NCBI RefSeq assembly: GCF_000165505.1
Contig: NC_014632.1
Span: forward strand, 1,798,001-1,862,000
Direction of reading: 5' to 3'
Length of the DNA: 64,000 nt
From: Ilyobacter polytropus DSM 2926
Lineage (GTDB): Bacteria; Fusobacteriota; Fusobacteriia; Fusobacteriales; Fusobacteriaceae
The stretch's first letter is position 1. Each line of letters begins with the position of its first letter. The notes under the pieces are model-generated. The model was not told the DNA's origin, searched no databases, and saw only the letters and a list, made by a program, of their open reading frames with translations. This document shows, piece after piece, positions 1-64,000 of the stretch. The translations under genes were made by a program, and so were the position numbers.

Positions 1-1352
1 CTCAAAGTTGGAATAATTTCATATAAAATTTCTAACTCATATTCACTGAAAAATTCTTTTCCAAAAGCTCTGCAGCTGAAACATCCCACAGTATTTTCAC
101 CAAATTTCAAGGGAATATGCAGCTCAGAAAAAGTTTCTTTCCTCACCACAAACTCCTTATTCTCCTTTATACACTTAGCTTCTTTACTCTCATGATCATC
201 TAAAAGAAAATTTTCTTCCTCCAAAGCTTCTTTTTTTCCATAAGTATGGTATCTTATCACCTTTTGGTTTTCATTTATACCTATTCCTATGTTATAAGAC
301 CTCAACTCTTCCTCTAATATCCTGTGTATCTCTATTAGCATTTCACCTACGGTCTTTCTAGAAATAACTGTTTCTCCTATCTCCCTTACTATATTTAGTT
401 TTTTGTTTATGGCACTTAGCTCATCTTGAGCTGCTTCTCTTTTTGCTATCTCCTTAGATAATTCCTTGTTATTCTTTAGTTTTACCAGTGCAGATACCAG
501 CATTTCTCTGGCTGTACTTATAAAGTTAAACTTTTTACTGTCTAGAGAATAGTCTTTTTTTTCATCGCCAAATATCAGATACCCTATATGTTCTTTATTC
601 TCCACAAGATACATAATCAAATCCTCATCATCTTTAGAGTAACTTTCCACATCACTTATGTATTTTATTTTTGAATCTAATGAAATCTTTCTTTTTACCG
701 GAAGGTAGTTATTTTCTTCTAAATATCTATATTCAGTTATTTTACCCTCTTTCCAGATTATCCCCATGATCAGACTTCCTTTGTATTTTTGGAAATTTTT
801 TAGATTTTTTACAAAATTATAACCAATCTCCTCTATACTTTTAGAATCATTAAAGTCCCTTGCCATTTTCCATAAAGCTTTCACATTGTGATAATTTTCA
901 ATGAGAAGTTTTCGCTCTGTTTTCTCCACAAAAAAAAGCTTAAGTACTCTTTTTGCAAAGTAAAGCATCTCCATATTTTCATCAGTAAAGGCGTCTTTCC
1001 TTTTAGACTGAATAGTTAGAAATCCTATTACTTTTCCATCCACCTCTATATCTGTAAAATATCCCGAACCCATTTTTTCCTCTGTGATGATCCGGTTAAA
1101 GGAATACTTTTTCATCCAGGTTTCGATATCATTAATAATGATATCTTTTTTATTTTTCAGACACCACCAGGAAACACTTTTTTCTTTGTCTAGCTCAACT
1201 GTTAAAGCCTCATTCCATTTCCCGTCCTCTATTAGATGTTTGTATTGGACCTCTCTCTTGTCTTCCCTATATACCCCAAGTCCCACAACGTTGACTCCGC
1301 ATTTATTTTCCAGTAGGTCATAGACCTCCTTCACAACGCGTCCTCTTTCCAT
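1..1352 (-). CDS. GAF-domain sensor protein, C-terminus cut by window edge
   Basis: An uninterrupted minus-strand reading frame runs from ATG at 1352 to the left edge with no stop (about 450 codons visible). A GGGGTG ribosome-binding site lies six bases before the ATG. The N-terminal 150 residues read like a GAF domain (GVNVVGLGVYREDKREVQY, later GSGYFTDIEVDGKVIGFLTIQ). A second GAF-like unit is near the cut end (NIGIGINENQKVIRYHTYGK). A helical, charged linker lies between them. GAF tandems usually feed an output domain (GGDEF, HD-GYP, histidine kinase or PP2C); that part lies outside the window, so the output is unknown. No membrane segment or signal peptide is seen, so it is probably cytoplasmic. 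Confidence 0.7.
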   Translation of the reverse strand, partial: MERGRVVKEVYDLLENKCGVNVVGLGVYREDKREVQYKHLIEDGKWNEALTVELDKEKSVSWWCLKNKKDIIINDIETWMKKYSFNRIITEEKMGSGYFTDIEVDGKVIGFLTIQSKRKDAFTDENMEMLYFAKRVLKLFFVEKTERKLLIENYHNVKALWKMARDFNDSKSIEEIGYNFVKNLKNFQKYKGSLIMGIIWKEGKITEYRYLEENNYLPVKRKISLDSKIKYISDVESYSKDDEDLIMYLVENKEHIGYLIFGDEKKDYSLDSKKFNFISTAREMLVSALVKLKNNKELSKEIAKREAAQDELSAINKKLNIVREIGETVISRKTVGEMLIEIHRILEEELRSYNIGIGINENQKVIRYHTYGKKEALEEENFLLDDHESKEAKCIKENKEFVVRKETFSELHIPLKFGENTVGCFSCRAFGKEFFSEYELEILYEIIPTL

Positions 1353-1427
1353 TTTTTCACCCCATAAAAAAATCATTATTACCCAAACCCCACATATACC
1401 ATTATACCTATTTTTTTTAATTCTTCC

Positions 1428-1471
1428 AAAAAAAATATAGCTCTATCCTGAATTTTGGATAAAGCTATATT
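1428..1471 (-). terminator. Rho-independent terminator, minus strand
   Basis: The arms AATATAGCTCTATCC (1434-1448) and GGATAAAGCTATATT (1457-1471) pair with one mismatch around an 8-nt loop. On the minus strand a run of Ts follows (A-run 1428-1433 on plus). It closes the galE transcript and insulates the GAF gene. Confidence 0.75.
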
Positions 1472-1487
1472 ATATTACTAAAACGAA

Positions 1488-1616
1488 TTATAAAACTAAT
1501 TTGCAATAAAGTTGTACCATCTCACATGTATCTATATCTTCACCCATTATAACCGATTCAAACTCACTCAAGCCCAAAATATCCATAACGGAATTTCTAG
1601 ATAGAGTATATCTTTT
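1488..1616 (-). pseudogene. Possible gene remnant, about 42 codons
   Basis: A short open stretch between galE and the terminator reads ...LSRNSVMDILGLSEFESVIM... and ends in EMVQLYCKLVL before a stop at 1490-1488. An internal ATG at 1586 would give only 32 codons and has no convincing ribosome-binding site. The composition resembles a real protein C-terminus rather than random sequence, so a decayed gene end is possible. Family unknown. Confidence 0.25.
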
Positions 1617-1697
1617 TTACATAAGGCCCTATTTTAATCCTAATTTATAAGTCTTTCTATCTAAACATTTATATTCATCACCAGGTCATTTAAAATT

Positions 1698-2687
1698 TTA
1701 ATTTTTATACCCTTCTGAATTATTTTTATGCCATTTCCAGGCAGACTCTATTATTTTCTCCATTGTGTCATGCTCTGGTTTCCACCCTAGTTCTTTCATG
1801 GCCTTTTCTGAACTGGCCACAAGTTTTGCAGGGTCTCCTGCTCTTCTAGGCGCCACCTCAGCAGGGATAGGATGACCTGTCACCTTTCTGCTTGTTTCTA
1901 TGACCTCTTTTACAGTGAATCCATTTCCATTCCCCAGGTTGTAGATGCTGCTTTTACCATTATTTTTTAATTTTTCTATCGCCAGAATATGGGCATCAAC
2001 TAGATCCATAACATGAATATAATCTCTTATACAAGTTCCGTCATGGGTGTCATAGTCCTCTCCGTACATGAATATTTTTTCTCTTTTTCCAAGAGCTACC
2101 TGAAGTACCAGAGGAATAAGGTGTGTTTCTGGACTGTGGTCTTCCCCTATACGTCCAGACTCATGAGCCCCGGCCACATTAAAATACCTCAAAACAATAT
2201 GATTTATACCATAGGCTTTTTCACACCATTTCAACATTTTTTCCACTGCCAGTTTACTCTCCCCGTAAGGATTCGTAGGCTCTGTCTTATCTGTTTCAAG
2301 AATAGGTATATTCTCAGGCTCTCCATAGGTGGCTGCAGTAGATGAAAAGACTATCTTATTCACCCCGAATTTTTTCATTGTTTTCAGAAGACAAAGGCTT
2401 CCGTAAACATTATTCTCATAGTATTTTAAAGGCTTTTCCACACTTTCCCCAACCAGGGAATAAGCTGCAAAATGCATTACAGCATCGATCTTATTTTCCT
2501 GAAAAACTTTATCCATAAACTTTTCGTCTGCCAGATTTCCTATACAAAGTTTTACTCCTTCTGGTACAGCATCTCTGTGCCCAGTATATAAATTATCCAA
2601 AACTACTACTTCTTCACCCTTTTCAACAAGTCTAGCTACTGCATGACTTCCTATATATCCTGCTCCACCACAAACTAATATTGTCAT
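1698..2687 (-). CDS. galE: UDP-glucose 4-epimerase
   Basis: Interconverts UDP-glucose and UDP-galactose with tightly bound NAD. The 329-residue protein is full length for this short-chain dehydrogenase family. Visible are the nucleotide-binding GGAGYIG (residues 7-13), the SST stretch at 115-117 and the catalytic YGESK (Tyr141, Lys145). The LRYFNVAGA segment typical of GalE follows. AGGAGG stands seven bases before the ATG. It stands alone: no galK, galT or glycosyltransferase gene is nearby, so it probably supplies UDP-galactose for surface polysaccharide or galactose use from a separate locus. Confidence 0.95.
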
Positions 2688-2785
2688 TTTATCCTCCTAT
2701 TTTATAAAAAGTTTCCATTTATTTTTCTAGAGAAAATACCCCTATATTTAGAACATCTGGATAAACCTTAGTATCAATGTAGATT

Positions 2786-2944
2786 CTAATATTGTTTATT
2801 TTCACCAAGTTTCAGAGTATCTTTCAGACAATTCACCAAATAAAAAACAACTCTTTTCTGAGCTATCTCAAGTTCCATGGTTCTTTTACTTTCTAAATAC
2901 TTGTTCTTATATGAAAGTATTATACCATTTTCTCTTTTTGACAT
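2786..2944 (-). CDS. Small hypothetical ORF, 52 aa
   Basis: ATG at 2944 to TAG at 2786; starts MSKRENGIILSYKNKYLESK and is rich in Lys and Glu. No family is recognised. Just upstream, a different frame reads IYRDLEELSKKL before a stop one base ahead of this ATG, which looks like another protein end. The ribosome-binding site is weak. A good promoter (3014-3042) drives this region. It may be a real small gene or the remains of a decayed two-gene unit. Confidence 0.35.
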   Translation of the reverse strand: MSKRENGIILSYKNKYLESKRTMELEIAQKRVVFYLVNCLKDTLKLGENKQY

Positions 2945-3013
2945 CTTATAATTTTTTACTCAGTTCTTCTAGATCTCTGTAGATATTTTTTATTCACTTA
3001 TTTTTATACAAAT

Positions 3014-3042
3014 TGTATAACAAAATTAATTAATCCAGTCAA
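3014..3042 (-). promoter_or_regulatory. Sigma-70-type promoter, minus strand, with palindromic operator
   Basis: On the minus strand TTGACT (3042-3037) and TATACA (3019-3014) are separated by 17 bp. The -10 box lies inside a perfect palindrome at 3004-3020, arms TTATACAA and TTGTATAA around one central base, which looks like a repressor site. It would drive transcription toward the small ORF at 2944. Confidence 0.55.
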
Positions 3043-3217
3043 ATTTTTATACAGTTTTTTATTAAAATTCCCTTTTAACATCTTAAAAAAACTCTCAATC
3101 AACTAAGAAATTCAGTATAAAATAAATTTGGTAGCTGATATTATTTATAAAAACTTATACTAATTCACATAATAATTAAATTATAAAAGATAAGCTATTA
3201 TTTGAACTATAGATTAT

Positions 3218-3268
3218 TTGACAAAAAAGTTTCTATAACTTAATATGAATGTACTAATATATATTCAT
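3218..3268 (+). promoter_or_regulatory. Promoter and operator of the TetR gene
   Basis: TTGACA (3218-3223), 17-bp spacer, TAATAT (3241-3246). An imperfect 24-bp palindrome (3245-3268) begins ATGAATGTA and ends ATATTCAT, overlapping the -10 box and start point. The same ATGAAT...ATTCAT half-sites occur at the MATE promoter, which suggests autoregulation. Confidence 0.6.
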
Positions 3269-3286
3269 AAAAAAAGGAAGGTGTTT

Positions 3287-3862
3287 ATGCCTAAAATAAT
3301 CAAAAATTTAAAAGAAAAAATACTTATAAGTGCTATGGAGTTGTTTAATGATTTTAAGTATAAAGATGTAACCATGAGTGGAATAGCCAAAAAAACTGGA
3401 ATTGCAGTTGGTACCTTATACAATTACTATCCAAATAAAAAAAATCTTTTTGTGGATGTTTTCAAAATGAGTTGGGAAGAAACTTTTACAAAATTAGATG
3501 CTATATTGATTGAAAATATAACCTTTAGAGAAAAACTCGACAACTTTATTGAAATTTTATATACAGAGACAGCCAATAGAAAGGGTCTAGGAGAAGAACT
3601 TCTTAAAGTTGACGCTTTTAAACTAACAAATGTAGATCGTTCCAACGGTGCCTTTGGAATAAGAAAAGAAATTTATGAAAGAATCGAGAATATTATAGAA
3701 GAAATAAAAAAAGAAGAGAATCTCTCTGTAAATCCTAACTTTGAATTAAGGTTCAAAAAAAATATTTTTGACTATATCCTTGCAATTATAAAAGCCTTTC
3801 CAGATGAAAAAGAAATTAATATAGAGTATTTAAAACATCTGATAAATTCTGCTTTAATATAA
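3287..3862 (+). CDS. TetR/AcrR-family transcriptional regulator
   Basis: A 191-residue protein starting MPKIIKNLKEKILISAMELF. The N-terminal helix-turn-helix is visible (VTMSGIAKKTGIAVGTLYNYYPNKKNLFVDV, residues 25-55), as is typical of TetR. The rest is an all-helical ligand-binding and dimerisation domain without obvious relatives. I place the start at 3287, behind AAGGAAGG, because an in-frame upstream ATG at 3245 overlaps the -10 box. It precedes a MATE exporter, and both promoters carry ATGAAT/ATTCAT repeats. It therefore probably represses itself and the pump until a toxic ligand binds. The ligand is unknown. Confidence 0.85.
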   Translation: MPKIIKNLKEKILISAMELFNDFKYKDVTMSGIAKKTGIAVGTLYNYYPNKKNLFVDVFKMSWEETFTKLDAILIENITFREKLDNFIEILYTETANRKGLGEELLKVDAFKLTNVDRSNGAFGIRKEIYERIENIIEEIKKEENLSVNPNFELRFKKNIFDYILAIIKAFPDEKEINIEYLKHLINSALI

Positions 3863-3954
3863 ATTTCAAAGCATCTAAATCGAATTTTATTGATTTTTTA
3901 TGGTGGCAAATCTTTTGACTATAATATTCTTATAAAATATATACCAAGACTAAC

Positions 3955-3992
3955 AGCTATCTCTTTAACATGGGAAATAGCTCTTTTTTTTT
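3955..3992 (+). terminator. Rho-independent terminator after the TetR gene
   Basis: AGCTAT (3955-3960) pairs with ATAGCT (3977-3982), extendable with GU pairs, followed by nine Ts. It lies 92 bp after the tetR stop. A possible promoter (TTGACT 3915-3920, TATATA 3938-3943) sits just before it and would make only a roughly 40-nt RNA. Confidence 0.6.
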
Positions 3993-4076
3993 GCTCTTTT
4001 ATCAAATAAACAGCCCCTGCAACATATATTGGTTGAATGGATATCGAACAAAGAATTAATTTTTTAAATATATCCA

Positions 4077-4160
4077 TTGACAAATTATAAAATTTAATTT
4101 ATAATGAATGTATATTCATAAAGAAAGTCGAGGAATAAATTTTAAATGAATACCCATTCA
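4077..4160 (+). promoter_or_regulatory. Consensus promoter with two TetR-type operators before MATE gene
   Basis: TTGACA (4077-4082), 17 bp, TATAAT (4100-4105): a perfect sigma-70 consensus. ATGAATGTATATTCAT (4104-4119) overlaps the -10 box and start point. A second site, TGAATACCCATTCA (4147-4160), lies in the leader. Their half-sites match the palindrome in the tetR promoter. Confidence 0.7.
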
Positions 4161-4225
4161 CTTAGGGGTGTTGCAGTTATTTAAAGTGAAAATTAATCTT
4201 AACCAAGATCTGATGGAGGTGATGA

Positions 4226-5626
4226 ATGAGTCACAATAATAAAATTGAAAAGACAAAAATGATGGGTGAAGGGGAGATCTCAAAGGTTCTGACAAAAATG
4301 TCTGTACCTGGAATAATTGCCATGCTCATAAATGCCATTTACAATATAGTGGATTCTATGTTTATAGGAATGCTTGGAAATACAGAAGCCATGGGAGCTA
4401 CCTCTGTAATATTTCCTCTGTTTATGCTTATCGCTGCCCTAGGTCAGATGTTTGGTGTAGGAGCAGGGTCTTATATAGCCAGACTTTTAGGAGCAGGAAA
4501 TAAAAATCAGGCAGAAAAAGTCGTTTCCACTACTTTTTATACAACTATCATTATGAGTATCTTATTCACAGTGTCAGTACTGACCCTTATAAACCCAACT
4601 CTAAGAATACTTGGTGCAACAGATACAATAATGCCCTATGCTTTAACTTATGGAAAGATTCTTGTAACAGGAGCTATTTTTACAATTATCAATATGACTC
4701 TAAACAATACCATAAGAGCCGAAGGCAATGCTAAGTATAGTATGATAGCAATCTCCCTAGGAGCAGTCTTAAATGTAATACTCGATCCACTCTTCATGTT
4801 TGGTTTTGATATGGGCATAAAGGGAGCAGCTATATCGACTGTACTATCTACATCCATTTCATCAATATATCTTTTAAGATATTATTTTTCAGGAAAAAGC
4901 TTTATTAAAATAACCAGAGAGAAATTCACTCCGAAACTTTCATTATATTCAGAGATAATGAAGGTGGGAGGTGCTACATTTGCCAGGCAGGCTTTAGCCA
5001 GCTTGTCTCTCGGAATTTTAAACTCAAAGGCGGCTTTTTACGGAGATTCCACAGTTGCTGCCATGGGAATATCTACTCGGGTTACAAGTGCAGTTCTCTA
5101 TATCGTCATCGGATACAATCAAGGATTTATGCCAATTGCAGCTTATAATTACGGGGCTGAGAAATACGACCGTTTAAAATCTGCAATAAGAATATCCCTT
5201 ATTAGACTGACAGTATTTTGCACCTTTGCTACTTTTATATTCATGTTTTTTACAGAAGATATCTTGAGACTTTTCAGCAGCGACCCTGAGGTTATAGAAA
5301 GAGGTAAGGCAATCTTAAGAGCCATGAGTATTTTGATTCCTACTCTGGGGTTTCAGCAGATATATGCTGTACTATATCAAGCACTTGGCAAGAGTGTGGG
5401 AGCCTTGGTACTTTCAAGTGCCAGACAAGGTACATTTTTAATACTTGCACTTATGATTTTACCTTCACTTTTAAATTTTAGAGGCTTAATCTACTCACAG
5501 GCATCTGCAGATATTTTTACCGTTATAACTACGTTAATATTTGCCATAAAAATATCAAAAGAAATTAAAGACAAAGAAGACATTTATAAGCCAAGTAATA
5601 ATTTAGTTTTAGAATCCAACGGTTAA
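4226..5626 (+). CDS. MATE-family multidrug efflux transporter
   Basis: A 466-residue, strongly hydrophobic inner-membrane protein with about twelve predicted helices in two homologous halves. It is the usual size for NorM/DinF-type pumps that export cationic drugs in exchange for Na+ or H+. The N-terminus shows the family pattern (VPGIIAMLINAIYNIVDSMF, residues 29-48). The start follows GGAGGTG. The preceding tetR gene and shared operators make it the probable target of that repressor. Substrate cannot be read from sequence. Confidence 0.9.
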   Translation: MSHNNKIEKTKMMGEGEISKVLTKMSVPGIIAMLINAIYNIVDSMFIGMLGNTEAMGATSVIFPLFMLIAALGQMFGVGAGSYIARLLGAGNKNQAEKVVSTTFYTTIIMSILFTVSVLTLINPTLRILGATDTIMPYALTYGKILVTGAIFTIINMTLNNTIRAEGNAKYSMIAISLGAVLNVILDPLFMFGFDMGIKGAAISTVLSTSISSIYLLRYYFSGKSFIKITREKFTPKLSLYSEIMKVGGATFARQALASLSLGILNSKAAFYGDSTVAAMGISTRVTSAVLYIVIGYNQGFMPIAAYNYGAEKYDRLKSAIRISLIRLTVFCTFATFIFMFFTEDILRLFSSDPEVIERGKAILRAMSILIPTLGFQQIYAVLYQALGKSVGALVLSSARQGTFLILALMILPSLLNFRGLIYSQASADIFTVITTLIFAIKISKEIKDKEDIYKPSNNLVLESNG

Positions 5627-5643
5627 ATTAAAATCCATAGAAA

Positions 5644-5820
5644 AATATCTTTCTAGAAAAGATAAAGTTCAGCTTTATTATGCCCTATAAAGATATTGTA
5701 TAAATATGAGATTTATAGTAAAATTTGCTAATATTTTTAAACAAATAGAATATTTCAAGTAAAGGGCATCTTTCTAGAAAAGGTAAAGTCTAGCTTTATT
5801 ATACCCTAAGAAGATATAAA
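5644..5820. repeat. Two copies of a palindromic motif, about 120 bp apart
   Basis: Copy 1 (5644-5697) and copy 2 (5765-5817) share about 50 bp with few changes. Each contains ATCTTTCTAGAAAAG, then TAAAG-N5-CTTTA, then CCCTA and AAGATAT. In copy 1 the outer arms AATATCTTT and AAAGATATT pair perfectly, with an inner stem ATAAAG/CTTTAT. ATGCCCT in copy 1 (5680-5686) is complementary to AGGGCAT at copy 2 (5763-5769). Either tandem operators or a structured leader RNA for the NhaC operon. Confidence 0.6.
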
Positions 5821-5870
5821 GTCGTTTTACTTTCATTGAATTTCAGATGGGAGTATTGCGACTTTTTTTA
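5819..5870 (+). terminator. Terminator-like hairpin upstream of nhaC
   Basis: AAGTCG...TTTTACT pairs with AGTA...GCGACTT with two mismatches around a loop of about 20 nt, followed by seven Ts. It lies 190 bp after the MATE stop and 140 bp before nhaC. It can be the MATE terminator or the expression platform of a regulated leader. Confidence 0.5.
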
Positions 5871-6006
5871 TTAAAAATTTTTATAAATCCGGGACTATTT
5901 CTAACAATTCATAATTCTATTCCTTTCTAAGCTCTTCTATCCTGACTTAGTCCTTAAAATAAAATAAGTCATTTTTATCTATTATTAAAAATTGGAGGGG
6001 ATCAAA

Positions 6007-7434
6007 ATGGAAAAAGAGAGAAATAATAAACCAACATTAAAAGAAGCGGTTTTAGGATTTATCATCACAATGGGAGTTATCGTATTAGGTTTGAGAATGA
6101 AGGCAGGAATGGAGATGCCTTTGATGCTAGGAGCAATTACAGCTGCAATGGTGTCACTTTATCTTGGAAATAAGTGGAATGATATCCAGGACAGTATAGT
6201 TGATGGTATAGCCAATACTGCAGTTACTAACATAATCCTTATCTTCTCAGGTATCCTGGTAGGAGTTTGGATTTTAGGAGGGGCTGTCCCAACTCTCATT
6301 TATTACGGTATTCAACTTATATCACCGAAATTTTTTCTTCCAATCACATTTTTACTGGCATGCCTAACCTCTGTTGCCACAGGAACATCTTTTGGAACAA
6401 TAGCTACCATAGGTGTAGGTTCTTTGGGAATAGGAACAGGACTTGGTATTCCAACTGCAATGACTATAGGAGCTGTTGTTTCAGGATCATTTTTCGGAGA
6501 TAAAATGTCACCTATATCTGACACTACAAATATAGCTCCGGCAATGGCAGGAGGAGATCTATTTGAACACATCGGTTCTATGCTTTGGACAACTATTCCA
6601 GCAGCAATAGTCGCGGCAGTTGCCTATACTTTCCTAGGATTAAAGCATTCCGGTGGAAATATCGACTATGAACTGATAAATCAAATTTCAGCAACACTGG
6701 ATAATAATTTTAACATTTCATTATTAACTTTACTTCCTTTTGTTCTGTTGCTTATTTTATCCATAAAAAAAGTTCCAGGTATAATCACCTTAGCAGTAGT
6801 ATCTGCCTTTAGTTATCTCTGTGCTATATTTACTCAAGGAGTAACATTTAGAGAACTTATGAAAGCTTCAGTTTCAGGATACAAATCACAGACAGGTATG
6901 GAACTTATCGACAAGATACTCTCTAGAGGAGGTATCTCTATGCTGATGGGAGTTATAGTTCTTATCATAATATCCACATCAATTGGAGGTATACTCGAAA
7001 GATCTAAAATACTTCAGGTAATAGTTGAGGCTATGCTAAAAAAAGTAAAAACTCATACAGGTTTAATTCTTTCAACTATGTTGTCTTGTTATGCTGTTGT
7101 CGGAGCTACGGGAAATATGGTAGTAGGTATGATCCTTCCAGGAAGAACATTTAGACCGGCTTATGAAAAAATGGATGTTCATTCAAAAGTTCTTTCGAGA
7201 ACCTTAGAAGATGTATGCACACTTGGAAACTCTATTATACCGTGGGGAGGAGCGGCCCTCTTTATTCAGGGGGTATTTGGAACAGACCTTAGCTATATAC
7301 CCTATGCAATTTTAAATTACACTGTACCTCTTTTCTCTATTATACTTGCAGTTACAGGTATAGGGGTTTGGAACAGAGAAGGTACTCCTGTTAATGAATT
7401 AAAAACTACAGCTATATTAGAAACAGAACATTAA
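6007..7434 (+). CDS. nhaC: NhaC-family Na+/H+ antiporter-type carrier
   Basis: A 475-residue polytopic inner-membrane protein of the NhaC family, with family-typical GTSFGTIATIGVGSLGIGTGLGIP (about residues 132-155) and GDKMSPISDTTNIAPAMAG (about 164-182). Family members exchange Na+ with H+; some, such as malate/lactate carrier MleN, move organic acids. I start at the ATG at 6007 behind GGAGGGG; the in-frame TTG at 5992 lies within that site. An aminotransferase and a 2-hydroxyacid dehydrogenase follow directly. The carrier may therefore import an amino acid or export its hydroxyacid (inference). Confidence 0.9.
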   Translation: MEKERNNKPTLKEAVLGFIITMGVIVLGLRMKAGMEMPLMLGAITAAMVSLYLGNKWNDIQDSIVDGIANTAVTNIILIFSGILVGVWILGGAVPTLIYYGIQLISPKFFLPITFLLACLTSVATGTSFGTIATIGVGSLGIGTGLGIPTAMTIGAVVSGSFFGDKMSPISDTTNIAPAMAGGDLFEHIGSMLWTTIPAAIVAAVAYTFLGLKHSGGNIDYELINQISATLDNNFNISLLTLLPFVLLLILSIKKVPGIITLAVVSAFSYLCAIFTQGVTFRELMKASVSGYKSQTGMELIDKILSRGGISMLMGVIVLIIISTSIGGILERSKILQVIVEAMLKKVKTHTGLILSTMLSCYAVVGATGNMVVGMILPGRTFRPAYEKMDVHSKVLSRTLEDVCTLGNSIIPWGGAALFIQGVFGTDLSYIPYAILNYTVPLFSIILAVTGIGVWNREGTPVNELKTTAILETEH

Positions 7435-7466
7435 AATATAATGTAAGGTAAAAAGGAGATAAAATT

Positions 7467-8558
7467 ATGGATGGAATTATTTTAAGAGAAGAACTTGAAA
7501 ATATAAGAGGTTATATTCCCGGTAGATCAATAGAAGAAGTTCAAGAAGAATACGGTTTAAGTGATATTGTTAAACTAGCTTCAAATGAAAACCCTATGCC
7601 TCCATCACCAAAGGTATTAGAAGCTATCCAAAAAGCTGCTTTGGATATAAATATTTATCCCGATGCACTTGGAGATGCACTTAGAAAAAAACTATCTGAA
7701 AAATATGGTGTAGAATCTGAAAATATAGTTGTGGGAAACGGCGGAATGGAAGTTATACTAGCCATGGCAGGTACAATAATAACTAAAGGTGACGAGATCA
7801 TAATGCCTGCAACAACATTCCCGGGATTTGGATTTAAATCCAGTTTGCTCGGGGGTAAATTAGTCAAAGTACCCTTAAATAAATATGACTTCGATCTAGA
7901 TAAAATGCTTGAATCTATAACGGAAAAAACAAAAGTAATATATATTTGTAACCCAAATAATCCAACGGGAAAAATTATACCAAAAAATAAATTAAAAGAA
8001 TTTATTGATAAGGTACCAAAAAATATAGTTGTATTTATTGATGAAGCTTATTATTATTACGGGGTAAAAAATTCTGAATATTTAGATTCAGTAAGACTTC
8101 TTAAAGACAGAGAAAATCTTATTATATTAAGAAGTTTTTCAAAATCTTCAGGGCTAGCAGGTTTAAGAGTGGGATTTGGACTTACAAATAAAAAACTTGC
8201 AGAAAATTTCAGAAAAGCACTGGGACCTTTCACCGTCAATAAACTGGCTCAAGCAGCTGCTATAACAGCTTTAGACGATGAAGAATATTTAGAAAAAACA
8301 GTTGAATTAAATTATAAATCCTTAGGAATAATGGAAGATTTTTTCAAAAAAAATAATCTGGAATATATCGAATCCAATGCCAATTTTATATTTGTAAATG
8401 TGAAGCAACATTCAAAAATAGTTTTTCATGAACTTATGAAAAGAGGAGTTATCATAAGGCCAGGATTCCAGTGGGGATGGGATAATTGGATCAGAGTGAG
8501 TACAGGTACAGAAGAAGAGACTCATATGTTTATAGAAAAATTAAAAGAGATTTTATAA
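7467..8558 (+). CDS. HisC-like PLP aminotransferase
   Basis: A fold-type I aminotransferase of 363 residues related to histidinol-phosphate and aromatic aminotransferases. Visible are NPNNPTG (162-168), DEAYYYYG with the PLP-contacting Asp192, the Schiff-base lysine in SFSKSSGLAGLR (Lys226), and Arg234. AAGGAG precedes the ATG by eight bases. There are no his genes nearby. It lies 32 bp after nhaC and 32 bp before a D-2-hydroxyacid dehydrogenase. It more likely transaminates an amino acid to a 2-oxoacid for fermentation than makes histidine, but HisC activity cannot be excluded. Confidence 0.85.
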   Translation: MDGIILREELENIRGYIPGRSIEEVQEEYGLSDIVKLASNENPMPPSPKVLEAIQKAALDINIYPDALGDALRKKLSEKYGVESENIVVGNGGMEVILAMAGTIITKGDEIIMPATTFPGFGFKSSLLGGKLVKVPLNKYDFDLDKMLESITEKTKVIYICNPNNPTGKIIPKNKLKEFIDKVPKNIVVFIDEAYYYYGVKNSEYLDSVRLLKDRENLIILRSFSKSSGLAGLRVGFGLTNKKLAENFRKALGPFTVNKLAQAAAITALDDEEYLEKTVELNYKSLGIMEDFFKKNNLEYIESNANFIFVNVKQHSKIVFHELMKRGVIIRPGFQWGWDNWIRVSTGTEEETHMFIEKLKEIL

Positions 8559-8590
8559 ATAATACTTAAAATCAGAATTGGGAGAAGATC

Positions 8591-9574
8591 ATGAAAATAA
8601 TAGCTTTTGTTGTAAGGGATGACGAATTAGAAGCCTTTGATAAGTTTTCCAAAGAATTTAATATTCAGGTTGTTCTAAAAAAAGAAATACTGACCCTTGA
8701 AAACATTGACAGTATAGAGGGCTATGACGGAGTTTCTATAACTGGAAAATGTAAGCTTAATAAAGAAATTTTAGATAAGTTTAAAGAATATGAAATTAAA
8801 TTTATTACAACTAGAACTGTTGGATATGATAATGTAGATATCGATTATGCCAAAAAATTAGGCATAAAATTTAGCAATGTTTCCTATTCACCTGATTCAG
8901 TAGGGGAATTTACAGTGATGTCCATATTGAGCCTTTTAAAAAAATTACCTTATTCCAGAACAAAAATGGACTCTAATGATTTCACCCTGTCTGGCTTACA
9001 GGGAAAGGAACTAAAAAGTCAGACAGTGGGAATAATAGGCACCGGTAAAATAGGTCAAAGTGTCATTAAAAACCTAAGTGGTTTCAGGTGTAAGATTATT
9101 GGATACGACCCATACCCTTGTGAAGATATGAAAGATTTAATTGATTATGTAAGCTACGAAGAGTTGATTTCTACTTCTGACGTTATAAGTCTGCATCTGC
9201 CTCTGACAAAAGAAAATTATAATCTCTTCAACAAAGAGGCTTTTGAAAAAATGAAAGATGAAGTTCTAATTATAAACAATGCCAGGGGAGATTTGGTAAA
9301 TACAAAGGATCTAATTTGGGCCCTTGAAAACAACGTAATTTCAGGAGCTGCAGTAGATGTAATTGAATACGAAACTGAGTTTTTTAGGAGGGATTTTTCT
9401 TCAAAAGAATTATCTCATGAAGAATTGAAGATATTAAAGACTATGCCTAACGTACAGGTCACAGCACACCATGCTTTTTTCACAAAAGAGGTTGTTTCAG
9501 ATATTGTAGAGGGTTCTCTTAAAAATTTGAAATCACTTTTTACCACAGGAATTTCAGAAAATGCAGTATGCTAA
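8591..9574 (+). CDS. D-isomer-specific 2-hydroxyacid dehydrogenase (D-lactate dehydrogenase type)
   Basis: NAD-dependent reduction of 2-oxoacids to D-2-hydroxyacids. The 327-residue protein has GTGKIG (150-155) for NAD, NNARGDLVNTKDL (229-241) with catalytic Arg232, an acidic DVIEYETE segment around 256-263 and the catalytic His in TAHHAFF (291-297). Length and motifs match LdhA/HicDH. Last gene of the nhaC-aminotransferase unit, ending at a strong terminator. Together these could oxidise and reduce amino-acid skeletons in a Stickland-like way. The exact substrate (pyruvate, phenylpyruvate, branched oxoacid) is open. Confidence 0.9.
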   Translation: MKIIAFVVRDDELEAFDKFSKEFNIQVVLKKEILTLENIDSIEGYDGVSITGKCKLNKEILDKFKEYEIKFITTRTVGYDNVDIDYAKKLGIKFSNVSYSPDSVGEFTVMSILSLLKKLPYSRTKMDSNDFTLSGLQGKELKSQTVGIIGTGKIGQSVIKNLSGFRCKIIGYDPYPCEDMKDLIDYVSYEELISTSDVISLHLPLTKENYNLFNKEAFEKMKDEVLIINNARGDLVNTKDLIWALENNVISGAAVDVIEYETEFFRRDFSSKELSHEELKILKTMPNVQVTAHHAFFTKEVVSDIVEGSLKNLKSLFTTGISENAVC

Positions 9575-9595
9575 ATTTATTTAATATACTCGATA

Positions 9596-9627
9596 AAAAT
9601 CCGGGGTTTAAACCCCGGATTTTTTTA
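9596..9627. terminator. Bidirectional terminator between convergent genes
   Basis: A perfect hairpin with arms AAATCCGGGGTTT and AAACCCCGGATTT, flanked by A-run on the left and T-run on the right. It serves both the dehydrogenase operon (plus) and thrS (minus). Confidence 0.95.
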
Positions 9628-11550
9628 TTATTTATTTTCATAAAATTTTATTTTAGATTCCTCTTTTATCATCTTCACAAAGTCATCTAATTTCATAGAT
9701 TCCTGATCTTTAGACCCGAATCTTCTTACGTTTACCTCTCTGTTGGCAACCTCGTCTTTCCCAAGGATTACCTGTACAGGAACCTTAAATTTACCATTGG
9801 CTTCCCTTATTTTGTACCCTATACTTTCTGTTCTGCTGTCTATTTCTGCCCTTATTTCTTCCTCTTGTAGTTTCGCCATGATCTCCTTGGCATATGGCAC
9901 TACCTCATCGTTTATCGTAAGAATTTTTACCTGTGTTGGTGCTATCCATAGAGGGAAAGCCCCTGCATAATGCTCTATAAGTATTCCTATAAATCTTTCT
10001 ATAGAACCATAAACAACTCTGTGAATCATTACCGGTCTGTGCTTTTCTCCGTCTTCTCCGATATAGTTTATGTCAAATCTTTCTGGAAGATTAAAGTCTA
10101 ACTGTATAGTTCCGCACTGCCAAGTTCTGCCGATTGCATCTTTGATTTTAAAGTCTAACTTCGGACCATAGAATGCACCGTCTCCAGGATTAATTTTGTA
10201 CTCTTTTCCTAGTCTTTTCATAGCACCTTCTAGTGCAGATTCTGCTTTTTCCCATATTTCATCAGACCCTATTGCTTTTTCAGGTTTGGTAGAAAGCTCT
10301 ATGTTGTATTCAAATCCAAATAAACCACTGTAAAATTTGTCTATCAGTTCTATTACCCCTATAATCTCATCTTCTATCTGCTCAGGAGTCATAAATATAT
10401 GTGCATCGTCCTGGGTAAATGACCTTACCCTCATAAGGCCGTGAAGTGCCCCTGAGAACTCATGTCTATGAACTGTCCCTAATTCCCCTGCCCTTATTGG
10501 CAGATCCTTGTAAGAATGCATCTCCTGCTTATATGCAAGGACTCCTCCTGGGCAGTTCATTGGTTTTATGGCAAATTCAGTTTCGTCTATTTCAGAAGTA
10601 TACATATTCTCTCTATAGTTGTACCAGTGACCAGATGTTTCCCACAGCTCTTTATTAAGCATAATAGGAGTCATTATCTGCTCATATCCCGCCTTAGTAT
10701 GCTCTTTTCTCCAAAGGTCTATCAAAATGTTTCTTATTGTCATTCCCTTAGGCATAAAGAAAGGGAATCCCGGACCATATTCGCTCATGAAAAACAGGCC
10801 AAGTTCTTTTCCTATTTTTCTGTGATCTCTTTTTTCAGCTTCTTCAAGAAATTTCAGGTGAGCCTTAAGCTTCTTTTCATCAGAAAATGCAAATCCGTAG
10901 ATTCTCTGAAGCATTTTATTTTTAGAGTCACCTCTCCAGTATGCTCCTGCTAGAGATTTTAGTTTAAATGCCTTTATATACTTTGTAGAAGGTACGTGTG
11001 GACCTCTGCAAAGGTCCATGAATTCTCCCTGTTTATAGAAAGAAAGCATCTCTCCCTTGGCAATATCTGTTATTATCTCAACCTTATAGTTTTCCCCTAG
11101 TTCTTCGAAGTGCTTTATAGCGTCTTCTCTAGTCATTTCTATTCTTTCGACTTTTATATCTTCTTTGACGATTTTTTTCATTTCAGCTTCGATTTTTACA
11201 AGGTCTTCCTCTGTAAACTGCTCTTTAGGGTCAAAATCATAATAATACCCGTTTTCTATTGCAGGTCCGATGGCAACCTTTGTTTCGGGAAAAAGTCTTA
11301 TAACAGCCTGAGCCATAAGGTGGGCTGCAGAGTGTCTTATTACCTCTTCTCCCTCTTCTGTATCTGGAGTCACAAGTTCTACTTCTGCATCTTTATCTGC
11401 GATATATCTCATGTCCACATATTCTCCGTCTACCTTAGCTGCAATTGCCTTTTTTGCAAGGGAATTACTTATACTCTTGGCAACTTCAAACATATTTGGA
11501 GCATGGTCAAATTCTTTTATATCTCCGCTTGGAAGTGTTATCTTCACCAT
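9628..11550 (-). CDS. thrS: Threonyl-tRNA synthetase
   Basis: Charges tRNA-Thr. The 640-residue protein is full length: TGS domain (1-60), editing domain with HSAAH (73-77) and the later CRGPHV, then the class II core with MNCPGG and the C-terminal anticodon domain beginning near PLWIAPTQVKIL. The ATG follows AGGAGAG. The leader upstream carries a threonine-rich peptide and alternative hairpins, so expression should rise when charged tRNA-Thr is short (see separate entries). No T-box sequence is present. Neighbouring genes are unrelated, so this is a single-gene attenuated operon. Confidence 0.97.
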   Translation of the reverse strand: MVKITLPSGDIKEFDHAPNMFEVAKSISNSLAKKAIAAKVDGEYVDMRYIADKDAEVELVTPDTEEGEEVIRHSAAHLMAQAVIRLFPETKVAIGPAIENGYYYDFDPKEQFTEEDLVKIEAEMKKIVKEDIKVERIEMTREDAIKHFEELGENYKVEIITDIAKGEMLSFYKQGEFMDLCRGPHVPSTKYIKAFKLKSLAGAYWRGDSKNKMLQRIYGFAFSDEKKLKAHLKFLEEAEKRDHRKIGKELGLFFMSEYGPGFPFFMPKGMTIRNILIDLWRKEHTKAGYEQIMTPIMLNKELWETSGHWYNYRENMYTSEIDETEFAIKPMNCPGGVLAYKQEMHSYKDLPIRAGELGTVHRHEFSGALHGLMRVRSFTQDDAHIFMTPEQIEDEIIGVIELIDKFYSGLFGFEYNIELSTKPEKAIGSDEIWEKAESALEGAMKRLGKEYKINPGDGAFYGPKLDFKIKDAIGRTWQCGTIQLDFNLPERFDINYIGEDGEKHRPVMIHRVVYGSIERFIGILIEHYAGAFPLWIAPTQVKILTINDEVVPYAKEIMAKLQEEEIRAEIDSRTESIGYKIREANGKFKVPVQVILGKDEVANREVNVRRFGSKDQESMKLDDFVKMIKEESKIKFYENK

Positions 11551-11609
11551 AATAATCTCTCCTTTTCTATCTTTAATTTTTTATTAAACTTCTCAAAATA
11601 ATATCCAGT

Positions 11610-11641
11610 AAAAAAGACCACCTGGTTTTGTCCAGATGGCC
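11610..11641 (-). terminator. Attenuator terminator (regions 3:4) of the thrS leader
   Basis: On the minus strand GGCCATCTGG (11641-11632) pairs with CCAGGTGGTC (11625-11616), with G-U pairs and a 6-nt loop, then six Us. It ends 60 bp before the thrS start codon, so it can only act as a regulated stop for thrS. Confidence 0.85.
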
Positions 11642-11760
11642 TTTCTATCTTAACTTCTAAGATTTCCCCACATAGACACTCACCATTTTAATAATACAAC
11701 ACGGGCTCGTATCCTCAAAGATACAAACCCTTATTTGTTGGTCAATGTGGTTGTTGTGTC
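11630..11760 (-). promoter_or_regulatory. thrS attenuation leader with alternative pairings
   Basis: Region 1 CCACAT (11750-11745) is part of two Thr codons and pairs with ATGTGG (11673-11668). Region 2 GTCTATGTGG (11677-11668) can instead pair with region 3 CCATCTGGAC (11639-11630) in nine of ten positions. That pairing would destroy the terminator. A stable hairpin (GGGTTTGTATC 11730-11720, GATACGAGCCC 11713-11703) directly follows the peptide stop codon, and a small ATCTTA/TAAGAT hairpin lies at 11663-11647. A ribosome stalled at Thr codons would free region 2 and keep thrS on. Confidence 0.75.
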
Positions 11761-11781
11761 AAAAAATACACCGTACAACAT
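11731..11781 (-). CDS. Threonine leader peptide of thrS, 16 aa
   Basis: Reads MLYGVFFDTTTTLTNK and stop, behind AGGAGAGA (11794-11787). Five of sixteen residues are Thr, four in a row (ACA ACA ACC ACA) and one more two codons later. A consensus promoter lies upstream, and a terminator with an alternative antiterminator lies between it and thrS. This is the layout of classical amino-acid leader peptides such as ThrL and PheM. The peptide itself probably has no function beyond ribosome stalling. Confidence 0.8.
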   Translation of the reverse strand: MLYGVFFDTTTTLTNK

Positions 11782-11812
11782 AGAAATCTCTCCTAATATT
11801 ACCTTTTTAAAA

Positions 11813-11841
11813 ATAATATCAAAAACTACTTATTCTGTCAA
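11813..11841 (-). promoter_or_regulatory. Promoter of the thrS leader
   Basis: Minus-strand TTGACA (11841-11836), 17-bp spacer, TATTAT (11818-11813). Transcription should start near 11806, about 25 nt before the leader-peptide ATG. Confidence 0.8.
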
Positions 11842-11910
11842 ATTTTTCCACGTGAAACTTGAAAAAATACACCATCTTAAAAGCCCTAAAAAAATCACTC
11901 TGAAGTCTTT

Positions 11911-12011
11911 TTTTGTCACGAATTACACATATAGATACGAATAAGAAAATAAATCAGAAGTCTTAATTATCTCATTATTCTTTATTTTATTCGTGTTTAT
12001 TCGTGACAAAA
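11911..12011. repeat. Large imperfect inverted repeat with ACGAAT units
   Basis: Outer arms TTTTGTCACGAAT (11911-11923) and ATTCGTGACAAAA (11999-12011) pair perfectly over 13 bp. Inner segments ACGAATAAG...AATAAA and TTTATTTTATTCGTG also pair, so four ACGAAT units face each other in pairs. No U-tract follows on either strand, so it is not an ordinary terminator. No ORF inside. It may be a dispersed MITE-like repeat. Confidence 0.6.
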
Positions 12012-12097
12012 TCTTTTAACCTTTTATTAACTATATTCATCTGGTTCAATATTTTTATTTCAATTTTTAAATGACATCATAGAATCATTGAAGTTAA

Positions 12098-15000
12098 TTA
12101 CTCTATATCATCTACATTTACACCGTCAAATAAATAGGTCTGTGGCGATGTATTCTCTCCGTCATTTTCCGCTCCAAAACCAAATATAGGCATATTAGGA
12201 AAGGTAAGAAGTGTAAACTGAAGTGCAACTTCCCATTCATAATCATCCGAGGAACTTACATACTCCCTTGTCATAGCTACTGCCCACTCATAATATCCTT
12301 TTTCCTTACCTATTTCAACCCCTATACCATCTAAAGTTTCTCTGTTAGAGTCATCCCCAGAAATAGGCTCATTGATTCTTACAAATGTCTTTAGTCTCCA
12401 TCCTTCACTTGGTTTACCAACCTTGGCACTTAGACTTATCTCATGGTCTCTGTCTGTCTCTGACCAATCGTCACTACTGTCATATTCAGCATCCTGATTA
12501 AACTCATAGCCTATACCCAGTCTGTTGTATGAATAGTATAAACTTGCATCTACACCCTCCATAGAATCCCAGTAATTTCCTGTTTCAGAATACCTCTCAC
12601 TGTTTCTCTGGAACATAAGATATAGGGAGAACTTTTTCTTATATTCCCCGAGATCCATCTTCTCATCTCCTATGCTACTGAGGTTAAAGTCAAGAGAATT
12701 ACTCTCTCTGTCCTCAAGGATATCACGTATTTTTTCTATGTCTTCCTGACTCAGTTCATCTTCATCTTTACCTGTTTCCTTTGATCCGTATTTTTTTAAG
12801 TCTTCTTCTGTAAATCTTTTATCCCTGTATTCATATCTGAACGATACAACATCAGATGAGTAAATATCATTTTCATCCTCGTTGTGCACATAATCTTCAT
12901 AAGTTCCCTTGTAGTAATGCTCTACATCTCCTCCCTTTAAATAAGAAAGGCTGTATATCTGATTGTCTACATCTATATCTACCTCATCATCAGTCTCGTT
13001 ATATCTGTAGTCTTCACCTCTTATGAATTCAAACTGCCATTTGTCCAAACCATTTCTAAGTTCATAACCGTATATATCCTCACTGATATTCTCTCTAGAG
13101 TCGTCAGTGTCCTCCATATCCCAGATATCATAATCAATTTTTTCCTTTTTATAGTAGAACTTGTGATCTCCCAGAGAATAATCTATACCATACTGTCTGT
13201 TTGTCAGATCATTGAAGTTTTCCTCTGATTCATTTTCATCTGTAAAATGTTCATCAAAGTTATAATAAATTTTTGCTATCTTTGTGTCGTCTATTTTCAC
13301 ATCAAGACTGTTTTTTATTAAATCTCTTTTTTTACGGCCTTCATCAGCTGCATCATAGATGTTGCTGTAGTCTATTGTGTATCCTGTCTCTGTGTTTCCC
13401 ACACCCATTGTAAGGGTATCCTTGTATTGGAATATTCTGTCTTTATTTTTCAGCCTGATATCAGCAGCTTCATCAGCGTCTCCAAGGTCACTATCTCCCT
13501 CTTTATAATCGTAGTCCTGATAATAATAGGTAAATTCGTTGGCTAAATCTATATCGGCTTTTCTACTGTAATTTTGGGCATTATCATAAATATCAGTTTT
13601 CAAATTCAGTGTGAGTTGGTGTCTAAGAGTCTCATCTCCTCCGTTTGTGTAGCTTAAAGTATCGGGATTGTAACCGACATCATATTGATCATGCCTAAGG
13701 TTATACTTTACTCCGAAGTCCCCTAAGTAGCCAAGTCCCAGTCTGCTTTTTCCCACACCTACCTCATAATAGTCAGATTCATTTACGTATTTATTGTAGG
13801 CATCTCCCTCTTCATAGTCATCATAATCATAGATACCCTCTCTGTCCCAGAATTCCTCTTCAGTTCTTCCTGCAGCAAAGGTAAGTCCGAAGTTTTCACT
13901 TGAGAGATCCATACTGACCCTGTCCTCTTTTTTGTCCTCATAAACAACATCTTCAAATCTATTATACTGAGTATCTCTGCTGTTATCTTTATTACTGGTT
14001 ATAGTTGAAGATCTGTAAGGATCTTCTGTGACATCAAGTTCTTTTTCCTCTGTCTTGAAGGAATAATTAATCTTATAATCTAAACCTGTATCTAAGAACT
14101 CATAATCCCCTAGTCCCAGATAAAGATTTTGACTGTCATTTTGAGAGTATTTTGAAACAGTCCAAGGTACATATTCCACATCATCTTCATAAATCCCAGA
14201 TAGGTTTATAATATCATCTAGATTAGGATCCCTTTCCCAAGACCTAAGTTCCCTGTATTCATCACCTGTTTTCTCGTCATACTTTAAAGTCAGTTTATTA
14301 TTTTTATCTGTTATTTCAAATCCAAAATTTTCTGCCTTTGACTGAAGATCGTCCTTTGTAGAACCTGCATCTAAATCATCAAGATACTCATAGTAGGCAC
14401 TCATCTTATAATCATCGTTACCTTTTGAAATTCCCAACTCAGAGAATAAGTCGCTATCCATCTCTTCATCGTAATCTAGATCATCTAGCCTATCGTCAAC
14501 AATCTCCTTGTATGAATCTTTGTCCTCTACAAGTTTTACTTTTCCATATATACTTGTATCTTCATTTTCTTCTAGTTTTTCAAGCTTTGTATCTAAAGAA
14601 ACAAAACTCATATAATCTCCGCCGTCAGGTCTTTCCCCTATATAGTTTGAACTAGATGAATCATAGTATCCGTCATCTTCATTGTCATCTCTTATACTTT
14701 CTAGCTCACTTACCATATTTTCAGTGACATTTCTGTAGGTAAAATTCAGATATCCCTTATCACTGTTATAACTATGAGAATACTCTGCATCCCATCTGTC
14801 CTCTTCACTGCTGTCTTTTTTATATAAAAGAGCATCTGTTACGTCTAACTTTGCAGTACCGTAATTGTCTGTCTTATATTCATTTTCCCATCTTCCGACT
14901 AATATTCCCATTGTGTCAGCAAACTTTGGAGCAAATCCCCCCTTATATTTGCTGTCACTGTCTCCATAAAGAAGCCCCCAGCTGGTGTACCATCCGTAAT

Positions 15001-15709
15001 CATCATCTGATCCCCACATAGGGAAAAGAGGAACTTCTGATCCTGATCTTATATTTACCGCATACCAAGGCATGGTAAATGGAAGTACGTCTTTAGATCC
15101 TATGTAAAGGTCTGTGTCTTTGAAAACGACCTGTTTATCAGGTTCTATGACTATCTCTTTTGTTCCAAGATGATAACCTGCACTGTTGATATCATCACTC
15201 TGGGTAATTTTCGGGTCTGTAGTGAACCAGGCATTGCTAAGAGTTAGATTTCCACCTCTATACTCAGCAGTTTCCCCACCGAAAAATATCCTGTCACTTG
15301 GTGCTTCTGCCCCTGTCAGGCTTCCTACCTTTAGATACCCTTTACTGTCATAAAATCTGGCATATTCTCCATCAAGGGAAACCTCAGCATCTCTCGTCTC
15401 AATCTTCCCCTGGGCTCCTCCTTCTTGAAACTCCATTATAACGTCGCCATTGGCCGTTACCTTGTTTTCTTCCTTATTTCTCTGAAGTTCATAGGCCTTC
15501 ATTTTGAGGTTCCCGTATTGCAGGTTTACCCCTTCTTCTGATTTTATGGTCTCAGTTCCGAGATCTATCTCCACCTCGTCTGTGGCACCTGAAATTTCCT
15601 CAGAACTTGCAGCCTGATTAAGTGATTCTTCATACAAATTTTCCTGGCCAAATGCATATATACATGCTATTATAAATGCTGCCAAAGCTATTTTTTTTCT
15701 CATTGTCAT
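12098..15709 (-). CDS. lptD: LptD/OstA-like outer-membrane LPS assembly protein
   Basis: A 1203-residue protein with a cleavable signal peptide (MTMRKKIALAAFIIACIYAFG). An OstA-like N-domain follows (GNLKMKAYELQRNKEENKVTANGDVIMEF) and then the LptD-type junction (PWYAVNIRSGSEVPLFPMWG). The rest is a long Asp/Glu/Tyr-rich beta-barrel ending in an aromatic-poor YLFDGVNVDDIE tail. Much longer than E. coli LptD (784 residues). I see no Cys in the mature part, so the disulfides of E. coli LptD are absent. The start at 15709 is preferred over an in-frame ATG at 15733 because it follows GGGGGA and the likely start point is near 15731. Confidence 0.75.
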   Translation of the reverse strand: MTMRKKIALAAFIIACIYAFGQENLYEESLNQAASSEEISGATDEVEIDLGTETIKSEEGVNLQYGNLKMKAYELQRNKEENKVTANGDVIMEFQEGGAQGKIETRDAEVSLDGEYARFYDSKGYLKVGSLTGAEAPSDRIFFGGETAEYRGGNLTLSNAWFTTDPKITQSDDINSAGYHLGTKEIVIEPDKQVVFKDTDLYIGSKDVLPFTMPWYAVNIRSGSEVPLFPMWGSDDDYGWYTSWGLLYGDSDSKYKGGFAPKFADTMGILVGRWENEYKTDNYGTAKLDVTDALLYKKDSSEEDRWDAEYSHSYNSDKGYLNFTYRNVTENMVSELESIRDDNEDDGYYDSSSSNYIGERPDGGDYMSFVSLDTKLEKLEENEDTSIYGKVKLVEDKDSYKEIVDDRLDDLDYDEEMDSDLFSELGISKGNDDYKMSAYYEYLDDLDAGSTKDDLQSKAENFGFEITDKNNKLTLKYDEKTGDEYRELRSWERDPNLDDIINLSGIYEDDVEYVPWTVSKYSQNDSQNLYLGLGDYEFLDTGLDYKINYSFKTEEKELDVTEDPYRSSTITSNKDNSRDTQYNRFEDVVYEDKKEDRVSMDLSSENFGLTFAAGRTEEEFWDREGIYDYDDYEEGDAYNKYVNESDYYEVGVGKSRLGLGYLGDFGVKYNLRHDQYDVGYNPDTLSYTNGGDETLRHQLTLNLKTDIYDNAQNYSRKADIDLANEFTYYYQDYDYKEGDSDLGDADEAADIRLKNKDRIFQYKDTLTMGVGNTETGYTIDYSNIYDAADEGRKKRDLIKNSLDVKIDDTKIAKIYYNFDEHFTDENESEENFNDLTNRQYGIDYSLGDHKFYYKKEKIDYDIWDMEDTDDSRENISEDIYGYELRNGLDKWQFEFIRGEDYRYNETDDEVDIDVDNQIYSLSYLKGGDVEHYYKGTYEDYVHNEDENDIYSSDVVSFRYEYRDKRFTEEDLKKYGSKETGKDEDELSQEDIEKIRDILEDRESNSLDFNLSSIGDEKMDLGEYKKKFSLYLMFQRNSERYSETGNYWDSMEGVDASLYYSYNRLGIGYEFNQDAEYDSSDDWSETDRDHEISLSAKVGKPSEGWRLKTFVRINEPISGDDSNRETLDGIGVEIGKEKGYYEWAVAMTREYVSSSDDYEWEVALQFTLLTFPNMPIFGFGAENDGENTSPQTYLFDGVNVDDIE

Positions 15710-15737
15710 CTTTCCCCCATCCAAATTAAGCATTACA

Positions 15738-15746
15738 AGTATATCA
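15738..15746 (-). promoter_or_regulatory. Extended -10 promoter of the LptD-like gene
   Basis: Minus-strand TGA-TATACT (15746-15738) is an extended -10 element without a clear -35 box. It sets the mRNA start near 15731, just inside the upstream ATG codon. Confidence 0.4.
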
Positions 15747-15889
15747 CATATTTTATCGTAAATAAATTGGTGATCTTAAGGATTTTAGTTTTTTGCAGAA
15801 TTAAATTTACTGCCTTGCTGTCTGCAGTGCTTTAATAAAATATAAATTTTAATTTTTTAATATATTATTTTTTAAAGGGAGGATTTGTT

Positions 15890-16564
15890 TTGAAAAAGTT
15901 TTTAATTTTATTCTTTATTCTAATCTCTACAACAGTTTTTGCAGAAGAAAAAGTTGAAAAGGAAAACCAGTATATTATCCGTTTGGTCCATGGAGAGGGA
16001 TCATACTCGACTTTTGGAAATATCATATCACTCCAGGAAAACATACATGATGAACAAAACAGCTCATTAGACGGTATTCAGCTGGAAAAATACATAGCAA
16101 GAAATCTTGTCAACGATTCCTTGGATTTCACTCTTTTCACTAGCTTTTTCTACCACAGTCAGGATATTGAAAATCCAAATGGAAGTTATACTTCTCCAGA
16201 AACTCTTTCAGGAATAGATACATTTCAGGTAAACGGAGGAGTAAAAGCCTACTGGAAAAACTTCCCTTGGAAAAATTTCGTAAGAACAAGGGTCGGTCTC
16301 GGAGAGGGGATATCATACGTAGATGAAAAACTCGATCTTGAGATACAAAACACCAACAGAAAAGAGAGAAAAAGTGACTCTTATTTTCTCAACTATATAG
16401 ATCTTACAGTCGCCTTTAACCTGCGAGACATCACAAGGTGGAACGCCTTAGAGAACTACTATGCAGGTATAGGGGTTTCTCACCGTTCTGGAATATTCGG
16501 AACAATAAACAATGTAGACGGCGGATCAAATTTTTACACATTTTTCCTAGAGGCAGAATTTTAA
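15890..16564 (+). CDS. Outer-membrane beta-barrel protein, lipid A deacylase (PagL)-like
   Basis: A 224-residue protein with a clear signal peptide (MKKFLILFFILISTTVFAEE) and alternating polar/aromatic strands ending in FYTFFLEAEF, typical of a small outer-membrane barrel. The segment GVSHRSGIFG followed by GGSNFYTFF resembles the His-x-Ser region of PagL-type lipid A 3-O-deacylases and related uncharacterised barrels. The enzymatic call is tentative. It starts with TTG at 15890, seven bases after GGGAGG. It is divergent from the LptD-like gene, which fits a role at the LPS layer. Confidence 0.6.
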   Translation: MKKFLILFFILISTTVFAEEKVEKENQYIIRLVHGEGSYSTFGNIISLQENIHDEQNSSLDGIQLEKYIARNLVNDSLDFTLFTSFFYHSQDIENPNGSYTSPETLSGIDTFQVNGGVKAYWKNFPWKNFVRTRVGLGEGISYVDEKLDLEIQNTNRKERKSDSYFLNYIDLTVAFNLRDITRWNALENYYAGIGVSHRSGIFGTINNVDGGSNFYTFFLEAEF

Positions 16565-16582
16565 AAATTCTGCCTTTTTTTT
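16551..16582 (+). terminator. Rho-independent terminator overlapping the stop codon
   Basis: AGGCAGAATTTT (16551-16562) pairs with AAAAATTCTGCCT (16563-16575) and eight Ts follow. The last codons of the barrel gene form the left arm. Confidence 0.9.
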
Positions 16583-16661
16583 ATTTTTTTCAAAATTTCT
16601 TGTACTATATGAGTTCTTTAAATTCTCGTTGTAAACTTATTGTACTGATGAAAGTATATGT

Positions 16662-16690
16662 TTGATTAAAATCATTTTTTGTGGTAATAT
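16662..16690 (+). promoter_or_regulatory. Promoter of the DUF3870 gene
   Basis: TTGATT (16662-16667), 17-bp spacer, TAATAT (16685-16690), about 100 bp before the start codon. Confidence 0.55.
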
Positions 16691-16793
16691 ATACCTTATA
16701 TATAATAAAAGGTCGAAAATTTAGTAATTATTGGAATATAGGATTGATGGTGTATTTATCAAAATATTTTATAATGATGTTGGGGTGGGCTTA

Positions 16794-17129
16794 ATGGAAA
16801 ATAAAGTTTTGGTTACAGGATATTCAAAAATTCCGGGGGGAATTGCAGGTTCTGACGTTTATTCAGTTATAGGCTTAAGTTTATTGGTAGATGCTACCAC
16901 CGGAAAGATCTTAGAAGCTGACACCAATCTGGTTATTTCGTTGGCAAGACGGCATATTAATGACATTCTTGTGGGAGAAAAGATAACAGACCTTCAAGCT
17001 CTAGAGTACCGGTTTAAAAGCGAATATCATGGTTCTGCAAGAAAGGCTCTTATTGTCGCAATGAAAATATGCTATGACAGATATCTAAAGGCTATTGAAA
17101 ACAGAAAGAATTTAGAAGAAAAAAATTAA
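16794..17129 (+). CDS. DUF3870 domain protein
   Basis: A 111-residue cytoplasmic protein beginning MENKVLVTGYSKIPGGIAGS. The conserved pattern is visible: VTGYSKIP, YSVIGLSLLVDATTGKI, DTNLVISLARRHINDILVG and YHGSARKALIVAMK. The family is found in anaerobes, often with a role unknown. I take the ATG at 16794 behind GGGGTGGG; an in-frame upstream ATG at 16731 has no ribosome-binding site. It is monocistronic and ends at a bipartite hairpin terminator. Confidence 0.8.
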   Translation: MENKVLVTGYSKIPGGIAGSDVYSVIGLSLLVDATTGKILEADTNLVISLARRHINDILVGEKITDLQALEYRFKSEYHGSARKALIVAMKICYDRYLKAIENRKNLEEKN

Positions 17130-17183
17130 AATTATAACTCTTAATTTTAAATACTCTTTCAATGATTTAAAGTAAAATTTTTT

Positions 17184-17233
17184 AGTCGGACCGCTTTTTT
17201 AACAATTCGTTAAAAATTCAGTCTGACTTTTTT
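17184..17233 (+). terminator. Two-part terminator hairpin after DUF3870 gene
   Basis: Outer arms AGTCGGAC (17184-17191) and GTCTGACT (17221-17228) flank a perfect inner stem TTTTTAAC/GTTAAAAA (17196-17203, 17209-17216). A T-run follows. Confidence 0.75.
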
Positions 17234-17274
17234 ATTTTATTTCGAATTTTTAGTAAATTACTGACTTTATCCAA

Positions 17275-17670
17275 AGTTCCGTTACTTTTCCTTGATGAAA
17301 AGTAACCAAAAATCAAGGCCTGTGAAAAATAAGCTAAATAACCTTGAAAATCCAAGAAAAACTCGAAACTCGCTTTGCTCAGACAGTCGATTTTTTCTAA
17401 GGATTTCACTGCGGTTATTCTTAACGCTTATTTTATCAATGGCCAAAAGAATTTCAAAAGATTTAAAAAAATTATTTAAAGATTTTAATTCCCCCCTTTA
17501 AAAAATACCGTTAAGAAATCATCTTGTGAAATCCACTTTCATTGAAATAAGGAGGTTTACCGACTATATTTCAATAGAAAGTTAGTTCAGAAGTGATTTT
17601 AGGTATTTTTTTGGGGTGCCTTTTCTTTGGTTACTTTCTTTGGGCAAGCAAAGAAAGTAACACAGCCTTT
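17275..17670. repeat. Non-coding repeat-like element with two hairpin ends
   Basis: A 670-bp gene-free stretch (17130-17800). It holds a perfect 10-bp hairpin GTTACTTTTC/GAAAAGTAAC (17281-17306) near its left side and a perfect 13-bp hairpin GTTACTTTCTTTG/CAAAGAAAGTAAC (17630-17661) on the right. The GTTACTTT core occurs in both. Between them is sequence with CTCGAAACTCGCTTTGCTCA, a type of phrase I recall from intergenic repeats in several phyla. Short ORFs here lack ribosome-binding sites. Probably a dispersed non-autonomous element. Confidence 0.5.
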
Positions 17671-17800
17671 CGGAGAAATTCAATAATTTAATTAAAAATC
17701 AAAAAAAAGGAGCTCCTCAAAGGATAATAATTCTAAAAATCCCCTGGGAAACTCATCTCAAATTTCAATATAAAAATTTTCTATGTTTAAAAAATAAAAT

Positions 17801-18823
17801 TTATAAATTTACCTTTTCTATCCAACCTTCAGGAGCTTCGACATCTCCAGTTTGTATTCCTGTAAGAGTGTTATATAATTTCTTTGTAACCTCTCCAACT
17901 TCAGTTTCACTGTAGAAAACATGTTTTTTCCCTTTGTGACTTACTGCTCCGATAGGAGATATAACTGCTGCCGTTCCACATGCACCGGCTTCGATAAACT
18001 CATCTATACTGTCTATAGGTACATCTCTTTGCTCTACCTTCATTCCCATATAATTTTCTGCAATGTATACCAATGATTTTCTTGTAATACTTTGTAAAAT
18101 AGAAGGTGACTTCGGTGTTACAAAAACATTGTCCTTTGTAATCCCAAAGAAATTAGCTGCCCCAACCTCTTCAATTTTTGTATGTGTGGCAGGATCTAGA
18201 TATATACAGTCAGCATACCCCTTTTTTACTGCTTCCTCATGTGGCATCAAACTTCCTGCGTAATTCCCTCCGACTTTTACAGAACCTGTTCCCATAGGAG
18301 CAGCTCTGTCATATTCTGTAGTTATGAAATTAACCGGACTCATTCCACCTTTGAAATAAGGTCCCACTGGCATTACAAAAATTCCGAATATATATTCCTT
18401 AGCAGGAGAAACCCCTATATTGTCACCTACACCTATAATATAAGGTCTTATATAAAGTGTGGCTCCGCTTCCATATGGAGGAACAAATCTTTCATTTGCC
18501 TTTACCACTCTCTTACATGACTCTATAAAAAATTCTTCTGGTATTGTAGGCATAAGAATTCTTTCACAGCTTATATTCATTCTTTTTGAGTTTTCATCAG
18601 GTCTAAACATGCATATTTCCCCATTTTTATGCCTGTAAGCCTTTAGTCCCTCAAAACACTGCTGTCCATAATGAAGACATGGAGAAGCCTGACTTATAGT
18701 TATCTTATCATCTGTTACAAGATTTCCATCATCCCATTTCCCGTCCTTGTAGTAAGCTACAAAACTATAGTCTGCCTTGATATAGCTAAACCCCAATTCT
18801 TTCCAGTCAATCTCTTTATTCAT
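17801..18823 (-). CDS. ilvE: Branched-chain amino acid aminotransferase
   Basis: PLP fold-type IV enzyme that interconverts Leu, Ile and Val with their 2-oxoacids using glutamate/2-oxoglutarate. The 340 residues match the long bacterial/eukaryotic-type BCAT. Visible are CLHYGQQCFEGLKAYR (49-64), the PLP lysine in SVKVGGNYAGSL, and GACGTAAVISPIG toward the end. A GGGGGG site precedes the ATG. It is divergent from the glutamate dehydrogenase gene, which recycles the amino-group carrier. The pair can serve amino-acid catabolism or synthesis. Confidence 0.95.
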   Translation of the reverse strand: MNKEIDWKELGFSYIKADYSFVAYYKDGKWDDGNLVTDDKITISQASPCLHYGQQCFEGLKAYRHKNGEICMFRPDENSKRMNISCERILMPTIPEEFFIESCKRVVKANERFVPPYGSGATLYIRPYIIGVGDNIGVSPAKEYIFGIFVMPVGPYFKGGMSPVNFITTEYDRAAPMGTGSVKVGGNYAGSLMPHEEAVKKGYADCIYLDPATHTKIEEVGAANFFGITKDNVFVTPKSPSILQSITRKSLVYIAENYMGMKVEQRDVPIDSIDEFIEAGACGTAAVISPIGAVSHKGKKHVFYSETEVGEVTKKLYNTLTGIQTGDVEAPEGWIEKVNL

Positions 18824-18862
18824 TGAAAATCCCCCCTGTTTAGTTTAACAAATCAAATATAA

Positions 18863-18890
18863 ATTATACTATAATATGCTTCTTTGTCAA
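18863..18890 (-). promoter_or_regulatory. Promoter of ilvE
   Basis: Minus-strand TTGACA (18890-18885), 16-bp spacer, TATAAT (18868-18863). Confidence 0.7.
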
Positions 18891-18930
18891 ATTAATCAAC
18901 ATAATTTTTTCAACAATAAAAAAAGATAAA

Positions 18931-18939
18931 TGCTATAAT
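18931..18939 (+). promoter_or_regulatory. Extended -10 promoter of gdhA
   Basis: TGC-TATAAT (18931-18939) is an extended -10 element with no good -35 box. It lies about 80 bp before the start codon. Confidence 0.5.
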
Positions 18940-18996
18940 CTCTAATATATAATTTGGATAAAAAAATAAAACAGCTTCAAACCTGATTATTTCTAG

Positions 18997-20360
<1,364 letters not shown>

Positions 20361-20361
<1 letters not shown>

Positions 20362-20386
20362 AAAAACTCCCACAAGGGAGTTTTTT
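20361..20386. terminator. Bidirectional terminator, gdhA / thioredoxin
   Basis: AAAAAACTCCC, 4-nt loop, GGGAGTTTTTT. It serves gdhA on plus and the first thioredoxin gene on minus. A near-identical hairpin follows the second thioredoxin gene. Confidence 0.9.
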
Positions 20387-20700
20387 TAATATGCTTCAAG
20401 TTTTTCTCTGAGATCATCCTTATGCATGAAACCAGTCAGTTGATCTATTTTATGGCCATCTTTAAATACCAGCATTGCCGGTATACTCCTAATACCATAT
20501 TCAGATGCAATAGCCGGATATTCATCTACGTTTACCTTACATATTTTAGCATGAACTTCGTCTGATAGCTCATCAAAAAATGGTTCCATCATCTCACACG
20601 GACCACACCATGGGGCCCAAAAATCCACTAATACTACCCCTTTTCCTTCTAGTGCCTCTTTTTTAAAGGCAGCTTCATTTAGTTCTATAGCCTTACCCAT
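20386..20700 (-). CDS. trxA: Thioredoxin (copy 1)
   Basis: A 104-residue thiol-disulfide reductase with the active site WAPWCGPC (29-36) and the cis-proline region RSIPAML. The start MGKAIELNEAAF follows AGGTGG. It lies just downstream of a second thioredoxin of equal length and strong similarity, with an intervening terminator. A tandem duplication is clear. Substitutions near the active site (CEMMEPFFDEL against CKMLGPILEEL in the other copy) suggest different partners. Confidence 0.95.
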   Translation of the reverse strand: MGKAIELNEAAFKKEALEGKGVVLVDFWAPWCGPCEMMEPFFDELSDEVHAKICKVNVDEYPAIASEYGIRSIPAMLVFKDGHKIDQLTGFMHKDDLREKLEAY

Positions 20701-20730
20701 AATTTATCCACCTACTCAAATTTATATATT

Positions 20731-20755
20731 AAAAAACTCCCTAAGGGAGTTTTTT
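20731..20755 (-). terminator. Terminator between the two thioredoxin genes
   Basis: AAAAAACTCCC, 3-nt loop, GGGAGTTTTTT; nearly the same as the hairpin at 20361-20386, so it was duplicated with the gene. Confidence 0.85.
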
Positions 20756-21069
20756 TAATATGATTCTAATTTTTCTTTAAGAGCAGGCTTTTGCATAAGA
20801 CCTACTAATTGATCTACTTTTTTTCCATCTTTAAATACTATCATTGTAGGTATGCTTCTGATTCCGTATTCAGCTGCAAGACCTGAATACTCATCAACAT
20901 TCACCTTACATATATTGGCTGTAACTTCTTCTGAAAGTTCCTCTAAAATTGGTCCCAGCATTTTACAAGGTCCACACCAAGATGCCCAGAAGTCTACTAA
21001 TACGACTCCCTTTCCTTCTAGTACTTCTGTTTTAAATGTAGCTTCGTCTAACTGGATAACTTTACTCAT
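20755..21069 (-). CDS. trxA: Thioredoxin (copy 2)
   Basis: A 104-residue thioredoxin starting MSKVIQLDEATF with active site WASWCGPC and RSIPTMIVFKDGKK. The start at 21069 follows AGGAGGAA; the in-frame upstream codon at 21087 lies before that site. It has its own promoter (21122-21150). Its WCGPCKML active site is the more canonical of the two, so this is probably the general thioredoxin. Confidence 0.95.
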   Translation of the reverse strand: MSKVIQLDEATFKTEVLEGKGVVLVDFWASWCGPCKMLGPILEELSEEVTANICKVNVDEYSGLAAEYGIRSIPTMIVFKDGKKVDQLVGLMQKPALKEKLESY

Positions 21070-21121
21070 TGTTATTCCTCCTATCAATCAAATTACTACT
21101 TTGAAAACATTATATTCTCAT

Positions 21122-21150
21122 AATGTATCATCCACTGAAACTTTTGTCAA
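21122..21150 (-). promoter_or_regulatory. Promoter of the thioredoxin pair
   Basis: Minus-strand TTGACA (21150-21145), 17 bp, TACATT (21127-21122). Confidence 0.6.
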
Positions 21151-21236
21151 TCAATTCTACACTCATAATTCCTTTTAACTTTATATTAAATTAACCTTAT
21201 TTTTCCTCTAAAAAACTTTGAAATATAAAGTTAATT

Positions 21237-21265
21237 ATTGAATTTTTTTATAAGTTCCTGTATAA
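21237..21265 (+). promoter_or_regulatory. Promoter of tcdA-flavodoxin unit
   Basis: TTGAAT (21237-21242), 17 bp, TATAAT (21260-21265). Confidence 0.7.
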
Positions 21266-21308
21266 TCTTTATTAAAAAGATAAATAATTATTTATTATAG
21301 GTGGTTAT

Positions 21309-22013
21309 ATGCAGTTTCAAAGATTAGAACTTTTAATAGGAAAAGAAAAAATAGAAAAACTGAAAAATTCTCACGTTATTATTTTTGGTCTGGGAGGAGT
21401 AGGTGGATTCACTGTTGAGGCCCTTGTTAGAGCAGGTATAGGGGAGATCTCAGTGGTGGATTTCGATTCTGTAGACATCACAAATCTAAACCGTCAGATT
21501 ATCGCAACTCATGAAAGTATCGGAAGAAAAAAAGCAGATTTGATAAAAGAAAGGGCTCTTTCAATAAACCCAAATGTGAAAATCAATTCATACATAGAAA
21601 AATTTTCCAAAGATACAGAAGAGATGTTTTTTCAAAACAAAGACTATGATTATGCCATAGATGCCATCGACTTGGTGTCATGCAAACTTGATCTTATAGA
21701 GATATGCAAGAAAAAAAATATACCTGTGGTCTCTTCTATGGGAACTGGAAACAAATTAAATCCAACGATGCTGGAAGTAGCGGATATTTCCAAAACATCT
21801 GTTTGTCCCCTTGCAAAGGTTATGAGAAAAGAACTGAAAAAAAGACGTATTGGTAAAGTAAAGGTTATCTTTTCAAAAGAGGTCCCAAAAAAGCCTTTAA
21901 ACGACCAAAACAGCAGAGAAAAAAAAATCAATGTTGGCAGTGCCTCTTTTGTCCCTTCTGTGGCAGGACTTATAATTGCCTCTGAAGTTACAAAGGATCT
22001 CTGCAGAATTTAA
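21309..22013 (+). CDS. tcdA: tRNA threonylcarbamoyladenosine dehydratase (TcdA/CsdL type)
   Basis: An E1-like ThiF/MoeB-superfamily protein of 234 residues. The nucleotide-binding FGLGGVGGFTVEALVRAG (26-43), DFDSVDITNLNRQ and the AIDAIDLVSCKL stretch are all TcdA-like. The C-terminal NVGSASFVPSVAGLIIA is also typical. TcdA adenylates and cyclises t6A37 to ct6A in tRNAs for ANN codons. A flavodoxin gene follows 21 bp later, probably in the same mRNA. A ThiF/MoeB role is less likely without thi or moa genes around. Confidence 0.85.
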   Translation: MQFQRLELLIGKEKIEKLKNSHVIIFGLGGVGGFTVEALVRAGIGEISVVDFDSVDITNLNRQIIATHESIGRKKADLIKERALSINPNVKINSYIEKFSKDTEEMFFQNKDYDYAIDAIDLVSCKLDLIEICKKKNIPVVSSMGTGNKLNPTMLEVADISKTSVCPLAKVMRKELKKRRIGKVKVIFSKEVPKKPLNDQNSREKKINVGSASFVPSVAGLIIASEVTKDLCRI

Positions 22014-22034
22014 TCCATAAAAAAGGAGAATTTT

Positions 22035-22535
22035 ATGAAAAAAATAGGTCTATATTACGGATCCACTTCTGGAAAAACAGTAGGTGTGGTAGATGAGATA
22101 GAATTTAATCTAGGAGAACTTGCAGATGTACACAATGTAGTCGATGGAATCTCTGATCTTTCTAAGTACGAGAACCTTATTTTAGCTGTCCCCTCTTACG
22201 GAGTAGGGGAACTGCAGGATGACTGGGTAAAAGTCTTTGAAGAATTTAAATCGGTTGATTTTACTGGAAAAACAGTTGCCCTTGTGGGAATAGGAAACCA
22301 GACCACCTTTGGTGAAACTTTTGTAGGTGCTATAAAAATACTCTATGATACAGTTATTGAAAATGGCGGTAAAATAGTTGGTTTTACTTCAACAGATGGG
22401 TACTTCTTTAAAGAGTGTGAAGCTCTGGTAGACGGAAAGTTTATGGGCTTGGTTTTAGATGAAGAAAATCAAGATGACTTGACTCCAGACAGGATATATG
22501 ACTGGTTAGAAGATATAAAACCATTGTTTAATTAA
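22035..22535 (+). CDS. fldA: Flavodoxin
   Basis: A 166-residue FMN electron carrier. The phosphate-binding loop YGSTSGKT is at residues 8-15, and VPSYGVGELQDDW and VGIGNQTTFGETF match the flavin-contacting loops of long-chain flavodoxins. AAGGAG precedes the ATG. In anaerobes it replaces ferredoxin under iron shortage and feeds radical-SAM and other reductive enzymes. It ends in a clear terminator. Confidence 0.93.
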   Translation: MKKIGLYYGSTSGKTVGVVDEIEFNLGELADVHNVVDGISDLSKYENLILAVPSYGVGELQDDWVKVFEEFKSVDFTGKTVALVGIGNQTTFGETFVGAIKILYDTVIENGGKIVGFTSTDGYFFKECEALVDGKFMGLVLDEENQDDLTPDRIYDWLEDIKPLFN

Positions 22536-22557
22536 GGAGCTGATGCTCCTTTTTTTA
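22535..22557 (+). terminator. Terminator after flavodoxin gene
   Basis: AGGAGC, TGAT loop, GCTCCT, then seven Ts. Confidence 0.9.
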
Positions 22558-22734
22558 TTTCAGAAAAACCACTTATGGCAAGCTTTTTCCTGATATTACG
22601 TTTTTCATAAAAATAATCCGTTCATAAGTTTTAGAATATAGTCACAGGATATTTTAAAAATAGTGGTAAAATTAAATAATGGAATGAAAAATTTATAATT
22701 AAAATATGATCACCAAACTTATTTCGTTGAACTT

Positions 22735-22763
22735 TTGACAAAGATGACTCTTTAAGATAATAT
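22735..22763 (+). promoter_or_regulatory. Promoter of recG operon
   Basis: TTGACA (22735-22740), 17 bp, TAATAT (22758-22763). The rest of the 250-bp gap before recG shows nothing else I can name. Confidence 0.65.
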
Positions 22764-22802
22764 CTATTTAATATATGTATAAACCTTTGATTGGCGGTGG
22801 AT

Positions 22803-24857
22803 ATGGAAAGATACGACAGAGTTTTTGAACCCTTGGGCAACTTTGAACTCAAGGGTATTACAGATAAAAGCATAGAAAAACTAAAAAATCTTGGGATAGT
22901 TACCTTATACGACCTTTTTTACTATTTCCCCAGAAATTACGAAGACAGAACTAATTTTAAAAGTATTAATCAACTAAAAGAGGGAGAGTACGCCGTTATA
23001 AAAGGTAAACTCTTTGGTATAGAAACTTTGAGAACAAGAACCAGAAAAACCATGATAAAGGCAAAAGTCTCTGACGGAACAGGTTTTGTAGAACTTGTGT
23101 GGTTTCAGATGCCTTATTTGAAAAAATCCCTAAAAATGGGAGACGAATATATATTTATCGGAAATGTGAAAAGAGGATACAATTATCAGATGACTAACCC
23201 TGAATACAGAAAATATGCTGAAAGTAAGGGGGTTAGCAAGGAAATCCTGCCTATATATAGCTCCAACAAAGACTTCAACCAAAGATCCCTCAGAAAAATA
23301 GTAAAAACAGCTCTTGATTCTTATACTGAACTTTTCCAGGAAAACATTCCAGAGGAGATATTAAAAAAATACAGTATAGCAGACCGAAAAAAGGCTTTGA
23401 AGGATATACATTTTCCCAAAAACACAAGAGATATAGAGGAAGCTAAGAGACGTTTTGCTATAGAGGAACTCTTAATTTTAGAAACTGGAATTTTAGAAAA
23501 AAGATTTGCAATAGATTCAATGAATAATGAGATGTACGTTTTAGAAGACAATAAAAATCTCGTAAAAAAATTCCTAGGAAACCTGGGTTACAGCCTTACA
23601 AAGGCACAAAAGAGAGTCGTTACAGAGATTTATAAAGAGCTAAATAACGGAAAAATTATAAACCGATTGCTTCAGGGAGATGTGGGAAGCGGAAAGACCA
23701 TTGTGGCAGTGATAATGCTCCTATATATGATAGAAAACTCCTATCAGGGTGTTTTTATGGCTCCTACAGAGATACTGGCCACCCAGCACTATCTTTCCAT
23801 AGCAGATACCCTCCTCGAGCTAGGGATAAGGGTAGAGCTACTCACAGGAAGTGTAAAAGGCAGGAAAAAAGATGCCATTCTAGAAGATATTAAGAACGGT
23901 AAAATAGATCTTATTGTAGGGACTCACTCCCTTATAGAGGACAACGTGGAATTTCACAAACTCGGATTAATCGTTATAGACGAACAGCATAGATTCGGAG
24001 TAATTCAGCGAAAAAAACTCCGGGAAAAGGGAGTCATTGCAAACCTTATTGTAATGAGTGCAACCCCTATACCACGTTCTTTAGCCCTTAGCATCTACGG
24101 GGATTTAGATGTATCCATTATAGATGAGATGCCTCCAGGAAGGACTCCTGTAAAAACCAAATGGATAAATAGCAGCAGTGATGCAGAAAAGGCCTACTCT
24201 TTTATCCAGAAAAAACTAACGGAGGGAAGGCAGGCTTACTTTGTTGCCCCCCTTATAGAGGAGAGTGAAAAACTCAGCTTCAAATCGGTCCAAGAACTGT
24301 TTAAAGAGGTTACAAGAAGGTTTCCCCAGTGCAGGGCAGGTCTCCTCCACGGAAGGATGAAAAACAGCGAAAAGGACGAAATAATGCATTTTTTTAAAAA
24401 TCACAAACTGGACATTCTGGTTGCTACTACAGTTATAGAGGTGGGAATAAACGTCCCCAATGCCTCTATAATGGTCATAAACAACACCGAAAGATTCGGT
24501 CTGTCTGCCCTTCACCAGCTGAGGGGAAGAGTGGGGAGAGGAATACATCCCTCCTACTGCTTTCTTTTTTCTGAGACAGACAATGACGTCTCAAAATCAA
24601 GGCTTATGATTATGGAGTCTACAACTGACGGATTCAAAATAGCTGAAGAGGACCTTCGCCTTAGAAAGCCAGGTGAAATCTTCGGTATAAGGCAAAGTGG
24701 TTTCAGCGACCTTAAGTTTATAGATATAATACATGATGTGAAAACAATTAAAATGGTCAGGGATATTGCCTATGAATATCTGAGAAAAAACAGCGGAAAG
24801 ATAAAAAACACCCATCTCAGAATTGATATAGACAACAAGTTTCTAGAGAATCTTTAA
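22803..24857 (+). CDS. recG: ATP-dependent DNA helicase RecG
   Basis: Remodels stalled replication forks and Holliday junctions. The protein of about 684 residues has the wedge/OB domain at the N-terminus (GEYAVIKGKLFGIETLR), Walker A GDVGSGKT, DEQHRFG as the DExH box, SATPIPRSLA (motif III), and VIEVGINVPNASIM with QLRGRVGRG (motifs V-VI). I start at the ATG at 22803; the earlier in-frame TTG and GTG codons lie within the weak GGCGGTGG site. pilT follows at 15 bp. Confidence 0.95.
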   Translation: MERYDRVFEPLGNFELKGITDKSIEKLKNLGIVTLYDLFYYFPRNYEDRTNFKSINQLKEGEYAVIKGKLFGIETLRTRTRKTMIKAKVSDGTGFVELVWFQMPYLKKSLKMGDEYIFIGNVKRGYNYQMTNPEYRKYAESKGVSKEILPIYSSNKDFNQRSLRKIVKTALDSYTELFQENIPEEILKKYSIADRKKALKDIHFPKNTRDIEEAKRRFAIEELLILETGILEKRFAIDSMNNEMYVLEDNKNLVKKFLGNLGYSLTKAQKRVVTEIYKELNNGKIINRLLQGDVGSGKTIVAVIMLLYMIENSYQGVFMAPTEILATQHYLSIADTLLELGIRVELLTGSVKGRKKDAILEDIKNGKIDLIVGTHSLIEDNVEFHKLGLIVIDEQHRFGVIQRKKLREKGVIANLIVMSATPIPRSLALSIYGDLDVSIIDEMPPGRTPVKTKWINSSSDAEKAYSFIQKKLTEGRQAYFVAPLIEESEKLSFKSVQELFKEVTRRFPQCRAGLLHGRMKNSEKDEIMHFFKNHKLDILVATTVIEVGINVPNASIMVINNTERFGLSALHQLRGRVGRGIHPSYCFLFSETDNDVSKSRLMIMESTTDGFKIAEEDLRLRKPGEIFGIRQSGFSDLKFIDIIHDVKTIKMVRDIAYEYLRKNSGKIKNTHLRIDIDNKFLENL

Positions 24858-24872
24858 TTATTGGAGGTAGCT

Positions 24873-25982
24873 ATGAAAATACAGATGTATACGCAAAAAC
24901 TCGTAGATTTAAAAGGATCCGATCTTCACCTTAAAGTAGGAATCAGACCTGTAGTCAGAGTAAATGGTGAGCTGTTTTATCTCGAAGGAGAAACTATAAC
25001 AAAAGATTATATGGAAGAGTTGATAACTCCCCTCATGAACCCAAAGAGGGAAAAAGAACTAAAAGAGGAGCTTACCACTGACTTTGCCTATGCAGTTCCA
25101 GGTCTTGCCAGATTCAGGGTAAATCTTTCCTACCAGAGAGGATCATATATGATGGTAATGAGAATGATAAATAATGATTCTCCTGATATCGATGAACTCA
25201 ATCTTCCAGCTTCTCTAAAGGATATCGTCGATACGAAAAATGGTCTTGTTCTGGTAACAGGAGCCACAGGAAGTGGTAAGTCTACTACTGTTGCGGCTAT
25301 GATAAACTTTATCAACAGCCACTATACCAAAAACATAATAACAATAGAAGACCCTATAGAATACCTTTTTAAAGATCAAAGCTGTATTGTGGCACAAAAA
25401 GAGATCGGTTCAGACGTGGTATCCTTCGAATCTGCCCTAAAGTACGTATTGAGACAGGACCCAGACGTGATCTTTTTAGGGGAGCTTAGAGACAGGGAGA
25501 CTATGGAAGCTGCCATAAAGGCATCTGAGACAGGACACCTTGTTATATCTACCCTTCATACAATAAATGCATATCAGACAATCTCTAGAATAATAGATTT
25601 CTTCCCAGAAGAGAGACATAAGCAGATCAGATATCAACTTTCTGAAAATATAAGAGGTATAATCTCTCAGAGACTGGTTCCTACTGTAGATGACAAAAGA
25701 AGAGCCGCCAATGAAGTTATGATAAACTCTCCTACCATAAGAGAGCTCATCTTAACAAGTGAAGGAACTGCTCAAATACCAAAGTATATTGCCGACGGAA
25801 AAGACAGTAACGGAATGCAGACTTTTGATCAGTCTCTTATTGACTTATATAATGAAGGGGTAATCACATATGATACTGCCCTAAAATTTGCAACAGTTAA
25901 GAAGGATATCGAGCTTCTGAGAAGAGGTGTGAGCTTTTCTTCCATGGCAGATATGTTCAATGAAATGGTTGAAGAAAACTAA
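24873..25982 (+). CDS. pilT: PilT/PilU-family type IV pilus retraction ATPase
   Basis: A 369-residue hexameric secretion ATPase. The N-domain starts LVDLKGSDLHLKVGIRPVVRVNG, followed by Walker A GATGSGKST, the Asp box, Walker B VIFLGELRDRETMEAAI and the His box GHLVISTLHT. These fit PilT-type retraction motors better than PilB. The ATG at 24873 follows GGAGG. There are no pilin, PilB or PilC genes in the window, so its partners must lie elsewhere. It sits between recG and proS and is probably co-transcribed with recG. Confidence 0.9.
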   Translation: MKIQMYTQKLVDLKGSDLHLKVGIRPVVRVNGELFYLEGETITKDYMEELITPLMNPKREKELKEELTTDFAYAVPGLARFRVNLSYQRGSYMMVMRMINNDSPDIDELNLPASLKDIVDTKNGLVLVTGATGSGKSTTVAAMINFINSHYTKNIITIEDPIEYLFKDQSCIVAQKEIGSDVVSFESALKYVLRQDPDVIFLGELRDRETMEAAIKASETGHLVISTLHTINAYQTISRIIDFFPEERHKQIRYQLSENIRGIISQRLVPTVDDKRRAANEVMINSPTIRELILTSEGTAQIPKYIADGKDSNGMQTFDQSLIDLYNEGVITYDTALKFATVKKDIELLRRGVSFSSMADMFNEMVEEN

Positions 25983-26061
25983 AAAATATAGTATACTGGC
26001 TAGGTTAAACTAAGGATTTATAAAGTTTTCACATACATAATATAGAAACGGAGGGAAGGGA

Positions 26062-27774
26062 ATGAAATTTAGCAATCTTTACGTAAAGACGCTAAAAGAG
26101 ACCCCTAAAGATGCAGAGGTAATCAGTCACAAACTAATGCTCAGAGCAGGAATGATAAAAAAACTAGCCAGTGGTGTTTATACTTACCTACCTTTAGGAT
26201 ATAAAGCGCTTAGAAAAGTTGAAAAAATCGTAAGAGAAGAGATGGAAAGAGCCGGGTCTCAGGAGATATTCATGCCGGTACTTCAGCCATCTGAAATATG
26301 GCAGGAGTCAGGAAGATGGGACACTATGGGTCCTGAAATGATGAGAATAAAAGACAGACATGACAGAGAGTTTGTCTTAGGACCGACTCATGAAGAGGTT
26401 ATAACCGATATCGTAAGAAATGATATCTCTTCATATAAGTCCCTTCCTATGAACTTATATCAGATACAAACAAAATTCAGAGATGAAAGAAGACCTAGAT
26501 TTGGTCTTATGAGAAGTAGAGAGTTTCTGATGAAAGATGCCTATTCTTTCCACGCATCTGAAGAGTGTCTTGATAATGAATTTGAAAATATGAAGGCAGC
26601 TTATACTAGAATATTTGAAAGATGCGGACTAAAATTTAGGTCTGTAGAAGCAGATTCAGGTGCTATCGGTGGATCTGGTTCTCAGGAATTCCATGTTCTT
26701 GCAGAATCTGGTGAAGATGAGATAATCTACTGTGACTCATGTGGATATGCTGCAAACCTTGAAAAAGCTGAAAGTGTAGCTTTTATTCCTGAATATGAGA
26801 AGGAATTACTGCAGGCAGAGCTTTTGGATACTCCAAACATCTCAAAAATAGAAGATATAGCAGAGCATCTCGGGATTGAGACATCTCAGACTGTAAAGGC
26901 TATAATGTTTAAAGATATAGGTTCTGAAAAGGTGTATATGGTTCTTATGAGAGGGGACTATGAAATAAATGAAGTTAAGCTGAAAAACCTTCTTAATGCA
27001 AGTGAATTGCTTATGCTTACAGATTCTGAACTTGAAGATCTCAATCTGAAAAAAGGGTACATGGGACCATATAATTTAGATGCTGATAATATTTTTCTCG
27101 TTGCTGATGAGACTGTACTTAAGATAGTTAATCACACAGCTGGCGGAAACAAAATGGACACCCACTACATCAACGTAAACTACGGAAGAGATTACGAGGC
27201 TGATATCATAGGAGATATCAGAACTGTAAAAAAAGATGAGGGATGTCCTAGATGTTCCGGTACTTTAAGCAGTGCTAGAGGTATCGAAACTGGACACGTA
27301 TTCAAGCTAGGGACAAAATACTCAGAATCTATGAAAGCAACTTTCCTTGATGTAAATGGAAAAAGCAATGTAATGATGATGGGTTGCTATGGTATAGGGG
27401 TCTCTAGGACAACTGCAGCTGCCATAGAACAAAACTACGACGAAAACGGAATAATCTGGCCATCGGCAATAGCTCCGTATGTTGTAGATGTAGTTCCTGC
27501 AAACATGAAAAACAAAGATCAGGTCGCTCTTGGAGAAAAAATCTATACCGAACTTCTAGAAGCTGGAATAGACACAGTGTTAGACGATAGAAATGAAAGA
27601 CCCGGGTTTAAATTTAAAGATGCAGACCTTATAGGATTCCCTTTCAAAGTTGTTTCTGGAAAACAGGCCGCAGAAGGTATAATAGAGATTAAAATAAGAA
27701 AAACCGGTGAAACTTTAGATGTTAAATCAGAAGAAGTTGTAACTACAATAAAAGAGCTTATGAAAAAATATTAA
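26062..27774 (+). CDS. proS: Prolyl-tRNA synthetase
   Basis: Charges tRNA-Pro. At 570 residues it is the bacterial type with the editing (INS) insertion between class II motifs 2 and 3. Visible are the N-terminal RAGMIKKLASGVYTYLPLG, TKFRDERRPRFGLMRSREFLMKDAYSFH (motif 2), and MGCYGIGVSRTTAA (motif 3). GGAGGGAAGG precedes the ATG. The upstream gap of 79 bp holds no leader peptide or hairpin like that of thrS, so proS seems not to be attenuated. Confidence 0.97.
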   Translation: MKFSNLYVKTLKETPKDAEVISHKLMLRAGMIKKLASGVYTYLPLGYKALRKVEKIVREEMERAGSQEIFMPVLQPSEIWQESGRWDTMGPEMMRIKDRHDREFVLGPTHEEVITDIVRNDISSYKSLPMNLYQIQTKFRDERRPRFGLMRSREFLMKDAYSFHASEECLDNEFENMKAAYTRIFERCGLKFRSVEADSGAIGGSGSQEFHVLAESGEDEIIYCDSCGYAANLEKAESVAFIPEYEKELLQAELLDTPNISKIEDIAEHLGIETSQTVKAIMFKDIGSEKVYMVLMRGDYEINEVKLKNLLNASELLMLTDSELEDLNLKKGYMGPYNLDADNIFLVADETVLKIVNHTAGGNKMDTHYINVNYGRDYEADIIGDIRTVKKDEGCPRCSGTLSSARGIETGHVFKLGTKYSESMKATFLDVNGKSNVMMMGCYGIGVSRTTAAAIEQNYDENGIIWPSAIAPYVVDVVPANMKNKDQVALGEKIYTELLEAGIDTVLDDRNERPGFKFKDADLIGFPFKVVSGKQAAEGIIEIKIRKTGETLDVKSEEVVTTIKELMKKY

Positions 27775-27787
27775 TATATAAAAACAT

Positions 27788-27815
27788 GAGACGGTCTTAA
27801 ACCGTCTCTTTTTTT
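27788..27815 (+). terminator. Terminator after proS
   Basis: GAGACGGT, CTTAA loop, ACCGTCTC, then seven Ts. Confidence 0.95.
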
Positions 27816-27895
27816 ATTCTATATTTTTCAGATATCCCGAGAAATAGCATAGGAAATTCCGAAAAAATATTAATTTTCATAATATCCATAAAAAT

Positions 27896-27925
27896 AAAAA
27901 TACCTGTAAAATACAGGTATTTTTT
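27896..27925. terminator. Bidirectional terminator, mainly for yebC
   Basis: TACCTGTA and TACAGGTA with a 3-nt loop, flanked by A-run and T-run. Confidence 0.85.
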
Positions 27926-27929
27926 AGAT

Positions 27930-28682
27930 TTATCCCATTATTTTTTCCATTATCTCATCTGGAATGTCAAAGTTTGAGTAAACGTCATCTACATCATCGA
28001 TGTCTTCTAAGGCTTCAAAAAGACCAAAAACTTTTTTCGCTGTATCTTCATCTGTTATCTCCACTTTGTTTTCAGGAATCATAGTTACCTCTGCTTCCTC
28101 ATACTTATAGCCAGCTTCTACAAGAGAATCTAATACAGTCTGAAAATCTGCCGGGTCTGTAATCACTTCAAAGGTCTCATCTTCAAGCTTTACATCCTCT
28201 GCTCCTGCTTCTAATGCAGTCATCATAAGTTCTTCTTCATCTATTCCCTCAGCAGGTATTTCTATAAGTCCGTTTTTATTAAACATCCATGCTACAGCTC
28301 CGTCAGATCCTAGATTTCCTCCTCTTTTGGAAAAAGTAGATCTCACTGAAGATGCTGATCTGTTTTTGTTGTCAGTAACTACGTCAACTATAAAGGCAGT
28401 TCCTGATGGACCGTATCCTTCATATCTTATCTCTACGTACTCAACTCCTTCAAGTTCTCCGGTACCTTTTTTTATGGCTCTATCTATATTATCCTTTGGC
28501 ATATTTCCTGATCTTGCTTTTTCTAAAGCCAGTCTAAGTCTAGGGTTGAAGTTTATATCTCCTCCCCCTTCTTTTGCTGATATTGTAAGTTCTTTTCCAA
28601 GTTTTGTGAATAATTTGGCTCTTTTTTTATCCTGAGCACCTTTTCTATGCTTTATGTTCGACCATTTACTATGTCCTGCCAC
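27930..28682 (-). CDS. yebC: YebC/PmpR-family translational/transcriptional regulator
   Basis: A 250-residue member of the TACO1/YebC family, recognised by the start AGHSKWSNIKHRKGAQDKKR and by GTAFIVDVVTDNKNRSASSVR. Recent work links such proteins to relief of ribosome stalling at proline tracts; older annotation calls them transcription factors. I start at GTG 28682, behind GGGAGG, since AGHSKW is the canonical N-terminus; an in-frame TTG at 28697 precedes that site. Monocistronic, with its own terminator. Confidence 0.93.
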   Translation of the reverse strand: MAGHSKWSNIKHRKGAQDKKRAKLFTKLGKELTISAKEGGGDINFNPRLRLALEKARSGNMPKDNIDRAIKKGTGELEGVEYVEIRYEGYGPSGTAFIVDVVTDNKNRSASSVRSTFSKRGGNLGSDGAVAWMFNKNGLIEIPAEGIDEEELMMTALEAGAEDVKLEDETFEVITDPADFQTVLDSLVEAGYKYEEAEVTMIPENKVEITDEDTAKKVFGLFEALEDIDDVDDVYSNFDIPDEIMEKIMG

Positions 28683-28838
28683 GATAATACCTCCCAATTT
28701 TATTTAAAATTCACTAAATATTTTATCACATCATTTTTTATTTTTCAACTTAGCGAAAACTTATTTGTCTTTCTAGCTTCATATTATCAAAAATTATTTT
28801 TTAATAGACAAAAAGTCCCGTGTGTACAGGACTGGTTT

Positions 28839-29420
28839 TTAAATCTCAGTTTTTATCATTTTCAGATCATTCCAAAATTCCACAGCAGGTCTAGCTTTTT
28901 TCCCGTCAAGACCCCTCACACGTTTTACATATCCCGGATCATAGGTTGGAATGACTTTTATATTCCCCTCCCAGTTATAGACTTTACCTCTCATATCTGA
29001 TATATTCGATTCCTCATTGAGAAGCACCGTTACTACCTCTGGTCCTAATGCCACTATTATTTTTGGTTTTATAAGAGCTATCTGCATATCCAGATACTCC
29101 TTCATAACTTTTTTTTCCTCTTCAGAAAGCTCTCTCCATTTTAGTATACACTTGGAAATATTTGTTATATAGTATTTTTCAGGCGATAAATCTGCCAGAT
29201 CGCAAAGCTTTATAAAAAATTCTCCACTTGTTCCTGGAAGTACTCTCATGTTCTCATCTTCAAAAAGGTCTGGGTCATCCCCTATAAATAGAATATCCCC
29301 CTTTGTGTTCCCTCCTCCTAAAAGAAGTTTTCTGTCTTTGACTCCGTCTAATTTCGGCATCTTCATTCCGCCTAGATCAAACTTTAGCTCTTCCCACAAC
29401 TCTCTAATCTCCAATTTCAT
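28839..29420 (-). CDS. Family-4 uracil-DNA glycosylase-like protein with altered motifs
   Basis: A 193-residue protein aligned by eye to family-4 uracil-DNA glycosylases: GDILFIGDDPDLFED in place of the GEAPG loop, YYITNISKCILKW, PKIIVALGPEVVTVLL, and IKVIPTYDPGYV near the end. The usual His of the C-terminal HP(S/A) loop is Asp here (YDPGYV), and only one of the four iron-sulfur Cys is present. It may have lost glycosylase activity or changed substrate. The ATG at 29420 follows GGTG; a GTG at 29426 overlaps the upstream walJ stop. It is co-transcribed with walJ. Confidence 0.7.
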   Translation of the reverse strand: MKLEIRELWEELKFDLGGMKMPKLDGVKDRKLLLGGGNTKGDILFIGDDPDLFEDENMRVLPGTSGEFFIKLCDLADLSPEKYYITNISKCILKWRELSEEEKKVMKEYLDMQIALIKPKIIVALGPEVVTVLLNEESNISDMRGKVYNWEGNIKVIPTYDPGYVKRVRGLDGKKARPAVEFWNDLKMIKTEI

Positions 29421-29425
29421 CACCA

Positions 29426-30202
29426 CTATACCTTAAATATATTTGTGTTCTTTTCCTGATATGCTATCTCAATCTCAACCTCTATACACTGCCTCTTAAG
29501 TTCATCTCTCACAGTATTTATAGCCGTTTCATAGCTATTACTGTCCCGACTCACATGAGCAAGATAGACTTTTTCAAGTCCAGGATGATTTATATCCCCT
29601 ATAAACTTGGCTGCATCTGTATTTGACAGATGGCCGTTTCTTCCCTTGACCCTAGCCTTTAAGTCCCAAGGATAGGAGCAGCTCATAAGCATCTGATAGT
29701 CATAGTTGCACTCTATCACCACTATGTTTACATCCTTAAAATGTTCCCTCACTATATTGTTTATATATCCTATATCTGTCGAAATAGCCAATTTTTTCCC
29801 ACGGCTATTTTCTATCTTAAAACCTATGGTTCTCTCTGCATCATGCATAACATCAAAGGGAGTTACTTTCACACTTTCCATCAATCTGAAGTCCCCGTCT
29901 ACAAGCCTGAGGTTATTTTCTGAGATCTTCCCCAATTTTTCTGCACAGACTTTGTAACTTTCACCTGTAATATATATAGGAATATTATATTTTCTAGACA
30001 AAACTCCAGCTCCCAATATATGGTCTAAATGCTCATGTGTGATAAGCAGAGCTCCTAATTCCTCTATGTTTTCTCCTATAAGTTCAAGTTTTTCTTTTAT
30101 TTTCTTACCGCTAAAACCTGCATCCACCAAAAATTTAAATCCGTCAACTTCTAGAAAGGTAGCATTTCCAGAGCTACCACTTCCCAGTATAGATATTTTC
30201 AT
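29426..30202 (-). CDS. walJ: Metallo-beta-lactamase-fold hydrolase, WalJ/YycJ type
   Basis: A 258-residue MBL-fold protein starting MKISILGSGSSGNATFLEV, with metal ligands in ITHEHLDHILG and further His in HDAERT and AHVSRDSN. The GSGSSGN start is typical of YycJ/WalJ, a putative DNA exonuclease linked to replication and mutation avoidance in Bacillus. The start at 30202 follows GAGGGG. Its stop directly touches the uracil-DNA glycosylase-like gene, so a DNA-repair unit is plausible. Confidence 0.85.
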   Translation of the reverse strand: MKISILGSGSSGNATFLEVDGFKFLVDAGFSGKKIKEKLELIGENIEELGALLITHEHLDHILGAGVLSRKYNIPIYITGESYKVCAEKLGKISENNLRLVDGDFRLMESVKVTPFDVMHDAERTIGFKIENSRGKKLAISTDIGYINNIVREHFKDVNIVVIECNYDYQMLMSCSYPWDLKARVKGRNGHLSNTDAAKFIGDINHPGLEKVYLAHVSRDSNSYETAINTVRDELKRQCIEVEIEIAYQEKNTNIFKV

Positions 30203-30230
30203 ATGATTTTTCCCCTCTAAACTCCTACTC

Positions 30231-30265
30231 AAAAAATAAAAAAAGCAAGTAGGGTTACTACTTAC
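30231..30265 (-). terminator. Hairpin ending the small divergent gene
   Basis: Minus-strand GTAAGTAG, short loop, CTACTTGC, then seven Ts and a further T-rich tract. It overlaps the start point of the walJ promoter. Confidence 0.6.
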
Positions 30266-30292
30266 TATATATTAAGATTTTTATTTTGTCAA
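30264..30292 (-). promoter_or_regulatory. Promoter of walJ operon
   Basis: Minus-strand TTGACA (30292-30287), 17 bp, TATAGT (30269-30264). Confidence 0.65.
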
Positions 30293-30354
30293 ACTGTGAA
30301 ACTCTAGAAAAATCAATCTCTGAAAGATACAGCATACCTATAATCACAATGAGT

Positions 30355-30561
30355 CTAACAGTAGTTATGGCTGTTCCTCCTGTTAAATATTTTTTCCAGT
30401 GTTTTAAAAGTTTCATCAAGGTAGTGGGTTTTTAATCTTATTCTTTTATTTTCAAGGGAAAAGGTAACTATAAAGAGATCATCATTTTTTTCAATATCAC
30501 ACTCTAAAATCATCGTGTTAAAAGATACCAGCCATTTTTCATTTTTTATTCTGATTTTCAA
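30355..30561 (-). CDS. Small hypothetical protein, 68 aa, divergent from S24 repressor
   Basis: Begins with TTG at 30561 (reads MKIRIKNEKWLVSF) after GGTGGTGGG; GTG codons at 30573 and 30570 are alternatives. It alternates basic and hydrophobic residues and ends in LEKIFNRRNSHNYC. No family or membrane segment is recognised. A consensus promoter (30605-30633) and a hairpin terminator frame it, so it looks like a true gene. It faces a LexA/CI-type repressor across 170 bp and is its likely target. Confidence 0.55.
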   Translation of the reverse strand: MKIRIKNEKWLVSFNTMILECDIEKNDDLFIVTFSLENKRIRLKTHYLDETFKTLEKIFNRRNSHNYC

Positions 30562-30604
30562 AACACCCACCACCTCAAAAAGTTATCTATATTTATATAT
30601 AACT

Positions 30605-30633
30605 AGTATAGCTTCCTTATCTATGATTGTCAA
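30605..30633 (-). promoter_or_regulatory. Promoter of the small divergent gene
   Basis: Minus-strand TTGACA (30633-30628), 17 bp, TATACT (30610-30605). Just downstream, AGTTAT (30581-30586) and ATAACT (30599-30604) form an inverted repeat that could be an operator. Confidence 0.7.
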
Positions 30634-30671
30634 TAGATTTGTATTTTTTATCTCTAATCTAAGATAAAAAC

Positions 30672-30713
30672 TTGAAAATAAAAGGTAAAAATACTATACT
30701 TAACTATAAGTAT
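30672..30713 (+). promoter_or_regulatory. Promoter and palindromic operator of the S24 repressor gene
   Basis: TTGAAA (30672-30677), 17 bp, TATACT (30695-30700). A perfect inverted repeat ATACTTA-N4-TAAGTAT (30696-30713) covers the -10 box and start point, suggesting autorepression. Confidence 0.6.
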
Positions 30714-30731
30714 GTATAAGGAGATGAGAAT

Positions 30732-31430
30732 ATGGATTTTAAAAAATTCCTTAAAGACAGAAGAAAAAATTTGGGATACAGTCAGAATAAATTTGCAAAG
30801 TCTATAGGAATAACTCAGTCCTATTTCAACACCATCGAGAGGGGAGAGGTAAAAAATCCTCCCAGCGAAGAAGTTTTAGACAAAATATCACAAGGGCTTC
30901 AGCTAAATGAAAAAGAAACTGAAACGCTGAAATACCTTGCTGCCCTAGAAAGAACACCGGATATTATAATGAAGGAACTTTCAAAACTAAAAAAAGAGCT
31001 TACTTCGGCAGAATCTTTAAAGGCAAATATCAACCTAAAGGAAAGTCTCCCTCTGATAAAGGGAATACCCGTGTATGAAAGAATAAGTGCAGGTATAGGG
31101 GCTATAAACGATGGAGAAGTGACAGACTATCTCTCTATCCCAGGGATAAAAAATGCCCAGGAAGTCTTTGCTGTTAATGTTTGGGGTGATTCTATGGAAC
31201 CAAATATAAAAGATGGATCGGTTATCATATGTAGAAAGGATGTTGAGATCAGAGACGGAGAGATCGGAGCGTTTTTATTAAATGATGAGGCTTACGTTAA
31301 AAGAATAAAGGTGACCAACCAGTATGTTGCCCTTATGAGCGATAATCCAAATTATCCTCCTATTTTTATCGGACCTGGAGAAAATCTGATAGCTGTGGGA
31401 AAAGTTATAAAAGTATTGAGTGATATATAA
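30732..31430 (+). CDS. XRE-type HTH repressor with S24 (LexA/CI-like) autoprotease domain
   Basis: A 232-residue protein. N-terminal helix-turn-helix (residues 14-38, YSQNKFAKSIGITQSYFNTI), a linker, then an S24 peptidase domain with an Ala-Gly cleavage site (120-121, RISAGIG), nucleophile Ser154 in WGDSMEP and general-base Lys190 in AYVKRI. Such proteins cleave themselves when RecA is activated and release their operators. AAGGAGA precedes the ATG. No other phage genes are near. The regulon may be itself and the 68-codon gene opposite; it could also be the species' SOS regulator. Confidence 0.85.
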   Translation: MDFKKFLKDRRKNLGYSQNKFAKSIGITQSYFNTIERGEVKNPPSEEVLDKISQGLQLNEKETETLKYLAALERTPDIIMKELSKLKKELTSAESLKANINLKESLPLIKGIPVYERISAGIGAINDGEVTDYLSIPGIKNAQEVFAVNVWGDSMEPNIKDGSVIICRKDVEIRDGEIGAFLLNDEAYVKRIKVTNQYVALMSDNPNYPPIFIGPGENLIAVGKVIKVLSDI

Positions 31431-31614
31431 AAAAACAGGTATTCAAAACCGGACTTACCTCTTAGGAGATAATTGATCCAGTCTTGAATACCTATTTTAT
31501 TTACTCGCTTTTGTAAAATAATGTTGTCTTTTAACAGGCGAGCTTTCCGATAAAAATACAAAGTGTAACTTCAGAATACTGGCTCTCAGTTATCCCAGCT
31601 TGATCCCATTCCTA
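31425..31614 (-). ncRNA. Candidate small RNA, about 190 nt
   Basis: A minus-strand transcript unit without an ORF. Promoter TTGACA-17-TAGTCT lies at 31649-31621. It ends in a very strong 17-bp terminator (arms 31493-31477 and 31453-31437, two G-U pairs) followed by seven Us. In between are a GCGAG/CTCGC stem (31542-31538, 31508-31504) and a CTGG/CCAG stem (31598-31579). GTATTC occurs twice and each copy could pair with GAATAC of the terminator arm. I find no match to 6S, SRP, tmRNA or riboswitch cores. It ends at the 3' end of the S24 repressor gene. Confidence 0.55.
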
Positions 31615-31620
31615 ATAAAA

Positions 31621-31649
31621 AGACTATCACCTTAAATATATTTTGTCAA
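31621..31649 (-). promoter_or_regulatory. Promoter of the candidate small RNA
   Basis: Minus-strand TTGACA (31649-31644), 17 bp, TAGTCT (31626-31621). Confidence 0.65.
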
Positions 31650-31682
31650 TAGATAATGTTATTTTTTTATTAAAGAAATAAA

Positions 31683-31711
31683 TTGACTTCTCAAAAATTA
31701 GGAACTACAAT
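31683..31711 (+). promoter_or_regulatory. Promoter of the EamA transporter gene
   Basis: TTGACT (31683-31688), 17 bp, TACAAT (31706-31711). Confidence 0.6.
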
Positions 31712-31774
31712 GGTTTGTGAACTTTATGTTCAATTTTTTTTAATATATACATTAAAAGTTTCTAGGAGGATTTA

Positions 31775-32680
31775 ATGAATAAAAATCATAACAGTATCTT
31801 TGCAGACATTGCCCTTCTTCTCGTAGCTGTTATATGGGGTTCTGGATTCACAGCCACTCAGGTGTCATTAGATAGTGGTTTTCTTCCCTTTACCACAATG
31901 GCTATTAGATTTGGAATTGCTGCAATTTTAATGAGTGTTATATTTATAAAAAAACTAAAATATATAAACAAAAAAGACATTATAGCAGGTTCAGTGGTTG
32001 GTTTTTTTCTTTTTACAGCCTTTGCATCCCAGACAATAGGACTTCAGTTTACTACTCCCTCAAAAAATGCGTTTCTTACAGCTACCAACGTTATTTTAGT
32101 TCCTTTTATTTATTGGTTTATGTCCAAAAAAAAACCTGATATTTATTCTGTCACAGCAGCTTTTATTTGTGTCTGCGGCATAGCTTTTATCTCTCTAGAA
32201 AAAGATCTGACTCTTGGTATAGGAGATTCCCTGTCTTTACTGTGTGCAATTTTATTTGCCTTTCATATAAGTTCTACCGGATTTTACAGTCATAAGGTGG
32301 ATACTACAGTGCTTTCTGTTACCCAGATGTGGTTTGCATCAATCTTATCCTTTATAGGGGCTTTTTTCACAGAAACTTTTCCTAATTCAGTACCTGTAAA
32401 TGGTGTCTTATCAGTAATTTATATAGGGGTTTTCGGTACCATGATAGCTTTTTTTATCCAGACCACAGCACAAAAATATACAACACCTACAAAGACAGCT
32501 ATTATATTGTCTACCGAAGCTCTTTTCGGAACTATCTTTTCAGTTATAATTTTGAAGGAGATAATAACAGCTAAAATGATAATCGGTGGAATCTCAATAT
32601 TTCTAGCTATAATTACCGCTGAAACAAAATGGAAATTCTTTTATAAAGGAAAAGCAAAAATTATAAAATCAGACCTCTGA
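31775..32680 (+). CDS. EamA/DMT-superfamily transporter
   Basis: A 301-residue inner-membrane protein with about ten predicted helices in two EamA repeats. Family signals are visible: VAVIWGSGFTATQVSLD (residues 17-33) and, in the second half, TAIILSTEALFGTIFSVIIL. Drug/metabolite transporters of this kind export amino acids, nucleosides or other metabolites; the substrate cannot be told. AGGAGG precedes the ATG. It is monocistronic and convergent with the SPFH/NfeD pair. Confidence 0.88.
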   Translation: MNKNHNSIFADIALLLVAVIWGSGFTATQVSLDSGFLPFTTMAIRFGIAAILMSVIFIKKLKYINKKDIIAGSVVGFFLFTAFASQTIGLQFTTPSKNAFLTATNVILVPFIYWFMSKKKPDIYSVTAAFICVCGIAFISLEKDLTLGIGDSLSLLCAILFAFHISSTGFYSHKVDTTVLSVTQMWFASILSFIGAFFTETFPNSVPVNGVLSVIYIGVFGTMIAFFIQTTAQKYTTPTKTAIILSTEALFGTIFSVIILKEIITAKMIIGGISIFLAIITAETKWKFFYKGKAKIIKSDL

Positions 32681-32710
32681 TATTCAATTTCTTTATCAAA
32701 AAAAATTAAA

Positions 32711-32741
32711 AATAAGGCCTTCAGGGTATGAAGGCCTTATT
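32711..32741. terminator. Hairpin between EamA gene and SPFH gene
   Basis: Perfect 13-bp arms AATAAGGCCTTCA and TGAAGGCCTTATT with a 5-nt loop. The T-rich tail is on the minus strand, so it chiefly ends the nfeD-SPFH transcript. Confidence 0.85.
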
Positions 32742-32745
32742 CAAA

Positions 32746-33717
32746 TCATAAATTATTGTTTTTTTCCTGAGTATACTTATCTTCATTCTCTTTTTTTTCT
32801 TCTGTATCTTTGTTTATATTTTCTTCTTTGGTGTTTGTTATCTCAGTAAAGGCTGTTGCTATATTTGCAATACTTTGAAGTTCAGATGGTATTATGATCT
32901 TTGTAGATTTTCCGTCTGCCACTTTTTCAAAAGTTTCCATAGCTTTTAGAGAAAGAACCTCTTTAGTTGTATTGGCAGCATTAAGCATTTTTATCGCCTC
33001 TGCCTTGGCCTTTTGAGTTTTGAGAATAGCCTCTGCTCTTCCTTCAGCTTCTCTTATATAGGCTTCTCTTTTGGCTTCTGCTCTCAGTATGGCAGCTTCT
33101 TTTTCTCCTTCAGCCACAAGGATTGCAGATTTTTTCTGACCTTCTGCTCTCAAAATTGATTCTCTTCTTCCCCTTTCTGCCTTCATCTGCTTTTCCATGG
33201 CGTCTTGTATCTCTTCAGGAGGAAGGATGTTCTTTAGTTCCACCCTGTTGACTTTTATTCCCCAGGGATCTGTTGCCTCATCTAAAATCGCCCTCATCTT
33301 TGTATTTATAGTATCTCTAGAGGTTAATGTTGTATCCAACTCCATCTCTCCTATTATATTTCTAAGTGTTGTAGCAGTTAGATTTTCAATTGCATTAATA
33401 GGATTTTCTACTCCATAGGTATATAGTTTCGGGTCAGTTATCTGGTAATACACCACAGAATCGATTTGGATTGTTACATTATCCTTCGTTATTACAGGTT
33501 GAGGAGGAAAATCAACTACCTGTTCCTTTAAGGATACTCTTTTGGATATTCTATCCAAAAAAGGAATAAGAATATTCAGTCCTGTTTCCCAAGTTGTAAG
33601 ATACGCACCTAGCCTCTCTATTACATAGGCCTTTGACTGAGGGACTATTTTTACGTTGAATATTATAAGAAAAACTATTACCAGTATAAATAAGAAAAAT
33701 ATAAGCATTTGAAACAT
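32746..33717 (-). CDS. SPFH/band-7 (stomatin-like, QmcA type) membrane protein
   Basis: A 323-residue protein with an N-terminal membrane helix (1-22), the SPFH domain (IVPQSKAYVIERLGAYLTTWETGLNILIPF) and a long Ala/Glu-rich coiled-coil (AEGQKKSAILVAEGEKEAAILRAEA), ending in a charged Asn/Lys/Glu tail. Stomatins form oligomeric rings in the inner membrane and organise membrane microdomains or proteases. It follows the nfeD-like gene by four bases, the usual NfeD-stomatin pair. Confidence 0.93.
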   Translation of the reverse strand: MFQMLIFFLFILVIVFLIIFNVKIVPQSKAYVIERLGAYLTTWETGLNILIPFLDRISKRVSLKEQVVDFPPQPVITKDNVTIQIDSVVYYQITDPKLYTYGVENPINAIENLTATTLRNIIGEMELDTTLTSRDTINTKMRAILDEATDPWGIKVNRVELKNILPPEEIQDAMEKQMKAERGRRESILRAEGQKKSAILVAEGEKEAAILRAEAKREAYIREAEGRAEAILKTQKAKAEAIKMLNAANTTKEVLSLKAMETFEKVADGKSTKIIIPSELQSIANIATAFTEITNTKEENINKDTEEKKENEDKYTQEKNNNL

Positions 33718-33721
33718 TTTA

Positions 33722-34126
33722 TCACTCCTTCTCCAAAATTAATTTTATTCCCTGGATTCTAAGAACCCTGGCTTTATCTCCTATATGAAGCTCCCTATCA
33801 CACTTTGCTTTCCAGTGTTTACCGTCTAAGTAGGTCTCATACTCCCCAGAAGAGATAACTTTTTTTATCTCTACAGTTTGACCGATTATCCTGCTCTCTA
33901 TCTTCTCTTTTCTCTTAGAAAGAAGTTTCTTACTGAGTGGCCTGGTAACTATTATAAAGACAAACGAAAGAGCCACAAAAAAATAAAACTGCTTCATTAT
34001 ATCTGGAATATAGCCAGAAGTTAGAGTCAGAATACCAGCTGCCAGAGCAAACCATATACTTATCAGTGCTGTGGTGTAACCTTCCAAAATTAAAAATATT
34101 ACTGTTAATATCAGCCATATATACAT
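33722..34126 (-). CDS. NfeD-like membrane protein (short form)
   Basis: A 134-residue protein. Three or four hydrophobic segments fill the first 70 residues; a soluble OB-fold follows (RIIGQTVEIKKVISSGEYETYLDGKHWKAKCDRELHIGDKARVLRIQGIKLILE). This is the short NfeD that lacks the serine-protease part and works with an SPFH partner, encoded next. AGGAGGGG precedes the ATG. Confidence 0.9.
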   Translation of the reverse strand: MYIWLILTVIFLILEGYTTALISIWFALAAGILTLTSGYIPDIMKQFYFFVALSFVFIIVTRPLSKKLLSKRKEKIESRIIGQTVEIKKVISSGEYETYLDGKHWKAKCDRELHIGDKARVLRIQGIKLILEKE

Positions 34127-34283
34127 TTTTACCCCTCCTATTACTTATAATTCGTATTTTAAAGATCATTTCCTTTTGATAAACATAAATATTATATTGT
34201 ACTATTTTTATACAATTTAAAGTCAAAACTTTTGTTTCCAAAGATTTTTTTACATTATTCTGTATGGATTTTCACTTTTTTGA

Positions 34284-34312
34284 TTGACACTAGAACTGCC
34301 TTTTGTTATAAT
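34284..34312 (+). promoter_or_regulatory. Consensus promoter of the lysine-riboswitch transcript
   Basis: TTGACA (34284-34289), 17 bp, TATAAT (34307-34312). Confidence 0.85.
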
Positions 34313-34332
34313 TAAGCTAAATTTAATATTTT

Positions 34333-34554
34333 TAAGATAGAGGTGCAGTGTTCAAAAGTATCTACTGGAATCCGGGCAGGATAATGAAGGTAAGAGAAAG
34401 GGAAGGCTGCCGAAGGAAAGACTATAGCCCATTGTCAATCCTGGTGTTACCGATAATATTGATAACACTGTCATTAAGTTTTCACCTGATGAAGTGCTAT
34501 CGGAATTTTGTTGATTGCAAGGTTGCCGTATGTATTTCGGCAGCCCTTTTTTTT
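34333..34554 (+). promoter_or_regulatory. Lysine riboswitch (L box) with terminator
   Basis: The conserved aptamer blocks are visible: GATAGAGGTGC (34336-34346), AGTATCTACTGGA, GGGAAGGC-TGCCGAAGGAAA (34400-34419) and a later Thr-rich-coded TTACCGATAATATTG arm. The platform is GGTTGCCG (34521-34528) pairing with CGGCAGCC (34538-34545) and eight Ts. CGGCAGCC can also pair with GGCTGCCG in the aptamer (34406-34413). Lysine binding should stop transcription. An ORF of 82 codons in this stretch is not a gene. Confidence 0.92.
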
Positions 34555-34686
34555 ATTTTTTCAATATTTAATTTGCAAAATGAAAATTATATGTAGAAAG
34601 CACGAGTTTTAAATAGGGCTATTGATCGAAAACAGAACTTGTTCCAACATTTTATTAAGTTTCAAACTATTTTTTAGGAGGATTTT

Positions 34687-36417
34687 ATGAAAAGATCTAG
34701 TATTTCATTACTTTTATTTTCACTAGCTCCTGCCATAGCAATGGCTGGAGATGCAGCTGCAAATGCTGATCATTATGGTATTCTTACACTTTTACCGCCA
34801 GTTTTGGCTATAATTCTGGCATTTACTACAAGAAACGTTATTTTATCACTTTTCATCGGGATATATTCCGGTGCCTTTCTATTGGGAGTTCAGAACAACG
34901 GAGTCCTTGGTGGATTTTTAGATGGATTTCAAGATATTATAAGCAGAGTTATTAACTCAATGGCTGACTCATGGAATGCAGGTATAATACTTCAAGTGCT
35001 TACAATAGGTGGTCTTATCGCACTTATTTCAAAAATGGGTGGAGCCAGAGCAGTAGCAGAAGCTCTTGCAAAAAAGGCCAAATCACCTGTATCTGCCCAG
35101 CTTATCACATGGCTGATGGGAATCTTTATATTCTTTGATGACTATGCTAACGCTCTTATTGTAGGACCTATTATGAGGCCTATAACTGATAAAATGAAAG
35201 TTTCAAGAGAGAGGTTAGCCTTTATTATCGATGCCACTGCTGCACCTATAGCAGGACTTGCCTTGATATCAACTTGGATAGGTTATGAGATCTCTGTTAT
35301 AAAAGAAGGATACGCCATGATCGGTATGGAAAACATAAATGCGTATAGTGTTTTCGTAGAAACTATACCTTATAGATTTTACAATATTCTTATGCTTGCA
35401 TTTGTATTTATTTCTTCTTTTCTGTCTAGAGATTTTGGACCTATGCTAAAAGCGGAAAAAAATGCAAGAGCAAATGGTATCAGCAGCAACTCTAAATCAA
35501 AAACTGTAAGTGCTGATGATCATATATCTGCTCCTAAGGAAGGAATAACTTATTCCATATATAGCGCTATTATACCTATAGGGGTATTAATTATAGCATC
35601 TTTTGTAGGTTTCTATTACAACGGTTTATCAACTCTCGAGGGAGATGTTCTAACTGCTGTTAATGCTTCGCCACTTTCTATTTATGCCATTAGAGAGACC
35701 TTTGGAGCATCTGATGCATCGGTGGTTCTTTTCCAGGCTGCCCTGTTTGCATCGATAGTAGCTATAGTCATGGCTCTTGCCAAAAGAACCCTTTCATTAG
35801 GAGAGGCTTTGGAAACATGGGTAAACGGAATGAAACCTCTTATGATAACTTGTGTGATATTACTTTTAGCATGGTCTCTTAGCTCTGTTATAAAAGACCT
35901 AGGTACTTCGACATATCTTGTCTCCCTTTTATCAGATACTATACCAAAACAGGCGCTTCCAGGTATTGTATTCGTTATGGCTTCCTTTATAGCCTTTGCT
36001 ACAGGAACCTCTTACGGTACCATGGGAATCTTAATGCCTCTTTCCATTCCTCTTGCGAATGCAATAGGAATTACTGGAGGATTAGCTGCAGAAGACCTTC
36101 ACAGCTTCACTGTTGCCTCTATAGGAGCTGTTCTAACAGGAGCAATCTTCGGGGATCACTGCTCTCCTATATCTGACACCACTATTATGTCATCTATGGG
36201 TGCTGGTTGTGACCACCTTGAGCACGTTAGAACACAGCTTGTTTATGCTTTGGCTGTTGCTGGTATCTCTCTTGTATTCGGATACCTTCCTGCAGGACTA
36301 GGCTTACCTATCGGCATGATTTTACCTCTTGCTGTCCTGGCAGTTTATCTCTTAGTTAGATTTGTAGGAAAACCTGTAGATCAAACAGAGGCAGAAATTG
36401 AAAGTGTAATTCAATAA
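34687..36417 (+). CDS. NhaC-family carrier under lysine riboswitch, probable lysine transporter
   Basis: A 576-residue polytopic membrane protein of the Na+/H+ antiporter (NhaC) superfamily. It shows FFDDYANALIVGPIMRPITDK, GTSYGTMGILMPLSIPLANAIG and GDHCSPISDTTIMSSMGAGCDHLEHV, the family hallmark loops. The N-terminus (MKRSSISLLLFSLAPAIAMAG) looks like a signal or first helix. The lysine riboswitch directly upstream makes lysine uptake (LysW-like use of NhaC proteins) the likely function. AGGAGG precedes the ATG. Substrate is inferred from regulation, not from residues. Confidence 0.85.
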   Translation: MKRSSISLLLFSLAPAIAMAGDAAANADHYGILTLLPPVLAIILAFTTRNVILSLFIGIYSGAFLLGVQNNGVLGGFLDGFQDIISRVINSMADSWNAGIILQVLTIGGLIALISKMGGARAVAEALAKKAKSPVSAQLITWLMGIFIFFDDYANALIVGPIMRPITDKMKVSRERLAFIIDATAAPIAGLALISTWIGYEISVIKEGYAMIGMENINAYSVFVETIPYRFYNILMLAFVFISSFLSRDFGPMLKAEKNARANGISSNSKSKTVSADDHISAPKEGITYSIYSAIIPIGVLIIASFVGFYYNGLSTLEGDVLTAVNASPLSIYAIRETFGASDASVVLFQAALFASIVAIVMALAKRTLSLGEALETWVNGMKPLMITCVILLLAWSLSSVIKDLGTSTYLVSLLSDTIPKQALPGIVFVMASFIAFATGTSYGTMGILMPLSIPLANAIGITGGLAAEDLHSFTVASIGAVLTGAIFGDHCSPISDTTIMSSMGAGCDHLEHVRTQLVYALAVAGISLVFGYLPAGLGLPIGMILPLAVLAVYLLVRFVGKPVDQTEAEIESVIQ

Positions 36418-36426
36418 CATAAATAT

Positions 36427-36455
36427 AAAAATCCGCCTTTCAAGGCGGATTTTTA
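36427..36455. terminator. Bidirectional terminator, lysine carrier / folP cluster
   Basis: AATCCGCC, 6-nt loop, GGCGGATT, flanked by A-run and T-run. It ends the carrier mRNA and also the twenty-gene minus cluster. Confidence 0.9.
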
Positions 36456-36471
36456 TATTTAAATAATAAGT

Positions 36472-37686
36472 TTATTTTATCCTGGTATTTTTGATTGCAT
36501 CTGCTACCTTTAGAACCTTTGCTGTTTCCTTCACATCGTGAACTCTGAGTATAGAGGCACCTTTAGATGCAGATATTGCAGCTACTGCCAGACTTCCCTC
36601 TAGTCTTTCATTTACTTTAGATCCTAAAATATCCCCTATAAATTTTTTTCTAGATGCTCCCACCAATATAGGCTTCCCAAGAGTTTTAAACTCTTCAAGT
36701 CTGTTTATAATCTCAAGATTGTGATCAAATGTTTTTCCAAACCCAATTCCAGGATCTAAAATTATATTCTGACTTTCAATACCTGCTTTTTCACCTATAT
36801 CAATACTTTTTTTAAGTTCATATATAAGGTCATCTATCAGATCATCATATTTAGGATTTACCTGCATAGTCTTAGGTGTTCCCTGCATATGCATTAATAT
36901 ACAGTATGCACCTGATTCTGATATCACTTTTGCCATCTCGCTATCGCTTCTTAGTCCACTTATATCATTTATTATATGCGCCCCTTTTTTAAGGCACTCT
37001 TTGGCAACTTCAGATTTATAGGTGTCAATAGATATCGGTACATCTATCTCCTTTACGAGTCTTTCTAAAACAGGGAGAATTCTGTCTAACTCTTTATTTG
37101 CAGGAATATATTCTGCACCAGGACGTGATGATTCACCACCTATATCAATTATATGAGCACCATGTTTCACCATCTTCTTTGCGTTTTTGACAGCCTCTTC
37201 TAAAGAAGTGTTTTTCCCCCCGTCAGAAAAGGAATCTGGAGTTATGTTGAGTATCCCCATTACATAGCTTTTCTTTGCAAAATCAAACTCTTTTCCACCT
37301 ATTACAACAGGAGTGATTTTAGTATCGTATTTTATAAGGACATTTTTTATTTCTTCTGCTATCCTTTTAAGGTTCATCCGACTTTCAAAAAGTTTATGAT
37401 AGAGTCTGTTATATTGTGACAGATTTGCAGAAATTACAACGTCTGTCATCTCAATATTCAATTCTCCTAGTTCCTTTGCAACAGATGCATCAGCCCCCAC
37501 AGACAAGGTCATCTGCTTGATTGCATTGGCACTTCTAGAATCTAGATTCTTTATTTTGAGATTTCTAAAGACAGATTTTTCAGCCATCTCTCTTAGTTCT
37601 CCATCGTAAACCCCTATACCCTGAAGCTCACGTTTAGCTTCATCTAGATTTTCAAGATTTATTACTCTGGTATAATAATTTTTCAT
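36472..37686 (-). CDS. folP: Dihydropteroate synthase with N-terminal extension
   Basis: Joins p-aminobenzoate to the pterin pyrophosphate in folate synthesis. The catalytic TIM barrel begins near residue 140 (MGILNITPDSFSDGG) and shows IDIGGESSRPGAEYI, SIDTYKSEVAKECLKKGAHIINDISG and LDPGIGFGKT. About 135 residues of an extra N-domain precede it (404 in all, against 270-280 usual); similar long forms are known in clostridia. No other fol gene is adjacent. The last gene of the long minus-strand cluster. Confidence 0.93.
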   Translation of the reverse strand: MKNYYTRVINLENLDEAKRELQGIGVYDGELREMAEKSVFRNLKIKNLDSRSANAIKQMTLSVGADASVAKELGELNIEMTDVVISANLSQYNRLYHKLFESRMNLKRIAEEIKNVLIKYDTKITPVVIGGKEFDFAKKSYVMGILNITPDSFSDGGKNTSLEEAVKNAKKMVKHGAHIIDIGGESSRPGAEYIPANKELDRILPVLERLVKEIDVPISIDTYKSEVAKECLKKGAHIINDISGLRSDSEMAKVISESGAYCILMHMQGTPKTMQVNPKYDDLIDDLIYELKKSIDIGEKAGIESQNIILDPGIGFGKTFDHNLEIINRLEEFKTLGKPILVGASRKKFIGDILGSKVNERLEGSLAVAAISASKGASILRVHDVKETAKVLKVADAIKNTRIK

Positions 37687-37699
37687 ATAAAACTCCTCT

Positions 37700-38521
37700 C
37701 TATATACCCCAGTCCCTAGGATAACGGAACTCTCTTCCTATAGTTCTTCTTGATATTTTTGCTATCAAAGGAAGTTTTCTTTTATATTGGGAAAGCTTTA
37801 TCTTTCTTATTATAGTATCTACTATCCACTCTTCGAAGCCTTCTTCTATAAGTTCACTTCTCTCATATCTTTCATCTATAAGTCTATAGAGTATCCTGTC
37901 TGCCATATTATAAGAAAATCCAAGTTCATTTTCGTCACTTTGACCCTCCCAAAGGTCGGCACTTGGCTTTTTAGCTATTATCTCTTTAGGCACTCCCAGT
38001 CTTTCAGAAAGCTCCCATACATGCGTCTTGTAGAGGTCTCCTATAGGATTTATGGCAGAAGCCGAATCTCCAAATTGTGTGCTGTACCCAAGTAAAATCT
38101 CGGTTTTATTAGATGTCCCCAAAACAAGAGCTCTTTCCTTTGCAGACCTGTCATATAAAATTGTCATTCTTTCTCTGGCCATCTTATTTCCCTTCCTCAT
38201 ATTATCCATATCAGGATTTTTTTCAAAATAAGCATCCACCATATCAGTTATTTCCATAAGCTCAGTTTTTATTCCAGTTGCTTCCACTAGAAGTTTGGCA
38301 TGTTCTACACTCTCTTTACTAGAACTTTTATAAGGCATCATTACACCTAATACATTTTCAGGACCTAAAGCCTTGGCTGCAAGTGCCGCCACCAGTGCCG
38401 AATCTATTCCACCTGAGAGTCCTAGTACCACTTTTTCAAATCCTGCCTTGCCTATTTCCTCTTTGATAAAATCAATCAATACATTTTCTACTGTTTCCAT
38501 ATTGAGTTTTAATTTTTCCAT
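37700..38521 (-). CDS. nadE: NH3-dependent NAD+ synthetase
   Basis: Amidates nicotinate adenine dinucleotide to NAD+. The 273-residue protein has the ATP pyrophosphatase loop [16 protein letters not shown] (about 34-49), [11 protein letters not shown], and [33 protein letters not shown]. There is no glutaminase domain, so ammonia is the nitrogen donor. GGGGG precedes the ATG. Confidence 0.95.
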
Positions 38522-38531
38522 ACGTCCCCCG

Positions 38532-39425
38532 TTAATTTTCTATTATATCTTTTTGAAGCATCTCATTATCCAAAACAAATTTACCTAGTTTTGAGTTTCT
38601 ATAATCTCTCAAAATTGTAAGTGCTGCCTGTATAAGGTTAACTTTATCACCTTTTACCAGCATGTTCATTCTATATCCGATTTTTTCAAGAACTTCCTGA
38701 GGAACCCCATCAAAATCTTCCTCATGAAGCTTATACTTTTCTTTAAGGGTATTTTTCATACCAAGTGAAAGCATCTTTTCTATTAGTTTATATGCCACCT
38801 CTTCCACAGGAATTACCTCATCTTTTATAGCTCCTGCTATTGCCAAGCTGTAACCTACCTCATCATTTTCAAATTTAGGCCAAAGTATCCCGGGAGTATC
38901 CAAGAGCTCTAGTCCCTCTTTTATTCTAACCCACTGTTTACCCCTTGTAAATCCAGGTTTATTACCTACCCCTGTACTTTTTTTACCCACTATTCTATTG
39001 ATTAGCCTTGACTTCCCGACATTTGGTATTCCTGCCACCATAAGTCTAGTATTTACTGTTCTCAGACCTTTTTTCATCATCTTTTCTTTTTTCTCTTTAG
39101 ACAATTTCTCAATTATTGCAAAGAGTTTTTTTACATTAAATCCTGTTTCAGCACTTAATTCTATAACCTCTTCTGCAAAATTATTTTTTATAAAATAATC
39201 TTTCCATACTTTCAAATCCTCTTTGTTTACAAGGTCAGCTTTATTTAAAATAATTATTCTTTTTTTGTTTTTAGCAAATTTTACGATATCTGGATTTTTA
39301 CTAGAAAGTGGTATTCTAGCATCAACAATTTCCAAAACTATATCTATTATTTTCATATTTTCCTGGATCATATCTTTTGTTTTTTTCATATGTCCGGGAT
39401 ACCAGTTTATTTTTGCATTTGACAT
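38532..39425 (-). CDS. rbgA: Ribosome biogenesis GTPase RbgA/YlqF
   Basis: A circularly permuted GTPase that matures the 50S subunit. The start [15 protein letters not shown] is the family signature; the permuted motif order is seen as NKADLV (G4), then [14 protein letters not shown] (G1) and [10 protein letters not shown] (G3). The C-terminal helical RNA-binding part follows. At 297 residues it is full length. Confidence 0.95.
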
Positions 39426-39441
39426 TTCTAAAGTGTACCTC

Positions 39442-40107
39442 CTAATTTTCTTGAGCCTTTATTATAAGTACAATTTCACCCTTTATAGGCTTTTCCTTGA
39501 GTCTCTTGGCAACTTCAGTTGTAGTTCCCCTTATTATTTCTTCATAAATTTTAGTTATCTCTCTCACAATAACTATCTCTCTTTCTCCTATAAATTCATG
39601 GATATCTCTTACTGTTTTTTCTATTCTATGAGGAGATTCAAAAAGTATAATTGCTCTTTCTTCACTAGCTAATTTTTTCAACAAAGTCTGCCTTCCCTTT
39701 TTTTTAGGAAGAAACCCTTCAAAGGCTATCCTTTTCATGTTTAGACCGGCTACAGAGGCAGCCGCAGTCATAGAGCTAGGCCCAGGTACAGGAACTACCT
39801 TTAAATCATTATTAAGAGCTACGTCAGCTAACTCAAATCCAGGATCAGATATGCACGGCGTTCCTGCATCAGTTACTAAGGCGATGCTTTTTCCACTCTT
39901 CAAAAGATTCATTATATTTTCTATCTGGTGCCCCTTGGTAAACTCATCATATCTATAAACTATAGTTTCTATCTCATAGTGTTTGAGAAGTCGTTTTGTC
40001 ACTCTCGTGTCTTCTGCAAAGACATAGTCAGCTTCTTTTAATATTCTAACGGCTCTATAAGTTATATCTTCGAGATTTCCTATTGGTGTCGCTACTATGT
40101 ACAGCAT
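39442..40107 (-). CDS. rsmI: 16S rRNA (cytidine1402-2'-O)-methyltransferase
   Basis: A tetrapyrrole-methylase-fold SAM enzyme that 2'-O-methylates C1402 in the ribosomal decoding centre. MLYIVATPIGNLEDITYRA, FAEDTRV, DAGTPCISDPG and FEGFLPKKKGRR-like segments are characteristic. At 221 residues it lacks the C-terminal extension of about 50 residues in E. coli RsmI, as in many Gram-positive forms. Confidence 0.93.
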   Translation of the reverse strand: MLYIVATPIGNLEDITYRAVRILKEADYVFAEDTRVTKRLLKHYEIETIVYRYDEFTKGHQIENIMNLLKSGKSIALVTDAGTPCISDPGFELADVALNNDLKVVPVPGPSSMTAAASVAGLNMKRIAFEGFLPKKKGRQTLLKKLASEERAIILFESPHRIEKTVRDIHEFIGEREIVIVREITKIYEEIIRGTTTEVAKRLKEKPIKGEIVLIIKAQEN

Positions 40108-40130
40108 TTCAGACCGCCTTTCAATTATTA

Positions 40131-40160
40131 TTAAAGAGTGAACTCACGCCCACTCTTTAA
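40131..40160 (-). terminator. Weak intercistronic hairpin between ctpA and rsmI
   Basis: TTAAAGAGTG and CACTCTTTAA form a perfect 10-bp stem with a 10-nt loop. The minus-strand tail is AT-rich but not a pure U run, so it may attenuate or stabilise rather than fully stop transcription. Confidence 0.45.
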
Positions 40161-40164
40161 CTTT

Positions 40165-41466
40165 TTATTTTTTATTATTTAGAAGTATCCCTTTTAACAC
40201 TCCTATTGCACTTTCAAGCTGAATATCTTTCTGATTCTCTAGTTTCTCAGCTTCCTCTTTACCCTTGAGTTCTTCCAATAATTCCTTTTTGTTTTCCTTT
40301 GTTTTTTCCTCATCTATGTTGGTAACGAATCCGTCAAAAAACAGATAATCAGAATCTTCTACCACTTTTATATCGGGCTCTATACCTACTCCGTGGATGG
40401 ATATTCCACTAGGAGTATAATATTTAGCAATTGTAAGTTTTATACCATCTCCGTCTGGAAGCGGTAGCAGACTCTGGACACTGCCCTTACCAAAACTTTT
40501 TTCTCCTAAAAGAACTGCCCTTTTATTATCTTTTAAGGCTCCTGACACGATTTCAGAGGCTGAGGCACTTCCTTCATTTATAAGTACTACCATAGGAAAA
40601 TCTCCATAATATTTTCCTTCTCTCATGTAAATCTGTTCCTCGCCTGTTTTTCCTTTTACACTTACTACTTTTCCCTCTTTGATAAACATAGAGGATATTT
40701 TTATCGATTGATCCAAGGCCCCGCCTGGATTACTTCTTAAATCCAGTATCAAAGCTTTCATTCCTTGTTTAACTAGTGAATCCATAGACTTTCTTACATC
40801 AGGATATATATCTTCTCCAAATTGAGTTATTCTGAGATATCCTATTTTATTGTCAAGCATCTTGTTTTTTACATATTTCAGCTCTACGATGGCCCTTGTC
40901 AGAATTATCTCTTTAGATTCTTTAGATGAATCTCTGTATATTTTAACCTTAACTTCTGTACCAGGTTCACCTTTTAACTTTTTCACACATTCGTTGCTTG
41001 TAAGGGTATAAGTAGATTCTCCGTCTATCTCTATTATTTTATCCTTAGGCTTTATCCCGGCCTTATATGCTGGGGTATCTTCTATAGGCGACACAACAAC
41101 TAGTGGGTCGTTTTCCTTTTTCTGTATGACCATACCTACACCGGCATATTTTCCTTGTATATCTTCCTTAAAGCTTTCCATCTCAGTTTTATCAAAGTAT
41201 GTAGAATATGGATCGTCTAAAGATTCCACCATTCCTTTTATAGCCCCATGCATCAGCTCTTTTTTACTTGTTTCTTTTTCTCCTACATGGTTTGCCACTA
41301 TTATATCCATAATATCAGAGACCTCTTTCAGATGGTTTAGATTTGAAAGAAATCCTCTTTTGGTGTTCGTCAGTTGTTTGTCTGTTTTAGTATTTGCATA
41401 CACCAAGCTAAATATTACAATAGACAATACAACTACGATTATTTTCATTCTGGTATATTTTTTCAT
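40165..41466 (-). CDS. ctpA: Carboxy-terminal processing protease (S41 family)
   Basis: A 433-residue exported serine protease anchored by an N-terminal helix (MKIIVVVLSIVIFSLVYA, after a short basic stretch). A PDZ domain follows (GMVIQKKENDPLVVVSPIEDTPAYKAGIKPKDKI), then the S41 core with LDLRSNPGGALDQ, the catalytic Ser in NEGSASASEIVSGAL and Lys in GEKSFGKGSVQ. It trims C-termini of envelope proteins. It lies six bases after tlyA. Confidence 0.93.
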   Translation of the reverse strand: MKKYTRMKIIVVVLSIVIFSLVYANTKTDKQLTNTKRGFLSNLNHLKEVSDIMDIIVANHVGEKETSKKELMHGAIKGMVESLDDPYSTYFDKTEMESFKEDIQGKYAGVGMVIQKKENDPLVVVSPIEDTPAYKAGIKPKDKIIEIDGESTYTLTSNECVKKLKGEPGTEVKVKIYRDSSKESKEIILTRAIVELKYVKNKMLDNKIGYLRITQFGEDIYPDVRKSMDSLVKQGMKALILDLRSNPGGALDQSIKISSMFIKEGKVVSVKGKTGEEQIYMREGKYYGDFPMVVLINEGSASASEIVSGALKDNKRAVLLGEKSFGKGSVQSLLPLPDGDGIKLTIAKYYTPSGISIHGVGIEPDIKVVEDSDYLFFDGFVTNIDEEKTKENKKELLEELKGKEEAEKLENQKDIQLESAIGVLKGILLNNKK

Positions 41467-41472
41467 TAAAAT

Positions 41473-42279
41473 TTACCCCCCGGTTTTTAGAGATTTACCC
41501 ATGTTTATAACCTCATCTATATCAATTTCATTATTCCCATTTTCTAGAGAAAAAAGAGATAAGTATTCCACATTTCCTTTACCGCCTGTTATCGGCGAAT
41601 AATCTAAAAACTTTAAATATAGACCGTGGGAATTTGCTGAATCGATTATTTTTTCTATAGCCATCTTATGTTTTTTAAAATCTTTGACTATTCCGCCTTT
41701 TTCTATATTTTCTCTTCCCACTTCAAACTGAGGTTTGATTAGGGCCATTAATTCAGAGTCACTTTTCATAAATTTTATAAGATGTTCAAAAACCTTAGTT
41801 ATTGATATAAATGATACGTCCATTACCAAATAGTCAGCCTTATTATCATCTAAATGTTCAAGTGTAAGATCTTTTATATGGGTATTTTCAATAGATTTTA
41901 CTCTCTCATCATTTCTGAGTTTCCAGTCTAGTTGATTAGATCCAACATCTGCTGAATACACATATTTTGCACCATTTTGAAGGGCACAGTCTGTAAAACC
42001 TCCAGTTGAAGCCCCTATATCCAAGACAACCTTGTCCTTTATGTCCAGCCCAAAAACTTCAATGGCTTTTTCAAGTTTCAGTCCACCTCTGCTGACATAT
42101 TTCAAAACTTGCCCTTTTATTCTTATTTTAGGTTCCTTATCTATTTTTATCTGTGTCCCTGGCTTTTCGATTTTTTTATCATCTACAATCACAATTCCAG
42201 CCATTATAGCTCTTTTTGCTTTTTCCCTTGTTTCAAAAAAACCTTGTTCCACCAGAAGCACATCCAGTCTTTCCTTCAT
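41473..42279 (-). CDS. tlyA: TlyA-family rRNA 2'-O-methyltransferase
   Basis: A 268-residue protein with an N-terminal S4 RNA-binding domain (RLDVLLVEQGFFETREKAKRAIMAG) and a FtsJ-like SAM fold (VVLDIGASTGGFTDCALQNGAKYVYSADVGSNQL). The family methylates 16S/23S rRNA; older databases call it hemolysin A. Its place near dxs is common in bacteria. Confidence 0.93.
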   Translation of the reverse strand: MKERLDVLLVEQGFFETREKAKRAIMAGIVIVDDKKIEKPGTQIKIDKEPKIRIKGQVLKYVSRGGLKLEKAIEVFGLDIKDKVVLDIGASTGGFTDCALQNGAKYVYSADVGSNQLDWKLRNDERVKSIENTHIKDLTLEHLDDNKADYLVMDVSFISITKVFEHLIKFMKSDSELMALIKPQFEVGRENIEKGGIVKDFKKHKMAIEKIIDSANSHGLYLKFLDYSPITGGKGNVEYLSLFSLENGNNEIDIDEVINMGKSLKTGG

Positions 42280-42299
42280 AAAACACCTCTTAGTTTTAA

Positions 42300-43121
42300 T
42301 TATTCAAAAATCTTATCATCATCCAAGTATTTTATAAGTATGGAGTTTTTTATAAGATTCCTAAATCCTACCTTTTCAACTGAATTAATAAGTCTCGAGG
42401 TTTCTCTTATTCTCTTTGTAAAAAAATCATCACCAATTGGAATTCTTTTATTTTTACCGTAATAATTCACAAGCTGTTTGGTACTCTTTAGTCCCAGTTC
42501 TACCTTTGCTCTTTTGAGCCTGTCCTTTAATATCCCACTTGTACAGTCTAACTTTTTGCAGATTTCATCTGTCTGCATTCCCTCTGCCATATGCCTTAGT
42601 ATCTCATCGGCACCTATAGGGTTTATTCTGTGGTACTTAGCAGAATAAACATCTGCTTTATGAACTATGTTGGCCTCTTTTGTACTAGGCTTTATTTTCC
42701 CCCATTTACCATGGTGGGATATTACTATATGAACAACATTCTTTCTTATTTCATCATGAATCTTAAGACCTGTTTCTTCCTCAATATCGTCCATGATTTT
42801 TTCAGTCTCTCTTATTATGTAATCCGGCCTTTTTATCATCATTTGAGAATGGGACAGTTTTTCTCCATTGATCCTTATGCTACCCTTACTTATATCGTGT
42901 ATTATTATCCCTACAATGATTGCAAAAACGTCTATTGTTTTTGAATATTCATCAAGGCCTATAAACTCTCTTTTCATCTCATCCTCAGATATTTTAAGTA
43001 CGTCATAAGTATGTGTAGAGACTTTTACTCCTTGATCTTCTACAAGCTCTAGCTGACGCACGAGAGGATGTTGAAGGAGAGAATTTATATACAGTTGTGC
43101 CTTTTTATTATTTATTTGCAT
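42300..43121 (-). CDS. HD-domain protein with C-terminal HTH-like region
   Basis: A 273-residue cytoplasmic protein. HD-type metal ligands are visible: STHTYDVL (His), GIIIHDISKG (His-Asp), ISHHGKWG (His) and VHKADVYSAKYH (Asp). Residues from about 190 (EILRHMAEGMQTDEICKKLDCTSGILKDRLKRAKVEL) look like a LuxR-type helix-turn-helix. That pairing suggests a nucleotide phosphohydrolase with regulatory function, but no named family is recognised. Its start overlaps the dxs stop by 14 bases, so translation is coupled. Confidence 0.65.
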   Translation of the reverse strand: MQINNKKAQLYINSLLQHPLVRQLELVEDQGVKVSTHTYDVLKISEDEMKREFIGLDEYSKTIDVFAIIVGIIIHDISKGSIRINGEKLSHSQMMIKRPDYIIRETEKIMDDIEEETGLKIHDEIRKNVVHIVISHHGKWGKIKPSTKEANIVHKADVYSAKYHRINPIGADEILRHMAEGMQTDEICKKLDCTSGILKDRLKRAKVELGLKSTKQLVNYYGKNKRIPIGDDFFTKRIRETSRLINSVEKVGFRNLIKNSILIKYLDDDKIFE

Positions 43122-44925
43122 TTATACACCCTTCTATCCTATCAACTAATTTACTTCCTCTAAGACCATTTTCAAAGAGGAGGTCATCCCTTTTCCCATG
43201 AGGTATTTTAGCACTTTCAAGGGAGATTTTATAAACTTTTTTATATAATCCCCTGTCATTTAAAAATTCTAAAATAGAAGTTCCAAAGGAATTTTTGTCA
43301 TAGGCTTCTTCCAAAACAAAAATATTATCATAATTCTTCACATTATCAACCAAATAATTTTCATCTAGAGGGCTTATGAAAGCAGCACTCACAATGGTTC
43401 CCCCTATACCTCTCTTACAAAGCTCATCTTTGACTACCATAAGCTCATTTAACATACTCCCTGTTGCTATGTAAAGGTTCTTTTTACCCTTTTCCATTTC
43501 TTTCCATTTACCAAACTCCAAAGGTTTGTCTCCATCTATATCATAGCAGGTAGACCTCGGTATTCTTATCGCCATAGGCCCATTTGTATGGTTTCTAGAT
43601 ATTTCTAAAGCCTCTTCTAATTCTCTGCACGTAGTCGGTGCAATTACTGTAAATCCCTCTATACTCAGAAAATAACTTATATCATAGACTCCCTGGTGTG
43701 TTTTTCCGTCTTCTCCTACTATTCCAGCTCTGTCTACTATAAATCTCACAGGAAGATTCTGCAGTGATATATCATGTATAAGCTGACTGTAGGCCCTTTG
43801 AAGAAAAGTTGAATATATTGCAACGTAAGGCTTTTTTCCTGAGATAGCTAGACCTCCTGCAAAGGTCACAGCATGTCCTTCAGCTATGCCTACATTATGG
43901 CTTCTTTCTGGAAACTTTTCAAAAAAATTAACTAACCCTGTACCTTTTACCATCGCCGCTGATATTGCATAGATATCCTTGTCTTTTTCACCCATCTGGC
44001 AGATCTTTTCACCAAATATTTGAGAATAAGACGACGATCCCTTTCTTACATTACCCGTCTGTACATCAAAGGGAGATATTCCATGAAATTTTTCCTGATT
44101 TTTCTCAGCAAATGAATATCCCTTACCCTTTTGAGTTTTCACATGTATCAGTATAGGTCCTTCCATGATTTTGGCTTTTTCAAAAGTTTCAATAAGCTCA
44201 TTTGAGTCATGGCCGTCAATTACTCCTAAAAATTTAAATCCGAGGTCCTCGCATATGCTCATAGGTGCAAAAAATTGTTTTACAGAATGTTCGGCCCTTT
44301 TCAAGACACCTCCCACCCTTTTCCCGATTTTAGCCTTTCTCACGAGAGTTCTTACTTCATCCTTGAGGTTCATATAGGTCTTACTCACTAGGAGTTTTGA
44401 AAAAAATCTTGAAAGCGATCCCACATTCTCCCCTATAGACATCTCATTGTCATTTAAAAGAATTATCAGGTTTCGGAATCGGCCTCCTATATCATTTAAA
44501 GCCTCTAAAGATGTCCCGTTTGCTATAGATGCATCTCCTACTACCACAATGACTTTTGAGTCTGGATTTGCTGCCGCTATTCCGCTAGCCGCAGAAAGTC
44601 CAGAGCCTGCATGACCCGATATAAAAGCATCGTGTTCACTCTCTTCAGGGTTTAGAAATGGACCCACCCCACCTCTTGTTCTCAAGGTGGAAAATTCTTT
44701 GTCCCTTCCTGTGACAATCTTATGAACATAAGACTGATGTCCTACGTCAAAAAGTATTTTATCCTTAGGAGAATCAAAAACTTTATGAAGTGCAAGAGTT
44801 AATTCTACAACTCCTAGATTTGGAGCTAAATGCCCCCCGTTTTTACTTACAACATCTATGAGCTGCGTCCTTATCTCTTGAGCTAATTTTTCAATTTGAT
44901 TTATGTTCATCTCTTTTATATTCAT
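43108..44925 (-). CDS. dxs: 1-deoxy-D-xylulose-5-phosphate synthase
   Basis: The first enzyme of the MEP isoprenoid pathway; joins pyruvate and glyceraldehyde 3-phosphate with thiamine diphosphate. At 605 residues it is full length: GHQSYVHKI, the TPP site VVVGDASIANGTSLEALNDIG, the central EGHAVTFAGGLA with catalytic Glu, and the C-domain. TAGGAAAA precedes the ATG. ispH, the last enzyme of the same pathway, is also in this window. Confidence 0.96.
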   Translation of the reverse strand: MNIKEMNINQIEKLAQEIRTQLIDVVSKNGGHLAPNLGVVELTLALHKVFDSPKDKILFDVGHQSYVHKIVTGRDKEFSTLRTRGGVGPFLNPEESEHDAFISGHAGSGLSAASGIAAANPDSKVIVVVGDASIANGTSLEALNDIGGRFRNLIILLNDNEMSIGENVGSLSRFFSKLLVSKTYMNLKDEVRTLVRKAKIGKRVGGVLKRAEHSVKQFFAPMSICEDLGFKFLGVIDGHDSNELIETFEKAKIMEGPILIHVKTQKGKGYSFAEKNQEKFHGISPFDVQTGNVRKGSSSYSQIFGEKICQMGEKDKDIYAISAAMVKGTGLVNFFEKFPERSHNVGIAEGHAVTFAGGLAISGKKPYVAIYSTFLQRAYSQLIHDISLQNLPVRFIVDRAGIVGEDGKTHQGVYDISYFLSIEGFTVIAPTTCRELEEALEISRNHTNGPMAIRIPRSTCYDIDGDKPLEFGKWKEMEKGKKNLYIATGSMLNELMVVKDELCKRGIGGTIVSAAFISPLDENYLVDNVKNYDNIFVLEEAYDKNSFGTSILEFLNDRGLYKKVYKISLESAKIPHGKRDDLLFENGLRGSKLVDRIEGCINANK

Positions 44926-44940
44926 AGAAATTTTCCTACC

Positions 44941-45402
44941 TTAGGCTAGCAGATATTTTTTCATAAGAAGTCCCACTATAATTCCTAGAAGAGCACCGAT
45001 CAAGACTTCAAATGGTGTGTGCCCCAGTAACTCCTTTAGATTCTCATCATGAATTCTTTCCTCAATTTTCTGAGTAAGTCTTTCTACTATCTTATTTAAT
45101 ACCCCAGCTTGTTTTCCTGCGGCTCTTCTTATACCGGCTGCATCATACATGACTATTCCCGAAAAAATTACTGCTATTGCAAAATAGCTGCTTGACATCC
45201 CCTCGACTATAGCTATGGAAGTTGCCAGAGACGTGGCCGTAGATGAGTGAGAACTAGGCATTCCCCCAGTCCCCCAAAATCTTTTAAAATCCAATGTCTT
45301 ATCAAAAATTATGGCACTTATTACCTTGTAAAATTGAGCTATAAACCACGCAATAAATACAACATCGATTATCCTATTTCCAAAAATTATTCCTGGTTTC
45401 AT
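44941..45402 (-). CDS. DUF212 / divergent PAP2-family membrane protein
   Basis: A 153-residue protein with four or five hydrophobic segments. The PAP2-like core GGMPSSHSSTATSLATSIA and the MYDAAGIRRAAGKQAGVLN motif identify the YuiD/DUF212 family. These resemble acid phosphatases that act on lipid phosphates, but activity is unproven. It lies immediately upstream of dxs. Confidence 0.9.
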   Translation of the reverse strand: MKPGIIFGNRIIDVVFIAWFIAQFYKVISAIIFDKTLDFKRFWGTGGMPSSHSSTATSLATSIAIVEGMSSSYFAIAVIFSGIVMYDAAGIRRAAGKQAGVLNKIVERLTQKIEERIHDENLKELLGHTPFEVLIGALLGIIVGLLMKKYLLA

Positions 45403-45421
45403 AATTCTCTCCCAATATAAT

Positions 45422-45727
45422 TTATATTTTTTTCAATACCTCTGAAACAACAGGATTGTCTTTGTTTTCCTTATAAAATATCAGTGTCTTACCAATTATT
45501 CCCACAAGTTCAGATCCGGTTTTTTCTGCCAACTCAAAGGCGACCTCTTTTTTATCTACTTCAGAATTCTGAAGGATCTTCACCTTTATAAGTTCTCTAG
45601 ACTCTATTGCTTGAAGAAAACTCTCTACAAGGTTGTGCGACATACCGTCTTTACCAATCCTTACAATAGGATCTAGGTCGTGGGCCTCTTTTCTCAAAAA
45701 ATCTCTTTGTTTACTGTTAAGTTTCAT
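45422..45727 (-). CDS. yhbY: CRM-domain RNA-binding protein YhbY
   Basis: A 101-residue protein that is all CRM domain: LNSKQRDFLRKEAHDLDPIVRIGKDGMS, RELIKVKIL, and VGIIGKTLIFYKEN with the GxxG-type loop. YhbY binds pre-50S particles and helps ribosome assembly. It is placed between rnj and a membrane-protein gene. Confidence 0.93.
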   Translation of the reverse strand: MKLNSKQRDFLRKEAHDLDPIVRIGKDGMSHNLVESFLQAIESRELIKVKILQNSEVDKKEVAFELAEKTGSELVGIIGKTLIFYKENKDNPVVSEVLKKI

Positions 45728-45738
45728 TTTTCTCCTCT

Positions 45739-47553
45739 CTATACTTCCATTATTATCGGTAAAATTACCGGATTTCTCTGAATTTTGTCATAAAAATATT
45801 TAGATGCGACATCTTTTGTCACAGTTTTTAAGGCTGCCCATTCTGTAATTTTCTTTTCTTCGTAAGATTTCAGTTTTTCTTTGATGCATAAAGCTGCCTC
45901 ATTTATCATCTTTTCAGACTCTCTAGAATATACAAAACCTCTTGTAACTATATCAGGTCCTGCCAGTATCATTCCAGTTTCTTTAGATATAGTTAGAACC
46001 ACTATTACCACTCCGTCTTGTCCTAACTGTTGTCTGTCACGAAGAACGATATTCCCTATATCACCGACTCCTAATCCGTCTACGAGAATTGCTCCGGCAC
46101 TTACCTTTCCTGCTATTTTAGCATAGGACTTTGTAACCTCTATTTTGCTTCCGTTTACTGCGATAAGTATTTTCTTCTCAACAACCCCTGTCTCAATAGC
46201 AGTTTGTTTATGAGCCTTAAGCATCTTATATTCTCCATGAACAGGCATAAAGTGCCTTGGTTTTATGAGATTTAACATCAGTTTCTGCTCATCTTTACTA
46301 GCGTGTCCCGACACGTGTATTCCAGCTATTTTTCTAAATACAACTTCAGCATCATGCTTTAGTAGATTGTTTATATTATTATATACAGCCCTTTCATTTC
46401 CAGGTATTGGAGTTGCAGATATTATTACAGTATCTCCCTTTCTGAGCTTTATATGTTTATGCATGTCTTTAGCTATTCTAGAAAGTGCAGCAAGTGGTTC
46501 TCCCTGTGTACCTGTACACAGTATAACTACCTTGTCCTCTTTTAATTTTCCCACTTCATGAAGAGACACCATAAGTCCCTCTGGAATTTTTAGATATCCC
46601 AGCTTAGAAGCTATCTCAAAAACCCTAACCATGCTTCTTCCGTCTATGGCTATTTTTCTTTTATACTGGTGAGCCACATCTATTATCTGTTGAAGTCTGT
46701 GTATATGTGAAGCAAAAGAAGCTGCGATTATCCTTCCCTTGGCTTTTTCAAACTCCTGTCTAAAAGCCTCTCCCACACTTTTCTCAGAAGGTGTAAATCC
46801 CTCTACTTCTGAGTTGGTGGAATCTGAAAGAAGTAGATCTACTCCTTGATCTCCTAGCTGTGCAAGTCTTGAGAAGTCTACTCCTACTCCGTCTACAGGG
46901 GTAAGATCTATTTTAAAATCTCCCGTATGAACTATTACTCCTGCAGGTGTTGTTATTGCAAGGGCATAGGCGTCAGCTATTGAGTGAGTTACCTTTATAA
47001 ATTCAACTGTAAAATATTTACCTACCTTTATCTTGCTTCTTCCTTTTATCTCTTTCATTTTAGGGAGTACTTTTGAAAATCCAGGATTGTCAAATTTAGA
47101 CTTTGCAAGGGCTAAAGTTAGCTTTCCCCCGTACATAGGAACTGATTTATCTATCTTATTATATAAATAAGGAATTCCACCTATGTGATCCTCGTGCCCG
47201 TGAGTTATAAACAACCCTTTTATCTTATTTTTATTGCTTTCAATATATGAAAAATCAGGAATTACAAGGTCGATTCCAAGAAGTTCATCATCTGGGAAAG
47301 TAAGTCCAGCATCTAAGATGATTATCTCATCTCTGTATTGAACCAATGTCATATTTTTCCCTACTTCATCTAGTCCTCCTAGAGGAATCACATACATTTT
47401 CTCCTCTTTTTTTGCTTTTACCACCTCTGAACTGTCCACAACTTTAACTGCAGACACCTCTTCCGTTTTAGGTTTTTTTATATCTGTATTTTTTTCTCTA
47501 CGTACAGCAGGTCCCTTTCCATGGACCTCCTTTTGTTGATTTTTTATGCTCAT
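45739..47553 (-). CDS. rnj: Ribonuclease J
   Basis: An MBL-fold ribonuclease with 5'-3' exonuclease and endonuclease activity that matures and degrades RNA. The 604-residue protein has THGHEDHIGG as metal site, VIHTGDFKID, SGHASKDEQKLMLNLIKPRHFMPVHGEY and the C-terminal dimer domain. A basic, Lys/Glu-rich N-terminal stretch of about 50 residues precedes the canonical start near VIPLGGLDEVGKN; similar extensions contact RNA in other species. GGAGGG precedes the ATG. Confidence 0.95.
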   Translation of the reverse strand: MSIKNQQKEVHGKGPAVRREKNTDIKKPKTEEVSAVKVVDSSEVVKAKKEEKMYVIPLGGLDEVGKNMTLVQYRDEIIILDAGLTFPDDELLGIDLVIPDFSYIESNKNKIKGLFITHGHEDHIGGIPYLYNKIDKSVPMYGGKLTLALAKSKFDNPGFSKVLPKMKEIKGRSKIKVGKYFTVEFIKVTHSIADAYALAITTPAGVIVHTGDFKIDLTPVDGVGVDFSRLAQLGDQGVDLLLSDSTNSEVEGFTPSEKSVGEAFRQEFEKAKGRIIAASFASHIHRLQQIIDVAHQYKRKIAIDGRSMVRVFEIASKLGYLKIPEGLMVSLHEVGKLKEDKVVILCTGTQGEPLAALSRIAKDMHKHIKLRKGDTVIISATPIPGNERAVYNNINNLLKHDAEVVFRKIAGIHVSGHASKDEQKLMLNLIKPRHFMPVHGEYKMLKAHKQTAIETGVVEKKILIAVNGSKIEVTKSYAKIAGKVSAGAILVDGLGVGDIGNIVLRDRQQLGQDGVVIVVLTISKETGMILAGPDIVTRGFVYSRESEKMINEAALCIKEKLKSYEEKKITEWAALKTVTKDVASKYFYDKIQRNPVILPIIMEV

Positions 47554-47579
47554 GCTTTCCCTCCATAAATAATAGGAGA

Positions 47580-47612
47580 GTTTTAAAACGGTCCCCTACA
47601 CTGTTTTAAAAC
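47580..47612 (-). repeat. Repeated palindrome in the mrdA-rnj gap
   Basis: GTTTTAAAAC, itself a palindrome, occurs at 47580-47589 and 47603-47612, so the two can pair into a 10-bp stem. No pure U-tract follows. Possible processing or operator site in front of rnj. Confidence 0.4.
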
Positions 47613-47652
47613 CCACCTTCATTTTCTATTATAATTAAAATGTTCAAAAAAA

Positions 47653-49416
47653 CTACTCTTTTCCTTTTAATTCAAGATACTTGTCCACCATGGATTTTGC
47701 AGCAGGTCCGGCTATACTTCCTCCGCCCCCTGCTCCTTCTGCAAAAACAACAAACACAACCTCAGGATTATCTGCCGGAAAATATCCAGCTACCCATGCA
47801 TGGGATTTTTTATACTGAGAATTTTGTGCTGATCCTGTCTTTGCTGCGACTTTTATACCTTGAGTTCTGAGGGCTTTTGCAGTACCGTTGTCTTGTTCCA
47901 CCGTTGCTATCAGATCTTCATTTAATATATCAAAATATCTTTGTGAAACATCAGTTTCCATATATTTATCTCTTAAAACAGATTCTATACTATCAGAACC
48001 TTTAAAATAATTTACCACGTGAGGTCTGTAGGCGTATCCCTTGTTTGCAAGAATACAATATGCCATTGCTGCTTGAAGAGGTGTCATAGTAAGGTATCCC
48101 TGTCCTATAGAGAGATTTACCGTATCTCCCCTATACCAGCCCTCTTTTACATATTTTCTTTTCCACGATTCGTCAGGAAGTCTTCCGGATCTTTCTCCTG
48201 GAACGTCTATTCCTGTTTTTTTACCTATACCAAACTTTGTAGCCGTTTTAACTATAGGCTCATAACCCATCTCATCCCCAAGCTTATAAAAATAAGTATT
48301 CACAGATTCAACCAGGGCTTTTTTCAGATTCACAAATCCGTGTCCGCCGTGTTTCCAAGATTTCCACTTCCATTTACCGATCTGATAATATCCCGGGTCA
48401 TATATAGTTTCGTCTGGATTCAGGCCTTTTCCAAGAAGAGCTGTAGCAGTTATTATCTTAAATATTGACCCCGGAGGATACTCTCCCGTTATAGCTCTGT
48501 CACTTAGAGGTCTTCTTCTATCGTTTGTAATCTTACTCCATTCTTTAGGTGAAATTCTAGAACTAAACATATTCAGAGAATATGTGGGATAACTTACCAT
48601 TGCGAGAATTTCACCGTTTTTGGGATTAATAGCAATAGCAGATCCTTGTAGTTTCTTACTTTTAAAATATTCTTCCATATGACTCTGCAGCTCTTTATCT
48701 ATCGTTAGATAGATATCCTTTCCTTGATCAGGTTCTCTGGTCTTGAGTTTCTTCACAATTCTGTTAAGAGCGTTTACCTCTATATATTCATACCCTGCCT
48801 TACCTTGAAGTTGTAGATCATACTCCTTTTCCACGCCGTTTTTTCCTATTATATCTCTTTGTGTATAACCCAATCCCTTGAGTTTTTTGTACTCTGCTGC
48901 TGAGATTTTTTTTACATACCCTAAAACGTGTGAAGCCAGAGTATCATAAATATACTTTCTCTTAGAATATGTCTGAACCTGCAAGTAGGGGTAGTCAGAA
49001 AGTTTTTCCATTATTCTATGAGCTTCTTTTTCATCAAGGTCTTCTAAAAGTATATTTTCTCTTGTATAGGGAAAAATTTCCCCGTATTTTATTCGTTTTT
49101 CTATATATTCTTTTTCAAAACCTGTAAGATGAGATATTTCCCTTACTATCTCATCGTCAAATTTTCTTTCTTTCATATAAACTAGCCTGTAGCCAGCCTC
49201 ATTTGTTACAAGTAACTTTCCTTTAGAATCAAATATTTTACCTCTTGGAGCCTCGATTCTTTTTAGTTTAACTCTGTTTTTCTCAGAAAGATTTTTGTAC
49301 TTTTCTCCCTTTATGATCTGAAGATAAAATAGCCTAGACCCGAGAAGTGCAAATATCACAACAACAAATATCTGAAATATGTTGCATCTGCTGCTATTGT
49401 TTTTTCCAAGTCTCAC
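47653..49416 (-). CDS. mrdA: Penicillin-binding protein 2 (cell-elongation transpeptidase)
   Basis: A 587-residue peptidoglycan transpeptidase. N-terminal membrane helix (about 14-30, FVVVIFALLGSRLFYLQII), dimerisation domain with RGKIFDSKGKLL, then SxxK in PPGSIFKI, SVNTYFYKLG and KTGSAQNSQ. The open frame begins with GTG at 49416 and lacks a good ribosome-binding site. An ATG at 49439, overlapping the upstream stop as TAATG and preceded by GGGAG, reads MKKKK, then an A9 tract (49433-49425) takes it out of frame by one base. One extra A would give a smooth MKKKKSFEVRLGKNN start. Confidence 0.9.
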   Translation of the reverse strand: MRLGKNNSSRCNIFQIFVVVIFALLGSRLFYLQIIKGEKYKNLSEKNRVKLKRIEAPRGKIFDSKGKLLVTNEAGYRLVYMKERKFDDEIVREISHLTGFEKEYIEKRIKYGEIFPYTRENILLEDLDEKEAHRIMEKLSDYPYLQVQTYSKRKYIYDTLASHVLGYVKKISAAEYKKLKGLGYTQRDIIGKNGVEKEYDLQLQGKAGYEYIEVNALNRIVKKLKTREPDQGKDIYLTIDKELQSHMEEYFKSKKLQGSAIAINPKNGEILAMVSYPTYSLNMFSSRISPKEWSKITNDRRRPLSDRAITGEYPPGSIFKIITATALLGKGLNPDETIYDPGYYQIGKWKWKSWKHGGHGFVNLKKALVESVNTYFYKLGDEMGYEPIVKTATKFGIGKKTGIDVPGERSGRLPDESWKRKYVKEGWYRGDTVNLSIGQGYLTMTPLQAAMAYCILANKGYAYRPHVVNYFKGSDSIESVLRDKYMETDVSQRYFDILNEDLIATVEQDNGTAKALRTQGIKVAAKTGSAQNSQYKKSHAWVAGYFPADNPEVVFVVFAEGAGGGGSIAGPAAKSMVDKYLELKGKE

Positions 49417-49438
49417 TTCAAAACTTTTTTTTTCTTCA

Positions 49439-49858
49439 TTACATACTCCCGAAAAACTTATCGTCTTTTTTCATGTATAGATAATTAAAGATCCCGTATG
49501 ACATCATCAGTTTAATCAATATAAAAAACGTGAAATAACCTGTCTTAAAATATACCATTCCACAGTATAGTACTGCCTGAATTAATATAATAAAGGGAAG
49601 GTTATATTTTTCATAGGCTATAATTTTAGATACCCAGTGAAAAACAAGATAAAATACTGTCCCTGCCATAGCTGCAGTTGTAAAACTTACACTTTGAAAT
49701 GACACTATAAAGGCCACTAAAAGAATAAGAAAAATAGAATCCACATTTTTTTTATAAACTAGATAAGTTATATAGGGAATAGCTATAAAATTATAAGGGT
49801 AATCCAAAGCCAGACTATTTTCCAAAAATATCAGTATCAGGGAGAAATAATTTATCAT
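49439..49858 (-). CDS. mreD: MreD-like rod-shape membrane protein
   Basis: A 139-residue protein with about five hydrophobic segments and few charges (MINYFSLILIFLENSLALDYP...). Sequence identity to MreD cannot be judged by eye, but length, topology and its position directly before mrdA match the mreCD-mrdA order. mreB and mreC are not in the window. Its stop overlaps an ATG for mrdA (TAATG). Confidence 0.55.
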   Translation of the reverse strand: MINYFSLILIFLENSLALDYPYNFIAIPYITYLVYKKNVDSIFLILLVAFIVSFQSVSFTTAAMAGTVFYLVFHWVSKIIAYEKYNLPFIILIQAVLYCGMVYFKTGYFTFFILIKLMMSYGIFNYLYMKKDDKFFGSM

Positions 49859-49859
49859 T

Positions 49860-50195
49860 TTATCTCTTGATTATCTCCTTAGCTTCATTCCAAAGGACTT
49901 CAAGTTTATAATAATCCCTGGTTTCTTCATCCATAATATGGACCACTATATCGTCTAGGTCTACTAGAACCCACTTAGCTTCATCGTATCCCTCTATACC
50001 CAGTCGAATCTCCCCTGACTCTCTTATTTTTTTGTCCACTTCATCAGTTATTGCCTGTATATTTCTGTTAGAACTTCCTGTGCATATTACAGCATAGTCA
50101 CATAATGAACTTTCCCCTTGAAAATCAAGTACTAATATGCCCTTTGCCTTTTTACTTTCTATTGCATCAACTACTGTTTGTAACTTCCCGGTCAT
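49860..50195 (-). CDS. rsfS: Ribosomal silencing factor
   Basis: A 111-residue protein that binds L14 and blocks subunit joining in poor growth. Family pattern KGILVLDFQGESSLCDYAVICTGSSNRNIQAI and AKWVLVDLDDIVVHIMDEETRDYYKLEVLW is clear. GGGAGG precedes the ATG; one base separates it from the next gene. Confidence 0.95.
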   Translation of the reverse strand: MTGKLQTVVDAIESKKAKGILVLDFQGESSLCDYAVICTGSSNRNIQAITDEVDKKIRESGEIRLGIEGYDEAKWVLVDLDDIVVHIMDEETRDYYKLEVLWNEAKEIIKR

Positions 50196-50208
50196 TTTGC
50201 CTCCCGAA

Positions 50209-51189
50209 TTATTTTATGAAAATATTTATTTTGTTTTTTAACTCCTTATTTTCAACCATATTTTTTATTCCAAGCTTTTGAGAAAGTTTGTATCCCGTAT
50301 AATAATCTTCACTGTTATACTCTATAAGACTCTCTTCTGCTTTAGATGAATTCTTGTTAGCCTCTACATTTTTATAGCCTATCTTCTTTAATTTTGCTAC
50401 GGTTTCACCTGTTCCTTTAGAATCTCCAAACACGTCTATTTCAAGAAGCCCCTCTTGCTCTTTTCCTAGCACAAATACTACATTTGCAAGGGTAGGAAGA
50501 CTTCCTTCTTCCTTTACTCTAAAGTACTTCTCGTCTAATTCTAAGATCATCTCTTTCAATTTATCTTCAGGAAGATCTTTATTCATAACATAACTATACT
50601 GTTCAAAGGCCTCATAGTTAGCGCTATTATACTTTACAGAAAAAGCATCTTTCAGCTTTTCTCCAGCCTGTCTTGCGTAACCTCTTCTTCCGTTGGCATT
50701 CAATATATCAACTATGGCATTTTGTACCTCTCCGCCTCCGGTCACCTCATAATAAAGCGCTAGAAACATTGAGTTCAGGCTAGACGTCAGCACATACCTT
50801 TTATCTCCCATTGATATCTCAGGGATATTTTTCATATGTTTTGTATTTACATCTACCTCTTTTCTTTTTACTACTTTAAAGTTTTCTACCTTTTCAGGAA
50901 GTATCTCATTTAATCTTCTTACAACTTCCTCATAATTTTTAGTATTAACAATATCTCCTAGAGTCTCATTCTTATTGATGCTGATCTCAAAGGGTATCTT
51001 AATGGATAATTTTTCTCCGTATACTACAAAAGTGTTTTCTTTTCCTATTACTATATATTTATCCCACTCCTGAAATTCCTTGTCATTTCTTTTTCCTACA
51101 TTTACAAGGAGAGTTACTGTTAGAATCAAAATCACAGAACAGATAAAGAATAAAAATTTAACCTTATTTTTATTTAATCTTCTTGCCAC
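50209..51189 (-). CDS. LytR C-terminal-domain envelope protein
   Basis: A 326-residue protein with an N-terminal membrane helix (FLFFICSVILILTVTLLVNV) and two LytR_C-like units. The first starts AIVDILNANGRRGYARQAGEKL, the second LLEIDVFGDSKGTGETVAKLKKIGY. There is no LCP catalytic domain. The domain is common in cell-wall-associated proteins of unknown role. It starts with GTG and overlaps mtaB by 20 bases. Confidence 0.75.
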   Translation of the reverse strand: MARRLNKNKVKFLFFICSVILILTVTLLVNVGKRNDKEFQEWDKYIVIGKENTFVVYGEKLSIKIPFEISINKNETLGDIVNTKNYEEVVRRLNEILPEKVENFKVVKRKEVDVNTKHMKNIPEISMGDKRYVLTSSLNSMFLALYYEVTGGGEVQNAIVDILNANGRRGYARQAGEKLKDAFSVKYNSANYEAFEQYSYVMNKDLPEDKLKEMILELDEKYFRVKEEGSLPTLANVVFVLGKEQEGLLEIDVFGDSKGTGETVAKLKKIGYKNVEANKNSSKAEESLIEYNSEDYYTGYKLSQKLGIKNMVENKELKNKINIFIK

Positions 51190-52483
51190 CTCTTAGCCTC
51201 CCGTTTTCTACTCCAGATATTAAGACTTCAACCAGTTCATTTACTTTGCCTAAATAATCTACTATTTCAACTTTTATATAATTCCTGCTGTATCCATATG
51301 TGTTCCCATTTTTAGTCTCTTCTACCAAGACCTCCATTGTTTTCCCCACATATCTTTCTCCTAGTAATTTCTGCATATTTACTTTCAGATTTTCTAGTTT
51401 TTCAGCTCTTGATTTTTTTGTTTTAGAATCTACCTTTTCAGGAAGTCTGCTAGCTGCTGTATTTTCTCTATCAGAATACTGGAATATATGAAGATCCGAA
51501 AAACCAACCTCTTTTATCACAGAAACGGTGTTTTCAAAATTTTTCTCATTTTCTCCTGGAAATCCCACTATAACATCTGCAGTATATTCTATATTTTCCA
51601 CAGTATTTTTTAGCTTCAGCAGCCTTTCTTTTATTAGTTGACTGTCATAATTCCTGTTCATAGCCTTCAAAATTTCATCATCACATGACTGAAGGGAAAT
51701 ATGTAAATGTGGCATAAGTTTTGAATTATTTTTCATAAGTTCTATAAATCTGTCACTTATTTTATCAGGATACATCGACCCTATTCTGATTCTCTCTATT
51801 CCGTCTACCTTAGATATTTCGTCTAAAAGAGTTTCAAAGTCTCCGTTTTCAGGGATATCTTCTCCGTAAACACCAAGGTTTATCCCTATTATTATAATTT
51901 CTTTGAATCCTTCTTTGGCAAGAATAACAGCCTCTTTCAGTATGCTTTTTAGTTTTCTAGACCTGCTTTTTCCCCTTGCAAATGGAATTTTACAGTAAGA
52001 GCAGAAGTTATTGCATCCATCCTGTATCTTTATATATGCTCTAGACATTTCTCTGAGAGTTGAAAATTCAAGTTCTTCATATTCTTTTGCATCAAAAATA
52101 TTTCTATGTATCACACGCTCTGAGGTCTTCTCTGACTCTATATTATTTATGAGATTTATTATCCCACTTTTATCACTGTTACCTATTACATAGTCTATCT
52201 CTTTTATTCCCTCTAAATCCTTTGCATTGGTTTGAGCATAGCATCCTGTGGCTATCACCAGAGAGTCTGGATTGTTTTTTTTTGCCCTTCTCAGCATATT
52301 CCTTGTTTTTCTGTCTGCTATAGTTGTCACCGTACATGAATTTACTATATATACATCTGCCTTATCATCAAAATTTACCTCATCATATCCTAAATCTGAC
52401 AGCTGTTTCTTTATACTTTCTGTTTCATACTGGTTTACCTTGCACCCTAGAGTACAAAAAGCCGCCTTTTTATTCGAGATCAT
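51170..52483 (-). CDS. mtaB: tRNA t6A37 methylthiotransferase MtaB
   Basis: A radical-SAM enzyme that makes ms2t6A in tRNAs reading ANN codons. At 437 residues it has the UPF0004 domain (AAFCTLGCKVNQYETESI, first Cys of cluster II), the radical-SAM CNNFCSYCKIPFARGKSRSR and a C-terminal TRAM domain. The TLGCKVNQYE start separates it from MiaB and RimO. Together with tcdA in this window it acts on the same t6A base. Confidence 0.93.
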   Translation of the reverse strand: MISNKKAAFCTLGCKVNQYETESIKKQLSDLGYDEVNFDDKADVYIVNSCTVTTIADRKTRNMLRRAKKNNPDSLVIATGCYAQTNAKDLEGIKEIDYVIGNSDKSGIINLINNIESEKTSERVIHRNIFDAKEYEELEFSTLREMSRAYIKIQDGCNNFCSYCKIPFARGKSRSRKLKSILKEAVILAKEGFKEIIIIGINLGVYGEDIPENGDFETLLDEISKVDGIERIRIGSMYPDKISDRFIELMKNNSKLMPHLHISLQSCDDEILKAMNRNYDSQLIKERLLKLKNTVENIEYTADVIVGFPGENEKNFENTVSVIKEVGFSDLHIFQYSDRENTAASRLPEKVDSKTKKSRAEKLENLKVNMQKLLGERYVGKTMEVLVEETKNGNTYGYSRNYIKVEIVDYLGKVNELVEVLISGVENGRLRGGKKIK

Positions 52484-53183
52484 TGATCAAAACTCCTCCT
52501 ACTACAATTGCCGCTGTTTCCGCTCTGAGAATTCTTTTCCCCAGAGTAATTACCTTTGCATTATTTTCTTGAAGGTAAGCTACTTCTTCTTCCGAAAAGC
52601 CCCCTTCAGGTCCGATAAGATATAAAATTTTCTTCAGAGTTTTTTCAGAGTTATTTAAAACATCTTTTATTCTGGTGTTTTCAGCACATTCATAAGGTAG
52701 AAGCACCAAATCATAATCAGAATATTCTATTTCTGAAAGCTTTAGAGGTTCACTGATCTCCACTAATTTTACCCCTTGACACTGTTTCAAAGCTTCCTTT
52801 GAGACTGTGTCCCATTTGCTCTTTTTCCCCTTCAACTTTACTATAGTTCTCTTAGTAAGAGTTGGGATTATTTTATTTATACCTATCTCTGTTAATTTCT
52901 GTATTACCAGATCCATTTTATCATTTTTTAAAATTCCCAAGGCTGCATCTATTCTTATTTTAGAAGAGTATTCATCACTTTTTTTATCATTTATTTCCGC
53001 AGTAATCTCTTTTTTTTCTAAAATAACTATAGTACAAAAATATTCATACTCTCCGTCTACAACTCTTAGTTGGTCGCCCTCTTTCATTCTAAAGACATTT
53101 TTTAGATGATTTACATCGGCTTTTTCTGTTATCTTTATAATATTTTCAGATATATTTTCTTTTTCTACAAAAACACTTATCAT
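52470..53183 (-). CDS. rsmE: 16S rRNA (uracil1498-N3)-methyltransferase
   Basis: A SPOUT-fold methyltransferase of 237 residues. The N-terminal PUA-like part reads HLKNVFRMKEGDQLRVVDGE. The knot motifs are QKLTEIGINKIIPTLTKRT, LIGPEGGFSEEEVAYLQ and TLGKRILRAETAAIVVGGVL. It overlaps mtaB by 14 bases. Confidence 0.95.
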   Translation of the reverse strand: MISVFVEKENISENIIKITEKADVNHLKNVFRMKEGDQLRVVDGEYEYFCTIVILEKKEITAEINDKKSDEYSSKIRIDAALGILKNDKMDLVIQKLTEIGINKIIPTLTKRTIVKLKGKKSKWDTVSKEALKQCQGVKLVEISEPLKLSEIEYSDYDLVLLPYECAENTRIKDVLNNSEKTLKKILYLIGPEGGFSEEEVAYLQENNAKVITLGKRILRAETAAIVVGGVLINDLE

Positions 53184-53195
53184 ATTTACAGACCC

Positions 53196-53618
53196 CTACA
53201 TCATTTCTTTATTGTTAATAAGGTCATCAAGTGTAGTCTCTTTTAGAATATCACTTAGAGCATTATCTAGCCTGCTCCAAAGACACGATGTTCTGCACTT
53301 TTCCTCTACACAACTTTTATTCTCTGTGTTTTCATTGCAGTCTACGATTTTTACATCTGAGTCAAGTATCTCATAAAGTCTGAATACATTTATTTTTTTG
53401 GGGTCTCCTATCAGCTTATACCCTCCGTTAGGTCCTCTTTTTCCCTCTATAATATTTTCCTTTTTAAGCTTAAATAATATCTGCTCTAAATACTGTACAG
53501 AGATATTTTGGTCCTTCGATATCTCTTTTATCCTTACTAGTCTATCAAAATCTCTATTTTGTTCAGCAATGTATACCAAGGCTCTGAGTCCATATCTGAT
53601 TCTAGTGCTTATTTTCAT
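53196..53618 (-). CDS. Rrf2-family transcriptional regulator (IscR-like)
   Basis: A 140-residue winged-helix regulator. [21 protein letters not shown] and [32 protein letters not shown] are typical. Three Cys (in [11 protein letters not shown], preceded by one in DCNENT) could hold an Fe-S cluster, so iron-sulfur or redox sensing is likely. No isc/suf genes are near; its targets are unknown. It overlaps ruvB by four bases. Confidence 0.9.
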
Positions 53619-54616
53619 TTTTGATTTTTCTCCTTTATATTTAAATGTTCATAGGCTTTTGGGGTTACCACTCTTCCTCTGTGGGTTCTTTTTATAAAGC
53701 CTATCTTCACAAGGTAGGGCTCATAGACCTCTTCGAGGGTTTTTCTGTCCTCACCCAAAACAAGAGACAGAGTCTCTATCCCTACAGGTCCTCCGCCGTA
53801 ATTTTCAATCACTGCACCTAGTATCTCCCTGTCAAGTTCGTCTAGTCCGAACGAATCAATTCCTAGTAAACTCATAGCTTCTTTAGCAAGAGGTTTGGTT
53901 ACAACTCCGTCTCCTCTTATCTCAGCATAGTCTCTTACTCTTTTCAGAAGTCTGTTAGAGATTCTAGGAGTTCCTCTGCTTCTAAAAGCTATCTCTTCGG
54001 CTCCTTCTAACCTTACGTCAACCCCTAATATGCTTCCGCCTCTTAGTATTATTTTTATAAGTTCTTCACTTTTATAGTAATCCATCCTGTGAACCACTCC
54101 AAACCTGTCCCTCAAAGGCGAGCTCAGAAGTCCGGCTCTGGTGGTGGCCCCTATAAGTGTAAAATTAGGAAGTTCTATCCTTATAGAACGGGCAGAGGGA
54201 CCCTTTCCTATTATTATGTCAAGCTCCCTGTCTTCCATAGCTGGGTATAGTATCTCTTCTACAGAGGTGTTCAGCCTGTGGATTTCATCTATAAACAATA
54301 TATCGTTTTCCTCTAAGGATGTTAGTATTGCAGCTAGGTCTCCTGCCTTATCTAATACAGGCCCAGAAGTTATCTTGAGGTTGACCCCCATCTCTGTTGC
54401 TATAACTCCTGCCAGTGTTGTTTTACCTAGTCCCGGAGGACCGTAAAGCAACACATGATCCACAGCTTCTCCTCTTCTTTTAGCAGCCTCTATAAAAATA
54501 GACATCTTTTGTTTGAGGTTATCCTGTCCTATATATTCATCAAATCTCTTTGGTCTCAAACTCTTTTGAATATCAACCTCGTTTTCAAATTCTCCGGCAG
54601 ATAGCACTCTGTCCAT
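53615..54616 (-). CDS. ruvB: Holliday junction branch-migration helicase RuvB
   Basis: An AAA+ hexameric motor of 333 residues: Walker [13 protein letters not shown], Walker [10 protein letters not shown], sensor 1 [18 protein letters not shown] and the winged-helix C-domain with [16 protein letters not shown]. It acts with RuvA and RuvC, which are not in the window. Confidence 0.97.
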
Positions 54617-54633
54617 AATTTACTGACCACCTT

Positions 54634-55236
54634 CTACAAAAAGTAACTTACTCCAAACTGAACCGCACCTATAATTGCACCTAATACCGCTCCTACAACC
54701 TCTATATGTCTCAGTTCATTCTTTGCTATTTTAAAAGTCATCTCCTCCATGTAATCCAGAGAAAACCCTTCCATTTTATCCACTACCATTTTTTTTATGT
54801 CTACATTTTCCTCTAACTTGTTTATTACTATTCCCACAAACTCATTTTTATTTTCTTCTATAGCCTCTTTAACGATGCCCTTGATCTTGTCCATAAGGGA
54901 TCCGTTCAAAAACATCCCTGCCATTGGAAACTTAGCCATTATCTCTTTTTTAAGTTTTGTGTCTACCACAACGTCTACTATCTTATCTATTTCGTCTTCT
55001 ATCTCTATAGAATCAAGTGTTGCAGTTATATCTTTCATCGATATTAGCTCTGCATCTATTGTTTCAGCTATGCTTTCGGCAATTTCTGTCCTTCTTTTAG
55101 GTATCAGTCCCTGTATTTTAAACCCCAAAATATTTATCTCTCTGTGAGGTCTAAACAGCATCTTAATGGCAAAAAAATTCGTAACCCATCCTATCAAGGA
55201 TCCTATCAGTACAATCAAAATTCCCTTTATCAACAT
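54634..55236 (-). CDS. DUF445 membrane protein
   Basis: A 200-residue protein with a hydrophobic helix at each end (ILIVLIGSLIGWVTNFFAIKMLF and VVGAVLGAIIGAVQFGVSYF) around an amphipathic helical middle. The opening GWVTNFFAIKMLFRPH is the DUF445 hallmark. Function unknown. First gene of the twenty-gene cluster. Confidence 0.88.
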   Translation of the reverse strand: MLIKGILIVLIGSLIGWVTNFFAIKMLFRPHREINILGFKIQGLIPKRRTEIAESIAETIDAELISMKDITATLDSIEIEDEIDKIVDVVVDTKLKKEIMAKFPMAGMFLNGSLMDKIKGIVKEAIEENKNEFVGIVINKLEENVDIKKMVVDKMEGFSLDYMEEMTFKIAKNELRHIEVVGAVLGAIIGAVQFGVSYFL

Positions 55237-55398
55237 CTTTTCTTTTCCTCCGTTTATCTGTGTATAACTACATACTCGTCAGTAAAGTATTCTATCATAA
55301 TTTAAGGTTTTTTTCAATTCCCTTATTTTTTAGTAAAGATTTTTCTGGCACATTTTATAAAGACTTTTTGATGCAGTTTATACTCTTTTATACAAAAC

Positions 55399-55424
55399 AA
55401 AGGGCAGGTATAATCCTGCCCTTT
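55399..55424 (-). terminator. Terminator after the GGARLGAGRKP protein gene
   Basis: AAAGGGCAGG, 6-nt loop, CCTGCCCTTT, with a T-rich minus-strand tail. The gap to the DUF445 gene (55237-55398) shows nothing else. Confidence 0.8.
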
Positions 55425-55429
55425 CCAAT

Positions 55430-56236
55430 CTATTGTATTACAATTTCTTTTATAAAGTTTAAAGTGGTTTCTCCTGTCTTACTGTAACTTTCAAGCTCTA
55501 AGACCACTACATTTTCATATTCAAGGGTTTTATATATATCCCCGTTGCTGTATTTTTTATTAAAGAGATTTTCATCAGAATTAAATGAACATACTTTCTT
55601 GAATATAAGTTCCTGAAGATTTTCATAAAAATAAGCCAATACATCCTCCTCAGCCAAGGATATATAACCCAATTCATCTACACTCTCTTCTAAAACCTCA
55701 TTTTTACACTTTATTATAAATTCACTACCCTCTCTGGTAACAGGTAGAATCACAAGATAATCATTTTTTTTCAAGAATATATCAACTCTTAAAACCTCAG
55801 ACTCATTCCACTGAAAATCTATATTTTGTAAAAACCAATCAAATTTTTTCAGTTCATCAAAATTTTCAAGATTTTCAATCATCTTTCTGTTTTTTATCTC
55901 ATACTTCATTCTCATATCGTTTTTTAGGCTGCTCTCCAGAAGAAATTTAGTTTTATTTAAACTCTTCCATTTACCAGCTAGTTTTTTAAATACAGCATCT
56001 GCTTCTTCTAAGGAGGAAAACTTTTCAAGCTTATAAGCCTTTCTTCTCTTTACCATATTTATCTTTTCACTTTTAAACTTAGTAAGAAGGTATCTCAGCT
56101 TATCGCTAGAGTTCTTCCCTATACCTTTTTTGTCCAAAACCTTTAGATCTTCCATAGAAAGTCTGAAGTTTGCAACCTTCAGCACCTCTTCTTTAGGTTT
56201 TCTTCCAGCTCCTAAACGTGCTCCGCCTTTTGACAT
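55430..56236 (-). CDS. Hypothetical protein with GGARLGAGRKP N-terminus
   Basis: A 268-residue protein of no recognised family. It opens with MSKGGARLGAGRKPKEEVLK, an AT-hook-like motif found in small DNA-binding and phage terminase-type proteins. Residues 25-50 (NFRLSMEDLKVLDKKGIGKNSSDKLRYLL) could be a ribbon-helix-helix or similar DNA-binding fold. The rest is charged and helical with a beta-rich end. AGGAGG precedes the ATG and a consensus promoter lies upstream. A DNA-binding regulator is a reasonable guess only. Confidence 0.6.
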   Translation of the reverse strand: MSKGGARLGAGRKPKEEVLKVANFRLSMEDLKVLDKKGIGKNSSDKLRYLLTKFKSEKINMVKRRKAYKLEKFSSLEEADAVFKKLAGKWKSLNKTKFLLESSLKNDMRMKYEIKNRKMIENLENFDELKKFDWFLQNIDFQWNESEVLRVDIFLKKNDYLVILPVTREGSEFIIKCKNEVLEESVDELGYISLAEEDVLAYFYENLQELIFKKVCSFNSDENLFNKKYSNGDIYKTLEYENVVVLELESYSKTGETTLNFIKEIVIQ

Positions 56237-56277
56237 ATCTATATCCTCCTAAAATAAACATACAACAATACCCTGGC

Positions 56278-56306
56278 AATCTACCATACCATTATTTTTT
56301 TGTCAA
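56278..56306 (-). promoter_or_regulatory. Promoter of the hypothetical gene
   Basis: Minus-strand TTGACA (56306-56301), 17 bp, TAGATT (56283-56278). Confidence 0.7.
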
Positions 56307-56429
56307 ACATAATTTAAGTTAAAGTAATACTGAATTTTATTATTACACCATTCTTTTCTACTTTCTCTACCGCTGCTCAGCTATCTACAACTATATTAAA
56401 GTTGTAGACAACAAAACATCTGTCATTTA

Positions 56430-56466
56430 AAATCAAAGCATCGGAACAATTTATGTCTCCGATGCT
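56430..56466 (-). terminator. Terminator of the osmoprotectant operon
   Basis: AGCATCGGA (56437-56445) and TCCGATGCT (56458-56466) pair perfectly; a T-rich tail follows on minus. A second perfect hairpin, TCTACAACT/AGTTGTAGA (56384-56408), lies beyond it with no U-tract. Confidence 0.7.
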
Positions 56467-56498
56467 CTGCAAAAATAAATTTGAAATTCAATTTAAGA

Positions 56499-57392
56499 TT
56501 ATTTTATAAGTCCTCTTTCCTTCAAAAATTCCTCTGCAACTACTCTAGCAGGAAGCCCCTCTTCATCAGCTCTGTAGTTTAACTGCTGCATCTCGTCTTC
56601 GCTGATCTGACCCGCTAGTTTTTCAAGAGCTGCTACAACCTCAGGATGACTGGCTGCAAATTCCCCATTTAATAATGGTGCTACATAATAAGGAGGGAAG
56701 AAATTCTTGTCATCTTCTAATATAACAAGGTTATATGTGATCAGTTTCCCGTCTGTAGAGAACGCATCGGCAACATCAGTTTTACCGTCTTTTATAGCCG
56801 TATAACGAAGTCCACCGTCAAGACCTTTTTCATCTTTAAACTCCATACCAGGATAAGTTTTTTTAAGCCCTAGCATACCATCTTCTCTTTCAAGGAATTC
56901 CATTGTAGCTCCTATTACTAGATCTCCTGCATTTTCTGCTATATCAGAAAAAGTTTTCAAATTATATTTTTCAGCAGTTTCAGGTCTTACTGCCAAAGTG
57001 TAAGTATTGTTGTAACCTAATGGATTTAGAAAATCTAAGTTGTCATTCTCTTTTAGTTTTTCCTTTACATGGTTATATACCTCATCTGGGTCCTTCATTC
57101 CACTTTCACCTAAAAGTGCTCCGTATACTGTTCCGGAATATTCTGGATAAAGACTGATATCCCCAGTTTTCAAAGCTTCATATGCAATCTGTGTTCCCCC
57201 GAGTTCTCTTACATCGGTGTTATAACCAGTATTGTCCTCGATCATAACTGCGAAAAGCTGACCTAGCACCCTTGCCTCAGTATAGTTTTTGTGCCCTATA
57301 ACGATTGTCTCTACCTCAGCCTCTTTTTTACCACAAGCAGCAAATACAACTATTGCAGCCATAAGCAAAATAGTTCTTACTAATTTAATCAT
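56499..57392 (-). CDS. Osmoprotectant ABC transporter substrate-binding lipoprotein (copy 2)
   Basis: A protein of 297 residues starting MIKLVRTILLMAAIVVFAACGKK, a lipoprotein signal with lipobox FAAC. The mature part matches the OpuAC/OpuCC family (VIGHKNYTEARVLGQLFAVMIE, ELGGTQIAYEALKTGDISLYPEYSGTVYG). It should bind glycine betaine, choline, carnitine or a similar quaternary amine. The start follows GGGAGGAA; an in-frame codon at 57449 is upstream of that site. It is the last gene of the operon and closely similar to the preceding binding protein. Confidence 0.9.
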   Translation of the reverse strand: MIKLVRTILLMAAIVVFAACGKKEAEVETIVIGHKNYTEARVLGQLFAVMIEDNTGYNTDVRELGGTQIAYEALKTGDISLYPEYSGTVYGALLGESGMKDPDEVYNHVKEKLKENDNLDFLNPLGYNNTYTLAVRPETAEKYNLKTFSDIAENAGDLVIGATMEFLEREDGMLGLKKTYPGMEFKDEKGLDGGLRYTAIKDGKTDVADAFSTDGKLITYNLVILEDDKNFFPPYYVAPLLNGEFAASHPEVVAALEKLAGQISEDEMQQLNYRADEEGLPARVVAEEFLKERGLIK

Positions 57393-57482
57393 TTTGTTCC
57401 TCCCTCTTTTTTTATAAAAATAAAATTTATGATCACTCCCGCTATACATTTACTCTGACCTAAAAATCAACAAACTAAAATC

Positions 57483-58373
57483 TTATATAAATCCTTTTTC
57501 CTTTAAGAATTCTTCTGCCACAACTCTTGTAGGAATTCCCTGCTCATCAGCTCTGTAATTCATTTTCTGTATCTCTGCCTCATTGATCTGACCAGAAAGC
57601 TTTTCTAGAACTTCCACTACATCTGGGTAAGCCTCTGCAAATTTACCGTTTAAAATTGGTGCCACATAAGCTGGCAGAAAGACGTTTTTATCGTCTTCTA
57701 GTATTACCAAGTTGTACTCTAAAAGTTTCCCATCTGTAGAGAAGGCATCTGTAACATCTATCTTAAGCTCTTTTATAGCAGTATAACGGAGTCCTCCATC
57801 AAGAGGTTTTTGCTCTTTAAACTCCATACTCGGAAACGCTTTTTTCAGACCTAAGATTCCATCTTCTCTTTCTAGAAATTCCATAGTTGCTCCGATTACC
57901 AGTTCACCAGAAACTTTTTCTATATCTGAAAATGTTTTCAGATTATACTTTTCAGCCGTTTCAGGTCTTACTGCCAAAGTATACGTATTATTAAAATTTA
58001 ATGTATTTAAATAATCTAAATCGTACTCTGCTTTCAGTCCCTCTTTTGCCAACCTATAAACTTCATCAGGATCTGTTAGTCCACTTTTACCTAGAATAGC
58101 TGCGTAAGCCGTCCCGCTATACTCAGGATAAAGATCTATATCTCCGTTTTTTACCGCTTCAAAACAAATCTTTGTTCCACCTAATTCTTTTACATCGGTC
58201 TTATAATCAGTATGATTCTCAATCATAACTGAAAATATCTGTCCAAGTATCCTTTCTTCAGTAAAGTTTTTATGACCAATCTTAATTGTTTCAACCTCAG
58301 CCTCTTTTTTACCACAAGCAGAAAATACAACTATTGCGGCTACTATTAAAATATTTCTAACTAATTTACTCAT
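57483..58373 (-). CDS. Osmoprotectant ABC transporter substrate-binding lipoprotein (copy 1)
   Basis: A lipoprotein of 296 residues, start MSKLVRNILIVAAIVVFSACGKK behind GGGGGG. It aligns along its whole length with copy 2 (IGHKNFTEERILGQIF; DLYPEYSGTAYA; VIGATMEFLEREDGILGLKKAFP). Differences in the binding lobe, such as CFEAVKNGDID against AYEALKTGDIS, suggest a different ligand range after duplication. Confidence 0.9.
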   Translation of the reverse strand: MSKLVRNILIVAAIVVFSACGKKEAEVETIKIGHKNFTEERILGQIFSVMIENHTDYKTDVKELGGTKICFEAVKNGDIDLYPEYSGTAYAAILGKSGLTDPDEVYRLAKEGLKAEYDLDYLNTLNFNNTYTLAVRPETAEKYNLKTFSDIEKVSGELVIGATMEFLEREDGILGLKKAFPSMEFKEQKPLDGGLRYTAIKELKIDVTDAFSTDGKLLEYNLVILEDDKNVFLPAYVAPILNGKFAEAYPDVVEVLEKLSGQINEAEIQKMNYRADEQGIPTRVVAEEFLKEKGFI

Positions 58374-58459
58374 TTTGCCCCCCAAAATTTTTTAAAAAAT
58401 AGATCGGCTTTAAAAATAAAAATCATTTATTTACTCTTATTCCCAATTCTAAACTTTAA

Positions 58460-59107
58460 TTAAGCACTCTTTACCCCAAGAGGAGTAAGTTTGTTTTCTA
58501 AAATACCCAGTATAAAATCAATTGATATGGCTAGCAGTGCTGTAGGAACAGCTCCTGCAAGTATCATGTTGTTGTTACTCATAGATATACCCTTAAATAT
58601 AAAGTCTCCCAATCCTCCTGCTCCGATAAGTGCTGCTATCGTTGCAGTACCTATATTGATTACTGTAGATATTCTTATACCACCCATTATAATAGGAAGA
58701 GCCAGAGGTATTTCTACCATTGTAAGTATCTGAGACTTTGTCATACCCATTCCCTTTCCTGCTTCTATTATAGAAGGTTCTATACTGTTTATTCCTATAT
58801 AAGTATTTTTTATAATCGGAAGTAATGCATAGAGAAAGAGTACAAATATAGCAGGTTTAAACCCTATACCCATTATCGGTATTATAAGACCAAATAACGC
58901 CAAACTCGGCAGTGTCTGAAATACATTGGCAGTATTTAAGACAGCAGAGGAAACTTTTTTATTTTTTGTTATGTAAATACCTAGAGGCACACCTACAATA
59001 ACTGCCAGTAAAACCGCAATTCCTGTTATCCTTATATGTTGCCCCGTCAATTTAAAAATATCCGCACTTCTATATTTTAAAAATTCAAAAAAACCTAATT
59101 TATTCAT
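58460..59107 (-). CDS. Osmoprotectant ABC transporter permease
   Basis: A 215-residue inner-membrane permease with about five or six helices and the EAA loop IEAGKGMGMTKSQILTMVEIPLALPIIMGGIR. The C-terminal GTATIAALIGAGGLGDFIFKG is typical for OpuCB/OpuBB-type permeases. Only one permease gene is present, so it may form a homodimer, unlike OpuC with two permeases. Confidence 0.92.
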   Translation of the reverse strand: MNKLGFFEFLKYRSADIFKLTGQHIRITGIAVLLAVIVGVPLGIYITKNKKVSSAVLNTANVFQTLPSLALFGLIIPIMGIGFKPAIFVLFLYALLPIIKNTYIGINSIEPSIIEAGKGMGMTKSQILTMVEIPLALPIIMGGIRISTVINIGTATIAALIGAGGLGDFIFKGISMSNNNMILAGAVPTALLAISIDFILGILENKLTPLGVKSA

Positions 59108-59110
59108 ATC

Positions 59111-60259
59111 TTACAGCTCCCCTCCCTCAATAGTTGGCGATATCTCAGTAATAACGTTTAGCAGACTCACTGGAGTAACTGCTCCAACTAAGAATCCCTC
59201 ATCATTAACTATTGGTATTGATCTAAAATTTATTTTTGACATTATGTTTAGCACTTCTACCATATTTGTATTTTCATGCACCATGAAATCATTACTCGAT
59301 TCCATTATATCTTTCATTTTTATACTGTGTAACGTGTTTTTCATTATCATATTTCTTGTTACTACTCCAACGGGCTTTTGTCTGTTTACACCCTCTTTAT
59401 CAACTACTATAAGAGTATTTATCTCTCTGTCTTTCATTATCTCAATAGCTCTTGCCGGACTTCCGTTAATTCCGATTTTACCAAACTTTTTCTTCATTAT
59501 ATCCCTTGCAAGAAGCATCTCAGGAGTTTTCCACATTCTGTCTTTTCCTAGGAAGTATTCTACGAATTCATCCTTAGGATTTTTCAGAATTTCCTCTGGA
59601 GTATCAAATTGAATGACCTTTCCGTCTTTGATTACCGCTATCTTATCTGCAAGCTTCAAAGCCTCATCCATGTCATGAGTTACAAAGACAATTGTCTTTC
59701 CTAACTCATCCTGAAGCTTCATCATCTCGTCTTGAAGTTTTTCTCTGGTTATTGGGTCTAGAGCACTAAAAGGCTCATCCATAAGAATTATGTCAGGGTT
59801 TACAGCCAAAGCCCTTGCTATACCTATTCTCTGCTGTTGACCTCCACTTAACTCACTTGGATATCTGTCATAAAAATCTTCTCCTGGAAGATCCATAAGT
59901 TCTAGAAGCTCAATCGCTCTCTCTTTTTTATCCTCTTTTGACCACTTATTAAGGGTAGGTACAAGTTCTATATTCTCCCCTATAGTCATGTGGGGAAACA
60001 ATCCCACCTTTTGGATAACATAACCTATATTTCTTCTCAGGTCTTTTACATCCTTACTTTTTACACTTTCTCCGTCTATAAGGATCTCTCCTTTTGTGGG
60101 TTTTTCCAAGAGATTGATCATTTTCATGGTTGTTGTTTTACCACATCCACTTTCTCCGATCAAAACTACAAATTCTCCCTTTTCGATTTTTAAATTAAGA
60201 TTGTCTACCACTTTATTTTTTCCATCGAAACTTTTCGTTACATTTTTCAATTCTATCAT
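59111..60259 (-). CDS. Osmoprotectant ABC transporter ATPase with CBS domains
   Basis: A 382-residue OpuCA-type ATPase: Walker A GESGCGKTT, signature LSGGQQQRIGIARALA, Walker B ILMDEPFSALD. Two CBS domains (about 255-375) fill the C-terminus; in relatives they sense ionic strength or c-di-AMP. I start at MIELKNVTKSF (60259) behind GAGGTGG; an in-frame ATG at 60280 overlaps that site. First gene of a four-gene operon: ATPase, permease, two binding proteins. Confidence 0.93.
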   Translation of the reverse strand: MIELKNVTKSFDGKNKVVDNLNLKIEKGEFVVLIGESGCGKTTTMKMINLLEKPTKGEILIDGESVKSKDVKDLRRNIGYVIQKVGLFPHMTIGENIELVPTLNKWSKEDKKERAIELLELMDLPGEDFYDRYPSELSGGQQQRIGIARALAVNPDIILMDEPFSALDPITREKLQDEMMKLQDELGKTIVFVTHDMDEALKLADKIAVIKDGKVIQFDTPEEILKNPKDEFVEYFLGKDRMWKTPEMLLARDIMKKKFGKIGINGSPARAIEIMKDREINTLIVVDKEGVNRQKPVGVVTRNMIMKNTLHSIKMKDIMESSNDFMVHENTNMVEVLNIMSKINFRSIPIVNDEGFLVGAVTPVSLLNVITEISPTIEGGEL

Positions 60260-60298
60260 GTTATATTTTCCACCTCTCATTTGACATATTTCAATTTA

Positions 60299-60327
60299 AT
60301 AATAACACTTTTTCAAAACAAAGTCAA
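60299..60327 (-). promoter_or_regulatory. Promoter of the osmoprotectant operon
   Basis: Minus-strand TTGACT (60327-60322), 17 bp, TATTAT (60304-60299). Confidence 0.75.
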
Positions 60328-60520
60328 CATTATTTTGAAAAACGTATTTCAAAATTCAAATTAAGTATTTTACACCCCATTTTCTAACAAAAAAATAGAT
60401 TTTCTCTTTAATTTTACCTCTTTTAAAAACTGTTTGGTATCTTAATAGTAAATACTCGCCTAATACAATTCTGCAAATAACAGATTTTTCCTTTTTATAT
60501 TTCTGATATATTTATAGATA

Positions 60521-60547
60521 AAAAAAAGACCTGTTTCCAGGTCTTTT
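60521..60547 (-). terminator. Terminator after rpsA
   Basis: AAAAGACCTG and CAGGTCTTTT with a 4-nt loop; T-run on the minus strand. Rest of the gap to 60327 shows nothing else. Confidence 0.9.
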
Positions 60548-60549
60548 AA

Positions 60550-62160
60550 TTACTCTCCTACTGTTCCGTACTTTTCTATAAGTTCTTGAGTTTCTTTCTT
60601 TTCATCAGCTATTTCAGCTTTTTTTATAGATAGTTTTACTCTTTTCTTTCCAGTATCTATCTCGATGATTTCAGCCTTTACCTCTTCTCCCACTTCAAAT
60701 CTGTCGCTAAGGTTTTTTATGAAATCCTTAGATGCTTGAGAAGCATGGATCATCCCGTCTACACCTTTTTCCATTTCCACAAAAAGTCCAAAATCAGTTA
60801 TGCTTGTTATTTTTCTGTCTACTATATCTCCAACCTTGTAATTTTCGATCAAGCTGTCCCAAGGACTCTTTACAAGCTGCTTTATTCCACCTTTTATTTT
60901 TTTCTCACTTGCATCAAAAGACAGTACTTTAAGCTCCACTTCATCCCCGATCTCGTATCTAGGCTGAGTTTTTTCCCAAGAGAAATCAGATTGATGGATA
61001 AATGCATCTATTCCGTCTTCTAACTGTGCGAATATTCCGAAAGGTTTTATCTCTACAACTTTACCTTTTACAATACTTCCCTCTCCGTATTTAGATTCTG
61101 CTGTATCCCAAGGATTCTCAGAAAGCTGCTTGATACCAAACTTTAGTCTCTTAGCAGGTTTATCCATTTCTATAACTTTAACCTTTACTATGTCTCCGAC
61201 TTTTACAAATTCAGAAACATTTATCTTCTTTTTGTTCCATGTGAAATCAGAAAGATGCACAAGTCCTTCTACACCTTCTTCTAGTTCAACAAAAGCTCCG
61301 AAAGAAACTAATTTAGTTACCTTTCCTTCTATTTCAGTTCCAACTGGATATTTTTCATCTGCAGTTACCCAAGGATCTTGAGTCAACTGTTTTACAGATA
61401 ATTTTAATGATTTCTTTTCTTTATCTAAAGATATTATTTTAGCCTGAAGCTTATCTCCAGTTTTATATATATCAGATATCTTATCTACTTTACCCCAAGA
61501 TAATTCTGAGATGTGGATAAATCCATTTGATTTTCCTACTCTTACAGATATTCCAAAGTCTAGGATGTTTTTAACTTCTACTTCCATTACATCCCCAAGA
61601 TTAAGTTTGTTGAAAAACTCCCCTTGTTCCTTTAGACGGATATCTTTTTTGGAAACTAGGATCTTCTTTCCTCTTCTATCTTCTTTTACATCTTTAATCA
61701 TTACCTCTATATCGCTGCCTACGAATTTGTCTCCGTCCTTCATAGGTATTTCAGATAGAGAATTAGGAAGGAAAGCCTGTTGGAAAAGTATATTTACAAC
61801 ATATCCACCCTTTACTCTTTTAGCTATTTTACCTTTTACTATATCTTTATTTTCAAAGGCTTTTACAAGTTTTTCCCAGTTTTCTTCCATATCTATTTTT
61901 CTTCTAGAACCAATCAGAAAATCTCCGTCTTTCGTCTCTCCCATTAGAAGAATCTCAACTTCGTCTCCCTCTTCGTATCCTTCTAATTCCTCGGTTCTTA
62001 CTCTCACAGCTGTGGCTTGGCCTACTACATCAAGATAAGTATAGTTTCTGTCTACCTGAGAAAGTATTCCTTTAACTTTTTTACCTGTTTCCTCTTCATC
62101 TGGCAGGTAGTCGTTTAGTAGTGCCTCAAACTCGTCGTAAGCATTGTTATTATCAAACAT
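60550..62160 (-). CDS. rpsA: Ribosomal protein S1
   Basis: A 536-residue RNA-binding protein with about six S1 OB-folds; repeats such as KVTKLVSFGAFVELEEGVEGLVHLSDF and VVEIKPFGIFAQLEDGIDAFIHQSDFSW are clear. It helps mRNA bind to the 30S subunit. ATG at 62160 follows AAGGGGG. The start lies within the last codons of ispH (8-base overlap). In clostridia the two genes are often fused to one ispH-rpsA frame; here they are separate but coupled. Confidence 0.95.
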   Translation of the reverse strand: MFDNNNAYDEFEALLNDYLPDEEETGKKVKGILSQVDRNYTYLDVVGQATAVRVRTEELEGYEEGDEVEILLMGETKDGDFLIGSRRKIDMEENWEKLVKAFENKDIVKGKIAKRVKGGYVVNILFQQAFLPNSLSEIPMKDGDKFVGSDIEVMIKDVKEDRRGKKILVSKKDIRLKEQGEFFNKLNLGDVMEVEVKNILDFGISVRVGKSNGFIHISELSWGKVDKISDIYKTGDKLQAKIISLDKEKKSLKLSVKQLTQDPWVTADEKYPVGTEIEGKVTKLVSFGAFVELEEGVEGLVHLSDFTWNKKKINVSEFVKVGDIVKVKVIEMDKPAKRLKFGIKQLSENPWDTAESKYGEGSIVKGKVVEIKPFGIFAQLEDGIDAFIHQSDFSWEKTQPRYEIGDEVELKVLSFDASEKKIKGGIKQLVKSPWDSLIENYKVGDIVDRKITSITDFGLFVEMEKGVDGMIHASQASKDFIKNLSDRFEVGEEVKAEIIEIDTGKKRVKLSIKKAEIADEKKETQELIEKYGTVGE

Positions 62161-63022
62161 CAATAATCCCCCTTAATTTATTTTCTATTTTTATTATTAT
62201 TTCTTCTGGTGTTGATGCACCGGCTGTTATACCTATCTTTTCAATTCCGACAAGCCAGTCCGTGCATATATCTTTCGCCTCCTGGATCAGGTAGGTGTTA
62301 GAGTTTATACCCTTTGATATATCATATAATTTTCTTGTGTTAGAGCTCCTCTTTCCTCCTATTACAAGCACCAAATCTACCTCGCCTGCAAGTTTTTCAG
62401 CAGCTTTCTGCCTTACAAAAGTGGCTCCACATATCTTGTTAAATATCTCTGCATTAGGGAAATAATTATTGATGTACTCCCTTACTTTTTCAAAATTATT
62501 TTTATTCAAAGTAGTCTGAGTCAATACGGCATATTTGCCGTTTTTATCAATTCCAGAATCTATAAGTTCATTTAAATCCTTAAAAATATAGACTCTTTCT
62601 CCAAAAGATATTATTCCCTTAACTTCAGGATGATTCTTGTCACCAATAAAGATAATATCATAACCTTTTTTTTCCATTTCAACAAGGGTATTTCTTATCT
62701 CAGTAACAAAGGAACATGCTGCATCATGTACTTCTACTTTTTTTTCTTCCAGTCTATCATAAATTTCCTTTATTGTTCCATGGGCTCTTATTATTACAAT
62801 ATCACCCTCTTTAAGATCATCCTCATTTTTAAGGAGTGTTTCTTCTTCTAGTATTTCTATGCCTTTATTTCTCAGGTCTTCTATTACGTGTTCATTGTGC
62901 ACTAGCATTCCAAGCATAAAAATCCTTTTGTTTTTTTCTTTTCTAGAGAGAGCCTCTGAAAGTTCTACAGCTTCTCTTACTCCAAAACAAAAACCCATTT
63001 TTTCAGCTCTTATTACTTCCAT
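62153..63022 (-). CDS. ispH: 4-hydroxy-3-methylbut-2-enyl diphosphate reductase
   Basis: The last step of the MEP pathway; reduces HMBPP to IPP and DMAPP with an iron-sulfur cluster. The 289-residue protein has the three conserved Cys in MGFCFGVREAV, VHDAACSFV and FNKICGATFVRQ, and TTLNKNNFEKV. It uses reduced flavodoxin or ferredoxin. It lies ten bases after ptsH and overlaps rpsA, so these genes form one transcript. Confidence 0.96.
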   Translation of the reverse strand: MEVIRAEKMGFCFGVREAVELSEALSRKEKNKRIFMLGMLVHNEHVIEDLRNKGIEILEEETLLKNEDDLKEGDIVIIRAHGTIKEIYDRLEEKKVEVHDAACSFVTEIRNTLVEMEKKGYDIIFIGDKNHPEVKGIISFGERVYIFKDLNELIDSGIDKNGKYAVLTQTTLNKNNFEKVREYINNYFPNAEIFNKICGATFVRQKAAEKLAGEVDLVLVIGGKRSSNTRKLYDISKGINSNTYLIQEAKDICTDWLVGIEKIGITAGASTPEEIIIKIENKLRGIIDV

Positions 63023-63031
63023 ATCTGCCGA

Positions 63032-63301
63032 TTACTCCTCATTGAATTTTTTGACTTCTATGAGATCTCTCAGTGCTTCCAACAAATGATTTTCATCTTC
63101 TCCGTCAGCCTCGAGAACTAGAGTTCTCCCTTGCTCTGCAGCCAAAAGCATAAGACCCATTATACTTTTACCATTAACCTCTTCATCATCACATTTTACT
63201 GTTACATCTGAATCAAATTCGCTAGCAGTCTGAACAAAAAGAGAGGAAGGTCTAGCATGAAGTCCGGCCTTGTTTTTAATCTGTACCTCTATACTCTTCA
63301 T
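63032..63301 (-). CDS. ptsH: Phosphocarrier protein HPr
   Basis: An 89-residue phosphotransferase-system protein. Phospho-acceptor His15 lies in NKAGLHARPSS, and Ser46 in NGKSIMGLM is the regulatory phosphorylation site of HPr kinase in species that have it. AGGAGG precedes the ATG. It follows ptsI, reversing the usual ptsH-ptsI order, and leads into ispH-rpsA. Confidence 0.95.
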   Translation of the reverse strand: MKSIEVQIKNKAGLHARPSSLFVQTASEFDSDVTVKCDDEEVNGKSIMGLMLLAAEQGRTLVLEADGEDENHLLEALRDLIEVKKFNEE

Positions 63302-63322
63302 AAAGTGGTCCTCCTAAATATA

Positions 63323-64000
63323 TCACATCACATAATTTTTTAACAAATCTTTTACTTCATTCGAATCCCTACAGGATAATATTTTATTCTTTAATTTTCT
63401 TATATCATTCATATCGCTGTTTCTTATCAAGTGTTTCGCCCTTGGTAAAAAAGAAGCGAGCATACTCAAATCCTTAATTCCAAAACTCATAAATGCTATT
63501 ATAGCCATAGGATCTCCAGCCATCTCACCGCAGACACTTACTTTTTTCCCGTGTCTTATCCCGGCTTCTGCCACCATATTTATTGCCCTTAGTACTGCAG
63601 GGTCATAGCAGTCATAGATATGAGCTACATCGTCACTCAGCCTGTCTGCAGCGAGTATATACTGCGTCAGGTCATTGGTTCCTATACTAAAGAAGTCTAC
63701 CTTTTCTCCAAAAACATCTGCCAAAAGTGCAGCAGAAGGAACCTCTATCATTATCCCTACCTCTATATCATCTTTATAATCTACTTTTGCAGCCTTCAAT
63801 TCATTCTTGACCTCTTGTAGAATTTTATCAGCTTCTTCTATCTCCCATAGATTTGTCACCATAGGATACATTATCTTGATATTTTTTCCGTAAGCTACCC
63901 TCAGTATCGCCTTTAGTTGCTCTTTAAATATACTTTTATGGGATAAAGTAAACCTTAGACCTCTAAGCCCTAGAAATGGGTTTTCCTCATCGTTCATCTC
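63323..64000 (-). CDS. ptsI: PTS enzyme I, 3' part cut by window edge
   Basis: The C-terminal 225 residues of phosphoenolpyruvate-protein phosphotransferase, open to the right edge. It contains the PEP-binding barrel: NPFLGLRGLRFTL, MYPMVTNLWEI, GIMIEVPSAALLADVFGEKVDFFSIGTNDLTQYILAADR, and the active-site Cys in VSVCGEMAGD. The N-terminal His domain lies outside. It passes phosphate to HPr encoded 21 bases later. Confidence 0.93.
   Translation of the reverse strand, partial: EMNDEENPFLGLRGLRFTLSHKSIFKEQLKAILRVAYGKNIKIMYPMVTNLWEIEEADKILQEVKNELKAAKVDYKDDIEVGIMIEVPSAALLADVFGEKVDFFSIGTNDLTQYILAADRLSDDVAHIYDCYDPAVLRAINMVAEAGIRHGKKVSVCGEMAGDPMAIIAFMSFGIKDLSMLASFLPRAKHLIRNSDMNDIRKLKNKILSCRDSNEVKDLLKNYVM

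Follow-up and report, generated by a model that had tools for sequence, protein, structure and literature searches.

In this study, we analysed a 64,000-nucleotide stretch of DNA from Ilyobacter polytropus DSM 2926 (the window), in which minus-strand positions 11841-11610 hold, in this order, a promoter, a 16-codon threonine-rich leader ORF, a post-stop hairpin and a terminator, with thrS behind them. The parts of this leader, listed below with the segments designated L and A to E, were computed directly, as were the conservation, covariation and mutually exclusive pairings considered afterwards.

11836..11841, minus strand: promoter -35 element TTGACA, with a 17-nt spacer to TATTAT (from the sequence)
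11813..11818, minus strand: promoter -10 element TATTAT (from the sequence)
11789..11794, minus strand: AGGAGA, the leader ORF's ribosome-binding site (from the sequence; retained in the related genome G043)
11731..11781, minus strand: leader ORF MLYGVFFDTTTTLTNK, from ATG at 11781 to TAA, 16 codons plus TAA (from the sequence and Thr-rich homologs at thrS)
11740..11757, minus strand: segment L, the regulatory Thr codons 9-12 and 14 (ACA ACA ACC ACA TTG ACC; synonymous change in G043, L:C pairing)
11719..11730, minus strand: segment A, 5' arm of the hairpin, beginning at the nucleotide directly 3' of the stop codon (12 bp hairpin)
11703..11714, minus strand: segment B, 3' arm of the hairpin, complementary to C too (A:B and B:C pairing, covariation)
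11691..11702, minus strand: GTGTTGTATTAT (consensus ATTTTGTATTA), adjoining the 3' side of the hairpin (conserved in alignments A1 and A2)
11667..11685, minus strand: segment C, TGGTGAGTGTCTATGTGGG, pairing partner of L, B or D, the antiterminator (pairing statistics)
11632..11641, minus strand: segment D, GGCCATCTGG, 5' arm of the terminator (from the sequence; covarying helix)
11616..11625, minus strand: segment E, CCAGGTGGTC, 3' arm of the terminator (from the sequence; covarying helix)
11610..11615, minus strand: T6 run of the intrinsic terminator (from the sequence)
9628..11550, minus strand: thrS, threonyl-tRNA synthetase, 640 aa (ORF)

The terminator reads GGCCATCTGG ACAAAA CCAGGTGGTC TTTTTT and lies ~60 nt upstream of thrS. 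The A:B hairpin (11730-11703; GGGTTTGTATCT TTGA GGATACGAGCCC) has 12 bp and a folding energy of -16.1 kcal/mol, which was equalled in none of 20 shuffles, and its B arm is complementary to 11685-11673. The leader of 201 nt folds at -65.7 kcal/mol, compared with -42.3 +/- 4.1 kcal/mol for shuffles (z = -5.7). Threonine accounts for five of the six residues of the regulatory run ahead of thrS. Both strands of the window were scanned for short RBS-led ORFs in which four or more of six residues are identical, and the thrS leader was the sole ATG-started ORF with five of six. By analogy with known attenuators, the TTGTATT stretch 3' of the hairpin may be a candidate RNA polymerase pause site. Two other features of the window were recorded: a long inverted repeat (TTTTGTCACGAAT...ATTCGTGACAAAAAAA, 12010-11913) that separates the lptD-like gene from the thrS promoter and perhaps terminates the lptD-like gene, and a lysine riboswitch aptamer (34330-34507, plus strand, 104.7 bits), which was the sole result of an Rfam scan of the window and is unrelated to the thrS leader.

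A sequence-only reading of this DNA had proposed a threonine attenuator that operates by three pairings. The promoter (TTGACA-17-TATTAT), the 16-codon ORF with its RBS and the terminator before thrS all lie where that reading had placed them; CCACAT (11750-11745) is indeed complementary to ATGTGG (11673-11668), and GTCTATGTGG pairs at 9 of 10 positions with CCATCTGGAC (11639-11630), in the region of the left terminator arm. Every pairing named in the scheme is present, but the scheme is incomplete, as the A:B hairpin and the B:C complementarity were overlooked, along with numerous sister elements at other loci of the genome. Because a ribosome at the stop codon would also cover the Thr segment, pairing of the Thr codons with C cannot by itself tell a stalled from a finished ribosome; the A:B hairpin and the B:C pairing would supply the distinction that L:C lacks.

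All 98 Fusobacteriota genomes of our comparison set have thrS, which is preceded by a Thr-rich leader, an RBS, a post-stop hairpin and a terminator in five genera. Leaders with a Thr run were found in three genomes of the window's own genus (G000, G042 and G043), in P. maris G053 (MNSYMIKSTTTTSTTS), in the Ilyobacter MAG G044 (MLGYFSSTTKTTI), in genus g14 (six genomes; MRLLTTTTDTFI and variants) and in G047 (MFKITTTTTNTFYRFGLVR). The leader of a sixth genus, g8 (MNKFINIQITYTAK), has just two Thr codons, yet a long L:C stem. Between G000 and G043 the changes in Thr codons are exclusively synonymous (ACA>ACT, ACC>ACT), and the competing stems are retained with differing sequences in other genera. 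The alignment of related thrS upstream regions, which the sequence-only reading had suggested as a check, revealed that the Thr run and the stems are conserved in the five genera, and the leader-peptide attenuation of thrS by threonine put forward there is the best explanation for Thr codons and competing stems being kept across genera. No leader was found in the many Fusobacterium-type genomes where thrS directly follows an lptD-like gene, and none of 75 thrS loci from other phyla has a Thr leader. On comparative sequence grounds, this conservation is decisive evidence that the thrS leader element is real.

Pairing between the defined segments was evaluated against 1000 dinucleotide shuffles of the spacer with one leader per lineage, and revealed an excess over shuffles in the thrS lineages for L:C (Fisher p 0.0054), B:C (0.0011) and C:D (3.7e-5), and in the combined thrS, tyrS and trpS lineages (3e-6, 2e-9 and 5e-10, respectively), some B arms having been placed by eye from the hairpin. 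The segments replaced the undivided leader ORF of an earlier duplex test, which, with 60 shuffles, was too coarse for L:C. At p<=0.05, L:C was detected in 32, B:C in 30 and C:D in 33 of 54 elements, compared with an expectation of ~3. The window's own leader gave p=0.015 for B:C and p=0.065 for C:D, and its L:C pairing alone was no better than shuffles (p=0.32). B:C was weak in the g14 thrS leaders (p ~0.2), whereas the tyrS and trpS leaders had the strongest B:C, most of them with p 0.001-0.02. Of 21 thrS, tyrS and trpS leaders, 16 have the start of the A:B hairpin between -1 and +4 nt relative to the stop codon. Covariation of A:B and the terminator helix D:E was strong in a 21-sequence alignment in which about half of the A arms were unaligned and counted as gaps, with 90.4% paired cells versus 74.0% when shuffled and covariation of 0.42 versus 0.18 when shuffled and 0.04-0.12 when slid.

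An ORF with a Shine-Dalgarno sequence, a cognate codon run, an intrinsic terminator and mutually exclusive antiterminator and terminator structures linked to the codon run, which are features of a ribosome-mediated attenuator, were all found at this locus. We consider it very probable that the thrS leader is a ribosome-mediated transcription attenuator coupling thrS expression to charged tRNA-Thr and a member of a homologous, modular Fusobacteriota family. As the leader is transcribed, the A:B hairpin and the conserved TTGTATT stretch may pause RNA polymerase. When charged tRNA-Thr is short, the ribosome would stall on the Thr codons and cover L, the A:B hairpin would stay formed, and C would be free to pair with D, blocking the terminator so that thrS is transcribed. 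With ample threonine, the ribosome would run on to the stop codon and cover L and A, and B would take C; with B:C formed, the D:E terminator would form and transcription would stop. In an untranslated leader, an L:C stem would enclose the A:B hairpin, and transcription would stop as well. That the pairings decide readthrough in the cell, and that the polymerase pauses, we infer, as we do the temporal order of the refolding events, because the stop state is weakly supported by the partition-function tests. In those tests, with transcripts of 21 leaders ending before D, the unpaired fraction of C was 0.27 without a ribosome, 0.43-0.50 with a stalled ribosome and 0.39 with a ribosome at the stop codon. 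Among 54 elements, C was freer with a stalled ribosome than with one at the stop codon in 31, and freer than with no ribosome in 37. As long as the right terminator arm is missing, several leaders, that of the window among them, favour C:D even without a ribosome. Equilibrium folding supports the sequestration of C by L, and separates a stalled from a finished ribosome only weakly, so that the switch presupposes kinetic effects.

The arrangement of the Thr leader recurs elsewhere in the Fusobacteriota, in leaders of tyrS (Tyr4-6) and trpS (WIHWW, WWW); those of valS (VVKVVV) and leuA (Leu-rich) have a more diverged version of it. A covariance model (R1) built from the post-stop regions of thrS, tyrS and trpS leaders alone was searched against six whole genomes and gave matches outside its training set at loci that each have an ORF ending near the model start. 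These ORFs are leaders ahead of asd/hom (MFRLTITTTIIIM, Thr/Ile), hisZ (MLRKTFIAFHHHHHC), DAHP synthase (MASQNLTNWYFYYYFRN, aromatic), an amino-acid ABC transporter (MFIKISAISTTIHQHHHI and MFNRSLIFITVHHHHHR) and an AGCS carrier (MNNKNFVTTSYYYYYRNQDLN), with runs of His5-6 at hisZ and ABC transporters and Tyr5-6 at AGCS carriers. An enlarged model (R2), run on the 98 genomes, had members in 56 of them, covering 16 of 29 genera and reaching eight members in a single genome; the thrS leader was its sole match in the window (E 7e-11). R2 added leaders ahead of asnA (Asn4-6), a PutP-like symporter (putP, Pro; ...NRQPIPPR), an NSS transporter (Trp3; ...FWWWP) and a TrpX-like binding protein (Tyr6), and NCBIfam backs the names asnA, DAHP synthase, agcS, hisZ-like, PutP-like and TrpX-like. 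At least three of six identical residues occur in 52 of 65 inspected non-training matches, among which those from close relatives are not independent, versus 2.0% of random positions. R2 had no match in 0.51 Mb from 75 thrS loci of other phyla, and in eight whole genomes outside the phylum a single match had E < 0.01. The latter (G099 C2:216033-216161), from Sedimentibacter, is probably real because it combines a His4 leader and the family core with a hisZ-like gene; its presence in a Firmicute would reflect either transfer or an older origin of the family. A search of five genomes provided no convincing leader before pheS, ileS, hisS, serS or proS, and four weak R1/R2 matches (L353, L355, L356 and L410), none with a fitting leader ORF, were dismissed as chance.

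Several individual loci merit description. Ahead of asd/hom in G000 (C1:758102-758601), two sensors stand in series before one gene, a Thr/Ile attenuator (L343 703-835) and a tandem glycine riboswitch (L343 1059-1202). Four valS leaders (L283, L284, L285 and L194) are Val-rich (MPKNRVVKVVVKQTS etc.), have a conserved GGTCAAAGT...GTAGCTATGAC pairing and a terminator, and were not matched by R1 or R2; their sequences suggest a divergent attenuator. Leu-rich leader ORFs and terminators precede leuA-type genes at five loci (L245 to L249). In the trpS leader of G043, a Trp codon is TGA, which shortens the peptide to ...NWIH with one Trp left. In Anaerotignum (G098 C1:451223-451355), an Ile-rich leader ORF (MFNTMFANVIISIIILIID...) and a terminator before an ilvB-like gene were matched weakly (E 0.08). 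A leader, MKRFREAMCMS, ahead of a metN-like ABC ATPase in another family of the order (G084 C1:1162478-1162597) is a possible Met-sensing member of the family.

Two known classes of RNA were considered for these leaders. T-boxes (RF00230) are rare, the model having a match in 20 of the 98 genomes, two above the cut-off, and none at thrS in any of the 98 or in the window; two weak T-box matches in G000 (C2:76647-76894 and 78580-78809, E ~1e-13) are below the cut-off and lie away from thrS. The sole repeated in-register match among 4227 Rfam families was the 'trpB motif' RF04312, at 26 of 40 sister elements, with the first stem of the motif over B:C and the second over the terminator. Its scores were 23.9 bits in the window and 52.4 bits (E 7e-5) in the best relative, all under the gathering cut-off of 59, and the thrS leader is therefore not classed as a member of RF04312. 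The layout of RF04312, namely P1, an antiterminator in the right shoulder and then a terminator, is present in the his, his-transporter and DAHP-synthase leaders, where P1 lies on B:C and P2 on D:E. RF04312 has >900 copies in Firmicutes and Fusobacteria, ahead of varied genes that are mostly amino-acid transporters, and its authors graded it as a strong candidate for a riboswitch but did not dismiss classic attenuation (PMC11109978).

Both that grading and the in-register matches speak for a metabolite riboswitch in which the post-stop RNA (A:B, C and the terminator) binds an amino acid or derivative and the ORF is incidental. However, the core is much alike for His, Tyr, Trp, Asn, Pro and Thr genes, it is the codon run that changes with the gene, and a single aptamer reading six amino acids is unlikely. 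As the complementarity of A, B and C also accounts for the conserved bases, we regard a riboswitch as highly improbable, and the RF04312-like elements, all scoring below the cut-off, look like leader-peptide attenuators instead. The cognate codon runs favour attenuation in the Fusobacteriota, a single case having been seen in Firmicutes. In E. coli, thrS is under autogenous control by threonyl-tRNA synthetase, which binds a tRNA-like operator in the leader, across the start site of thrS, and by this precedent the synthetase would bind its own leader here, with C or its surroundings perhaps mimicking a tRNA-Thr arm and the small ORF having no sensing role. That possibility appears close to negligible, as the structure is at least ~60 nt upstream of the thrS start with a terminator at its end, and the architecture is common to non-synthetase genes (hisZ, asnA, putP, transporters).

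A third alternative retains attenuation and simplifies its logic: L:C, C:D and D:E would suffice, the A:B hairpin would do no more than pause the polymerase, and B:C would merely follow from the likeness of C to A. This is consistent with the number of elements in which L:C beats shuffles (32 of 54) or C is freer under a stalled ribosome than under one at the stop codon (just 31 of 54), and with the minimum-energy fold of the window's own leader, in which a long L:C stem encloses A:B. On the other hand, B:C beats shuffles in 30 of 54 elements, most strongly in the tyrS and trpS leaders, P1 of RF04312, which aligns to B:C, is reported to covary (PMC11109978), and without B:C a ribosome at the stop codon would leave C free. 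We therefore find the simpler logic rather doubtful and favour ribosome-mediated attenuation with B:C as a working part.

Beyond thrS, the data probably reflect one homologous, modular attenuator of the Fusobacteriota, composed of a codon cassette with exchangeable runs and an A/B/C/terminator core, that controls synthetases, biosynthesis and transporters in response to at least His, Tyr, Trp, Thr, Thr-Ile, Asn, Pro or mixed aromatics, with the trpB motif as its non-coding half. Ribosome-mediated attenuation is an old kind of control; what is new is the phylum, the use at thrS and tyrS with strong comparative support, the core shared across amino acids and the rereading of an orphan riboswitch candidate. 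Some of these loci may be listed in a survey from 2010 on attenuation in operons for amino acids and aminoacyl-tRNA. Our literature search, mostly of papers available without subscription, found no leader peptides in Fusobacteria, and to that extent the claim of the sequence-only reading that such control was undescribed in the phylum holds for leader peptides, but RF04312 was already known in Fusobacteria as a riboswitch candidate (PMC11109978). A 2010 paper stated that, its own hisS case apart, no leader peptides were known beyond Proteobacteria and Actinobacteria (PMC2965389). With this family, a phylum in which T-boxes are rare would have its own general sensor of tRNA charging, in which attenuators for different amino acids share a single detectable RNA core. 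The leaders also predict what some transporters of unknown specificity carry, namely Tyr (AGCS carriers), Trp (NSS carriers) and His (an ABC transporter). In addition, the orphan riboswitch candidate from the literature can be tested directly as an attenuator that depends on translation.

Comparison with known systems places these elements among several precedents. Like T-boxes (RF00230), they would control synthetase genes via tRNA charging through a terminator; T-boxes, however, sense tRNA directly and had no match at thrS. RF04312/SRC-39-1 resembles them in having P1 on B:C followed by a terminator, and in its occurrence in Fusobacteria at varied amino-acid genes, but was published without a leader ORF (PMC11109978). 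In Streptomyces lividans, a weak Thr leader has been proposed before thrS, likewise a Thr-containing peptide ahead of that gene, but it has two Thr in 18 residues, a leaderless transcript and no clear terminator, and comes from RNA-seq of one genome (PMC8079986). Leader peptides of other synthetase genes, trpS/leuS in Streptomyces (PMC1262725), cysS in Rhodobacterales (PMC8632094) and hisS paralogs in Bacillus (PMC2965389), also have a cognate codon run before the gene and a terminator, but are single-gene cases and form no common-core family. The classic E. coli trp, his, thr and pheST attenuators likewise have a short translated ORF of cognate codons, exclusive stems, a terminator and the gene behind. 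In contrast to these, the fusobacterial hairpin starts 3' of the stop codon and C nearly repeats A, the phylum is another one, and the family has one homologous non-coding core for many amino acids, and as a result one RNA model finds all of its members.
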